Positions 1 to 64,000 of a stretch of DNA of 64,000 bases are shown piece after piece; position 1 is the first letter of the stretch; each line of letters opens with the position of its first letter. The notes below the pieces were generated by a model. The model saw only the letters and a list, made by a program, of their open reading frames with translations. It made no database searches and had not been told where the DNA came from. The DNA lies in NCBI GenBank assembly GCA_958430865.1, contig CAUDNR010002224.1:127515-191514 (forward strand), in the 5' to 3' direction. The position numbers were made by a program, and so were the translations under genes. The DNA is from Entrophospora sp. SA101 (lineage: Eukaryota; Glomeromycota; Glomeromycetes; Entrophosporales; Entrophosporaceae).

Positions 1-160
1 ACATGAGGTTTGGCTCAGTATATGCACGTAAAGAGACGAGGAAATTTAATATTTAAAGGCGCTCGATTCTCTCTTCTCTTTTTTTTTCCCCCATCAAATA
101 AAAATAATAATAATAAAAATAAAAAAAATAATAATAATATATGACTGCCTTCAATTCAAG

Positions 161-270
161 GATGTAGTTGTGATGAAAATTGCCATTGCTCTTGTTCTGG
201 TCACGACAATGTAGATTCTCATCATGGTTCAGAGTATTTATCGTTGCCCCGAAAAGGTGTTAATAATTAA
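161..270 (+). CDS. Possible last exon of a Cys-rich, copper-sensor-like protein (5' part outside the window)
   Basis: After a splice-acceptor-like AG at 159-160, a 35-codon open stretch ends in TAA at 268-270. It reads C-S-C-D-E-N-C-H-C-S-C-S-G-H near its start. This resembles the C-terminal CxC..CxC..C..H copper-binding motif of Mac1/Cuf1-type fungal copper-responsive transcription factors, with slightly different spacing. The rest of the gene would lie to the left of the window. No upstream exon can be proven in the first 160 bases. The cysteine pattern is seen; the family is inference. It could be a chance open stretch or part of a decayed gene. Confidence 0.3.
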
Positions 271-842
271 TTAATAGTTCCTGCGATTGTTCAGGAGGAA
301 AATTGTCGCTGTCGCAATTTTCAAATCATTATTTTTTTATTTATTTATCAATTTCAATTATTTATTAAATGTTTATTTATTTATTGTATGTATATATATT
401 AAATAATAAAATTTACAAATATTTATATTAAGCAATGTCTTTAATAACTAATCCAGCATTTCTAATTTATTGATTTTGAGTCTTTTATAATAATGATTGT
501 TGGCTTATTGAAAAAAGAATGAGCCAATGCACCTACACAAATAACCAATTAATTTATGCATATTTATTAGATCCCAATCTAATATTTATGCTATGAGATT
601 TTTACCTGCAGTTTCTGAATTTTTTAATTTTTTTGTAAGTATAATAATCTCCCTCTCCAGTTCTTCTACTTTACTCTTCCATTTCTAAAAAGAATGTTGT
701 TTGTGCAGAAAAACAAAAATTAACTCTTGATATTTATCATTGAGTATTAAATACCAAATTATTGAAATAAATAATATGATTATACTCTTTTGTTATCATC
801 TATAAAATTCTCTTTATTTCTAAACAATCATGTCCTAAATAG
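271..842. other. AT-rich intergenic stretch
   Basis: No coding stretch or known element is recognisable. The sequence is dominated by A/T runs and short TTTATT-type repeats. Confidence 0.5.
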
Positions 843-980
843 GGTTTGTATTCGTGGATACCATGAATACTGTTAAGAGGGTTACACAATATTGAAACAG
901 CAAAAAATCCCTTAAAAACACTTGATTTTAATGTTGTATGACCCTGTGTGACCTCCTTACGGTATCCGCGAATACAAACC
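843..980. mobile_element. Small MITE-like foldback with 20-bp inverted repeats
   Basis: The left end GGTTTGTATTCGTGGATACC (843-862) is matched by the inverse complement of 961-980, GGTATCCGCGAATACAAACC, with one mismatch. The 138-bp unit has no coding capacity of its own. Size, AT-rich core and terminal inverted repeats fit a miniature inverted-repeat transposable element. No target-site duplication is clear, so the superfamily is not assigned. Confidence 0.6.
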
Positions 981-1110
981 ATCAACATTATTCCAAGGGT
1001 AAAACACAATATTGTGGTATTGATGCTACTGCTCATTATAGTTATGATTGAGCCCAAAATGTTCATGTACCACATTTAGATCAACAAGTAAGTAAAATTT
1101 ATTATCTTAG

Positions 1111-1305
1111 TTCATGCAAAGTTCACTTATTTGGTATTCAAGATGAAGCAGTAAGGGAGCAAATTAATTATGCTCTTAATGAAAATGAAATTATAGGAAA
1201 AGGACTCAATGGTGGCAAAAGCTATCGTATAAATATATATGCAAGACAGAAATTTAGATTTTTTATATGTATTGTCATTATTAATAATGATAAAAAAAAA
1301 ATATA
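1111..1305 (+). pseudogene. Unrecognised coding-like fragment
   Basis: After an acceptor-like AG at 1109-1110, an open stretch reads with ordinary protein composition (for example HLFGIQDEAVREQINYALNE) for about 40 residues. It then degrades into AT-rich sequence and a stop near 1305. There is no start codon and no upstream exon. It is probably a remnant of a repeated or transposon-borne gene. I do not recognise the family. Confidence 0.25.
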
Positions 1306-2954
1306 GAAAATAATATTAATAATAAATACATCTATTGTAAAATTTGGTTTAGGACGCAAGAATTTTATTTCTTTTGGACATCGCATCCAAACTCGATCCT
1401 GCAATAAAAGATTTTTCAAATGAATGAACGTTTGTTATCTACAACTATTGTTACTTCTGAATTACCATTAAAGAAATACCTGCAAGTATTTCCCGATAGA
1501 ACAGTTATAATCCACCGTTCTCCTTTGGATGGCCTTTCTCATCCTTTTACCATCAAAGACTGCACGTTGTGCATTGTTATTACTATTATTATTGATATTA
1601 TTATTATACATGACGATAATAAAAATTAGAAAAATTATGGTGATCGTTCAATTAAGGATATTAATATTCAAATAAATGATTGGATAGCCAATTTTTTTCT
1701 TTTTTCATATTAATATGTAATAAAAAAAAAGTCTTTGCACTTTCTGATAATATTAAACAAAATTTTTCTGTGATAATAACGAAATATAACCAAAGAAAAA
1801 ATTCAAAGATTTAAAAGATTATAAAAGATTAAATGTTTTAATAGAGAATTGATCATCTTTAACAAAAAAAAAAAGACCATCTTTAAAAGGAAAGGAATCA
1901 CCAGTATTATGGAAACCAATCATCTAGAAGTGCTGCCGCTGTTGCCCCTTTCAAATCAATTTCTTGAACTTGATTTTCTTTGCTATGTAATTGGCTCAAA
2001 GATCAATGTTTTAAATGAAATAGTAAAGTTAATAAGACCTGATTCACAAAAGGCCTCTAGAAGCCTAACAGGTCTTGAATTAGTCTTACAATCTATTTTT
2101 TTTTAAATTTATATTTTAAATTCTCACAATCACTACAACAAACAATCCGTGACTGCTCATTTAATTATTTCACCATAGATGTTGGCCAAAATTGTTTTTG
2201 CATTTGTCAATATTTCAAATTTTCAATATTCTTTATATGAATAAACATAAATAACTATGTTATTTGATTTATTTCAGATTAAAAAGCCCAAATGATTTCG
2301 GATATGATTTCGGCTACTATTAAATCTATGTGTTCCACCACATCTTATCACCTTCAAGACTAATTTTAATAGATGGAAGAATCTTTTTAAAGATCGAATA
2401 CAGTGTATTATCTTTTAATGAGCAGGACAAATTTACAACAGACAAAGATTTGGAGTTAGAGTGTGTTACACATTAGTGATGTGCCATTGGAAGATTGGAA
2501 GGGACTGGAACTTCCAATTTTCCAATGATAGAGGGAGGTGTTGTAAGGTTGGAAGGCTTGTACGTTATCAATATTATTGTCCAATCAAAAAAATAATCAC
2601 GTGATAAAACGAGGACTATCTCTCTCTGTTAAATTATGTGGCAATGTTTATCATGATAATTGTTGGAATAAATTAAATTTCATATGTGCTCATTATCTTT
2701 CAGGTTCAATTGATGATTGTCCAAGTTATATAATAAGCCAATTGAAATTCATATAAATTTGAGACATTTATATATCTTAGAATCCAAAATCAAACAATGT
2801 CTGGAAATAAGGAAATACTTTATTATTATGATTTAACAAATTCTGATAAAAGAAATACATTTAAGTGGTAGATCAGATAAGAATCTCTACATAATAAAAT
2901 TTGATGCAAATTTACTATTTAAAAACAATAAAAAGGAACTCTACCTTCCCAATA
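1306..2954. other. AT-rich intergenic stretch without supported genes
   Basis: Short open frames at 1420-1629 and 1849-2106 have biased, simple composition and no recognisable motif, so they are not called. A TCACGTGA palindrome lies at 2597-2604. Around 2490-2560 there is a run of TTGGAAG/CTTCCAA words that can partly fold back. Nothing else is supported. Confidence 0.4.
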
Positions 2955-4490
2955 CAGTCAAACCTCGTTTCAACGGATTTAGGTGGTCAGTCCCATAAAT
3001 CCGTTGAATATAACGGATCATTGGAACCAGGAAATTTGTCCGTTATAGAGAGAATCCGGTATAGAAAATTGTACTACATTAAGTCATGCGGAATAAAAAA
3101 AATATTATTTAATATTTAAAAAACAGTAATATACAGTCAAATCTCGATAAACCGAACTACCATAAACCGATTTTCGCTTTATAACGATGCAAAATTGGCT
3201 AACTAAATCATATTTAATAAAAAATTATTTCGTTAAGCCGAATTTTATTATAATTTCTACTTTACTTGATAAACCGAACTAAAATTCGGTTTAAAATGGT
3301 CGATCACACAACAATCAAGTTTAGTCAAGTTTAGTCAAGATGATTATTACTAAATTAGGCTTTTAACCCTTTACGCTGCCAGCCCTGTTTGTATCGTAAA
3401 TCGAATTTTGATAAGCCGATCCTATTTTTGTGATTCCCAAAAGTTCGGCTTATCGAGGTTTGACTGTAGATTGTTTTGTTGAATTGAATTCTATTTTTTA
3501 ATTTTCTTTTTGACATTTTTTCACTGTTTCAATTCCTCATTTGTAAATTCCTTAAAATGTCGTTCAAACAAACAAGTTTACTTTTTCAATAGCCAATAAA
3601 GCATTTTGACTTAAATAGGAGATGTCTCTTCGATGTCTTCTTCGTCCTGATTTTCTTCATTAAAATTCGACATAGAAATTATTTCTTCTTCATTCAGCAA
3701 ATCATCATCATCAACATTTTTTTCATTCATCAATACTTTTAGTTCATTACATCATACTTATGTCATTTATTTCAAATAATTGTTTTTATTTTTTTATTTT
3801 GCGATTACAGGCAGGTAATAGTAATTTTTTATTATAATTTAGATTTAGAGAGATCTGCATTTTTTCGATGATTTTAAAACTTTTAATTCATTATAATCTG
3901 CTTGTATATTATTTTGTTCAAGAAATTAAAAGCAGTTTCAAAAGCTTTTCACTTTTTTTGGAAGAAGATAGCTGTCGAGACATTTTAATTTCATAGAACT
4001 TAGAGATTTTATTAATTTAAAGAAATCAAAGAAAATGTTGATTATGTAGAATTATTAGAAGATATTTATTTATTATCAGTTTAGAAATACGGAAAATTTA
4101 ATTAATATTATTTATTTAGTGATATGTGTTTAATTATTTGTGTAAAATCATTATTTAGAAATACGGAAAATTTGATTAATATTATTATTGGAAATATGGA
4201 AAATTTTGATCAATGATAATGTGTGTTTAATTATTCGTGTAAAATTATTATGGAAAATTTTGATTAATATTATTATTTTAGTAATGTGAGAATCATTCAT
4301 GTAAAATCATATTGATATTTTTGAGAATCATTCAATTTGTTTATATTATTATTTAGCAATGAATTAATCTTAACATAGTAATGTTTTTTTTTAATAAAAT
4401 CTATATCACGTGAATCCGATTAGTACTTATTATTATTACTAAAATCCTACCAAAAAATCCTTTGTCCGTTGAAACGCGATTTTAAATATA
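2955..4490. mobile_element. Decayed pogo/Tigger-like element, host of a nested MITE
   Basis: At 2955 the sequence begins TA-CAGTCAAACCTCG, a terminal repeat typical of pogo/Tigger-type Tc1-mariner relatives. It continues with repeated CCGTTGAA/TTCAACGG words to about 3060. Around 4468-4485 a matching inverse word (CCGTTGAAACG) appears but the terminal bases are lost. No transposase frame is visible. The left end is clear and the right end is inferred. The interior contains a second, better preserved MITE at 3134-3466. Confidence 0.35.
3134..3466. mobile_element. Pogo-like MITE, 333 bp, TA-flanked
   Basis: The left end CAGTCAAATCTCGATAAACC and the inverse complement of the right end, CAGTCAAACCTCGATAAGCC, match at 18 of 20 positions. 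Both ends are flanked by TA, as expected for Tc1/mariner-pogo insertion. The core is AT-rich and non-coding. It lies within the remains of an older related element. A degenerate relative of its left half is found at about 10003-10110. Confidence 0.7.
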
Positions 4491-4530
4491 AAATCCGTTG
4501 AACAAGAATTTTTTAATTTAAATTAATAAG

Positions 4531-5454
4531 ATGTTAATCAGTCCGGTCCGGTACTGGGGCTTAAAGTCCTAGAAAAAGCCCCAAAAAGTCCTCAACCTTT
4601 TTTCAAACAGTGTATTTATTATATATTTTTATTATATATCTTTATTTTTATTTATATATTTTATATATAGTTTTATATATATTATTATAAATGTTTGTAA
4701 ATGTAAAAAAATTATATTAAAAAAATTATATTAAAAAAATTATATTAAAAAAAATTTAAAAAAAATTTAAAATATATTTAACATATTTTATATTGAAACA
4801 ATCTTTGCTTCAATCCAACTTTTAAGGCAAAAACTTGCTTGTGCCTTTTCAGGATCCAATCTATTACAAACTGGACTTAGTATGTGTTTAGCTATGCTAA
4901 AAGCTGACTCACTTGACACACTAGTTGATTGTATTGAGAAAAAATCATGAGCCATATGTGACAAAACAGTATACTTAGGACCTTTAAATCTTGTAGAATA
5001 CCAATCCAGGCAATTTTACTTCTTCTGGCATTTCTAAATATTTTTTGATAAATTCATTGTTTGAAGTTGATTGATTATAGTGATTTTGAAATTATCTTTT
5101 AAAATAACTACATGTTGATGTTGAATTTATTGATGTGACTTCTAAAGATAAATTATATTTTTCTGAATACAATATATCATCAATATTTTCATCATTGCCA
5201 TTAATAAAAACAAAAGGTTGTGATTGTTGTTGTGCTTCAATTTGGTTTGTAAAGATCAAATCCACCATTGATTTCAAAGCTATTTTCAATTGATGATGAC
5301 ATTTTGAAAAAATATATATATCATGTGAATTTTTTTTAAATATTTATGCTACACGCGGACTTATAGGGACTTTAAGTCCCAAATGGTAGGACCGAACCTG
5401 AAACAGTTCAGTCCCGGACTTTTTGGGACCCAGTCCCAAAGGACTGATTAACAT
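4531..5454. mobile_element. Decayed hAT-type DNA transposon with intact short TIRs
   Basis: A perfect 14-bp terminal inverted repeat (ATGTTAATCAGTCC at 4531-4544; its complement at 5441-5454) brackets about 0.9 kb. Both ends continue into GTCC/GGAC-rich subterminal sequence. Inside, the minus strand carries the remains of a hAT transposase (separate entry). The hAT assignment comes from the dimerisation domain. I could not identify an 8-bp target-site duplication with confidence. Confidence 0.7.
4800..5289 (-). pseudogene. hAT transposase C-terminal remnant (frameshifted)
   Basis: On the minus strand, an open segment (5289-5092) is followed by PEEVKLPG, then a frame change near 5010 into WYSTRFKG..LSHMAHDFFSIQSTSVSSESAFS. 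It ends near LDPEKAQASFCLKSWIEAK. The SSESAFSIAK, R-LDPE and LKSW pattern is the hAT family C-terminal dimerisation domain. At least one frameshift and the missing N-terminal half, including the catalytic core, make it non-functional. It sits inside the TIR pair at 4531-5454. Confidence 0.75.
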
Positions 5455-7965
5455 CCCTATTATTAACATTAACTTTATTTAAAATTATAGTCTAAAATTT
5501 CCTAGTATGTTTAATTTTGACCAAAATTTGGACATGGTGCATACTGCAACAAAACCAGACAAAGTGAATATTAATATTATGTCTCTTTAGAGATTTCAGG
5601 GTTCAAAATTGGCAATTACAATTATCACTGAAAATAGTTTTTAGATTCATATTAAATATTTCAACATTTTTTATTATTTAAATTTTCTACAAGTTAATTA
5701 TTATTTTTTAAGTAATATAATATGCAAATATTTATGAATTAGGCATTTTTATCATTTGCAATATAAATATATTTCTAATTATATTATGTGCATAAACTAA
5801 TACTTAAATATTTAATTTTGCCTTTTAGCATTTGAAACATCCATATATGAAATCTCAACAAACAAATCCATAGTGTGAGATCAAAATTCCGCGTCTCACA
5901 CAAATCTCTTGATTTTTATTTATGATGACATGCCGATACAATTTTCCCATTTATTTATACTAAATCATAATAACAATTTCCGCGAATGTATATTTATGCT
6001 TTACTCTCAAAACTATCTTTTACTATAGTGCTCAAGCTATTTAATTATTTACAGGGCAAGTTTCCTTACTTCCCTTCCGGTAACGTTTTCTCAGCAGTTC
6101 TTTGTTATCTGCCTGATCCGGCACGTCTCTCACTAAAAGCACTAAAAGAAAAGAAAAGAAATAATTAATAAAATTAATAGAGACAAATATAAAATAAGAG
6201 AAAATAATTATGCACGGGATTAGTATAAATTCGTCGTTAGGGATAGATTTATTATCATTACGAAAATATAATGTTCGAAGTTAACAAGGACAAGGACAAG
6301 GTCAAGGTCAAGATTTATTTATAATAAATAATATTTGAGTTTACTAAAAGACTTTGAGTTAATTAAAACTAATAAACTAAAGATTACATGAAAGAGAAAT
6401 TTACAACGTATTTATACATTTTAGAGGTTCTATCATCTAGTTCTCCGATTTCTTTAAAATCCTAAATTATACTAATTAATGTATTCTTTAATCATTATTT
6501 AAACCTTCCATGTAGAATTATTTTCAAGTAATTTCTAGTCAACATCATGATTAAATGATATGTTTTTGTCATAATTAATTAAGAATAAAATTTAAATTCA
6601 TTAAAATGTCAGATGGTAATCAGCTTCAATTTGTAAATGTTAACAACTCAAGTGTTGACAATAATTTGTCTTCCTTGGAAATATTATTAAAAGAAAAATA
6701 TGGCAATATGACTCTGGACACATTTGTATTGCACCAATTCCATTCAATTCATTAATGGCATAGAAGGCTTTGATGAACCTTTCTTTGAAGTCAACACAGC
6801 TTTAATAGGACAGGTTTCTGGATTATTTTTGCAAGAAAATAAATTAATTGGCTGAATAAATCCTGAACTAGAGATAAACATGTTTTTCCTTTTATTTATC
6901 AGATTTTAACTCACTTATTTAACTTATCAAAAAAATATACTATTGATACAGAATTAAAAGATCACAACAATCATGATTGTTATATTGTAGTCCTACATTA
7001 AACTAGAAACATCATCATCAAATCCATCATCTTTAAATATGTTAGTTCTCAAACCCATACTAAAAAATAAATAATTTATGAAGAGGAAGTAAAAAAGGAG
7101 TAGTATTTCTTTAAATGAAGCCTCATCAGAAGCTCAAGATGCTCAAACCTTAATGATGAATCTAACTCATTACAGCAAGGATTACTTGTCCTCACCACTC
7201 CTCTCATCACTTTCAATGTCAATTTTCTTATTTAGCAAGTGCATCAGTTTCACAGATCTCAGATGGTATTCAGAGGGTGCAAAAGAGAATTAGTGGAATA
7301 TCTGGTTACTAGGTACTGGAGCAAAGTATCATCCTCATCATGATATTGTGAGATAGTAAAATGAGGACCGATAGAGAGGTCCCACGTTGCCGATCCAACC
7401 AAACCAAATTACTACGGAAGTCACGTGAAAATTAAATCATTTCTATTTTTATTTTTAACGTTATATTTTGTGAAATACTGTGCCACACATTGCGCAGTAT
7501 CACACGCACAATTACTCATATTCATATTTCTATATTTATATTTCAAGAATTTGTTCAGCTGATGTAAATATTTACTTTAAATTATTAATTATTATTTGTA
7601 ATGATCAGTTGACCCAAATATTTATTTTATATTAATAAGCATAGTTTATTGGACAAACTAGAGTAAAAGTCATGTTATTTGTAATACCCCAAGAGGTATA
7701 AAAGGACTTGGTTTTAGACCAAGTCAGAATCATGTTCATAACAATCTTTTAATTATTGATCTAATAATTAATATTTCCTAATACACTGTAATAATAATAT
7801 TATTATCGCTAATAAAACACATAACATATTTTACCCTAAATAATAATCTCTAATTAATTAATAAACCTTTGCTGCCCATAGCAGTTAACCAGTATCTTAA
7901 CTATCAAGAGACATCTCAAGGGGACGCCTTTGGGATATAATTACATATATAGAACCTAGGGACCC
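5455..7965. other. Intergenic region; possible LTR-like promoter fragment near its right end
   Basis: No gene is supported. An ATG at 6606 opens a 49-codon frame (MSDGNQLQFVNV...) without recognisable motifs. Around 7680-7760 there is a TATA-like GTATAAAAGG, followed by AATAAAA near 7810. This arrangement resembles the U3/R part of an LTR, but no paired LTR, primer-binding site or gag/pol sequence is visible. TCACGTGA occurs at 7421-7428. Confidence 0.35.
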
Positions 7966-8933
7966 TTTTATCTGAAAAGATAAAAGTTATACTTTAATTA
8001 ATTTTTGACCGTAAGTCAGCAAGTAGGCTGTGTGTCATATATATATAAATAAAGGAAATTGACTGTAAGTCAGCAAGTAGGCTGTGTGTCAAACCATAGA
8101 ATCAACCGTAAGTCAGTGAGGAGGCTGTGTGTTGAACCATAAATAACCTATTAAAATAGGAAACTCGGATTGCACGCTCGCAATGTAAAGATTCTAATTA
8201 ATATTTATAAGAAAAATTTAAATTTGCATTAACATGAAAAATCTTTTAGAATTTATAATATAAACGTAAAAGATGCAAACAACTATGGTGGTGATATTAA
8301 CTCATTCGCCATTATAGTTAATATATGGTTGGCTGGGTCTAAAGACCTCCTATTGCTGCGCCATGCGGCCAATAAAAATTTTCAAAAAATAGGACTTCAC
8401 GTGATTTTAGTTTTCTTACTGCCAAATTTAGATACGATAGTCAAGAGCTTTTTATCTGAAAAGATAAAAGTTATACTTTAATTAATTTTTGACCGTAAGT
8501 CAGCAAGTAGGCTGTGGGTCATATATATATAAATAAAGGAAATTGACTGTAAGTCAGCAAGTAGGCTGTGTGTCAAACCATATAATCAACCGTAAGTCAG
8601 TGAGGAGGCTGTGTGTTGAACCATAAATAACCTATTAAAATAGGAAACTCGGATTGCACGCTCGCAATGTAAAGATTCTAATTAATATTTATAAGAAAAA
8701 TTTAAATTTGCATTAACATGAAAAATCTTTTAGAATTTATAATATAAACGTAAAAGATGCAAACAACTATGGTGGTGATATTAACTCATTCGCCATTATA
8801 GTTAATATATGGTTGGCTGGGTCTAAAGACCTCCTATTGCTGCGCCATGCGGCCAATAAAAATTTTCAAAAAATAGGACTTCACGTGATTTTAGTTTTCT
8901 TACTGCCAAATTTAGATACGATAGTCAAGAGCT
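7966..8933. repeat. Tandem duplication of a 484-bp unit, with internal ~30-bp subrepeats
   Basis: Bases 7966-8449 and 8450-8933 are direct, adjacent and almost identical; I noticed two substitutions (GTGTGTC/GTGGGTC and CATAGAAT/CATATAAT). Each unit begins TTTTATCTGAAAAGATAAAA, a short hairpin, and ends TAGTCAAGAGCT. Each unit also holds three imperfect copies of a ~30-bp word, GTAAGTCAGCAAGTAGGCTG followed by TGTGTC. No protein is encoded. The near identity points to a recent duplication or array expansion. Confidence 0.9.
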
Positions 8934-9141
8934 AGACTAAATTTGGTAATAGTTTCCTAAATTTAGAAATGATCATAGTGGACAAACTCCTCGCGAACAT
9001 AGTAAAGTACATGTTTTAAAAAAGAATAGAACTCTAATTCAATCTGAATTTTTATTCAATAATTCTTAATTTGTATTGAAAATACAAGAATTTTCTATAC
9101 ACTAATCAAGTTGTTTAAACATTTGTAAGAAATATTGATTC
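8934..9141. other. Short AT-rich spacer
   Basis: No gene is seen. CTAAATTTGG just after the duplication is the inverse of CCAAATTTAG near the end of each 484-bp unit, so a small palindrome spans the junction. Confidence 0.4.
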
Positions 9142-9285
9142 TCATTTTAACAAAATAAATGACGATTTATCAACATTGATTATCCATCCTTGTTTTTCAT
9201 GTTGAGACACTAAAATTTCTGAAATATCACTATTTTTCATCTGTCTTAATATTTCAACAATTCTTTTGTAATTTTTATCAACCAT
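9142..9285 (-). CDS. Small hypothetical ORF (47 codons)
   Basis: An ATG at 9285-9283 opens a 47-codon frame starting MVDKNYKRIVEILRQMK and ending in TGA at 9144-9142. Composition is protein-like with amphipathic, charged residues, but there is no known motif, signal or transmembrane segment. It lies close to another minus-strand coding-like remnant (9482-9666). It may be the end of a decayed repeated gene rather than a true gene. Confidence 0.2.
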   Translation of the reverse strand: MVDKNYKRIVEILRQMKNSDISEILVSQHEKQGWIINVDKSSFILLK

Positions 9286-9481
9286 TATCTATTAAAATTT
9301 TAAAATCAAATCAGTTCAAGTATAAATAAATATATATAAATATATAAACTACATAAAATGGAGACCTAGTGATTAGACAAATATAACCAGCGGGATTATC
9401 CAACCTCAATAACATTATTAGTAATTCTGGAAAAATGACTAAATATTGTTAGAAAGAATAATATTAGACAAGAAATGATTT

Positions 9482-9666
9482 AACAATTGGATATAAATAT
9501 GAACCCACCCAATGACTTCTATTTTCTAATAGTATTCTCATCCCACTCTATTGAATTACCAAGACAAACAAACATGTCTTTTAGCATTTTTGGTGATTTG
9601 ATTCCACTCTCTTTTAGAATTTTTGTATCATTTTCACCTTTGAAATATCTACCTGCTTCAGGGCAG
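9482..9666 (-). pseudogene. Unrecognised coding-like fragment of a probable repeated gene
   Basis: The minus strand reads RYFKGENDTKILKESGIKSP, continues through KMLKDMFVCLGNSIEWDENT and ends near IRKIEVIGWVHIYIQL. It has no internal stop over about 60 codons and normal amino-acid balance. No start codon or neighbouring exon is evident, and both flanks degrade. It looks like a piece of a protein, perhaps transposon-borne. I cannot name the family. Confidence 0.3.
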
Positions 9667-12600
9667 CAATATTCCGTTCTACTTTTTTTAATGATTAACT
9701 AGAGTGACGACGAGTGGCGATAACCACTCCCATCATTCTTAAAACATTTACTTGGTGATATTTTCTGCTCTTCTTTTATTTTGCTTTCCTTGTACATTTT
9801 TCAAAGAGTTGTTATTTGATCGACGTGTACACATTAATTATTTATCTAATAGCGAGAGGTACACAATTTTTTATTTGTAAAAAATGTAATGAATGATATG
9901 TATATTTTATTATTTATATAAATGTATATTGTTGAAATCAAAGCGTAGGGCAGAACTTGTAGTGTCTCTAGGTATTTATATTATTCTTGATAATAATAAA
10001 TACGTAAGCCGAATCACCATAAACCGATTTTCGCTTTATAATTAAAAACATAATTAATAAAATTATCTTGTTAAGCCGAATTTAATATAATTTGATAACC
10101 CGAACTTAATATTAGATTATATAGCAATTTTGTACGTCCTTGTGTCCGTCTGTATTTGGTTTATCAATATTAATATTAAAATTATTAGTCGCGGGACATG
10201 GCGTAAACTACAGGGAGTCAAATGTAAACCCATTAACACTAATACTAAGAAAATATTGACATGAAGTTGGACATTTGTTTGTTATATACAATGAAATTGG
10301 GCATTACACACATTAAATCATAGTGAATAGAGCGACCAATCAAATCGCAAAAAAGGGACAGACATTAGAATTTTAGTAATATAAATATGATATAGATAAT
10401 AAATGAAATAAAAATTTAAATGCCTCCAACCAATTCTATTTGGACTCATTTCAATAAACTTGGTCAAGTATCAGGCTTTTAGCAACCTCGTGCACAATGC
10501 AAATATTGTAACTATGAAATAAATGCGTTAAGAAACAAAATCGATTAACACCAGATTGTGTCCTAAAATTGGTATATATTTATAGTAATTATAAATTGCA
10601 ACACCACAAAAGACATCAGTGTGGAAAGATTTTTCAATAAAATTTTATCCAATTCTTCTGACTCAATGAATGGGGATAATATTGAATTTATAGAAAATGA
10701 TATGCAAAATCAAAATGAAAATGAAAGTGAATGTTTTAGTAACAGTAGTAGTAGTGAAAATGAAGAAGGAAATGAAGATTTTTATGATTTTTATGATTCT
10801 GATGTAACTTACTAAGTTAGTAATTTTTATAATAAAATTTTGTATTCTAATCACAACAATAAACATATATTTTATTACATCTAAGCTAAAATCATGAAGA
10901 TAATTTTACGGTGGATGTTTTTTAAAAATTATCAATAATTTACTATGCGCACAATAAACTAAGGATTTCGCATTTTGCCCATCCTAAGTAAAAGGGATGA
11001 TGTCAAGGAGGAAATTACAGAGATGCCAGTTCAAGTCTAATGTACAGTTATTCCTCCCGATTTTACCCTCAATTTGGTCAAGATCGTCAACGATTTTTGT
11101 TCTTCTGGTATTGAATGCATTAATTACAAGGCCTTTTATCTGATGTCTCCTGGAGTAGTATAACGAGGACAGAAGTAATTGATAAATTTTCTAAAATAAG
11201 AATTGTAAAGGGCTGGAGATCACAAATCAACCATTAGGTAAAGTATTTAGTATGTTCATTTTGTTCTAGCTGACCAAAAGGATCCATCTTAACCGTGGTG
11301 GCTCTTTTTATATTTGCGGAATTGCGAATAATTTCAACATGTAGTTAATTGCGGACATTGCGGAATTTAAGATGATTCTCCACAATCTTGCGGCATTTTA
11401 ATTGCAGTTCTCTTGAAGTTTAACAATTGGATAAGCTACTACTAAAAAGCCTGAATTATTTAAAAAGCAATAACAAAAAATCTCTGGAAATAAAGCCCTG
11501 AACGGTTCGGCCTGGTTCGGTTTTTTCGGGTTACATTTGACCCAAAAATTTCAGACATCCTAAATTTGCCAACTACGCAAAAATATACATAATAATTGAC
11601 AAAAAAATTATAATAACATTTAGCTTGATTTTGGCGGATGTGTGTTACGAAATAGAGATGCTGGAAGGACCCTGTTTCTAAATACATACATAGTCTATGA
11701 TTTTTATACCATGATAGCGAAGGTCTATTTCTTACCAATATTAGAATGGAAACCATGATTTAGTTTTTATTTTATTTTATCTACGCAAATTTTTATTCGA
11801 ATTATTCAATATTAATATTAATATTATTCGTTTTATTTGACTAAATTTTCAATGTAATTCAAATACTCAAACTCATAACGAATAGAAACCTTAACGACGT
11901 TCCATTTTTCTCAATTCATATATAAAATGCCAATTTTTTAAACACATGCAAATTCTTATTGCTTCAGGATCTAAACTACAACGCCTTTGAGTAATTAAGC
12001 CTGTGTCTCCAAAAAAACTCGTTCAACTGGGACACTTGTCGCTATAATAAGTTTATTAGATTAGAAATTAATAAATTTAATTCTAAATAAGCAGGATGCA
12101 AAAATTAGAATACCAGGGACTGCCAAATAATTTCTAGCTTAAAGCTCCGAACTGTTCGGAACTTTAATAGCGATGGTGATAGGAGTTTTTTCTCATCTGT
12201 TAGAGAGAAAGAAAAAAGAAAACAATCAAGGAGTGAATTAATAATATTAATTGTTGCCATGTGGCAACTGTTCTTTCTGTTGTAGTATTAATATACATAT
12301 ATTGATGATTAGGTATTAAATTATATTCTCCAATTTTCTTTTCTTTTTAGGTTCATCATGGAGTTATGATTTTTCATTCTTCTTGATAAAATTTCATAGG
12401 TAATTTTCTCTTTCCTTAGATAAGTATCATTTGTTTGAAAACATAAGGTGCAATCTTTTCCTTCTGATAGTGCTGTAATTCTTGGGTTCCATAGTAGACT
12501 TGATGTAGATGAGTTCATATTAATTGTTTTATATAGAACTAACTTTATACACCCATTTAACATTAATATTAAGAAAAAAAATGGGACATTATAAATTGTT

Positions 12601-14158
12601 AAATCATATCCTTGGTAGTACAAATGTTCACTTTGTCAGGTTTTGTTGCAGTATGCCTCATATAATAAAGATACAAACTGGGTATTTCTTAATATATGTA
12701 AATTGAATTGGTAACACGACATTTTTATCAGATATGCAGGACATCTATTTATCACTCTAAAAAGCTTATAACTCCCTATAAAAAAAAAATGAAAAGAAGT
12801 AAACCGACAGAATTAAAGCTAAGGACTAAATTTCATTTCCATTTGTTTACTTTTTTTTCTATTTTATTGGAAAAGTTTTGAGTTATAAGGCTTCAAAGTT
12901 GAAACATTTTATGTGTCATTGTAAACTTTCGGAAATGATCTTCTCTTGTGTTTTCCTAAAAGGCTGATGATCGGCTTGAAATTTCTGTGTGGTACAAAAA
13001 ATCCTTCTAATAAAAGAAATTTATTATTGACATATAGATATTCGATTTTGCGAACTGATATATTATTGTTATTTTTATTTTTTATTTATGAAAAACAATC
13101 GAGTCTAAGAAAGATTTTCAGAATATATGCTTAAAAATCAAAAAACATAATCTTGCCTTGGTGTGCTTCTAGTTTTTCTCCAAACTTCCTGACCTTTTGC
13201 GAATTCGCCAAGTTATCACTACTAGACATGCACAAATTTGACACAGTTTCCTTGTACATGTATTTACCTTTGATGGTAGTAATGGTAAATGGAGATCGAG
13301 ATGGGACAACTACTTTGTGGGAGCCCGCACAATAACTTGGCGATTATCATTCAGGGACATAAATGTTTAAGCTTGATTTGGTTATTTGAATTTAAGTATG
13401 CGCATAATATGTGCATTTTGAAATTTTCCCTAGCAAGTCCAAAAGTGGAAAAGCATGCATGCTTAATATTAATATTTTCAGGATTAAACCTGAATAACTT
13501 TTTAATTTTACAAGGGAAATTTTTTTTATCACATGTAATGCATGTAATTAATACTCCGCAGTATATTTACAAGGCGGATTATTATCAAGATAATTCTTTG
13601 TTTTCTTGAAACAATATTTAATTATCATAATTTTTTCATGTGGTAAAACGATTTTTTTTTATTTAACCTAATTCTACAAAATTATCAACACATGATGGCT
13701 AGGATGCAGTTTGTGTAACCTTTGCTAACCTTATTTTTGAATTTCGTTTTTTTTTGTTGATTCCCAGAAGTTAAAGGCGGTTTTTGTTGGAATTATGCAT
13801 GTAAAATGTTTAATTTTAATATGAATAGTTATAAATATGTATAAATGCACAAAATAGGTAAAATTATCTTTTCATATTAACCTAAACGAAGAAAGATCAA
13901 CGACCCATTCTTTTGGTAATATTAAAAATTTTTTTTGTCGAGATTTTATCATACATAATCACAATAAATCAGACAAATAAAAAAATTCTGTATAAAAATT
14001 GCTTAAAAAAATAAATTTTAAATAACTCCTACAAATTATTTATTGGGTGTTTATTTAATATATATATGTTATATATGTATTTTCTAATTAAATTATAAAA
14101 AAAATAAAATTAAAAATTTTAAAAAGTTAGAATTATTAAATTAAATAGTAGATAGAGA
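9667..14158. other. Long gene-poor region upstream of dynein
   Basis: No gene is supported. A degenerate relative of the MITE at 3134-3466 lies at about 10003-10110 (CATAAACCGATTTTCGCTTT is shared). A non-ATG acidic frame at 10621-10815 (Asn/Glu/Ser-rich) has no recognisable motif. CGCCAAGTTAT near 13207 and ATAACTTGGCG near 13332 form a small inverted pair. The last 300 bp before the dynein start are very AT-rich, with no identifiable promoter element. Confidence 0.4.
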
Positions 14159-17100
14159 ATGGAAGACGAAGCATTAGCATTAACGTCTGTTAATGAACAA
14201 AATTCAAATGGCACCGCTCCACCAGTTTTCGAACCTATACTACTGCAAGATTACCTTCACAAACTTTTACCTTTACTTTTAGGAGCTGAGGCAGATGATT
14301 TAAAAAGGACTTTATGGGATTTACCTGAAACCCTTGAAAAACTCAGAAAATTTGCAAATGACCCTCAGGTCAATGCCATATACATTATAAAAGAAAAAGA
14401 CGAAAAGAAAGATGAAGGTTATTCATTTTATTTGATTAATTCAAAATTAACCGTAAAATTCGTCCGTTTACTGATTTTTAATTACAATAATAATGATTTC
14501 GATAATATTGATAGATGATCAAGCCATATTGTCAACATCTTATTCTTATACTTTATCACAAGAAATTACTTATTATTCAAATCATGTCGCTTCCGTTGTA
14601 ATGATAAAACGTATTTCAAATTTGGATCCTACAAGGTTGATTCAAACTCAAGTACAGATCATAAATTTGCCTGGTCCTGCTTCAAGCGAATCGGGATCAG
14701 TTGCTGTAAACCCATATGAAGCGATTCATTCCTATATACATTTAGCTGTTGCTCCTTATTTCGATGCCTATGTTAATGCAAAAGGTATAAATACTGAACT
14801 TACTACTATTGGTAAGAAACATGATGATTCTAAAATGGGAATTCCAATGGCTAAAAAGAAGATCGCCGAATTGGAATTGTCTTTACTTCATCTACAACAA
14901 AATGTTGATATACCTGAAATTTTGTTAAATATTCATCCTATTGTTCAAAGAGCTGTTGAAAAGGTAGATTTCCAAATTCGATTTAAAGCTATATCCGTAT
15001 GATTTAAACCGATATTTTCAATCTTGATAATTTCAATTTTGGGGGGGTTTTTTTTTTTTTAGTGTAAACAAGAAGGAAGAAGAGTTTCTATTGATGTAAT
15101 TGACCCACAACTTTTTAAAGAATCCACTTTTCTAAATAAACTTCAAGCAGATGTAAACGGTTGGATAAAAGAAATTCAAAAAGTCACAAAATTATCACGT
15201 GATCCCACCAGTGGTACTGCCATACAAGAAATCAACTTTTGGTTAAGTATGGAAGCTGCTTTGGCTGGTGTCGATGACAAATTGAAAAGTGATCAAATTG
15301 GTATGATAATTAAAAATGTTGCATGATGATTATAATAATAATAATAATTAATTAGTTATTAATTAATCAATCAATTAAAATGTAATTATATATATATAGT
15401 ATTGACTTTGGAAATTTTAAGACAAGCAAAAAGATTTCATGCAACTGTATCTTTTATTGCCGATACTGGTTTGAAAGAAGCCACTGAAAAGGGTTATTAT
15501 TATCATTCCTTTATTTTTCTCTAAAAATATTAATCTTTTAAAAATAATTATAATAATCGTAAATGTTGACAAATTTCTTTTTATCCTTCTTTTTTTATTA
15601 TTATTGTATTAGTTCACAAGTACAATCAACTCATGAAAGATTTTCCGCTTAATGAGTTATTGTCTGCGCCTGATGTTAGTAAAGTAAAGGAAGCACTAAT
15701 GATAATTTATGGTCATTTCAATAGAAAGTTGAGATTATCGTAAGTAATTATGATTTATTATAAGTAATAATATTATTGTTAATGTCAATAATGACAAATC
15801 ATAATATCAATATTTACAAACTTTTAATCTATAATAATCAGTCCATATCCAATTAAGAAAGCTTTAGCGCTTGCTGAAGCTATTTCACGTGATTTAAATG
15901 AACAATTACTTAAAGTGCTGGGTAATAGACGATTGATGTATATGAGTTATGAAGAGTTCGAGAAAGTGATGTCTGGTGCTGAAGATGTGTTCAAGACGTG
16001 GGACGAATGTATTAAAGAATTCACCAATGTGGCTCGTGATGTGACCAGGAAAAGAACCGACAAATTCATACCAATAAAAATCATTCCTGCTCATGACAAA
16101 TTACAAGAACGTGTCGACTTTGTAAGAGGTTTTAGGAAACAACATGAACAACTGCATCAAACCATTCTAAAGGTTATGACTCAGCCAAAGAAAGTCCCAA
16201 AAAAAATTGTTGATGAAAGTGAAGAAAATGCTGCTGCTCCTCAAGAAGATAGTGATATTGATGCTTTGGAAGAAATTAGATTGGCTTATGAAAATGTTAA
16301 AGATATTGATGTGTTGGATGTTTCACTTATGGGCACTGAGATTTGGATGCATGCTGAGAATGCTTATAATGAACGTGTCTCTCGTGTTGAAAATAAAATT
16401 ATTTCAAGTTTGAGAGATAGACTTGGTACTTGTAAAAATGCAAGTGAAATGTTTAGAGTTTTCTCTAAATTTAATGCGTTATTTGTTAGACCTAAGGTAC
16501 GATTTAATATCTATATATATTTTATTAAAAAAAAAAAAAATTATAAAAATATATATAATATATATGCACACAAAAATTATTGTTGATTTAATTTAGATTC
16601 GTGGAGCTATTCAAGAATATCAAACCTTGCTTTTAGAATCTGTCAAGGATGATATTGCAAAACTTCAAGAAAAATTCACTGTGCAATATCATAATTCGCA
16701 AGCAAATCATATGGCTCAACTTCGTGATTTACCATCAATTTCTGGTGCTATGATTTGGGCTCGTCAGATTGAACGTCAATTACAAACTTATATGAAACGT
16801 GTTGAAGATGTGTTGGGTAAAGGTTGGGAATCACAAAAGGATGGTGAACAATTACAAAAGAGGAGCATAAATTTCAGAAAGAAATTAGATACCAAACCTG
16901 TAATTAATTAATCCCTTAATTTAGTAATAATAATGGTTATATTTTTTATTCCTTTTGAAAGTTTTATTAATAATCCTTTTTTTTTTTTTTTTGCCTAAAT
17001 GATATTGATTTTAGATTTTTGAAGCATGGAAAACTGATATTAGTAATCGTCGTGACTTAAACGTCAATGGTCGATTATTTGAAATTACAAAAAATAGAAC

Positions 17101-20100
17101 TCAAAACACATTACAATTAGGCGTAAATTTTGATCCACAAATAATCACTTTATTTAAAGAAGTTCGTAATCTGCTCTGGTTAGATCATCAAGTTCCACAT
17201 AATATTAGTGGTTTGGCAAAAGTTGCTAAACGTGTCTATCCATTTGCCGTCAGTCTAATGGAAACAGTGAGGACATATGCTCAAACTATACAAAAAGCCA
17301 GAGAACATCCCGAGATTATAATGTTAGTTGCTAGTTATCGTAATGATGTCCAGGCACAAATTACCAAAGGCATAAATTATGAATGGAGATATTTTGTTGA
17401 AACTTATGACCATCATTATCATCCAAATATGCACATGACTGGTTCTTTGGATTCTCCTGAAAATCAACATGTGACTTTTGTCAGAGACTTTGCAAACCAA
17501 GTCTCTATTTTTCAAGATAAAGTTGACGCTTTGATATCTAGTTATGAAGATATTTCTCGTTATATTGATGATTTAAAAACTTGTTTATACAAGAAAGCTA
17601 AACTCCAAGGAAATTTGGATAAAATTCAAAAGCTTGTAAGTTAGAATTTTAAATTTTTTGATATAATATACTAATTGAACTATATTTGTGTTAATGAATC
17701 AATCTATTGAATATAATCAGATCGATAGACTTAATCTAGAGTCATACTCAAATCTTAAATCGTGGGTTTCAGAACTTGATAAACGAATTGAAGCAGTTTT
17801 GGCGCAACGACTAGAGAAGGCAATTATTGCATGGACAAATGAATTCACGGTTGCAGGTGATGACTCCGGTAATCGTGATTCTACCTCACGTGAAGCAGTT
17901 TCTATTAGTGGTAAAGTTGTAAAACGGGCTAGGCGGCACACTTCAAAAAATGAATCTGGTATTGATGGGGAAAGGCCGTTGGCTTCAAGAAGTGCTGAAA
18001 AACCCGAACTTGAAATCTCTGTTCATGAAGTTCTTATTCTTAATCGAGTTATTTATTTGGATCCACCTGTTGAAGAAGCTAGATCCAATTGGTTCAATCA
18101 ATTGCACGAATGGCTTGGTAACTATCTGCTTAACAATTAATCAATCAATCAATCAAATCAATTATTATTATTAACTATAAAAAATGATTTTTTCTAATAA
18201 AATATATTTAATTTAGCAATTGTATGTAATTTACCAAGAATTCAAAGTTCTAGATATGAAATCTATGTACAAGTTAAAGGATCTATTTCCGAGAAAACAT
18301 ATTCTAATTTATTATCCCAAATTCCCGAAGCAACACTTAAAAAAGCCTATGAAGTAATTGAAGAGAAATTGAAAGAAATGGGTGAATATGTTAATATTTG
18401 GTTTCAATTTCAATCATTATGGGATTTGGAAGATGATTTTGTAAGCACATATCTTGGTGATGATCTTGAAAAATGGCAACAAATCCTTACTGAAATTCAA
18501 AATTCCAGATCAACTTTTGATAATGCTGAAACATCATGTTCATTTGGCCCTATAGTTGTTAAATATGAACAAGCTCAGAACAGAGTTAATGAGAAGTATG
18601 AGAGATGGCAACGTGACGTTTTGAGTAAATTTGGAAATAAACTTGGAGATGTTATGCGACAGTTCAATGCTGACATTTTACATGCTCGTACAAATCTTGA
18701 AAATCAAACAATTGATAATAATGGTACCGGTGACGCTGTCATCCTGATCACTTTTATACAAGATTTGAAACGTAAAATAGCTAAATGGGGTCAAGATGTT
18801 GAATTATTCCGTAAAGGTCAAAAAACTTTGGTCAAACAAAGATATCAGTTCCCTAGTGATTGGTTATATGCTGAACAGATCGATGGTGAATGGAGTGCCT
18901 TTAATGAAATTTTCTCAAGGAAGGATAGTGCCATACAGGAACAAATTGGTACGTGTGAATAGAATATTTTATTAACAAAAAAAAAAAATTTAAATTAAAT
19001 TATTAAATTATTTTTTAATACACAACACGTACATACAGCTGGATTACAAGAAAAAATTATTAAAGAAGATGAAATTGTTGAAGCCAAAATCAAAGAAACT
19101 GATGCAGAATGGGATAAGAATAAACCAATTCAAGGAGACATTAAACCTGATATGGCCATCAATACTCTTAAAGTATATTCAGTACGTATCAAGAATCTTA
19201 AGGAAGAATATGATAGAGTTTGTCGTGCCAAAGAAGCTCTTGATATGGCACTGTCAACTGATAGTAAACTTGATACTATTCTTGAAGAACTTGATGATCT
19301 TAAATCGGTCTGGGAAGCTTTGGCAGATATTTGGCAAAAACTTGGTGTTTTGAAAGAGAAACCATGGGCTACCACCTCACCACGTAAAATCAGACAAGAT
19401 TTGGACAAATTGCTTGCTGAAACTAAAGATTTACCAAATCGTGTCAGAACATATGCTGCGTTTGACTTTACTCAGAATGCATTAAAAGATTATATTAAAG
19501 TTAATCCTGTTCTTTCTGAACTCAAATCCGAAGCATTGCAAGATCGTCATTGGAAACAATTGTTCAAAACATTACGTATTGAAAAAAGTTATATTTTTTC
19601 TGAGATGACTATTGGCAATGTATGGGACTTTGATCTTAGGAAAAATGAACTACCTATTAAAGAAATTGTTGCTCAAGCTTCAGGTGAAATGGCTCTTGAA
19701 GAATTCTTGAAACAAGTAATCATCAATATTTTTCATTTTATTTTTTAATTAAGTTTTATGATTTTTTTTTTATAATTGATTTATTAATTTATTGTGTAAT
19801 GTGTAACAGGTTAAAGAAACATGGTCGACTTATATTTTAGAATTGGTTAATTATCAAAATAAATGTCGTTTGATCAAAGGATGGGATGATATATTTACTA
19901 AATGCGGTGAACATTTAAATTCCTTGACTGCTATGAAGGTATCACCTCACTACAAAGCATTTGAACAAGAGGCTTCAGCCTGGGAAGACAAACTGAATAA
20001 GATACATGTTTTATTTGATGTGTGGATTGATGTACAACGTCAATGGGTTTATCTTGAGGGTATTTTCAGCAATAGTGCTGATATCAAACATTTGCTACCA

Positions 20101-23100
20101 GTTGAAACTCAAAGATTTCATAGTATAGATACAGAATTTTTAACAGTAATGAAGAAAGTGTACAAGTCACCATATGTAGTTGATGTGTTGAATATTTCAA
20201 ATGTACAAAAATCATTAGAACGGTTAGCTGATCTTTTGAGCAAAATTCAAAAGGCTCTTGGAGAATACCTTGAACGTGAACGTTCCTCATTCCCTCGATT
20301 TTATTTTGTTGGTGATGAAGATTTACTTGAAATCATTGGTAATAGTAAAGATGTTCTGAGAATTCAAAAACATTTCAAGAAAATGTTTGCTGGTATTTCC
20401 AACATTTTATTAAACGAAGACAATACTATAATTACTGGTATGGCATCACGTGAAGGCGAAGAAGTTATCTTTAAACATCCAATCTCACTCAAAGAACATC
20501 CAAAAATTAATGATTGGCTTACATTGATTGAAAAAGAAATGAAAGTCTCACTTGCTGAATGGCTGACTGAATCATTTAATGAACTTGCCGTTTTTTATCT
20601 TGCCGATGATTTAGACACCCCTTTGTTTTTGAACTGGATAGAAAAATATCCTACACAATTAGTAGTTGTAGCATCACAAATTATTTGGACTCAATCAGTT
20701 GAAAAAGCTTTATCAACCATGGAACAAACAGATCGTAACGATATTGCACCATTAAACAACGCACTTAACTGTTGTCTTCGTGCATTGGATCTTTTAGCTG
20801 ACACTGTGCTTCAAGACCTACCAACCACACAACGTAAAAAATGCGAACATCTTGTTACTGAGATTGTTCATCAACGTGATTTGCTTCGTCAACTCATAAA
20901 AAGCAAAACATCATCACCAAAAGATTTTGAATGGTTGTATCAAATGAGATTCTATTTTAATTCTAGTCTGGAAGATCCTTTGGTTCGTCTTACAATCAGA
21001 ATGGCAAATGCACAATTTTACTATGGTTATGAATATCTTGGTATACCAGATCGTTTAGTACAAACACCTCTTACTGATCGCTGTTATCTCACTTTAACTC
21101 AAGCTTTGGAAGGAAGATTAGGAGGAAGTCCATTTGGACGCAAGTATCAAATTTATTATTGCTAACTTATTTAAATTATTTGTTATAATTTTTTGTTATA
21201 ACATTTTTTTTTTGTTTTTGCACACATTTATCCGCACACGCATATACTTGTATTGGAATTAATATTTGTCTCTTTATTTTTGATTATTCTACATAACAGC
21301 CGCGTAAGTACTTTTTAATGATTTACTTTTATTTTTTTAAAAATTTCAATAAATAAATATCTAATGTAATTCTAATTTTCCATCTTTTAAATTTAAATAG
21401 AGGTAAGGAATTTAAAATAAAACATTTTTATTTTTATTTTTATTTTAATAAAACAGCTAAATAACGTATTATATTTATTTTTTTTAGGAACTGGCAAGTG
21501 TTGGGGTAAAGGTACCAAATTTATTATGTATGATGGATCAGAGAAAGCAGTCGAAGAAATTGTTGTCGGTGATAAATTAATGGGCGATGATAGTACAGCC
21601 AGAAATGTTCATTCAATAACTCGTGGAATTGGACAAATGTATAAGATTATTCCCAATGAACATTCATCACCAGCTGAACCATTTACATGCAACGACGAAC
21701 ATATTTTAGTTCTTGCAATTTCCGAGAAACCAAAAATACAACATTTTATTAACAATTCAACAGAAAAAAGTCCATGTTATAAAGTTAAATGGTATTCTCA
21801 CGATCCAATTTCAAATTCCATCAAACTCAATTGCAAAACATTCACTTATCAATCAAACAATAAGATTGATGAAGAAATCAAACAAAAACAAGCTCAAACG
21901 TTCTGTTCTAAAGTTCCTGATTTGACTTGCAACAATTTCAAATGGGAAATTAGTGTTAAACAATTCTTGAGTTATAAAAAATCAATTCAAAATGTCTGTA
22001 GAATGTATAAACCATCAGAAGTTCATTTCTCGGCATTTAAAGGTCAATTCAAAAAAGTTTTAGATAATGTACTTGGTTTTGATTCAACTGATGATCAAAT
22101 CAAATCATTCTCTTGGCTTATTGGTGCTTGGATAGCTGGTGGATTTAAAAAATCGATTTTTACTAACAAGAGTGCGAAAATTGTAAAAAACCAAATGACC
22201 GAAAAATTAGAAGGGTGCGGCAAATTACTTGGATTAAGTCTTAGATTTTACAAATTTAACAAAAACAATGATGAAATAATCAAAATTGAATACAAAACTC
22301 TTAAAAATGAAAGTGATGAATACAGTCCATTACATAATAAATTTACCAACCTTTTAAGGCGATTAGAAATTTTAGATGGTAATAATGTTCCAAACTTTAT
22401 GATGATGGAGGACATAGAAACGGTTCGTCTACCACTTCTTGGTGGACTTCTTGATGCAGGCGGTTATTTTGTTGAAGGCAGAGAATATTCATTTGAACTG
22501 GAGCAAAGAAATATTGCAGAACGTGTTGCTAGAATAGCTAATCTTTCAGGTTTCCGTGTAAATAATTTCAATACAATTACCAAAATTGGAAATAAGTCAA
22601 GAAATCCTTTCGGAGAAATAAAAAGTAACAACAAGGCTAAAGCAGAATGCTTCAGTTTATTTATTACTGGTGGAAATATAAATGATATTCCAACGATTGT
22701 TAAAAATAAATCGGTACAAAATCTTGTTAATGATCCATCTGATTACACATGGAAATTTAATGTCGAAACTTTGCAACATGACGATTATTATGGATTTACT
22801 GTTGACGGAAATCGTAGAATGCTTCTTCGTGATTTAACTGTAACACACAATACTGAATCTGTGTATGTAAATTTGTTTCTAATCAATTGATTTTTGTTTT
22901 ATTAATACTATAATTGATATTTTTTAACCCTACATTTTTTTTCATTGTTTTCCAAACATATAAATAAATAGCAAAGGTAATCAATCGATCAGTCAAATAC
23001 ATTATTGTTTATTATTATTATTTAAAAAACATTAACACGTCTCTTATTGTTATTTATTATCTTAGCACTTGGTGTACAACTTGGTAGATTTGTGCTTGTA

Positions 23101-26100
23101 TTCTGTTGTGATGAGAATTTTGATTTCCAAGCTATGGGCCGTATTTTTGTTGGTCTTTGTCAAGTAGGAGCATGGGGATGTTTTGATGAGTTCAATCGTT
23201 TAGAAGAAAGAATCTTGTCAGCTGTATCACAACAAGTACAAACAATTCAACTTGGCTTGAAAGCAATTATGGATAATCCTAAGGCTGAAGTAGAAATTGT
23301 AGGAAAGAGTCTTACAGTCAATGCTAATACTGGTATGCACAAATCTTTATTAAATAAATAAATAAATAAACAAATAAACAAATAATTAAATGTGTATGTA
23401 TATTTGTATATTTATTAGGTATCTTTATTACTATGAATCCTGGATATGCTGGTAGATCCAACTTGCCTGACAACTTGAAGAAATTGTTTAGAAGTATTGC
23501 CATGACTAAACCAGATCGTGAACTTATTGCACAAGTGATGTTGTATTCTCAGGGTTTCCGTACAGCGGAAATCCTTGCATCAAAAGTCGTGCCTCTATTT
23601 AATCTTTGTGCAGAACAACTTTCACCACAAGCTCATTATGATTTTGGTCTGAGAGCATTAAAGAGTGTACTTGTTAGTGCTGGTAATATGAAACGTGAAC
23701 GTCTTCAACATTTAAGAGCAGCGATTCAAGCAGGCGAAAAAGATGATACCGAATACACAAAAATATCTGAACCAATACCTGAGCAAGAAATTATGATTCA
23801 AAGTGTTCGCGAAACTATTGTTCCTAAATTAGTTGCTGATGATATTCCATTGTTAACAAGGTAAATAAAATCAGATAATTTAATCTCAACAAATTTTTTA
23901 TTTTTTTTTTTAATAAATCAATTATAATAAACATATATAGTTTAATGACTGATGTATTCCCGGGAGTTGAATATGTGCCTGTTGATCTTGAAAAACTTAC
24001 GGAGGAAATCAAAAAAGTTTGTAAAGAGAAAAGACTTTTTGATGGTGAAATGTGGATGGAAAAAACTCTTCAACTTTATCAAATTCAAAATATTCATCAC
24101 GGTTTAATGATGGTAGGTCCATCTGGATCTGGAAAAACAATGGCCTGGAAGGTATTATTAGAAGCATTGGAAAGAGTGCAAGGTGTTGAGGGTGTGCCAT
24201 ATGTTATCGATCCTAAAGCAGTATCCAAAGATGATCTTTACGGTACTTTGGATCCTACAACTCGTGAATGGACTGATGGTCTTTTCACTCATATTTTAAG
24301 AAAAATTATTGATAATGTACGTGGTGAAAGTGCAAAAAGGCATTGGATTATTTTTGATGGTGATGTTGATCCTGAATGGGTAGAAAATTTAAATAGGTAA
24401 AAAGATTTGAAAATGAAATTAATTGTATATTATTTTATCAAGTAGAAAACTAATAATGATTTTTTTTGATTTGCAGTGTGTTGGATGACAATAGGTTATT
24501 GACATTACCTAACGGTGAACGATTGGGTTTACCACATAATGTAAGAATTATGTTTGAAGTAGAGAATTTGAAATATGCAACATTGGCTACTGTCAGTCGC
24601 TGTGGTATGGTCTGGTTTAGTGAAGAAGTAGTGACATTGGAGTTGCTCTATAATAATTATTTGGAAACACTTAGAAGCGTTTCATTAGATGAAAATGAAG
24701 AGGAGGATAGTGTAGCTAATGCACATAGAAATGAATCTGAAGAAGAAAGCTCACCACACATGAACACACAACGTGCCATTGCAACAATACTTTCTAAACA
24801 TATGACTGATAATGGTTTAGTTACAAAAGCTCTTGAGCATGCAGAAAAATTGGCTCATATTATGGATTTCACAAAAGCGAGAGTCTTGAGCACTTTGTTT
24901 TCATTATTGAATAAAACAGTAAGGAATGTTATTGAATACAATGTACAACACCCTGATTTCCCAATGGGAGCTGAACATATGGAAGGTTACGTTACAAAAA
25001 GATTAGTGCTTGGTGTAATTTGGAGTTTCTCTGGTGATGCTAAACTTGATTTACGTGCAAATCTCGGTGATTATATTCGTGGAATTACAACAGTTGATTT
25101 ACCACCTGCCCAACCGGGTTCTTCTATTATTGATTATGACGTACAAATTAACAATGGTGAATGGGTATCATGGGCTGGAAAAGTTCCTACTATTGAAATC
25201 GAGACTCATAAAGTTTCATCAGCTGATATAGTTATTCCAACAGTTGACACGGTACGTCACGAAGAAGTTTTGTATTCATGGCTTTCAGAACACAAACCTC
25301 TGTTACTATGTGGTCCACCAGGTTCAGGAAAAACCATGACTCTTTTCAGTGCTCTTAGAAAATTACCTGACATGGAAGTAGTAGGTCTTAATTTCTCAAG
25401 CGCCACCACACCCGAATTGGTTCTTAAAACTTTTGAACAATATTGTGAATATAAAAAGACTCCAAATGGTATTATATTGGCTCCAGTAGCAATTGGTCGT
25501 TGGATTGTAGTATTTTGTGATGAAATCAATTTGCCTGCAACTGATAATTATGGTACACAACGTGTTATTTCATTCTTGAGACAATTATTTGAATATGGTG
25601 GTTACTGGAGAGCTTCTGACAAGTCTTGGGTTAAACTTGAAAGAATTCAATTTGTTGGTGCTTGTAATCCTCCCACTGATCCTGGTCGAGTACCTTTAAC
25701 TCATAGATTCCTTCGTCATTCTCCATTGGTTATGGTTGATTATCCTGGACAAATATCCCTCAACCAAATTTACGGAACTTTTTCGCGTGCTATGTTAAAA
25801 GTTGTTCCAGCACTCCGTGCATACGCAGAAAATCTTACAGCAGCAATGGTAGACTTTTTCTTGATGTCCCAAAAAAGATTTACACCAGACATTCAAGCAC
25901 ATTATATTTATTCGCCTCGTGAGTTGACCAGATGGATGAGAGGTATTTATGAAGCTATTAAACCTATGGAAACCCTTACTGTTGAAGGATTGATTAGAAT
26001 TTGGGCACATGAAGCTCTTCGTCTATTCCAAGATCGTCTTGTTGGAGAAGATGAAAGAAAATGGACAGATGATAACATTGATGCAATTGCCATGAAACAT

Positions 26101-29100
26101 TTCCCTAATCTAAACCAAGAAGAAGCTTTAACCAGACCAATTTTATACTCAAACTGGTTGTCCAAATTTTATATACCAGTACAACGTGATGATTTACGTG
26201 ATTATGTCAAGGCTAGACTTAAAGTATTTTATGAAGAAGAATTGGATGTTCCACTTGTGTTATTTAATGATGTATTAGATCATGTATTAAGAATTGATCG
26301 TGTGTTCCGTCAGATGCAAGGACATTTACTTTTAATTGGTGTGAGTGGTTCTGGTAAAACAACACTATCTAGATTTGTTGCTTGGATGAATGGTCTAAGT
26401 GTTTTCCAAATCAAAGCACATAATAAATATACTGGTGATGATTTTGATGAGGATTTGAGAACAGTGTTAAGACGTTGTGGTTGCAAGGCAGAAAAGATTT
26501 GCTTTATTATGGATGAATCTAATGTATTAGATTCTGGATTTTTGGAACGTATGAATACGCTTTTGGCTAATGCTGAAGTTCCAGGTTTATTTGAAGGTGA
26601 TGAATTCAACACATTGATGACAAGTTGTAAAGAAGGTGCTCAAAAGGAAGGCTTGATGTTAGATTCAAATGAAGAGTTGTACAAATGGTTCACACAACAA
26701 GTGATGAAAAATTTACATGTTGTATTTACAATGAATCCCCCAGAAGGTGGTTTAGCTTCACGTGCGGCAACTTCGCCTGCTTTGTTCAATCGTTGTGTGC
26801 TTGATTGGTTCGGTGATTGGTCAGATCAAGCTTTCTTCCAAGTTGGTATTGAATTTACTCAAAGTTTAGATTTAGATCTACCTAGTTATTCTCCTCCATC
26901 CAACTTCCCAGTTGTATATCGCGGGTTATCATCCTCACCAATACATCGTCATGCTCTTGTGAATGCATTTGTGTATGTTCATCAGTCACTTTATGAAATC
27001 AATGCCAAGTTGAGTAAACGCCAAGGAAAATATAATTATGTTACTCCTCGTCATTACTTAGATTTCATTAATCAGTATGTAAGATTATTCAATGAGAAAC
27101 GTGAAGATTTAGAAGAACAACAACGTCATTTAAATATTGGTTTAGAGAAATTAAGAGATACCGTGATTAAAGTAGAAGAATTGAAAAAGAGTTTGAGTAT
27201 CAAAGAAAAAGAATTAGAGAGAAAAGATAAGGAAGCCAATGAAAAATTGAACAAAATGGTTAAGGATAAAGAAATAGCAGAAATAAATGAAAAGGAATCC
27301 AGACAACTTCAAAAAGTTGTCGAGATTCAAAACAAGGAAATTGAGGAAAGAAGAGCTGTTGTATTGAGAGATATTGCAAATGCACAACCTGCTGTTGAGG
27401 AAGCCAAGAAAAGTGTACAAGGTATTAAGAAACAGCAACTTACTGAAGTGCGTTCAATGGCAAATCCACCAGAAGCGGTGAAACTTGCTATGACATCTGT
27501 ATGTACTATACTTGGGTTTAAAATTGATACTTGGAAAGGTGTACAAGGTGTTATTCGTAGAGACGATTTTATTACTAGCATTGTAAATTTTGATACAGAC
27601 AAAAACATGACCAAATCTCTTAGAGATACAATGAGAAATGATTATCTTAGCAAACCACAATACAATTATGAAACGGTTAATAGAGCTAGTAAAGCTTGTG
27701 GTCCATTGGTCAAATGGGTAGAAGCTCAAGTCAATTATTCAACAATTTTAGATTCTGTTGGTCCATTACGTAAAGAAGTAGATGATTTAGAACAAAAATT
27801 ACAAGAACTTAAAGCCAAATTGGAAGCACTTGATCAAACGATTAAGGATACGGTGAAGCAGATTGCAGTCTATAAAGAAGAATATACTGTTTTGATGACA
27901 GAAAGAGGAGAAATCAAAAATGAAATGATACAAGTGAAAAACAAGGTTGATCGTAGTTTGAAACTTCTTGACAGTTTATCGTCAGAAAAAGGAAGATGGG
28001 AAAGTGGTAGTCAAACATTTGAGACACAAATGGGTACTATTGTTGGTGATGTATTGCTTTCAGCAGGATTCCTTGCTTATGGTGGTTACTTTGATCAACA
28101 ATATCGTGAAATTTTATTAAATAAATGGACAAATCATCTTGTCAGTGCCAATATTCAATTCAAATCAGACATATCATTGACTGAATATTTATCATCAGCT
28201 GATGATAGACTTTCATGGCAAGAAAATTCACTTCCAGCAGATGATCTTTGTACAGAAAATGCTATTATGCTTAAACGTTTTAACAGATATCCACTTATTA
28301 TTGATCCATCAGGTCAAGCATCAGCATTTTTGATGAATGAGTTTAAAGATAAAAAGATTACTATAACCAGCTTCTTGGATGATTCATTTATCAAGAATTT
28401 AGAAAGTGCTCTTCGTTTTGGTAATCCATTACTTATCCAAGATGTAGAACATTTAGATCCTATTCTTAATGCAGTATTAAATAAAGAATTGAGGCGTACT
28501 GGTGGTCGTGTATTGATTCGTTTAGGTGGACAAGACATAGATTTCTCGCCGTCATTTACACTCTTCCTTTCAACTCGTGATCCGTCAATTAATTTCCCAC
28601 CGGATGTGTGCAGTAGAGTCACTTTTGTTAACTTTACAGTAACACGTGGCAGTTTACAAAGTCAATGTCTCAATCAAGTCCTTAAGGTTGAAAGGCCTGA
28701 TACAGATAAAAAAAGAACAGACGTAATTAAACTTCAAGGAGAATTCAGATTAAAATTAAGACATCTTGAGAAATCTTTATTGCAAGCTTTAAATGAATCT
28801 AAAGGAAATATTTTGGATGATAATAAAGTTTTAGACACATTGGAAACATTGAAGAAGGAAGCTGCAGAAATTACAAGTAAAGTCGAGGAAACTGAAGGTG
28901 TTATGCAAGAAGTCGAACAAGTAACTGCAGAGTATACACCACTTGCACAAGCATGTAGTTATGTCTTCTTTGTGATGGAACAAATGAATTTATTGCATCA
29001 CTTTTATCAATTTTCACTTGAATATTTCAATGAAATTTTCCAATTTATTCTTCGTGAAAATCCAAATCTTAAAGATGTTACTGATAATAGTGAAAGGTTA

Positions 29101-31917
29101 AGAATTCTTATGAAAGATCTTTTCAATGTTACATTTTATAGAGTTTCTCGTGCCCTATTACATGAAGATTATGTTACCTTTGCAATTTTATTAGCACAAG
29201 TCAAACTTCGTAATGAATCCAATCAATTGGATGAAACTGAATATGATTTCTTATTGAGTGGTGGTGATGTAGTGCCTGGATCCAAAGCTAGTGCACGGGA
29301 ATTAGGTTTACCAGAAGGATTGTTTGATAGTGATCAACTATGTCGTATCAAAGAATTCTCAACTCTCAAATGTTTCTCGGGTCTTACCAAACATATTGCA
29401 AATAATGAAGAAGAATGGCAGGAATTTTTTGACGCTGATGCAGCCGAAAAACATATTCCAGTTTGTTGGGATAGTTCATTACCACGTAATTGTTATTATT
29501 ATCATTATTCTATTTATCTATTTTGATTTTATATATATACTTAAATAAATTATATTTGTTTTATATAGCTATTATTATACAATTAAGAAAAATGTTGATT
29601 GTCAAATGTTTCAGATCTGATAGGCTTTTATCAACTATTAGTGAATTTGTAGCAATTGCATTTGATCCAGGATTTATTGCCCAAGCAGAGTTAGATCTTA
29701 AGGAAATGGTTTTGGATGAAATTCAACCAAGCACACCTATATCATTATGTTCAGTTCCTGGATATGATGCAAGTTACCGTGTAGACAATCTTGTAGCAGA
29801 ACTTAATATTAAATGTAAATCAGTTGCAATGGGATCACAAGAAGGATTTACGTTAGCAGATCAAGCTATTGCAGCATCAGTTAAAAATGGTGAATGGGTA
29901 TTGTTGAAGAATGTACATCTTGCACCATCATGGCTTGGACATTTAGAAAAGAAATTACATAGTATGAAACCAAATAGAAATTTCAGATTGTTCCTTACCA
30001 TGGAAACAAATCCAAAAGTACCAGTGAATTTATTACGTCTATCTCGTGTCTTGATGTTTGAACCACCACCAGGAATTAAAGCTAATCTTCACGAATCACT
30101 TAAAAGCATACCAGCCAGCCGTATTTCCAAAGGCCCAACCGAAAGAGTTCGTTTATACTTTTTACTTTCGTGGTTACACGCAATTGTTCAAGAAAGACTT
30201 CGATATGTACCACTTGGTTGGACAAAGATTTATGAATTCAATGATTCTGATCAAGATTTTGCATTCAATACTATTGATGCATGGTTGGATTCAGTTGCTC
30301 AAGGCAGAGCAAATATAGCACCTGAAAAAATACCATGGGATGCTATTCGTATATTAATATCAATAGTAGCTTATGGTGGTCGTATTGACAATGAATTTGA
30401 TAAACGGCTATTAGAGAATTTTGTAAACAATTTATTTACACCAACTTCATATGATCTAGACTTTCCACTTGTAATATCAGAAGAGGACAATAAATTGGTG
30501 ATACCTGAAGGATCTAAAATTGATCAATTCATGGAATGGGTTAACAAATTACCGGATCGTGAGCCACCAGTATGGTTAGGATTACAAAGTAATGCTGAAA
30601 GAGTGCTAGCAACCACACAAGGTAATTTTATCTATAATATTTTATGAATATATTTTTATGGTAGTGAGGGTGTTTGTTTTAATTAATAAGTGGCTTTTTG
30701 TGATTAACTTGACGTTAAATGTAATAATTAATGAATAATATTTAGCAAATGCGATGCTTGTTAAGATTTGTAAGATGAAGAGTTTATCTGACGATGATGA
30801 AGTTGCATATACTCAAGAATCAAGTTCACAATCATCTGCAGCATCATTACAACCAGCTTGGATGAGAGCATTATTTACTACAGTAGACAATTGGTTGAAG
30901 TCATTACCAGAGGTAAGGCCCGAATTAATTGAAAAAAAAATTAAAGACTAGTTTTCCAATAAATAATTAAATAATTGATCATTCTATGTGTGCGCATTTT
31001 GATTTTAATAGAAATTGAAGCCAATGAATCGTACTGCAGAAAGTATCAAGAATCCATTATTTAGATTCTTTGACCGTGAAAATCAAATTGGACGTAGCCT
31101 TTTAAAGAAAATAAGACAAGATTTAGATGACATTAAATTAGTTTGTGAAGGAGAATTGAAACAAACAAATCATTTGCGTATGTTACTTAATTGCTTAACA
31201 AAAGGTTAGTAACAAATTCATATATAATTTATATTATTTTTTTTATATATTGATTTTTTGTTTAACATATTTAAAATTATAAATGAATGAATAGGTATGA
31301 TACCAGATCATTGGAAAAAATATAAAGTACCTAGATCGGTTTCTTTGAATCATTGGATTGCAGATTTCAAGAGTCGTTTACAGCAACTTGAAGAGATAAC
31401 AAAGGAGAGCGACTATACTAGTTTAGAAGTATGGCTAGGTGGACTTTTTATGCCTGAGGCATACATTACAGCTACACGACAAGCAGTAGCACAAAAACAC
31501 AAATGGTCACTTGAAGAATTAAGATTAGAATTTGATTTAAATACTGCAGGATCACCAGATTCATTCACAGTATCAGGTATTATTTATTTACCTAAATTAA
31601 GCATCTATTTTATTTAATATTTAATTATTTAATTATTTAATTTTTCTTAATTTTTTATTTTAGGCGTAAGACTTGCAGGAGCACAATATCAAAACAAACA
31701 AATTCAAATTGTAGCGAATCCGATGATCAAATTAGAATTATCACAAATTCGGTGGGTATTAAAGACGGAAGTAGCTGAAACTAATGAAAACACTGTCAAT
31801 CTTCCTGTGTACCTTAACGAAGACAGAAGTGATTTATTGTTTGCTGTTAACGTTGATGCCAAACCTTCTGAAAAGAAAATGATTGCTCAGCGTGGCATTG
31901 CAGTAATTGTTTATTAA
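14159..31917 (+). CDS. Cytoplasmic dynein heavy chain, 25 exons, with an intein in the AAA1 P-loop
   Basis: This is the motor subunit of cytoplasmic dynein, which drives minus-end transport along microtubules. Exons: 14159-14417, 14515-14996, 15063-15300, 15400-15492, 15613-15739, 15842-16496, 16597-16899, 17015-17635, 17721-18117, 18217-18948, 19039-19715, 19810-21139, 21300-21303, 21401-21402, 21488-22862, 22972-22976, 23066-23332, 23419-23860, 23941-24396, 24477-29491, 29569-30621, 30746-30912, 31012-31204, 31295-31576, 31664-31917. They sum to 5,143 codons in frame. The start has an in-frame TAG just upstream. Walker A motifs are AAA1 GPAGTGK|T (K1977 before the intein), AAA2 GPSGSGKT (~2729), AAA3 GPPGSGKT (~3101) and AAA4 GVSGSGKT (~3443). 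The AAA1 Walker B is GCFDEFNRL. The coiled-coil stalk and microtubule-binding domain fall at about 27080-28010. The C-terminal domain is complete, unlike the shortened yeast Dyn1. Without the intein the protein is 4,691 aa. The first splice (donor GTTATT) is the least certain; the exon 20/21 junction is moderately certain. Confidence 0.95.
21300..22976 (+). other. Micro-exon cluster coding the dynein AAA1 P-loop (4, 2 and 5 nt exons)
   Basis: The upstream exon ends ..SPFG plus one base at 21139, before a GC-AG intron (donor GCAAGT). The next coding pieces are CCGC (21300-21303; acceptor ACAG, donor GTAAGT) and AG (21401-21402; acceptor ATAG, donor GTAAGG). Then comes the intein-bearing exon (21488-22862; donor GTATGT), followed by CAAAG (22972-22976; acceptor ATAG, donor GTAATC), then 23066. 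Joined, they give PAGTGK, the intein, then TESVKALG, which is exactly the conserved dynein sequence in the correct phase. Introns are 160, 97, 85, 109 and 89 nt. Reading any of these introns through breaks the motif. Confidence 0.88.
21499..22851 (+). other. Intein (451 aa) inserted between Lys and Thr of the AAA1 Walker A motif; endonuclease motifs degenerate
   Basis: This is a protein-splicing element translated within dynein. It begins with Cys1 ([13 protein letters not shown], block A). Block B is [12 protein letters not shown] with N65 and H68, the same N-x-x-H layout as the yeast VMA1 intein. It ends YYGFTVDG...LTVTHN (blocks F/G) with His450-Asn451 and Thr as the +1 residue, so all class 1 splicing residues are present. 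Two LAGLIDADG-type helices are recognisable: LIGAWIAGG (207-215) and LGGLLDAGG (314-322). The acidic residue at position 8 is Gly214 and Gly321 respectively, so DNA cleavage is probably lost. The +1 Thr is the Walker A Thr, so an unspliced product would lack an AAA1 ATP site. Confidence 0.93.
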
Positions 31918-33338
31918 AAATTCATCCAATTTTAACTAATAGATTTTTAATAGCTAATGTGTGTGTGATTATTATTTATTGCGAGCAGTAATAGAATTAT
32001 TTATTATTTATTTTTAATTAATTAATTAATTTTATGTGGACATTATTAGATTTTATTTAAAATTATTATTTTATGTTGAATAAAAAAAATTTATAAAATT
32101 TATATAATTCGCGAGTTCCAGTGACCGTGAGATTCACGTGAATATTCGATCTTAAAATAAAACTAGTGATTAGAATTTTATGAATTAGACATCTCATCTA
32201 GAGAATTCAAATGGTAGTTGTTTTTATCCAAAACAGACAGATATTGTCTGAGTTGTGGTAATTTCAGTTAATTTGATACGTTTTTTCTCATGATATGTAT
32301 ACTTTATTAATTCATATGGAATTTCCTTATCTATAGATCAAATACATGTAATGTTAATTTGAAATTTGATACATTTTTTCTCATGATACGGAAAATTGCG
32401 AATTTCCGTATTAGTAATACATTTGATACCATTGTCCTTAATTTGTAAAGAGTTAACAAATAAATAAATTGATAAATTTCATCACCCAAGTAATAAACCC
32501 TTGGTGCGTCCCCGCTTGTTCCTTGTGCATGAATTTGAAATCTGTGTGAATTTCGTACCCAAACTCTCGCACCACTCACACAAATTTGATCCCATGCAGA
32601 ATTGTTCCCTAAAAGTCATTGAAAAAAAAATAAAATGAGCAAATCTGATATTGATGATTACATGTGTCAGATTTGATTAAGTTTCCTCTGCAACACGCAG
32701 TTACATGCTAAATGCTATTGCAACCCATAACTGCGGAGCCGCCCCTACCACAGTTATGGGCCCCCCGCATGTTGAAAGACTTCAGACAAGTGAAAGGCTT
32801 TAACAGCCTCCTTGACAATAATGTCAATAATGCAATACCATCATAAACCTGAGGGCCCTGGACCTCCCCTGAAGTTCAATTGCATTTATATCGTTGAGGG
32901 ACAAAGTCAGATTAGCCTTATGTGCTCAAGGAATAAGAAATGGTTTAACTATAAGCTTCCAGTAATCAAAATTGTATATTAAATTGTTTGGTGTTTCCGT
33001 GTTTCCAAATTGTCCAAGTATCTATGAGATAGAGATCTCTAATTGAATTATGTTAATTAATAAATTATTTATTTTAAGATATTTTAAAATTGTTAAAGGT
33101 TTTATTTATATTTGGTAATTTATTATGAAAGTATGGAATTGAATTTCATGATTCCAGGTAAAGATGGAAACTGCAATTAGCCATAATTCAATTTTCATAT
33201 GCCACAACTGCAACTGCAATTCAATTTTTATATGCTGCAATTAATTGAGGAGCCATCTTTAATTCCAGGACATACCAAATTCAAATGTGATGGTAGCTTT
33301 GGTTTTATAAAAAAACTTTATAAGGAAACAAGGGTAGA
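31918..33338. other. Intergenic region downstream of dynein, repeat-like
   Basis: No gene is supported. TCACGTGA occurs at 32134-32141. A GC-richer block around 32680-32960 contains a short imperfect inverted pair (CCATAACTG at 32725 and CAGTTATGG ending 32759) and several C/G runs unlike the flanks. This suggests an inserted repeat of unknown class. Confidence 0.35.
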
Positions 33339-33447
33339 CCCTATAAAAAATTTGGCATGGAAATGTATGGAAAAACTGTACAGAATTTATATGGAACCTG
33401 AAATTCACATTTTTCCATACATTTTCCATACCAAATTTTTTATAGGG
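33339..33447. mobile_element. Foldback MITE-like element, ~109 bp
   Basis: The left arm begins CCCTATAAAAAATTTGG and runs on through ATGTATGGAAAAA to 33375. The right arm (33410-33447) is its near-perfect inverse, ending TTTTTTATAGGG. A spacer of about 34 bp separates them. Such long arms with almost no core are typical of foldback elements or short MITEs. No coding function is present. Confidence 0.6.
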
Positions 33448-34668
33448 AGAGTGTGTATATCATGTGGTTGATGTGGTAAAAAGATCTAGTCCAGCCGGAT
33501 TGAATAAAACTCAATGCTGTGAAGGTGGAAAGGGTTTTCAATGCTTGGATATCAAATTTTAAGAAACCAGAAATATCAACTTTTTCTTTTTGAAACATCT
33601 ATTCTTGGTACAGTGAAAGTTCAAAAAGTTGCTAATGGACCTTCTACTGAATTCAATTTATTGAAAACCAAGAAAGCCAACATTTTTGAAGAGATTAAAG
33701 CTCTATCTATTTTAGTGTTAACACCATCTCCTTTGGACTACAAAAGGCAAGCCATTTGTGAAAGATTAATACAAAGATGTTACTTGCCCAAGTCCAATCC
33801 ATACTGTTAATGAAAAAAATATTTAGAATAAAATCACCTCCATGACTTTGTCACTAATTAATTTGTCCCTTGCTGGCATTAAGTTTAATAAATTTAATCT
33901 TTCAATGAATATTCCACTTTTTAAAGTAAAAAAATGTTTTTTTAAAGTTAATTTGCATATAAACTTAAAGCCTTGTTGAGTTGCATTATTAATGAATTTA
34001 GGATGAAAATTTTAAATTAGACAATTTCGTGATTTTTATGAAAACTTTGAGCTTAGTGAAACCTTCAAAACTCCATTGAATAATGGATTACGTCATTAAG
34101 CAAGTCCACTTAAAATATCTTGAATTGTATATGATTAAAATTTGAGAAAATTTGATCAAGTATAGACAACAAAACGTAAAGCCTTAAAATTTGCATTTTG
34201 TCAACTTTATTAAGTATTTTATTATTATATAATAATAATAAAATTACGAGGTGGTCAGATATATTTTTAAACCCTTTTCACGAACTAATTTATGCCAACA
34301 CCATATTGTAGATATATGTAACCTGTTACGTTGAGCATATTTTATTAATGAAATAATACACATCACAATGAAGAAATTTGACCTTTATTACATGTAAAGA
34401 TTCCGATTGAAAATTCGCTTTTTTAAACTATTTGCTAAATGTTTCCATTAATATCATGCCAAACCTTTCGAAGCTTTTGTAATTTAGATATTTTGATATC
34501 AAGTACAGGTCTACTTGGTAAAGTAAAAAAGGCTTTATTTAAGAAAACGTTACTTTTTAGTAAGGACTCCGTTCATTTGACGTTACACAAATCTGGTGGT
34601 CGGATATTTATGGCAGGTGAGTGTATAAAAAAATAAGTTCAAAATAATCAAGATAACAATTGATAATA
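33448..34668. other. Intergenic region; one uncertain reading frame
   Basis: A frame at 33541-33810 (89 codons, starting MLGYQILRNQKYQLFLFETS) has plausible composition but no motif I recognise and no clear neighbouring exon, so it is not called as a gene. The remainder is AT-rich. The last few hundred bases should hold the promoter of the NAC alpha gene; I see no definable element. Confidence 0.35.
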
Positions 34669-35760
34669 ATGTCAGATATTCCTATTAAAACAGAAGAAAA
34701 AAATAATGATAATACAATAATTCAAGAAAGCGAAGAAAATGCTAATAAAGATAGTAAAATTGTAGAAGAGGAAAGTATAAAACAAGATGATAATGATAAA
34801 AAATCGGCAACCACCGCCACCATTACTACTAGTGGTGATACCGGTACTGCTAAAAAAAATGCAACAGTTGAAAGTGGGGAGGACTCAGATTTAGATGACG
34901 ATGATATTCCCGAGCTAGCAGAAGAACAAGGAGTATTACCACCTGATATTTCATCATTGAATATTGAAAATATTCTTGGCGGTGGTGGTGGTGGTGGTTC
35001 TGCAAAAAATCAAACTCGTGGAGAGAAAAAAGCTCGAAAAGCAATGCAAAAGTTGGGATTGGTACCTGTTCCTGGTATCACTAGAGTTACAATCAAAAGA
35101 GCAAAAAATGTAAGATTGAAATTATCAATTAATTAACATATTAAAGAATTATTATTTATTTATTGAATATTATTAATTAACAATTCTTTAAATATTCTTT
35201 TTTATATTATTTAGATGCTTTTTGTTGTTTCTAATGCTGACGTTTACAAATCATCGAATTCTGATTGTTACATTGTATTTGGTGAGGCCAAGGTCGAAGA
35301 CCTCAATTCTCAAGCTCAAGCAAATGCTGCGCAACAATTTCAGAATTCTGCAGAAACTACAACTGCTGCTGCTACATCTAAAGAAATCGTTAAAGTCGAA
35401 GAATCAATCGAAGAAGATTCAACGGCTATTGATGAAACCAATGTAGAAGCTAAAGATATTGAATTGGTTATGCAACAGACTGTAAGTATAGAAGTAAGGA
35501 GTAGTAAAGGAAGAAGAGGTTTAGGGATGAATTATGAGGTTGGAAAAGTAAAACTTTATTTATTTATACATTTATTTATTATTTTTAGAACTGTTCTCGT
35601 GCTAGAGCTGTTAAAGCTCTAAAGAATAACAAAAATGATATCATTAATGCTATTATGGTAATGTGATAATATGTTATATTATAATATGGTAGATATATAT
35701 TGCAATGTGAATTATTAATTTATTAATTTATTAATTTTTTTTTTATAGGCATTACAATAA
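34669..35760 (+). CDS. EGD2: Nascent polypeptide-associated complex subunit alpha
   Basis: NAC alpha pairs with the beta subunit (BTF3/EGD1) at the ribosome exit tunnel and shields nascent chains. Four exons (34669-35109, 35215-35481, 35589-35657, 35749-35760) join to 262 codons plus stop. The start is chosen because an in-frame TAA lies 15 nt upstream. The N-terminal ~100 residues are acidic and low-complexity with a seven-Gly run. The NAC domain follows at about 117-180, with [27 protein letters not shown] and then [11 protein letters not shown] and [13 protein letters not shown]-terminal UBA domain (about 223-262) has [18 protein letters not shown] and [11 protein letters not shown]. The last coding exon is only 12 nt (GCATTACAATAA). 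The gene converges on the amino acid transporter, 84 bp away. The family call is firm; the symbol is the yeast name. Confidence 0.93.
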
Positions 35761-35765
35761 TATCC

Positions 35766-35768
<3 letters not shown>

Positions 35769-35802
<34 letters not shown>
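35769..35802. repeat. (TA)n microsatellite between convergent genes
   Basis: About 17 uninterrupted TA units lie in the 84 bp between the NAC alpha and transporter stop codons, in the presumed overlapping 3' untranslated regions. Confidence 0.9.
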
Positions 35803-35807
<5 letters not shown>

Positions 35808-35844
35808 AATTAAATAATTTATAATTTTATTTGCTATAATTTAT

Positions 35845-37563
35845 TTATTTATAAATGTCATTATATATTGAGATGATAGCATCACAACTTCCAATTATTG
35901 CAATTGTTATTGAAAACATTAAAGTAAATATTATCCAAACTTTTTCACAATTTTTATTTTCCAATTTACTCCATCCAAAAAACCTCAACCATAACAATAA
36001 TGGCATAACAACCAATAATGTGCCATTAGCCAATGCACCTAATAATGACATAACATCAGCAAAATAAGGTATTGATATTGCAATATAAACTTCCATGGCA
36101 GCAGTTACAATACGTAACAATGACCGATAAATGAATTCTCGTAGTCGACCCAATTTATTCTCGTTGATATTAAAATAATTTTCTAATTCCAATGAGGATG
36201 CTGTCTGATAAATTGGCAATGCAAATATCACATGTAGTGTTATTGATATTATTATAATGTTGATTAATATTCCATCAGGTAAATTTAAATAAATTGGTGA
36301 TTTGACATTATTTCCATAAGTTAAATAACCAAAAAATCCAATTATTAGATATAACATTGTAATTGTAAACATTGAATATGAGAGTACTTTTGGCCAGTTT
36401 TGTGGTTTTTTCATGCTAAATAAATTAGAGGAGCAGAAAATTGTTAATTAATTAATCAATTAATCACAAATGAATTGATTGAATATTTAATTACCTTGCT
36501 TCAACATAAGGATAAACTATATTTCCACCATAACTAAAACTGACAGTTGCAAGTGAAATTGGTAAATATCTTATGATGACTATATCATGTAAATTCTCTC
36601 TGTTATCAGGATAATCAATAATTGAAATTATTGCCACAATAAACACAACCAAAATAACTGTCAACACTCCAAAAAGACTGAAATTTTTTTTTGATTAGAA
36701 AAAAATTAGAAAATTTTATAAACAAAGTTCTTTAAAAACATATGTACCTCAATAATGCAACATCTTTCATGGTTTTTAATAGTATGTATGGAATGCACAT
36801 TATACCTGCCACCAAATAAATCCAATTTTTCATTCCAAAATCAAATTTAGAAAATATCAATTGCAAATTATCACCAATCAATATCAAATAAAGTATTGGT
36901 GTGCCAACACTTATACAACTAGAGAAAAATCCAACCATCACTAATCCGATTCTACCAAATGCATCGTATGCTAATTCAGACATTGAATTCTTACGACTGC
37001 TCCTATTATATCAAATGCAGATGTTAAAAAATCAAAATACATGAAATTAACTGGATATTATTACATAACAAAATAGTTACCCATTGTAATATAAACATTC
37101 AATGAATTTTATATTTGCATAAGTTGTCATTACAGCTGCTAAAATCAAAAACAAGATGGTAATCCATCCACCTTGTTGTATAGCATAGGGAATGCCCAAA
37201 GTTCCTGCTCCTGCTACAATACACCTGAGATTATTTGGAAATTGAAAATTGAAGTTAATAATGCTTATTCACTAATAATAGTAATGATAATAATTATAAA
37301 ACTCACACACAACCAATAAATGCATTCCAATCAGATTCTTTCCCTCCTTTTCCCACTTCATTATTACTACCAATTTCATCAACAATCGAATAATCTTTTT
37401 CAAATAAAGTAATTTAGAAAGAATTAAAAATTAAATTAAATTAATATATCTAATATCTATCATATTAAAATATAAATTTATGTTAACTGTTTGGTATTGC
37501 TTCATAATTATAATTGTTATTATTATTTCCACTCAAAATGCTGGTTCTATTATTACTCATCAT
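35845..37563 (-). CDS. Amino acid transporter, AAAP/AVT family
   Basis: Six exons on the minus strand (37563-37488, 37394-37307, 37224-37081, 37002-36748, 36677-36495, 36415-35845) join to 438 codons plus stop. The soluble N-terminus starts MMSNNRTSILSG. It is followed by WNAFIGCVCIVAGAGTLGIP, the characteristic first helix of the amino acid/auxin permease superfamily with its G-x-G-x-L-G-I/L-P motif. At least nine further hydrophobic segments follow, including SFSYGGNIVYPYVEAS and IYQTASSLELENYF. Size and layout fit vacuolar AVT-type transporters that move neutral amino acids with protons. Membrane location and substrate are inferred from the family. All junctions keep frame and use GT-AG sites; the first donor (GTTAAC) is weak. 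The gene converges with NAC alpha. Confidence 0.88.
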
Positions 37564-38591
37564 TAATTTTTTTCTAAATAGAAAAATAAATAATTTTTTT
37601 TTATTCTATCATTTGATCTATTTATATCCCTATTTATAGAAAAAAAAGATTGATAATAATAACACACGATTACTTGGTATATATTTTTTTTATATGGATA
37701 ATCATCAATTTTAAAGACAAAGAAAATTTTTGCGGACACAATCAATCAATAACAACAATGGCTTATAATGCTCATGGTACAAGCGGTGAAAGCCGTTTAA
37801 ATCATAACACTAAATCTAATAAATGTAGATAAATAACACAAACTATAAAATTTAATTAAAAAGATTCATTAAAATTTTCAAATCTATTGATTTCTCTAGT
37901 AACTAACATATTGATATTAAAGCCCATATCCGATGGAGGTTTTAACTTTTCTAAATAAACCAATCACTTTCATCAAAAGTTTTCAGTAACTTTCTTGATT
38001 ATGAAAAAGTATTTGAATTTATATTTTCAGCCAACTATTTTACTTGTTCATGCAAACCCTGAAAACACAAAAGAATGTCCTGCAAAAATATACCATGAAA
38101 CTTAAAGCAAAGATAAAAATGTAATGCCCTGTGTGCCTCCAATGCAATCAAGTGTGTCGACGTAAATATTAAAAGTGGCATGGATGGTCTGTCTATGTCG
38201 CATCAAAGTATATCACACATTTATGGTTTTTGAGACTTTGTGTATCCTAGTAAATCAACGATTTTTGTCTCCACATTCTATATGTGCCGTCAGACTCAAG
38301 GTTTACCATTATAAATGACTCTATAATAATAGTATCCCCTAGATTTTCAAACGAACAAAACAATTTCACGATAATTATATAAAAACGGCAGCTTGGTGCC
38401 CTTTTGATTTATCAAATCATTTGTAAAACTACATAATGCAAAATCTTCGAGCTCCGAACAATCTTGTACTTGCAAAAGTATCAATTAAGAAAAGATCTTT
38501 TGCTTTTTTAAATCCATTTTTATTTTTTTTCGACAAAGATGTTGAAGAGTCAACTTGCAAATTATCAAAAAAAAATTTTCGTTACAATATA
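37564..38591. other. Intergenic region upstream of the transporter
   Basis: No gene is supported. It should include the transporter promoter on the minus strand, but no clear element is visible. The short frame at 38436-38648 runs into the adjacent MITE and is not called. Confidence 0.35.
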
Positions 38592-38737
38592 CAGTCAATT
38601 CTCTTTGTAACGGAGTGTAACGTCATTAAATGCTACCTTCACATATAAAATTCATTATAACGCGCGCGACTGGTAATTTAATTTTCATGTGTAATAAATA
38701 CCGTCATAGCAAGGTCCATTATAACGAGGCTTGACTG
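38592..38737. mobile_element. Pogo-like MITE, 146 bp, TA-flanked
   Basis: The left end is TA-CAGTCAATTCTCTTTGTAACG. The inverse complement of the right end is TA-CAGTCAAGCCTCGTTATAATG. Both carry the CAGTCAA..CTC terminal word shared with the elements at 2955 and 3134. TA flanks support a Tc1/mariner-pogo insertion. There is no coding sequence. Confidence 0.65.
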
Positions 38738-39651
38738 TACTATAATCTAGGCATTCTTTAGGCTCAAAACAAGCCCCAATACCAATTCTCACTTTATACG
38801 TCACCATCAACCAAACAAGAATATAGAAAGATCGGCATTTAGGTTTACGTAGATTGATTGCTGTTGGTAACCATCAGCTATTCATCAATTGTGAAACAGA
38901 GTCCTAAAAGTAAATCCTCGCGTAACTAAATGATATTTACAAACATTAACAATATCATTCTATGTTAATTTTTTCAGCCTTCCTTTAAACTATACAAAAG
39001 ATCAAATTGATATTGAATCCCAACGATCTACAAAAACACATTAATAATAATGAGAAAGAGAAAGAAATAGCAAATTATATAAGAAACAAAAAAGATTTTT
39101 GATTTATTGTGTACTTCTTTGATGTTCAAACCAAAAGTTGGTGCTTCCTCTTCTTCTTCATTTGTTTCTTCTTGATCTTTTAGTAACTTCTATTGACTCG
39201 ATCCGATTTTTTGTCACCGAGACTTTATTAGAATGTGTTTATTAATTATGCAAAAAGTAAACAATTCACATATTGTCAATAATTCAAGTTTACTTCTTTA
39301 TGATAGATTAGATTCATAATAAAATTTTTATCTCTAACTCTAAACTATCTGTTACTTTATAATTTATGTTGGATAATCTATATAATGAATGTTAGATGAT
39401 AAATTGGGTAATACCAAGACACAAAGTCCAATGCGAGCTTTCCAACATTCTATAAGTATATAATTTATGAACAAAAACGTTTAATTTTGTGTAGGATATC
39501 TTTTCCTCCAAGTTTGTCATTCAGATATTGATATAAAAGCATTTGTGTTGTAGGTGTATTTATTTATTACATACATTTTTGTCATTATAATGATAGTAAA
39601 GTTTTCAAGCTAGCATTTTGTTGAATTTTATATATAGAAATATTGTCAATG
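38738..39651. other. AT-rich intergenic stretch
   Basis: No gene or clear element is seen. There is a short CTTCCTCTTCTTCTTC tract near 39150. Confidence 0.4.
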
Positions 39652-41612
39652 AATTTGGCTTTTCTCTTCAAAAAAGATTGCAGCAACAATTTTTATTAAA
39701 GTAATTGTTAATACAAGGAATAAGAAATTATACAAGTCCATGAAGTAAAAAATATATATCTTTCAATGGTAGCTGGTGATAGTCATGATAACTATCTCGC
39801 TGCCAGAGTTAAGCTGGCTTTTAAATCGGGGTTTGAAATCACTTTTAAACAAGCATTGGATTTCTAAAAGAACTCGGATAAAGATAATAATAAAAAAGGA
39901 ATAAATATTAATTCATTTTTTATATTGAAATAGTATTTTTTTATTAGTTTTGTTTTAATATAAAAATACAATTCACAGGAATCTTCCATCTATATTTACT
40001 TTTTATGCCTTTGTTAACTATGGTAATAGAGATATATTAATAAAGGAGATGAAACTTAATCAAATGCAAATTCAATAACTATTGTTTTATTGAGAATACT
40101 AATACTAATAAACTTACCAGAAGAATGGCAAATTATTGCAGAGAGTCCTTTCATCAATGGCAAAGTTTATGTTATATTTTATTCATAAAGGAAAGATATG
40201 TTTTTTATAACAGGAAATTAGTTCATAAAGAATTAAGAACAAAGAAATTTATATAAATATGTGTCATTTTAGATATGGAACAATTCATTCATACCTATAA
40301 ATATTTGATCTTTTGCCATAATTTATATCATCAAATACTTGCCTTTCCATATTCTCTATTTAATTATCTACAATCTTATTCTAACATTTTAACCGTCACA
40401 ATCAGCTTGAACAAGAATAAAATGGAGAAAGCCTTAGTTCAGTTTAAAAGAAATCGAATTGACAGAAGAGGAATCGGAGAGTGAATGCCACTAGTAGAAT
40501 GATATCAAATCAGAGGTCGTAATTGGCTACTCAATATACAATAGATAGATTGTTGTAACATGCTGATTGTGTCAATTTATGGCATCATTCGGTAAGTAAT
40601 CAGGTTATTTTGGCAGCAATTTCAAAGTCTAATCGAATACCTTTTGGTTTACTAATTGATATTAATTGATTAAAACATTCACATTGATTCTTTATTTTAT
40701 TTCAATCGATATGCTATAATGAATATCTGGTTGAACTTTATTTAATTAATCGGACATCATTCAGATGGTTATTTAAAATCAGCCAGCATTCTGGTTAGTA
40801 TTAACCGTGAGTTATATGTGTATCTAATTGCTTTTTATTTTATTTTAAATTTATAATGAATGCGAATTGATTTATTTTCAAATAATAAAAACCAAATTTT
40901 GGAATTGATTCTTTTATAACAGAATCCTTTTGTTCTTTGAATGTTCTCTTTGGATTGGTAGCTTGTTTAGAAATCAAATAGCATTCAATCATTAGGCGAT
41001 TGAAACCTACATATCAGAAGATCAAGAAGATAATAAGTATATTTGTTGTTAAAAATGTGTCATGATTTTTTTGTTGGCTTTATCTGAGCTAACAAAAGTT
41101 TTGTGAGGCAGCACAGGAGGAATGTGAGTAGGTGACTATATTATTTGTAATACCTTTCTTAATGTCAATCAACAAATAAATTATACCTTTCCCGGTCTTT
41201 GCTTCTTTCTCTTGAACCATGTCAGTTTTAACCCCTGATCAAAATAACAGAATTCGATCAAGGGGTTAATAATATTCGCTGACCACCAATCTTCACTTGT
41301 ACTTGGGATTATATAATTTCGACCATATATATCTACCCGCCTTATACTACAGAGAATATATAATGAATATTAATTAGCCAATTAATCTCTAAAATTAACA
41401 ATTCATTAAAATTACTTACAATGCTTGAATGGCATTCACAACATAAATTTTGTGATGATATTTGAATCATTCGTGGATTTTTTTTTGTCTTGTTTTTTTT
41501 TATTTTATTCTAAAATAATCAATAGAAACCAATTATTACCAACAAGTAAAGTTGTTTAAATAGTAGCCAATATGATTATAATAATTATTAATTAAAAGGC
41601 CCAAGATTGATC
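39652..41612. repeat. Diverged copy of the ~1.8-kb dispersed repeat also at 52793 and 62626
   Basis: The sequence starting TTCAAAAAAGATTGCAGCAA matches 52793-54520 in order over most of its length, with many small differences. Shared landmarks are ATCTCGCTGCCAGAGTTAA, AATGCCACTAGTAGAATGAT and TTGCTTCTTTCTCTTGAACC. Two structural differences stand out: bases ~39961-40152 are inverted relative to 53104-53290, and ~230 bp at 41226-41460 are extra here. No protein of recognisable family is encoded, and no terminal repeats are obvious, so the class is unknown. Confidence 0.75.
41230..41268. other. Hairpin TTAACCCCTGATC...GATCAAGGGGTTAA
   Basis: Near-perfect arms of about 13 nt separated by a ~13-nt loop lie inside the 230-bp stretch that is extra in this repeat copy. 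They may be part of a small foldback insertion. Confidence 0.4.
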
Positions 41613-42713
41613 CCAGGTAAATAAATATCTTGATTGGTGAAGAGAAACAGGTAATCCAATACTTGAACATATTTGTAGTGTCACCTTGGAATATGGTGAA
41701 TGTATGCCAGATTATATTCTAGGACAAACAATGTGTAGCTTTATTTCTAAGATGAGATACCAAACATATTTTCTCGATTTTGTTTTTTTTAAAAATAAAA
41801 ATAAAAAATAAACTTGAACTTTGCTGTTAAAGATAAAGTAAAACTGCACACCATTAAAATTTTTTAACAAATATCTTGTGTGGAATTCTCTGTATAAAGA
41901 AAGCTACGACTATTTAAAAACATTGTTACTTTTTTCTTCAAAGCTGAAGATAGGTAGGTGGTCGAGTAAGTGTAAAATACCTTAATCTTTCATATGGTTA
42001 ATAAGTTTTAAAGAGACTCATAAAACTTGTTTAATAGCATTGCATTAAGAAATGCAAGTGTATAATGAATTTTCCAAAACGAAGAATTAAACACAATGAC
42101 TTTTTTATTATAAAAAGTGGGTACTATATATATAAAGAATAGAAAAATATTTATAATAATGAAATATTTAATTCTAATTGTTATCTTATAATTAAAGGTA
42201 TCCATCAATTGAAAGGTTATATATACATTTATTTATAGAGAAGGTGATAAGAGATTAAACAATACGATTTAATTTGTTCATATTGATGTTGTAAAATTGT
42301 AAAATTTTCATATTAATCATATTAATTATAATAAACCTGAAAGTGTTAATGGCAATCTATAGTAACAAAAATATTTAACTAGATTTTTTTCAAAATAATG
42401 TAGGTTCCTAACATATTTTTCGAATAAAATATCAAGGAAACATACATATTTCTTTATTATATTAATGGGTAATGATAAATAATAAGATTTATTTTATTTT
42501 TATTTTACAATGTCATTCACATAACAAGATATTCAATTTTGCATTTGGTATTTTGCGCGGTCGCCAAAATTATTATTATACTATTTGATGTAGCTTTAGA
42601 TGGTTAAACGATCTGATCCGAAAAGAGTTGGTATGTAACCATTAATCAATAGAAAATATTTCAGGAAAATTCTAAATTATCAAATTGATATATATAATCA
42701 TTACAGTCAGGGA
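41613..42713. other. AT-rich intergenic stretch
   Basis: No gene is supported. A minus-strand hydrophobic frame at 42208-42008 is AT-driven and is not called. Confidence 0.4.
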
Positions 42714-42971
42714 TACTTCTTTGTTATATCTATGTTACATTTTCTAAAAATAAATCGGTTTATAATAATTGAAAGAATAAAGATTATTATTTTTTATTCA
42801 ACGAAAAGATCTGCACAGAATTTAGCCAATTAGAATTTCTTTTCATGATGTCGATGATTACAGGGTATTATCCCTGATTGAATTTAGCCAATCAGAATTT
42901 CTTCTAGAATTTTTCATACAATCGATCATTACGGTATTTAGTATTTCCATCTATGGAAATATCCCTGACTG
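42714..42971. mobile_element. MITE with CAGTCAGGGATA terminal inverted repeats, 258 bp
   Basis: The left end CAGTCAGGGATA (42714) is matched by TATCCCTGACTG at the right end. Inside, TTTAGCCAATyAGAATTTCTT occurs twice as a direct repeat about 67 bp apart (near 42821 and 42888), and GGGTATTATCCCTGA is a small internal palindrome. ATTA-type sequence flanks both ends. There is no coding capacity. It lies about 360 bp upstream of the MARVEL-like gene. Confidence 0.6.
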
Positions 42972-43335
42972 CATTAGCAGTGTTGAAATTTCGTTGTGTA
43001 ACTATTACAAATTTAGAAACTATATATATATATATATATATTCAAAAATTAAAATTTTGATTGGTGTGTAATGTTACTCCTCACATTCCCCACACTGGAT
43101 TTTCAACACTAATCATTAGCCAATCAAATCAAATTTCACGTGATATCTTGGTGACAATTTTTAACCAATCAAATATGATCGACGAAAATGTCCACTATGC
43201 TACACAAATTTGATGTAATTATCCAATTATTCAGTAAACAATATCAAATATGTATAAATACGGCTTTGATTTTAAAAAAATTCAAAAAAAAAAATATATA
43301 TTATTATATTATATATTTATTGTAAATATACATAA
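42972..43335. promoter_or_regulatory. Upstream region of the MARVEL-like gene
   Basis: The stretch holds a (TA)n run near 43022-43040, two AACCAATCAAAT/AGCCAATCAAAT boxes (CCAAT-like) near 43120 and 43163, and a TCACGTGA palindrome at 43136-43143. TATAAATAC lies about 80 bp before the start codon. Promoter assignment is inference from position and these words. Confidence 0.35.
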
Positions 43336-44387
43336 ATGAATATTAATACGAAAAAAACAAATCATTTATTGATTTTAAGATTATTTCAAATTTTATTCTC
43401 AATTATAGCATTTGGATTAGGTAAATAACTGATATCAATAACTGATAATTGATATAATGGATATTAATTTTCTTATTTCCACACAGAAATAACGCAAATA
43501 GTGTTTTGGGTATTATTACATAAGTCAGTTATTGTTACATATTATACTACTTATTATTATAATAAAATTCGATAGTAAGTTCCTTTTTTATTATTTCAAT
43601 CTCTCAAATTACATATTTAATTACTGTTTTTTTATTTATTTTTTGTTCTATTCATTAACCATGTTAATAGTTATTATGCAGTGAAATGGCTTTATTTTAC
43701 AGTTGTCATTACGTCTGTGCTGATCATAGGTAAATTAATTAAATAATGACAATGATGATGATAATGGTTAATGATTATTATGATTTAATGACGATAATAA
43801 TTAATTAATGATTATTTTTTATTATTAGGATATTTTATTATATTTTATAAGAAAAGATTAAAAAGTGGTCCATATAAAAAAGATTATTTTATTGACAGGT
43901 AAACAGTTTATTTAATTAGAGATTTCTTGTTTTTAGTCAAAGCATTTAATTAATTCATTAATTAATCAATGATTCAATTTTTTTCTAAAAATTATAATCA
44001 TCTAGTGGACTATTCGTTGTATGGATACTTACAAGTATGTCTTGCTTTTTTGTTTTTTCGAAAAATCACAAATTAAATTGCAATTAAATTAATTCACTTG
44101 TATATTTTTTTTTTCAATCAATTAAAGGTATCAATTATAAATCAACAACTTATCAGAAATTAACAGCACTTCCAATACAATGCGCAGAAATCAGCTCAGT
44201 TCCTACTGAATATTCAATCTTATGTTACATGTACACCATATGTATGATTCTAAATTTCTTCATAGCTGCTAGTTACATATTATCATTCGTAATTTCTTTT
44301 CATTTATACCACTATCATCATCAATGCCATGATCAAGCTTACAAAGCAATAAAGAATAACAGAGAAGAAGATGATAAAATTTTTTGA
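43336..44387 (+). CDS. Small four-helix membrane protein, MARVEL-like
   Basis: Six exons (43336-43420, 43487-43574, 43671-43729, 43829-43898, 44006-44034, 44128-44387) join in frame to 196 codons plus stop, all with GT-AG sites. The protein has four hydrophobic segments: LRLFQILFSIIAFGLEI..FWVLL, LYFTVVITSVLIIGYFIIFY, GLFVVWILTSI, and YTICMILNFFIAASYILSFVI. A short His-rich and then charged C-terminal tail (YHHQCHDQAYKAIKNNREED) follows. An R-x-x-Q in the first helix and the four-helix, small-loop layout fit MARVEL-domain proteins of fungal plasma-membrane domains. Function in membrane organisation is inference. There is no signal peptide beyond the first helix. A simple four-TM protein of another family is the alternative. 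Confidence 0.75.
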
Positions 44388-45260
44388 AAAAATCATTTTA
44401 TTTGAGTTTTGATTTTTAATTATTAATATGTATAATATAATATATGATTGACATCATTATGTGATTATTACAGATAATAAATATACTATTTAAACTAGAA
44501 AAAATAAAATTATTCCATATAATTTTTGAATTCTTATAGTAAATAAGATATGGATGTTTATTCGGATCAACCTCTCCAACCACTGATACCAATACTAGTA
44601 ATTCATTTCAATCACAAGAAGAACATAAATTAAAAATGGCAAAACAAGAACAAGAACACAGCAACAAAAAGGACAACAACGATGGCAACATTGCCACAAT
44701 AATTATCAACAAGGACATCATAATTATCGACAGCAACATCAACAAGGACAATATTCATCAGCTCAACAACAATCTCAATCAACACATTCTCCAGCCTATT
44801 AACTTTCCTTCAAATTCATCATCACCATATCCTTATAACTCAGTAACTTTGCCACAGCAACAACCACCTTCATTCAACCAAAATATCAATAAAAAAGATT
44901 ATAGTTTATAATCATTTCAAAAGTATTTATCATTTTTTTCTTAAATTGCTTAATTTTATTATGGTCATTCATAATAATAAATAAAAATATATTTAATTAG
45001 ATCAAAAAACAATGATAAACAAATTAAATAACTCAGAAGAGCCATATGGTAATTATTATAATCATAATAATAATAAGGAATTTCTCATATATCACATTAA
45101 TAATTTTAACTTTTAATCAAGGAATGCAAATTGCTGATGGCAAAATGAAAATGAGTTCTGGTTTACTTAAATTTGAAACTATTTCAGATTTAGGAATTTA
45201 TAACACATCTTCTATAAACCAAGGAATTGTAAAAATTAAAAATTGAATTCCAAATTATAA
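44388..45260. other. Low-complexity Gln/Asn-rich region, possible gene remnant
   Basis: Between 44548 and 44911 two overlapping frames read as Asn/Asp-rich and Gln-rich sequence (for example QQHQQGQYSSAQQQSQSTHS, then a stop). CAA/AAC repeats explain both. It may be the decayed end of a low-complexity protein gene. A further frame at 45121-45245 (MQIADGKMKMSSGLLKFETI) is coding-like but too short to place. Confidence 0.3.
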
Positions 45261-46913
45261 ATTCCATAGATGTTTATTATTGGTGATGAAGTTTATGATG
45301 ATAAAATTTTTCTGATAATAAAGTTTTTCTTCTATATTTTGAATCAAATTTCCACATTACCATCAACAATCCACGAAACAAAAAAAATGTCAAATGTAAA
45401 TGTTCCACTACATAAAAAACTTGCAAACAATCCTAATATATTTCCAATAACCCTTTGCAATAATTTGGAAATAGTGATGCTAAAAAATTTTTGAATAATA
45501 GCCTAATTCTTTAAAACTTTCATTAAATATTTGATGCCACCTAAATTCAAAGTCAAATAGATATTATAAATAATTTAAAAAGATTTAGAGTTAGAAGTTA
45601 TATCTATGCATGTGCATGTGTATGTATGTATACGTACCCTTCACTCCATAAATCTTTTGGGTTTGATGATAATCATGCTTTATTAAATAATGGCTCTGAT
45701 TCAAATAATGTCCTCCTCAACCAATTCCTAATCCTTGCTATTATTGTTGTTGTTTTTAATAGAAATCATTGAAGAGATACAGAGAAAAGAATATTTGCAA
45801 TATTATTATTATTGGTATTATTAGTAGCATTTAATAATAATAACAATTTATTTGTGATTGGTGATGAAATATTTTCCATGAACCTGCTGATATTAAGAGA
45901 AGTTGTTCATAAATAGAATTCATATTAATATATAGAAATATACTATATAATAATATTGTTGATTAAGTAACAAATGATGCAGATGCTGATAATGATATGT
46001 GATCTAATGTTTGATCCATTAGGAGCAGTTGTGATGGTGGTGATGATGATGCCAATTTAATGATGCAGTTATATAGTCCATTATTCTCAGAACATATGGT
46101 CTATCAGATATTGAGATGGTGAATGATTCCATGAATATTAAGCAGACCTCTCAAATTTGAAACATTTCAAGAAGGCTAAATAATCTTGACAATAAATATG
46201 ATTTAAGATTTATTTGTTCCTTTTTTTAATTGAGTCAGTAAAGTTGGTAGAGTTGATGATTTTATCATTAGTGCAACTCAAATTATCTTAGTGAAATAGT
46301 GCCCATATGAAAGGTTTGAAATCTTTTTCTATTTCTTTTTGTGTTCTTTTTATTCTAGTTTCTGTTGATTTTTTCAATCATGACAACATTTTGAATGTTA
46401 AAGATGCTATTATAACAGGAATTGACAAATGATTTTTACATGAAAGCTTGTTGCAACAATTAAAGATAACAAGTAAATTGATAAAATCACCAATATTAAT
46501 TAATATTAACATTATTATATATGTAGAAAATGTAAACTTTTTTGTTATTATTAACAAGTTTCCAAAAAAAATAAATCTAATCATCATTTTTTTTAATATA
46601 CAGGTGTTAGCAGAAAGGATCTACATGTAAGTCTATTACTATTATAGATTCATGGAAAGTACAAAATAAAGATAGTAATAGTCTATACTAACTTTTCGTC
46701 TTTCTTAATTTTATATATTCATTTAGTAATAATAATAATAATAAAAATAATAATGATATATAATTTTTTTTGTTCGCATAAATATTTTGTGAACACGAAA
46801 ATTTATATTATCATCAAGTGAAAGAGATCTAATGCTCGATATTTCAGGCTTAAATTTTTTCATTTCAAATTAAATAATCGTAGAAAAAATTTTTATTTGG
46901 TTTTCATTTCATT
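45261..46913. other. AT-rich intergenic stretch with scattered coding-like words
   Basis: No gene is supported. Around 45650-45760 a short frame reads SLHKSFGFDDNHALLNNGSD, which looks like decayed protein sequence of unknown origin. The remainder is AAT/ATT-rich. Confidence 0.3.
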
Positions 46914-47760
46914 TCATTGCCTCTCTTTGAAATCAGCATAGAATTTTTCTATATTTTCAACATCATCTTTGCTACCCAAGAAAAATAGGACATCCGGAAT
47001 GAATAGATTCCAGTACAATATCAAGCACTCGTTTCCTACCATCTGTAACTTGCCACTCACCATTTTGTTCAGCCAAAAAGACAATTCATACAAGATACGA
47101 AGCTTGCCATTTTTTGATTTTTTGTCACCTGGATATGCGGATATTTCACTGTATAACAGAATTGAACCAATGTAACGAGTTGAATAAGGATTTTTACCGA
47201 GAATCGAAATGTTTCTTACATGGTTCATATCAATATTTTTCATTTCCCTCACTTATTGAACATATCTTTCCACGAGATGGAATTATGATCTGTGTTAGTT
47301 GAGCGAGAGTGATCGAGGAAATAAATAAATCAACTAACTATAATAATTGGATGGATAGATTAATTAGATGTATTAATGTTTACATTAGGATGAGTAAGAA
47401 AAAAATAAATCATGTAATAATATTAACTTCCTTCGCGCTAAAATTAATAATTTAATAATAAAAATTTTAAACTTTTGCGCGTCAAATAGTTACTAATTGA
47501 CTATTTACCGTTCTATAAATATCCAAAAATTGTACCAACATTTACATCAATATTAGAAAATCCATTTAATGGATCAAAAACAATGCTTAACAATAATTGT
47601 ATGTTTATCATCTTCTGAAACCATTACAGCAGCTTTACCAGATGAACAAAGTGTATTAACAGGCATCCCATTGGAGACACATCAAAATGTTTTATTCTTC
47701 ACCTGAAATATTTGTTGAACCACCTACAGGTCCAGCTCTGAATTATTTGGGAAGGTGGTA
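46914..47760 (-). pseudogene. Fructose-1,6-bisphosphatase pseudogene
   Basis: On the minus strand, FBPase motifs appear in the right order but in changing frames. AGPVGGSTNISGE lies near 47730. VNTLCSSGKAAVMVSEDDKH is near 47650-47600, then IVFDPLNGFSNIDVNVGTIF at 47573-47515, corresponding to the catalytic FDPLDGSSNID with two substitutions. IPSRGKICSISEGN is near 47275. PYSTRYIGS..YPGDKKSKNGKLRILYE follows, then LDIVLESIHSGCPIFLGS and DDVENIEKF by 46930. Several frameshifts, an in-frame stop after EGNEKY and the loss of roughly 60-90 residues in the middle make it non-functional. The true gene would hydrolyse fructose-1,6-bisphosphate in gluconeogenesis. Confidence 0.88.
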
Positions 47761-48085
47761 GAAGGGAAGGAGGACAATTACCGCTCTTATCAATTATTAA
47801 TTATTATTATTTATTATTTGCTAATTCAAAAGTCTAGCTCTTCTAACATTAGTAGCTACAAATTTGCAACCAAATTGAGTTGCATTTAACAATCACCACT
47901 TGCATCCTTATGTTTACGTTGTTCATCAAGAACATGTCTTGTCAATGTGATAATATCAGTCGCAATATTACTTTAGACATATTTTTATTAATGAACCTAA
48001 ACTATTTATATTATTATTATTATTTTGTAGATTTACTTGAATTATTACTTCCTCCGTATTATTATTACTTTTTTAAAAAAAGCAA
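47761..48085. other. Short AT-rich spacer between pseudogenes
   Basis: There is no supported feature. ATT-rich tracts dominate. Confidence 0.4.
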
Positions 48086-48345
48086 TTTCCCTAGGTAGCA
48101 ATAATAATAATCATGATGAAAACTACGTTTCAGATTCTGAAGGTCAGTATCATCAGTAAAAAAATGGAGATCATGAAAGTGAACAAATCAAAGATCGTAA
48201 AAGTGTATTTATAGCATATGCCAAAATGCGTAGAAAATTAGAAACAAGTCGAGCTGTTTAAGGATGAAATGGAGAGAGAAAACAATACTGCAACACACAG
48301 CATATAGAATGAAGAAAGACGATGGCGGAACAACAATTGAAGAAG

Positions 48346-48402
<57 letters not shown>

Positions 48403-48640
48403 TTTGGAGAACTTTATCATAAAGAAAGACAGCAGACAATTATAAGTATAAAATTTTAGAATTTATTGATGATGGTGAAAAATCCGAGTTTTAAATTTAT
48501 TAAAATCATTGGATGTTAAAAATGTGGTAATTATTATTATTGTTTCTAAATGGTATGATGAAGTTATGCTTGGTCCGGCACGTTTTGATCATTATTGAGA
48601 AATGTGCAAAAGTATTAGATAAAGGTAATTTTGTAAGTGG
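48086..48640 (+). pseudogene. IMPACT/YIH1 (UPF0029) family pseudogene
   Basis: IMPACT/YIH1 proteins bind Gcn1 and restrain Gcn2 kinase. The remains run in order but across frames: SDSEGQYHQ, then SEQIKDRKSVFIAYAKMRRK (48191-48250), NTATHSI and RMKKDDGGTT (48285-48340), an (AAT)n tract, FGELYHKERQQTI, EFIDDGEKSEF, then LKSLDVKNVVIIIIVSKWYD and EVMLGPARFDHY. The DDGE, VSKWY and LGPARF words are the UPF0029 signature. In-frame stops (after YHQ, EF and DHY), frameshifts and YGG-to-YDE change in the WYGG motif indicate decay. The C-terminal end blurs after 48640. Confidence 0.8.
48347..48402. repeat. (AAT)n microsatellite inside the IMPACT-like pseudogene
   Basis: About 18 TAA/AAT units interrupt the pseudogene just after GTTIEED. 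Intact relatives may have Asn-rich sequence here, so this may be an expanded AAT (Asn) codon run now out of frame. Confidence 0.85.
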
Positions 48641-49740
48641 TAAACGAATTACTCCTGTGGTGGTTCATGTTTATCAATTAGTAAGATAATTGTTAATGTT
48701 TGAAATTGTTGTAATTGTAATTGCTGTTGTTGTTGTTGGACCAAATTTAGGTAGACTATACATTTATGGTGTAATAATTATTATTGTTGTTGTTGATATC
48801 ACTACCATATATCGAATTTGTTGGGGTTGTGTAGTAATCATTGGTAAATTTTATGATGCAGGATCAATATATAACATTGAAGGTGAGCTAGTATTGTTTT
48901 TGTTGTTGAAATTGTTATTGCTATTAAAACAAATTATAAACAGAATTATGGTTTGAAGGACTTTGACTATTAGATGATGATATTAATGATGGTGTTGTTG
49001 TGAAAAATACTTTGACCTTTGAGAAGAAGGTGGAGGAGGTGGAGGAGGAAAAGACATCATTTTCGTGCTACAAGCTGATGATGAAGCATTATTAAAGATG
49101 ATAAAGATCCTTATACGTCCTTTTTTGTCTATTTCTATTTAGCAATCACCAATATTCATACAATTTTATACGATATAAAAGGAAAATACCGATTGATACA
49201 GAAATAATCAAAGTAAGACAAACTGAAATCACAATTGCTGAAACCGTTAAGGTGATGGCGGTGCAGGACTCGGTGAAGGTGAAATTGCTGTTGATGTTAT
49301 ATTGCTAGGAAATAGACCAGGAAATGATTTTACCCATTTGTAATTAGCTATATTAAGTAATTCACCAACAAATACTTGACCTCATTTTCTAATTTGATTT
49401 TGTCTTCATGATTCCTTAGGCTTGAGCTCCTTCCAAAACCACCAGATAGGTATGCTTTTACTATTTATCATATTTTAATTGAATTACTCGTTTCAACAGG
49501 TGGCCCAGCTTTATTTGTTAGATACATAAATAATTTAATATATTGTCATAATTATCATCACTTTTATTAATTAATTTATTTAATTACTAAATTTTACAAT
49601 CATATAATCTCCAATTAAGTTTGCTTTATGGCGTGTAAGCGAGTTGATAGCAAATTCTGGTATTGTTACTGAGGTATATTCCATTTAAAATTGTTTGCTG
49701 TTGTGTCTAACACAACTAATTCATGATTAGATGTTGATCC
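48641..49740. other. Low-complexity region (GTT/TTG, GGT/GAA runs)
   Basis: No intact gene is seen. Runs such as TTGTTGTTGTTG near 48730 and GGAGGTGGAGGAGG near 49035 suggest degenerate low-complexity coding sequence. The stretch is perhaps the lost N-terminal part of the adjoining Kelch-like pseudogene. Confidence 0.3.
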
Positions 49741-50250
49741 TAATGTCACCTGGCTCTTCAAGGAATTGCACCTGAAACACGTAGAGAATTTTCAAGCGTT
49801 AGTGATCCATTTGCTGGCAAATTGTATATTCATGGTGGAGTGCATGATGTGAGTATTCCTACTGTAAAATATTTTAAAGATTTTTTTATTCTACATGGAG
49901 ATGATTTATCCTGGAGCCCAATTGGAACAACTGGTATAAATATGCCACCTTCTAGAATTGACCATGCTGCTGTATTGATTGCTATGGATTGGTCGTTTTT
50001 ATTGGTGGAAGAGAATCTACTGAGATATACGTGGAGCTCTCATGAATAAGGTAATAAATAATAACTATAATGATTAATAATAAATGTTTAGTTATTAATT
50101 CAATATCAATTTATCATTTATTTAAAAAAAGCTTACATTATATATATACGATACTATAGCTGACACCTGGGGTGTAATGGTAATTATTAATTAACACAGG
50201 TTATAGTTTGTGGTCCAAATATTGATCCCTGTATTGGACATACAGCTGTA
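49741..50250 (+). pseudogene. Kelch-repeat protein pseudogene
   Basis: The plus strand reads GIAPETRREFSSVSDPFAGK, then LYIHGGVHD, YFKDFFILHGDDLSWSPIGT and MPPSRIDHAAVL. Further on DTWGVMV and a piece ending IGHTAVYG appear. These are Kelch-type beta-propeller words (xYxxGG, hydrophobic..W, and R-x-x-H-A/T-A-V). Stops and frameshifts separate the repeats (for example after SSHE at 50047-50049), so no intact propeller remains. The intact relatives are probably extracellular or membrane Kelch proteins; that is inference. Confidence 0.65.
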
Positions 50251-50370
50251 TATGGTAAATAATAATGATAATTTTTTTCTTATCATCATTTAAAAAAATT
50301 GGTTTTTTTCATTTTGTATATTTGTTTCATGGTCAATCAATAGTCTATATAGGTATTTACACCTGGTTTA

Positions 50371-50730
50371 CTAACCATTGGTTGCTTTTAAAATCATGGA
50401 TATAAACCACATTTTCAAACTCAATTCACCAGTTACAGTATCAAACATGATACCATCAAATAAAAATATTATATCATTATTAGTGTTAGAACTAGCTGTA
50501 GCCCATGATATTAATACCGACAATGGCGCGAGGTTGCAGTTAAATCCTTCCATGGCGAAGTTGTTGCATCAAATGCTTGTGACAAATCAAGAGAAAAAAT
50601 TCTTTTGATAGCCGACCATTAGAGAAACCACCCATAATATATAAATTATCGTTAACAATAATAGTGGAATGTACAAATCTTGGTCGGTTGGGCAGAATTT
50701 ACTACTAATACTAAAAACAAGCATTTGAAC
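50371..50730 (-). pseudogene. Second Kelch-repeat remnant, opposite strand
   Basis: The minus strand reads AQPTRFVHSTIIVNDNLYIM then GGFSNGRLS (50700-50605). After a frame change near 50560 it reads ISWATASSNTNNDIIFLFDG, then FDTVTGELSLKMWFI. The R-x-x-H-S-T/A-I-I-V..LYIMGG pattern is a Kelch repeat. It faces the plus-strand Kelch remnant tail to tail, so the two are separate copies or one was inverted. It is broken by frameshifts. Confidence 0.55.
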
Positions 50731-51191
50731 AATGTTAAAAATATTAAAAAGATACTTTGAAAAGTCATTTTTTAATTAAGATTGATTCGTACGGCGATGT
50801 TGCCATGTATCCAAACCTGGACTTTAGGCTTAATCCTTCACCTGAAATTGTTAGTATTCGTGTTGTCAAAGTTGAAGACGAAGGTGGTTTGGGTTTAAAA
50901 TGTGGTAAACGATAGAGATAACGGTATTATTACATTTTTATAAAAAATTATTTTTTCAAGAATAATAAATTTATTATTAAACAATTTAATATAGCTTAAT
51001 TAAATAGATGTCTAAGGGATTTTTAGGCGTATATGATAAAGAGGAAACTCTGGTCATATTTACCATTAAACAAATAATTGACAATATAAATAAATTTGTT
51101 TGTTCAGACTGCTATTCTTTTTTGACTTTCAAAGTTTTTAGAAATTAAAGACAATTTTGAAAGTGAACAACGTTACTGAAAGTCCAACTTT
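50731..51191. other. Unassigned coding-like fragment and AT-rich spacer
   Basis: A plus-strand segment at about 50790-50910 reads YGDVAMYPNLDFRLNPSPEI and VSIRVVKVEDEGGLGLKCGK without a stop. It looks protein-like but I do not recognise it. The rest is AT-rich. Confidence 0.3.
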
Positions 51192-51653
51192 CCACAAGTA
51201 ATTTAGACTGGCAACTGATTATTTGCTTGGCGACACTATGGAAGAAGGGCAGGAATTCACGGAAGAGCCATGATGTGAAATACTTACTCATTGTATGGTT
51301 AAGCCAAATACAATTTCCGATTTAAATGTTAGCTTCGCCCACCATTGATGTTTCCCAATCGAAGGATAAAACATTCTTAGACAAGCCAGTCAAATTTTTG
51401 TTGAGTGACCCAAAAACATTGCCAATAATTGAATATTTAAAAGAGAACCGAACAAATATTTGCTAGATCTAGTAAAAATATTGTGACACGCTCCAACCAA
51501 CGCGTGCTTAATGTCGTGCCCAAACCATAATGAATGTGACGTGGCACGCCCAATTCCGTGCCTCAGTTGGTACATGGCTCTTCCGTGAATTCCTGCCCTT
51601 CTTCCATAGTGTCGCCAAGCAAATAATCAGTTGCCAGTCTAAATTACTTGTGG
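51192..51653. repeat. 81-bp inverted repeat at the edge of the duplicated segment
   Basis: Bases 51192-51272 are the inverse complement of 51573-51653, with a 300-bp spacer. The words TGGCTCTTCCGTGAATTCCT and ATAATCAGTTGCCAGTC on the right arm have exact inverses on the left. The left arm abuts the start of the long duplication (51271) and is missing at the second copy (61103). Confidence 0.9.
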
Positions 51654-54168
51654 GGACAAACATGCATTATCAGTACCGCCTTACTGAACAGCATTCTGCA
51701 GAATCGGGGTGGAGACTGTAATAATAAGTGGAAGCTTTATGCCACCTTGCAAGCTCACTCTTATATATGATTGAAGCCAACCGAGAGGCCTATACAAGGG
51801 TCCCATCTGATGAACTACCACGGACACCCCACTAAGTGAGATGCCATAGGCAGTCTTGAGCACAGTCAAGAAAAAAAAAAGAAATGGATTGATTATTTAT
51901 ATGTATAAAAATCTGTAATACATGATTTTTCAAACAAACAATTCTTTGTCCAATAATATTCAATTGTTTTTTTTTGGCGTTTTTGTTTTTTATAATTGAT
52001 CTACAACAACACAATGGATAGTTACCACATAGGGTAACTCCGCTCTTTTCAATAATAGAAACAAGGAAATTTAAAATTAGAATATACGAATTAATCTACA
52101 TAAGTCCAAGTCGCTCCAAACGAATACCATTTATGGTAAAACAATCAATTAATCGTTAAAGATCTACCATGGAATTCAGGAATTATAGCACTATCAATCT
52201 CATTTGCATAAACCTCATAAGGTTTAATCCAGAGAAATGGGTCAAGACCCCAGGAAAAAGAAGAATGGACCTCGTGAGGGGTATTTACCACCAGATAATA
52301 TTAATATTCTAGTTCATCTGATTCAAAACCATTTGTCAAAGTGCCTTTGCCTTATTTTCCCAATTTTTATGTTTTCTTTTTGCTTTCCGTGCTTAACTTT
52401 ACTTTTGGGATATTTGAGTCCAAATAAAAAACAAACAAACCTCGTTATTTGATATCACATATTTATGTTCAACAAATTTAGTCTTTGTTAAATAGATCAT
52501 GCATGATGCTGCTTTACCAAAATAAATATTTGAATAAAAAATATCAATTGTAACGTAGCTGAGGAAGAAAGTTCTACCATTTTAATCGATTATTAGTTTT
52601 TTATATAATGAATTTATTTGGTAATTCAAACTAAACCATTTATCTCATTTAAAAAATTATTTTATAAATTATAAAGGATGTTGAACGTCAATGTGAATCT
52701 GTTAATAAAAAACTAATTCGCCAACATTGGATTGGAATTCCACCGAGATTTTTTAACAGCATTGAATATTCTGTCTATTATAACCTTCCAAATTCGGCTT
52801 TTTTCTTCAAAAAAGATTGCAGCAACATTTTTTATTAAAATAATTGATAATACAAGGAATAGGAAATCATACAAGTCCGATAATTAAAATTAATTTAATT
52901 TTTTAATTTTTAATAATGAAGTAAAAAATATATATCTTTTGATAGTCATGATAACTATCTCGCTGCCAGAGTTAAACTGGCTTTTTAAATAGGGGTTTGA
53001 AATCACTTTTAAGCAAGCATTGGATTTCTGAAGGAACTCGAATAAAGATAATAATCATATTAATTCATTTTTTATATTGAAATAGTATTATTAGTTTTTT
53101 TTAATATAAAGAACTCTCTGCAATAAATTTGCCATTCTTCTGGTAAGTTTATTAGTATTAGTACTTTCAATAAAACAATTATTGAATTTACATTTGATTA
53201 AGTTTCATTTCTTTTATTAACATATCTCTATTACCATAGCTAACATAGGCATAAAATACATATAGATGGAAGATTTGTGTAAATTGTATTTTCATCAATG
53301 GCAAAGTTTATGTTATATTTTATACATAAAGGAAAAAGATATGTTTTTTTATAACAGGAATTGGTAATTTATATAAATATGCAATCATTCACATCTACAA
53401 AATAAATATTTTTTATCTTTTACCATTAAATCATTGTAATTTATATTTCATTATCAAATACTAACATTTTAATCGTCACAATAAACTTGAACAAGAATAA
53501 AATGGGGAAAGCCTTAGTTCAGTTTAAAAGAAATCAAATTGACAGAAGAGGAATCAGAGAGTGAATGCCACTAGTAGAATGATGTCAAATCGGAGATCGT
53601 AATTGGCTACTCAATATACAATAGATAGATAGATTATTGTAACATGCTGATTGTGTCAATTTATGGCGTCATTCGGTATTTGGTATTTGATAATTAATCA
53701 GGTTATTTTGGCAGCAATTTCAAAGTTTAATCGAATATCTTTTGGTTTACTAATTGATCTTAATTGATTGAAACATTCACATTTGATTCTTTCAATCGAT
53801 ATGCTATAATGAATATCTGGTTGAACTTTATTTAATTAATCAGACATCATTCATATGGCTATTTAAAATCAGCCAGCATTCTGACTAGTATTAACCGTGA
53901 GTTATATGTGCATCTAATTGCTTTTTATTTTATTTTAAATTTATAATGAATGTGAATTGATTTATTTTCAAATAATAACAACCAAATTTTGGAATTGATT
54001 CTTTTATAACAGAATCCTTTTGTTCTTTGAATGTTCTTTTAATTTCCCTTTAGATTGGTAACTTCTTTAGAATCCAATTGATTTTCTGCTAGATTTTATT
54101 ATTTTTATTTAATAAACAGATAAATTTCATGAATATAAATTATAATCAGATTGCATTTCTGCTACAAA
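51271..54168. repeat. Long direct duplication, copy 1 (>=2.9 kb)
   Basis: This stretch is repeated at 61103-64000 with a constant offset of 9,832 bp. Reading both, I found one substitution (CAGAATCC here, CAGAATTC in copy 2). The second copy is cut by the window end, so the true length is unknown. Short frames on both strands (for example a 71-codon frame from 52237, MGQDPRKKKNGPREGYLPPD) are shared by both copies, but none has a recognisable motif. From 52793 it includes a copy of the dispersed ~1.8-kb repeat. Confidence 0.95.
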
Positions 54169-54640
54169 TTTGTATTTTGATTATCAGAAGATCCAGTATA
54201 TTTGTTGTTAAAAATGCATCATGATTTTTTTTGTTGGTTTTACCTGAGCTAACCATATTATTTGTAATTACTGTTGATCAACAGGTGTAAAAAACAATAA
54301 ATTAATTGCATTTTATATACCTTTCCCGGCCTTTGCTTCTTTCTCTTGAACCATGTCAATTTTATATGAATCATTTGCAGATTTTTTTTTATATTTGTAT
54401 TTTTTTTTAGCCATTTTATTCTAAAGTAATCAATAGAAAACAATTATTACAAACAAGTAAATTTATTTAAATAATTGCCAATATGATTGTAATAATTAAT
54501 AATTAAAAGATCCAAAATGGATGATGGCAGATAGGGATGGGCAGATCAGTACTATATGTATATTGCATATAGTTCTAGAACTATATACCTATGTAAACAT
54601 GATAAGTTGGTCACTCCAAAAAGTTTCGCCTCTTTTTTTT
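54169..54640. repeat. End of the dispersed repeat copy and spacer
   Basis: Similarity to 41040-41612 continues to about 54520 (CTTTGCTTCTTTCTCTTGAA, AACAAGTAAATTTATTTAAA). Beyond that is unique AT-rich sequence. No gene is seen. Confidence 0.5.
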
Positions 54641-54860
54641 ACTATGGTGCACCAACTCTTAACTTGATGATCACGTGACATGTTTCAATTTTCTTTATGC
54701 AGTGTAACATAATATTATTCAACAAAATTCAAGTATTTTAATATAAAAAGGACTATTCTTCTAAGAAATAAAGATAACTTGTATTTTTACAATAATCAAA
54801 GTACCTGTTTGTAGAAAATACATTTTTGTTTTATCTTTGAAAAATAATTCATACAATTGT

Positions 54861-55426
54861 ACTATGGTGCAAATCACTTAGTCACTGAACTTTTTGTGCC
54901 ATGATGCCAATTTTGAGAAAAAATATTCCAATCAAAAATGCAGTAAAAAAATTTAGTTGCGTGATTTTTGAAGATTGCAAACCAACTTAATTTTAATGTC
55001 AACATGATGCTAAAATAGATAAATTTTTGATCTTGCGTAGCATGACATGCATGATTGCATAATACATAAAAAAGCAATGTATTCTCAGTTGTAAAATTTC
55101 ATTATTATTATTATCACGTGATATAGATTGGCCATAAAAAATTTAAAAATTTCAATTCTTCCAATTCATTCATTTTTAATATAATTTTTCTTTCATGTAA
55201 CACACCATCTGGGGGGTTAACATAGTAAATTCGTGAACTTTGATGCATCGTTCTTCTATGGTAACATTACATATCAATGAAATGAAATCATTGGATTGTA
55301 GAGAAAGGTCTTAGCTTTAATTCTATGATTTGTTTTTTTTGGTCATACATTTCCATTTTTGGAGGAGATCAAGGATCTACACAGCCAATAAAAAGTTCAG
55401 CAACTAAGTGACTTGCACTATAGCTT
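54861..55426. mobile_element. MITE with ~34-bp inverted repeats, nested in the 54642 element
   Basis: The left terminus CTATGGTGCAAATCACTTAG and the inverse complement of the right terminus, CTATAGTGCAAGTCACTTAG, match with two differences in the first 20 bases and continue to ..CTGAACTTTTT. The ~500-bp core has no intact gene. Its ends resemble those of the surrounding element, so both probably used the same transposase. Confidence 0.65.
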
Positions 55427-55440
55427 AATTTTTATATAAA

Positions 55441-56335
55441 ATGCCTCATCCTAGTGATTGTAAACAACAAGTGACAACTAGACACCAAAATAAAAATGGT
55501 TGTTTTTCTGAACTTCAAGAGCAACAACTGGAATTAATAGAGAATGATGATGGTCAAATCCAAGAAGTTTAGAAGAAAGTAAACAATGGTCAGTAGAAGA
55601 TTTATAGGAATTTCAAGACTAAAGCTCCTCACGAGCTGGCTTGCAAGCCAAAAAACTTATTCAGCTTGCGAGCCTACTAAGTTATTTGGCTTGTGAGCTG
55701 GCTCATGCAGAGCCTTATTCAAGACATTGAAAAAAGGCTGGAGTTAGTATGGAAGAAAGATGCATTAAAAAATAAGAGAGTTTACTATAATTCTACATCA
55801 AGAACCACTCAATAGTGTAGATGTAAAGCAATAGAAGAATTAAAAGAACATGCAAAGTCAATTGAAAAAATTGATACTTTTTTTCAACCATCAATATCTA
55901 CATCTGCACCTACACTTTCATCCTCATCCATGTGGTCAATATCACCATTAACATCCTTACTTTTGTCAAATTCTTCTGCTTCATCATTATTCTTCTCTGA
56001 CTTGCAAGCATGTTTAGAGGATTTGAATGATCATTGCAAAATCTCTAAATCAAACAATTCTTATGGTGCTTACAAACATATACAACTTTTGAGTTTAAGC
56101 CAGTATTATCAATTATGTTAAATGGAATGGGGAAAATAGATGCAAGTTTGCAGGTTGCAAAAATTTTTTGGAGAAAAGGAACTACATGTCACATTGTATT
56201 AGAGCTTGGGGAAATTATTTTTTTCATAATGGCAAGCTTCCTGACCATCAACCAGATAATCTTAATGAATTTTTGGAAATTGAAACAATTTAAAATTATT
56301 GCACGTGACATAAGTTACATTGAATACTAAATTTG
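55441..56335 (+). pseudogene. Transposon-encoded protein remnant
   Basis: An ATG at 55441 starts MPHPSDCKQQVTTRHQNKNG and continues to LIENDDGQIQEV and a stop. After an inserted foldback (55622-55723) the frame resumes with AIEELKEHAKSIEKIDTFFQ, DLNDHCKISKSNNSYGAYKH, LNGMGKIDASLQVAKIFW and CIRAWGNYFFHNGKLPDHQP, ending LNEFLEIETI-stop. Multiple stops and frameshifts show decay. It lies between terminal inverted repeats, so it is probably the transposase or an accessory protein of that element. The class is uncertain. Confidence 0.55.
55622..55723. mobile_element. Small GC-richer foldback insertion
   Basis: The word GAGCTGGCTTGCAAGCCAAA is matched in inverse by TTTGGCTTGTGAGCTGGCTC about 55 bp downstream. 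The ~100-bp unit interrupts the transposon ORF and is richer in G+C than its surroundings, consistent with a small foldback or MITE insertion. Confidence 0.45.
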
Positions 56336-56392
56336 GAATGATTGCCACCCACGATATGTTTCAATTTTTGGCAGAACTTATAAAAATACTTC

Positions 56393-56536
56393 AACTTTGA
56401 AACCTTTCAACTCAACATAGAATCATTTTTTTGGCAAACCAACCAGTAATTTTGTAGTAATTATTGCAATGAACATATTTACTGGTATATTTTTAAAAAA
56501 AGGTCTCTATGCTGAGTTGAAAGGTTTCAAAGTCAG
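56393..56536. repeat. Inverted repeat (foldback) near the right end of the transposon
   Basis: AACTTTGAAACCTTTCAACT (from about 56393) is matched in inverse by AGTTGAAAGGTTTCAAAGTC ending near 56536, with a spacer of about 85 bp. It may be a subterminal repeat or another small insertion. Confidence 0.55.
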
Positions 56537-56573
56537 GTGATTTTATTGCCAGGTTAAGAGTTGGTGCACCATA

Positions 56574-56945
56574 TTTAAAAAAATTCGATAAGTCAGTTGA
56601 TCTATGTAAAACTGTGATAAGTGCTAAGTTGGTCAATCACTTAGCCCAAATGAATCACAATAAGTCGGTCTCACATGATGTTTCATGTGAAGGGTCATCA
56701 TTACTATTTTAGTAATTGTAATTTAATAATTTTAATATTTCGTCACTAGCAAAATGATTATTATTATATGTAATAAAATATCTGATGTAAGAGAACTTTT
56801 TTCACTTTAATCATTTGATGATTTACCACAAATAATGCATTAATATTTTATTATCTCAGCAGTTGTATCTTCAATTGTATCATTCATTTATCATAAAATA
56901 ATTGTGGTGTTCCATGGCTGTTGATCATCAAACATATGTTACATC
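56574..56945. other. Short intergenic stretch
   Basis: No gene is seen. Words such as TAAGTTGGTCAATCACTTAG near 56622 echo the CACTTAG ends of the neighbouring elements, so transposon debris probably continues here. Confidence 0.35.
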
Positions 56946-57129
56946 AGGACCCCGAACAATCTTAGGAGATGGTACATTTGAAAAAATACCCACTTTATTA
57001 CCATTTTTGGAAATAATTTACAAGATCATCACAAAATTTATCCTAATTAAGAAATGATATTCGATTTTGAGGGTCATTTCTACCCAAAATTGAAATGTAC
57101 CATCATCTCCTAAGATTGTTCGGGGTCCT
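56946..57129. mobile_element. MITE, 184 bp, ~200 bp upstream of the kinase start
   Basis: The left end AGGACCCCGAACAATCTTAG is exactly the inverse complement of the right end, CTAAGATTGTTCGGGGTCCT. The arms continue as GAGATGGTACATTT versus AAATGTACCATCATCTC, differing by a 3-bp ATG repeat. The core is AT-rich and non-coding. It ends about 205 bp before the kinase start codon and so may lie in the kinase promoter. Confidence 0.7.
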
Positions 57130-57333
57130 AATTTTTGTTTTTGTGTCAATTTTCCCTCGTTTTTTACTCATTTATTCGCGGATTCTTTAATAGAATGAAT
57201 GACCTGAAAAAAATTAGTAGTATATAATAATAAATATTTTTCATGTAATACAAAATACATTTATAAAGTTTTTGCTTCATTCGTGTGACAAATATAATAC
57301 TTTCATGTTTCAAATTAACTATATCATTATAAA

Positions 57334-58949
57334 ATGCCATATCCACTACTGCAAGGCAAAGGAAAATTTGATTCAAATAAATTAACCGGTGAATTAAATA
57401 AAAGAGATGGTGATGAATTTGAATTAGTTGGATTAAATAATTCATTAAGTGAGTTACTTGAAACATTAAAAACAATAGATAATTGCATTGATTGTAAAAC
57501 AAGGTCGTTAAATGATAATGAAATTATAACATCACTTAATGAATTACTTGATGTATTAAAAAAGCTTTTACAAATAAATATTAAAAAAAAGGTAATCAAC
57601 AAATTAACTGGAGAAACATTTGAATTAGATAATCAATTAAATAGCAACTTATGTAATACCTGTCAAGAAAAAAAAATAGAGAAATTAATTGACAAATGTC
57701 AAAATGAAGAAATGGCTAGGTTTCTTTATCAGTATAGGGCAGATCCAAAAACTATTAAATGGGTCCCGTTTAATGAATTTAAAGATAGGAGTTATTTAGC
57801 TCGAGGTGGATTTAGTGAGATTTATAAAGCAACTTGGGTTAATTATTTTGAGCCAGTCAATAAGGAATTTGGGAGAAAAATGAAAAATATTGTGTTAAAA
57901 CGGTTAAACAATTCTGAAAATATATCAGATATATTCAATGAGGTAAAAATTTCACTTTTTATAAATATCACTAATTAATTTTTATTTATTCGTAATAAAT
58001 ATTATTTGCAAACTTTTAGCTGAGCGCAAATGATAAATTTTATTTTTCCGTTAACAAATGTTTTGGAATTACCAAAGATCCAGGCGAAGATAATTACATG
58101 TTGGTATTTGAGCATGCTCCAAATGGAGATTTAGATAATCATTTGTCAAAAAGTTTCAAAGAAATTACTTGGAAAGATAAAATTGCTTCACTTTTTTGGA
58201 TTTCATTAGGGTAATTTTTAAATTATTATTGCTAAAAATTATGATTTTTCTAATATAGATATAAATAAATAAGCAATTAATTATTTATTTATTTGCTTAT
58301 CTATTTATTATTAATATAAATTAGATTAAAAAACATTCATGACAATAATTACATTCATCATGACATACATGGTAGAAATATTTTCTCGTATGATAATGAT
58401 ATGTGTGTTATAGGAGATTTAGGGTCATGTCAACACAAAGAAGTAAGTCCAAATAAAATTTTTGGAGTCATAAGATACTCGGCACCTGAAGTATTATCAA
58501 ATAGAACACACACACAAAAGTCAGATATTTATAGTTTTGGTATGATAATGTGGCAATTCACTACAGGCAAGAAACCATTCTATGATAGGTCATATAATAA
58601 TCATTTTGAACTTATTCCGGATATTTTAGAAGGAAAACTGCCTGAAATTACTAACGATACACCTCAGTTTTATGCTATTTTGATGAAGGAGTGTTGGGAT
58701 CCCAACCCAGAAAATCGACCTGACTTTGGCAAAATTCATGAAGATTTTAAGAAGTATTTTTATTGCAATGAACTTTCTAGAGAAGAAAGAGAAGTTGAGG
58801 TGGCAGAAAATAAACGTTTGGCGTTTATCACTTCAGAAAAATTTTTGTCTAATGAAAAAAGTTATAAACCAAACCGTTCACCAGCATCATCTAACTCAAA
58901 TGAACGAGATAGTAAAGTTGATGGCTTAATTTATGAATTTAGTATTTAA
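57334..58949 (+). CDS. Tyrosine-kinase-like (TKL) protein kinase of the Glomeromycotina-expanded type
   Basis: Three exons (57334-57942, 58020-58210, 58325-58949) join in frame to 474 codons plus stop. The N-terminal ~140 residues are charged and end in a CNTCQEKKIEKLIDKCQN segment. The kinase domain follows: glycine loop ARGGFSEIYKATW (~157-170), Lys189 in IVLKRL, the helix C NEVK, catalytic loop IHHDIHGRNI (D280), GDLG (D298 in place of DFG), APE in YSAPEVL, and SDIYSFGMIMWQFTTGKKPF. WDPNPENRPDF occurs in the last lobe, followed by a ~65-residue polar tail. The catalytic motif is HHD, not HRD, so activation-loop control probably differs. Kinases of this look form very large families in Rhizophagus and Gigaspora. 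The substrate is unknown. A MITE sits just upstream. Confidence 0.9.
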
Positions 58950-59244
58950 TAGGCGATGTTGGTGGTTGGTGGTGGTCTGGCTGATAAGAAAAACCATTAG
59001 AAAGATTACTATTTATAATTTATTTTATTTATCTTTTTTTATGAACATGCATATTTTAAAATTTATAAAAAACTTGAAAATGTAATTGATAATGAGTACT
59101 TCCAGCACACTACCAATTAAGTTATAATATTTTTCATAAGGAATTCCTCCTTCGTGCATGCTTCAAGTCTGAAGAATTTTTGGATGTCTTTCCCATTTTT
59201 AGGCTGAGATCTGGACCAATCATGTAATATTCTCACCACACACT
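58950..59244. other. Spacer downstream of the kinase
   Basis: No feature is supported. GGTGGTTGGTGGTGG occurs just after the stop codon. Confidence 0.4.
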
Positions 59245-60715
59245 AGTGGTGCGATCCGTGGGTATCCGTTTATCCTCTATTTAATCCAAAAAATACATCC
59301 AAAGATTGAACGGGTGATCCAACGAAATACATCTAAATTCGTCCAGAATTGGAGGATATGAATTTTGATCTCCAAGTTGTCTTGTATTGATGGATACACT
59401 ATACTAAGTATTTCCGCCAAGGCATGTAGTTGCTTCAAATAACTCCTCAAAAGTTTCCATTAGTATCATATTCAAATTCCATAAAACTTGCTAGCAACAA
59501 AATAAATTCTTTAATTTTTATAAATCTCATCCAAGCAAGGTAGATAGAGTCCCACCAAGTAGGAACATCTGCGATACAATGAATACAACGAATAAAATAT
59601 AAAATTATTTTAATTAGACAATAAAAAATTTACCACATTAAAAATGCCGATTTATTTGTATTTGAATATTGATCAAGTATTCACTCTGCCTAGGATGAAG
59701 AAAACAATCTATCAATCTTATTGTTCTTTTACCTAAAAGTTTTATTATTGATAAAATTTCATCTACCACCAATTGAAGAACAGGGTCGTCAAGAATATTA
59801 TGATCTTTGTTAATATTAGAACCATTGTCAATAGTAATGATATGAGCTATATCACGAATACCCTACTAATATAATATTGTTAACAATATGTCCCGCAATA
59901 CGTGGATATCTGATATAATCAAAAGCAAGTACTCATTCTAAGTAGCTACAAGTGACGCCAAGAAACCTCCGTCTATTACAGCCAGTCCGCACATAAGTAG
60001 CTAAACTAGCTGATCCCTTGGATATCTTTGATAATTAGTGGAAATGTATGATTATAAGATTCATGAATTAATTATTTTAAAAATTAGACATCAGGAATGG
60101 AAAAGTGAATTAATGGATGTTTTAAAATCATATTTATCTACATTTAAAGATTTATTATCAAAAATAATTAATAATCGTTGTTATTTGTTACGATCACGAG
60201 TATTAGTAATCATAGAATTGATAGTATTTTGAACCTAAATGCAAAAGTTTACTATTAATCTTATTCATCTTAAATAACTATCATTTTTTGATCAAGAGCA
60301 ATTAAATTCCACCTACTATGTAACGTTTTTTACAAACTTTTTCTGGAGTAATCAACGAAGTTACTTCTTCGAACCAATTCCATCCCCGACTTTTTTAAAG
60401 ACCTATTTAGTGCGTTTTTTTAGGAATTACATCTAATACTTCATCCTATTTTTCTTGTTCTGAATTTATATAAGTAGGTTCACTTTCACTTTCATTACAA
60501 TTATCCATTATAAGTAACAATATAAAATAAGTGAAGTATCAATTGCAAATAGACAATGATGATAGTGACTTTGGTGATTGAAAAGAAAAGATAATGAATT
60601 AGACGACGACAACGACGACAATGATGATGATGGTAATAAGATTGATTATTCAAGAAAAAAATATGACCGAGTTTCTTCATGAATATCTGAATTTATCCAC
60701 GGATTGCTTCACCGG
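59245..60715. mobile_element. Decayed hAT transposon with imperfect TIRs
   Basis: The left end AGTGGTGCGATCCGTGGGTA (59245) is echoed in inverse at the right end by CCACGGATTGCTTCACC (~60699-60715). The inverse of the right end reads GGTGAAGCAATCCGTGG, matching the left with several differences. The interior carries a degraded hAT transposase on the minus strand. Confidence 0.6.
59360..60508 (-). pseudogene. hAT transposase pseudogene (BED-finger type)
   Basis: From an ATG at 60508 on the minus strand, an acidic start (MDNCNESESEPTYINSEQEK, then stop) leads to GWNWFEEVTSLITPEKVCKK, the usual BED zinc-finger beginning. Further on come VLAFDYIRYPRIAGHIVNN, VVDEILSIIKLLGKRTIRLI, then DVPTWWDSIYLAWMRFIKIK and EFILLL. 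The DVPTrWnSiYlaw word is diagnostic of hAT transposases. Pieces of the following region (TCLGG..Y) remain near 59430. Many stops and frameshifts are present and the C-terminal dimerisation domain is missing, so it is inactive. Confidence 0.7.
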
Positions 60716-61102
60716 CTCATGCTAATGCTAATTGATATTAATTATACTAATATGTTAATATTTTTCGTTCAAGTTCCAACCGGTCAGCATAAAATTCTGG
60801 TTGGCTAATTGATTTAAAAATGATAAAAGGCCGATCGTGATTTTTTGTTTTTGAGTAATTAATTTAAATAGATTTGGTCTAAGGTATAATTATATCTGTA
60901 TGATAATATAAGGTATTCTGTGGTTGGATTAATATATAAAGATTATTACATTCATGTATTATTAATTGAAAAGTTGGAGCATCAAGAAAACTATATATAT
61001 AGTAACAAATATTTTACGTGTAATTGCATATCTTCTTTTTATTTACAATTTTACAATGTGTGTTACTTGTTTTCTGAATGCAATATAAATAAATTTGTTG
61101 CG
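60716..61102. other. AT-rich spacer before duplication copy 2
   Basis: No gene is supported. The unique sequence stops abruptly at 61102/61103, where copy 2 of the long duplication begins. Confidence 0.4.
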
Positions 61103-64000
61103 TGATGTGAAATACTTACTCATTGTATGGTTAAGCCAAATACAATTTCCGATTTAAATGTTAGCTTCGCCCACCATTGATGTTTCCCAATCGAAGGATA
61201 AAACATTCTTAGACAAGCCAGTCAAATTTTTGTTGAGTGACCCAAAAACATTGCCAATAATTGAATATTTAAAAGAGAACCGAACAAATATTTGCTAGAT
61301 CTAGTAAAAATATTGTGACACGCTCCAACCAACGCGTGCTTAATGTCGTGCCCAAACCATAATGAATGTGACGTGGCACGCCCAATTCCGTGCCTCAGTT
61401 GGTACATGGCTCTTCCGTGAATTCCTGCCCTTCTTCCATAGTGTCGCCAAGCAAATAATCAGTTGCCAGTCTAAATTACTTGTGGGGACAAACATGCATT
61501 ATCAGTACCGCCTTACTGAACAGCATTCTGCAGAATCGGGGTGGAGACTGTAATAATAAGTGGAAGCTTTATGCCACCTTGCAAGCTCACTCTTATATAT
61601 GATTGAAGCCAACCGAGAGGCCTATACAAGGGTCCCATCTGATGAACTACCACGGACACCCCACTAAGTGAGATGCCATAGGCAGTCTTGAGCACAGTCA
61701 AGAAAAAAAAAAGAAATGGATTGATTATTTATATGTATAAAAATCTGTAATACATGATTTTTCAAACAAACAATTCTTTGTCCAATAATATTCAATTGTT
61801 TTTTTTTGGCGTTTTTGTTTTTTATAATTGATCTACAACAACACAATGGATAGTTACCACATAGGGTAACTCCGCTCTTTTCAATAATAGAAACAAGGAA
61901 ATTTAAAATTAGAATATACGAATTAATCTACATAAGTCCAAGTCGCTCCAAACGAATACCATTTATGGTAAAACAATCAATTAATCGTTAAAGATCTACC
62001 ATGGAATTCAGGAATTATAGCACTATCAATCTCATTTGCATAAACCTCATAAGGTTTAATCCAGAGAAATGGGTCAAGACCCCAGGAAAAAGAAGAATGG
62101 ACCTCGTGAGGGGTATTTACCACCAGATAATATTAATATTCTAGTTCATCTGATTCAAAACCATTTGTCAAAGTGCCTTTGCCTTATTTTCCCAATTTTT
62201 ATGTTTTCTTTTTGCTTTCCGTGCTTAACTTTACTTTTGGGATATTTGAGTCCAAATAAAAAACAAACAAACCTCGTTATTTGATATCACATATTTATGT
62301 TCAACAAATTTAGTCTTTGTTAAATAGATCATGCATGATGCTGCTTTACCAAAATAAATATTTGAATAAAAAATATCAATTGTAACGTAGCTGAGGAAGA
62401 AAGTTCTACCATTTTAATCGATTATTAGTTTTTTATATAATGAATTTATTTGGTAATTCAAACTAAACCATTTATCTCATTTAAAAAATTATTTTATAAA
62501 TTATAAAGGATGTTGAACGTCAATGTGAATCTGTTAATAAAAAACTAATTCGCCAACATTGGATTGGAATTCCACCGAGATTTTTTAACAGCATTGAATA
62601 TTCTGTCTATTATAACCTTCCAAATTCGGCTTTTTTCTTCAAAAAAGATTGCAGCAACATTTTTTATTAAAATAATTGATAATACAAGGAATAGGAAATC
62701 ATACAAGTCCGATAATTAAAATTAATTTAATTTTTTAATTTTTAATAATGAAGTAAAAAATATATATCTTTTGATAGTCATGATAACTATCTCGCTGCCA
62801 GAGTTAAACTGGCTTTTTAAATAGGGGTTTGAAATCACTTTTAAGCAAGCATTGGATTTCTGAAGGAACTCGAATAAAGATAATAATCATATTAATTCAT
62901 TTTTTATATTGAAATAGTATTATTAGTTTTTTTTAATATAAAGAACTCTCTGCAATAAATTTGCCATTCTTCTGGTAAGTTTATTAGTATTAGTACTTTC
63001 AATAAAACAATTATTGAATTTACATTTGATTAAGTTTCATTTCTTTTATTAACATATCTCTATTACCATAGCTAACATAGGCATAAAATACATATAGATG
63101 GAAGATTTGTGTAAATTGTATTTTCATCAATGGCAAAGTTTATGTTATATTTTATACATAAAGGAAAAAGATATGTTTTTTTATAACAGGAATTGGTAAT
63201 TTATATAAATATGCAATCATTCACATCTACAAAATAAATATTTTTTATCTTTTACCATTAAATCATTGTAATTTATATTTCATTATCAAATACTAACATT
63301 TTAATCGTCACAATAAACTTGAACAAGAATAAAATGGGGAAAGCCTTAGTTCAGTTTAAAAGAAATCAAATTGACAGAAGAGGAATCAGAGAGTGAATGC
63401 CACTAGTAGAATGATGTCAAATCGGAGATCGTAATTGGCTACTCAATATACAATAGATAGATAGATTATTGTAACATGCTGATTGTGTCAATTTATGGCG
63501 TCATTCGGTATTTGGTATTTGATAATTAATCAGGTTATTTTGGCAGCAATTTCAAAGTTTAATCGAATATCTTTTGGTTTACTAATTGATCTTAATTGAT
63601 TGAAACATTCACATTTGATTCTTTCAATCGATATGCTATAATGAATATCTGGTTGAACTTTATTTAATTAATCAGACATCATTCATATGGCTATTTAAAA
63701 TCAGCCAGCATTCTGACTAGTATTAACCGTGAGTTATATGTGCATCTAATTGCTTTTTATTTTATTTTAAATTTATAATGAATGTGAATTGATTTATTTT
63801 CAAATAATAACAACCAAATTTTGGAATTGATTCTTTTATAACAGAATTCTTTTGTTCTTTGAATGTTCTTTTAATTTCCCTTTAGATTGGTAACTTCTTT
63901 AGAATCCAATTGATTTTCTGCTAGATTTTATTATTTTTATTTAATAAACAGATAAATTTCATGAATATAAATTATAATCAGATTGCATTTCTGCTACAAA
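61103..64000. repeat. Long direct duplication, copy 2 (runs off the window)
   Basis: This is near-identical to 51271-54168 (offset 9,832 bp). It begins TGATGTGAAATACTTACTCA directly after unique sequence, without the inverted 81-bp arm seen at copy 1. From about 62626 it contains a copy of the dispersed ~1.8-kb repeat. No recognisable gene is present. The right boundary lies outside the window. Confidence 0.95.

Follow-up and report, generated by a model that had tools for sequence, protein, structure and literature searches.

A predicted self-splicing intein in the AAA1 Walker A motif of cytoplasmic dynein-1

Here, we describe an intein in the AAA1 Walker A motif of a cytoplasmic dynein heavy chain. 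The window, a stretch of 64,000 nucleotides from Entrophospora sp. SA101 (positions 127,515 to 191,514 of contig CAUDNR010002224.1), contains 451 codons without a stop (window positions 21499..22851, + strand) that begin with CWGKGT, end with RDLTVTHN, and are followed by the Thr codon ACT. The intein is real; its site is of a known kind, and its host is of a new one. Judged from its sequence, it is very probably a full-length class 1 intein that splices itself out of cytoplasmic dynein-1 and thereby restores Walker A in AAA1. In both of the cytoplasmic dynein genes that we found, the main ATPase appears to be dependent on protein splicing. If splicing works, it would leave a scarless Lys-Thr junction at the catalytic center of dynein, and an inhibitor of the intein would double as an inhibitor of dynein. 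The P-loop Lys/Thr site, known from prokaryotes and phages, is here occupied in a nuclear gene, and the main text of a 2018 survey of eukaryotic inteins has no cytoskeletal motor among the commonest nuclear hosts (PMC5784728).

Results and Discussion

The insert has the features of a class 1 cis-splicing intein: a Hint domain, an in-frame position at a conserved site where its removal restores the host, and a complete set of splicing residues (for this class, Cys or Ser at position 1, a block B His, a terminal His-Asn, and Cys, Ser, or Thr at +1). The Pfam Hint profile PF05203 (Hom_end_hint) matches intein residues 1-450 with 117.1 bits against a cut-off of 32.1 (E = 1.5e-33), whereas the endonuclease profile PF05204 (LAGLIDADG family) falls slightly under its cut-off (20.2 against 21.1). 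Of the two families for which a first-pass annotation of this DNA had proposed a search, Hint was thus recovered, with agreement from the fold, and LAGLIDADG stayed below threshold. An NCBIfam scan of the intein gave nothing close to any cut-off. Among solved structures, the closest in sequence is PI-SceI/VMA1 (E = 6e-13, PDB sequence matches), followed by Prp8 inteins, and in a fold comparison the Hint domain superimposes on that of the Cryptococcus Prp8 intein at 1.4 Å over 141 residues.

The splicing residues C1, N65/H68, H450-N451, and T+1 are all present, both in the window copy and in a second copy on contig C1222. Thr is a rarer +1 nucleophile than Cys or Ser. Cys1, the nucleophile, opens the N-terminal intein block (21499..21537, + strand); N65 and H68 lie in the block B region (21676..21717, + strand); and His450-Asn451 close block G, RDLTVTHN (22828..22851, + strand). 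Upstream of block G is the block F region (22780..22818, + strand). In an alignment of 45 inteins, H68, His450, and Asn451 are invariant (45/45), N65 is found in 41/45, and Cys1 in 43/45, the other two rows having a gap at that position. The first-pass annotation had described a 451-residue insert with Cys1, N65/H68, a terminal His-Asn, and a +1 Thr; its coordinates proved exact and all of these residues were confirmed.

By sequence, the host is a cytoplasmic dynein-1 heavy chain. Across its exons, the window gene encodes DHC_N1, DHC_N2, AAA_6, AAA lids, AAA_7, AAA_8, the stalk, AAA_9, D6, and Dynein_C (Pfam). The large downstream exon (24466..29523, + strand, open-frame coordinates), which spans AAA_7, AAA_8, the stalk (MT), and AAA_9, matches cytoplasmic dynein 1 heavy chain 1 in the PDB with 2466 bits, compared with about 609 for dynein-2 and about 708 for the best axonemal chain, and so bears out the cytoplasmic dynein heavy chain named in the first-pass annotation.

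Within GPAGTGKTESVK, which is Walker A of AAA1, the intein separates Lys from Thr. When joined, its flanks align without a gap across the site to solved cytoplasmic dyneins, and in both gene copies GPAGTGK precedes the intein and TESVK follows it, which places the insertion in the P-loop Lys/Thr class of sites. Upstream, a dynein exon runs from DHC_N2 to the start of AAA1 (19807..21139, + strand; Pfam DHC_N2 and AAA_6, with the exon end taken from the spliced reading of both copies), where 19807 is the 5′ end of the open frame rather than a mapped splice site. The intein exon (21488..22862, + strand, in the inferred splice model) includes an N-extein part that codes the (G)TGK end of Walker A (21488..21498, + strand) and a C-extein part with the +1 Thr (ACT), that is, TES and the start of V (22852..22862, + strand). 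In the spliced reading, the next dynein exon (23066..23332, + strand) codes the rest of AAA1 as far as ...NANT, before gtatgc.

Introns interrupt the Walker A codons as well. At 21139, the upstream exon closes with ...GGAC, followed by a GC donor (gcaagt), and GPA comes from this exon together with two inferred micro-exons, one of 4 nt (21300..21303, + strand; cag/CCGC/gtaagt) and one of 2 nt, AG (21401..21402, + strand; tag/AG/gtaagg). An insertion exactly between Lys and Thr of GPAGTGKT had been proposed for this DNA before; the site stands, but the intein exon itself codes only GTGK, with GPA supplied by upstream exons. The C1222 paralogue has the same GC donor and both micro-exons, in the same order and reading, with one base changed (CGGC in the 4-nt exon) and an identical spliced peptide. 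The introns between the micro-exons are only moderately similar across the paralogues (z 3.2-5.0 versus shuffles). Exons as short as 4 nt and 2 nt make for an unusual splice model, which we infer from the sequence and from conservation in the paralogue. The 2-nt exon could be accommodated by stepwise re-splicing, because joining it to the 4-nt exon recreates CAG/GTAAGG or CAG/GTATGA. On the other side of the intein, a putative 5-nt micro-exon, CAAAG (22972..22976, + strand), would complete TESVKALGVQ. The C1222 copy has no intron here: its intein passes directly into downstream dynein in one open frame.

Inferred introns thus flank the insert, 11 nt away on each side, as might be expected if the whole 1,353 nt were itself an intron and were spliced from the RNA, an event that the first-pass annotation had set against its own intein call. 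Splice ends were sought in both copies, and no GT-AG, GC-AG, or AT-AC pair was found, the insert ending in TG...AT in each. Further, the insert and its downstream flank do not start with the same base, nor do its upstream flank and the insert end with the same base; therefore, no shifted reading as GT-AG, GC-AG, or AT-AC exists. The 451 and 439 codons of the two copies also stay open, with no frameshift, at an NG86 dS of about 0.65, and the splicing blocks are strongly constrained at the amino acid level. Removal as an intron is thus exceedingly improbable, and a retained intron is rejected by the same TG...AT ends without a possible shift.

Apart from the window intein itself, our search of the genome (101 Mb in 2123 contigs) recovered a single full-length relative, the C1222 copy, which is 67% identical. 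Two dynein heavy chain genes were found, and both have the intein at the same site, with dynein flanks that are 90-95% identical. A profile search for the AAA1 domain (PF12774) detected at least eight exon pieces, all from these two genes; neither an intein-free nor an axonemal dynein heavy chain was found by this search, in which, as in all our profile searches over the genome contigs, counts are lower bounds. The stretch of C1222 examined includes a 1,500-base run of N, and the motor domains were scanned in full for the window copy only. The genome search with PF05203 gave nine matches: the two dynein inteins and seven pieces on contig C1330. We rejected the possibility that C1222 is an allelic copy; at a dynein dS of 0.48-0.82, it is a paralogue. 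A prokaryotic source or contamination was also rejected, a scan of the genome_contigs set with the window intein having returned 36 pattern matches and no relative.

The two copies differ unevenly along the intein. NG86 estimates of dN/dS are 0.089 for residues 1-75, 0.415 for residues 76-200, 0.298 for residues 201-330, 0.782 for residues 331-415, and 0.128 for residues 416-451, with an overall dS of 0.645. The trend is the same with YN00 (0.059, 0.148, 0.157, 0.587), with no value for the last, C-terminal block, but the YN00 dS for the whole intein is 2.45, and absolute rates are to be read as rough. For dynein itself, the NG86 values are dN 0.061 and dS 0.82 over 374 codons upstream of the site, and dN 0.030 and dS 0.48 over 93 codons downstream. 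Identity between the copies is likewise concentrated in the splicing parts (95/110, versus 191/323 in the interior; Fisher test, P = 6e-8). Purifying selection on the splicing blocks is strong, and they are constrained about as much as dynein itself. The intein interior is not neutral throughout, and it stays open, as translation through it demands. The divergence of the intein is about as old as that of its host genes, since the intein and dynein rates are similar. Because the site is shared and dS is similar, the intein probably predates the split between the two dynein genes.

A database search with the dynein intein matched 22 proteins, none of which (0/22) had a dynein domain. The best match, P0002, is a thymidine kinase (PF00265, E = 4.5e-53) with an intein (32% identity, 98% query coverage, E = 2.7e-53). 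On their N side, 18 of the 22 proteins read ...GK/C by eye, and a strict pattern finds 16. The insertion is three residues earlier in the same P-loop in P0003 and P0005, and the N side of P0002 and P0021 falls outside the available sequence. Relatives are also found in viral contigs, where at least 530 were confirmed and the best 80 were kept. Among these 80 are 72 full-length rows, 49 of which read G(x)K/C...HN/T/S and 16 more of which have the insertion three or four residues earlier (G/[ST]..GK); this proportion is only indicative, as near-duplicates are included and not every row is verified as Walker A. A scan of the viral contigs with P0002 gave no pattern match.

We placed the dynein inteins in a 52-row tree, which covers neither VMA1 nor public Prp8 inteins and in which bootstrap support is not fully settled and several Prp8 rows are long-branched. 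P0002 groups with the pair of dynein inteins (100/98), and it is the genome's own Prp8 inteins 1, 2, and 4 that come next (100/99), rather than viral rows. Outside this dynein/thymidine kinase/Prp8 clade fall 34 viral rows, one of which (L036) joins next (94/85), and the genome's own Prp8 intein 3 falls elsewhere. We read this topology as the arrival at the P-loop site of an intein lineage that is nuclear and Prp8-like, dynein and thymidine kinase being its sister hosts. The thymidine kinase intein, in turn, suggests movement between unrelated P-loops via a shared target sequence. A recent viral donor is not supported, given that viral relatives lie outside the clade and that P0002 lacks a viral pattern match.

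The dynein intein can be compared with four known systems. The VMA1 intein has Cys as its +1 residue. That intein, PI-SceI of Saccharomyces cerevisiae, has another host and another site, and it is a homing endonuclease (1vde), whereas the dynein intein lacks the catalytic acids. Prp8 inteins are like the dynein intein in their Hint domain, but differ in host, a splicing factor, and in site, which is not a P-loop. The thymidine kinase intein of P0002 appears, judging from its C-extein and from where we presume the Walker A Lys/Thr of thymidine kinase to be, to occupy the same site; it has also lost its acids, but the host protein is different. Finally, the classic P-loop inteins (phage TerL1-a, and those of helicases and RecA/RadA) are also inserted in a P-loop, but in phage and prokaryotic hosts, in contrast to a eukaryotic cytoskeletal motor encoded by an intron-bearing nuclear gene. 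The TerL1-a intein is reported to be inserted between the invariant Lys and Thr of the P-loop (PMC5050341, PMC5874633), and Lys/Thr is referred to as the "classic" P-loop insertion (PMC5050341).

Both LAGLIDADG helices of the window copy have lost their catalytic acid. According to the 45-intein alignment, the acid is replaced by Gly214 in the first helix (22108..22149, + strand) and by Gly321 in the second (22429..22470, + strand). The C1222 copy has Gly and Ser, respectively, at these positions, which we take to be equivalent to D218 and D326 in PI-SceI. Neither dynein intein thus has the acidic residue in each of two motifs that marks an active LAGLIDADG enzyme. Among aligned relatives from outside this genome, both acids are present in 34/40, one in 3/40, and neither in 3/40, the last including the thymidine kinase intein. 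Four of the genome's own five inteins have neither acid, and Prp8 intein 4 has one (the second is kept and the first lost); these counts exclude 7 of the 52 tree rows, which are too short. The loss of acids appears to have begun before the gene duplication, because the first Gly is common to both copies.

An active, selfish homing element that spreads between P-loop genes would account for the many genes in which relatives occupy the same P-loop site, as in the 49 viral rows above, and for the residence of the closest relative in a thymidine kinase. Yet both catalytic acids are missing in both dynein inteins as well as in the thymidine kinase intein, and the two dynein inteins have diverged about as much as their genes. 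On the catalytic residues, we reject an active element; there is scarcely any chance that it is correct. The dynein intein is instead very likely unable to home, being fixed and probably immobile. With a dead endonuclease next to constrained splicing blocks, it offers a clear setting in which to ask why an intein that no longer moves is kept.

In our preferred reading, in which the intein splices itself out, it would be translated inside the cytoplasmic dynein-1 heavy chain precursor, and before splicing the main motor ATPase would be without an intact P-loop. Following the chemistry of known inteins, Cys1 would attack the Lys-Cys bond, the ester would pass to the hydroxyl of Thr+1, and Asn451 would cyclize with the help of His450, freeing the intein. 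The Lys-Thr peptide bond would then form, with GPAGTGK joined to TESVK and Walker A of AAA1 restored. With the LAGLIDADG acids lost in both copies, the intein would be inherited along with the gene. It is probably kept because exact deletion is rare and inexact loss destroys dynein. That dynein activity would depend on protein splicing had been suggested in the first-pass annotation, and our results support a likely dependence: the site holds, and the other dynein gene also has the intein. The dependence seems stronger than first thought, as our search turned up just one further dynein heavy chain gene and that gene is interrupted by the intein too.

The endonuclease is already dead by its residues, and the intein might similarly have stopped splicing in full, so that it only cleaves or stays in place and dynein is left in two pieces or dead. 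We consider this quite improbable: neither copy has lost a splicing residue, selection on the splicing blocks is purifying, and no dynein heavy chain genes other than these two were found, the window copy having the expected motor domains. As an addition to self-splicing, and not exclusive of it, splicing could be regulated, with the intein serving as a post-translational gate on dynein. The intein is present in both genes despite its lost mobility, and conditional splicing is described for other inteins (PMC6195587, PMC7360933, PMC5790916); however, the difficulty of exact deletion explains retention equally well, and we regard such a gate as unlikely. A speculative version, to which we give a similarly small chance, is that an intein no longer mobile, retained in both genes across an old duplication, has become domesticated and that its Lys-Thr splicing is conditional (redox, metal, or developmental). 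If this were true, a coenocytic fungus would use protein splicing to switch on all of its minus-end microtubule transport.

When the dynein exon that follows the intein was used as a database query, 1126 matches were obtained at E = 1e-15, of which 120 were listed. Among these 120, 37 stop short of the site, 81 read GK/T, one reads SK/T, and one (P0114) has the end of an intein. GK/T is thus the reading of 81 of the 83 listed fragments that cover the site. Of these 81, 16 have GTGK/T, and the remaining 65 mostly show non-dynein residues ahead of GK, as at an exon edge. P0114 is a metagenomic dynein fragment from a source, "src", that is presumably a soil protein catalogue. Here, MLLHDLTVTHN precedes dynein, and the junction is HN/TESVK, as in the dynein intein. 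It is one short fragment with only the last 11 intein residues visible, 10/11 of which match, and its dynein is 76% identical to that of C1222. Another organism seems to have the same dynein insertion. The dynein part of P0114 matches best to the chains of 3vkg/27pt (153 bits, versus 133 for dynein 1 heavy chain 1), which we take to be from Dictyostelium, and the host may be an amoebozoan. A junction search with the C1222 copy gave three candidates, none at E = 0.01 or better. Because the intein and junction searches yielded no other dynein intein, P0114 is the only outside case among the matches listed.

A dynein intein is not reported in the titles and abstract openings of literature that pairs intein with dynein or dynein heavy chain. 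The commonest nuclear hosts in the 2018 survey are Prp8, VMA1, RNA polymerase subunits, ThrRS, glutamate synthase (GLT), chitin synthase (CHS), and eIF5B, and "dynein" occurs 0 times in its main text, while a listing in its supplementary tables is possible (PMC5784728). The first-pass suggestion that a dynein host might be undescribed therefore holds within the literature searched only.

We also surveyed the broader gene content of the window and genome. Protein kinase fragments (PF07714) are found at window positions 57319-58949, and we take these to resemble the large kinase families of arbuscular mycorrhizal fungi/Glomeromycotina. The fungal transcription factor domain PF04082 has 19 matches in the genome and 0 in 14 control genomes. 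Chitin synthase PF03142 has 51 matches, the best two above 819 bits, and also has matches in four bacterial controls. Several PF03142/PF04082 loci recur in equal-scoring pairs or triples across contigs (C322/C949; C1107/C1965, with C1417 close; C119/C720/C1637), a sign that the assembly may contain redundant or haplotype contigs. The type I fatty acid synthase domain PF08354 was not found in the genome by a profile search that had no eukaryotic positive control; arbuscular mycorrhizal fungi are reported to be without this synthase (PMC6007072). By gene content (PF04082 and PF03142), the organism is a fungus, and the missing synthase domain, the kinase fragments, and a search that turned up no axonemal dynein indicate that it is probably arbuscular mycorrhizal. 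A profile search of the genome for the Hint family PF01079 likewise found none, which does not fit the reported expansion of C46 Hint proteins in Glomeromycotina (PMC8778642).

Contig C1330 carries a PRP8 gene (PRO8NT, PROCN, RRM_4, and PRP8_domainIV profiles) with four inteins (L027 and L028, about 43.3-51.8 kb). This gene's 3′ half, inteins included, is present twice on the contig in nearly identical form (L026, 14.9-19.1 kb, versus L028, 47.4-51.8 kb), as either a tandem duplication or an assembly artefact. In the first half-copy, the last intein is disrupted, part of it being on the opposite strand, and the stretch examined includes 584 N. One of the PRP8 inteins on this contig is a mini-intein of 173 amino acids.
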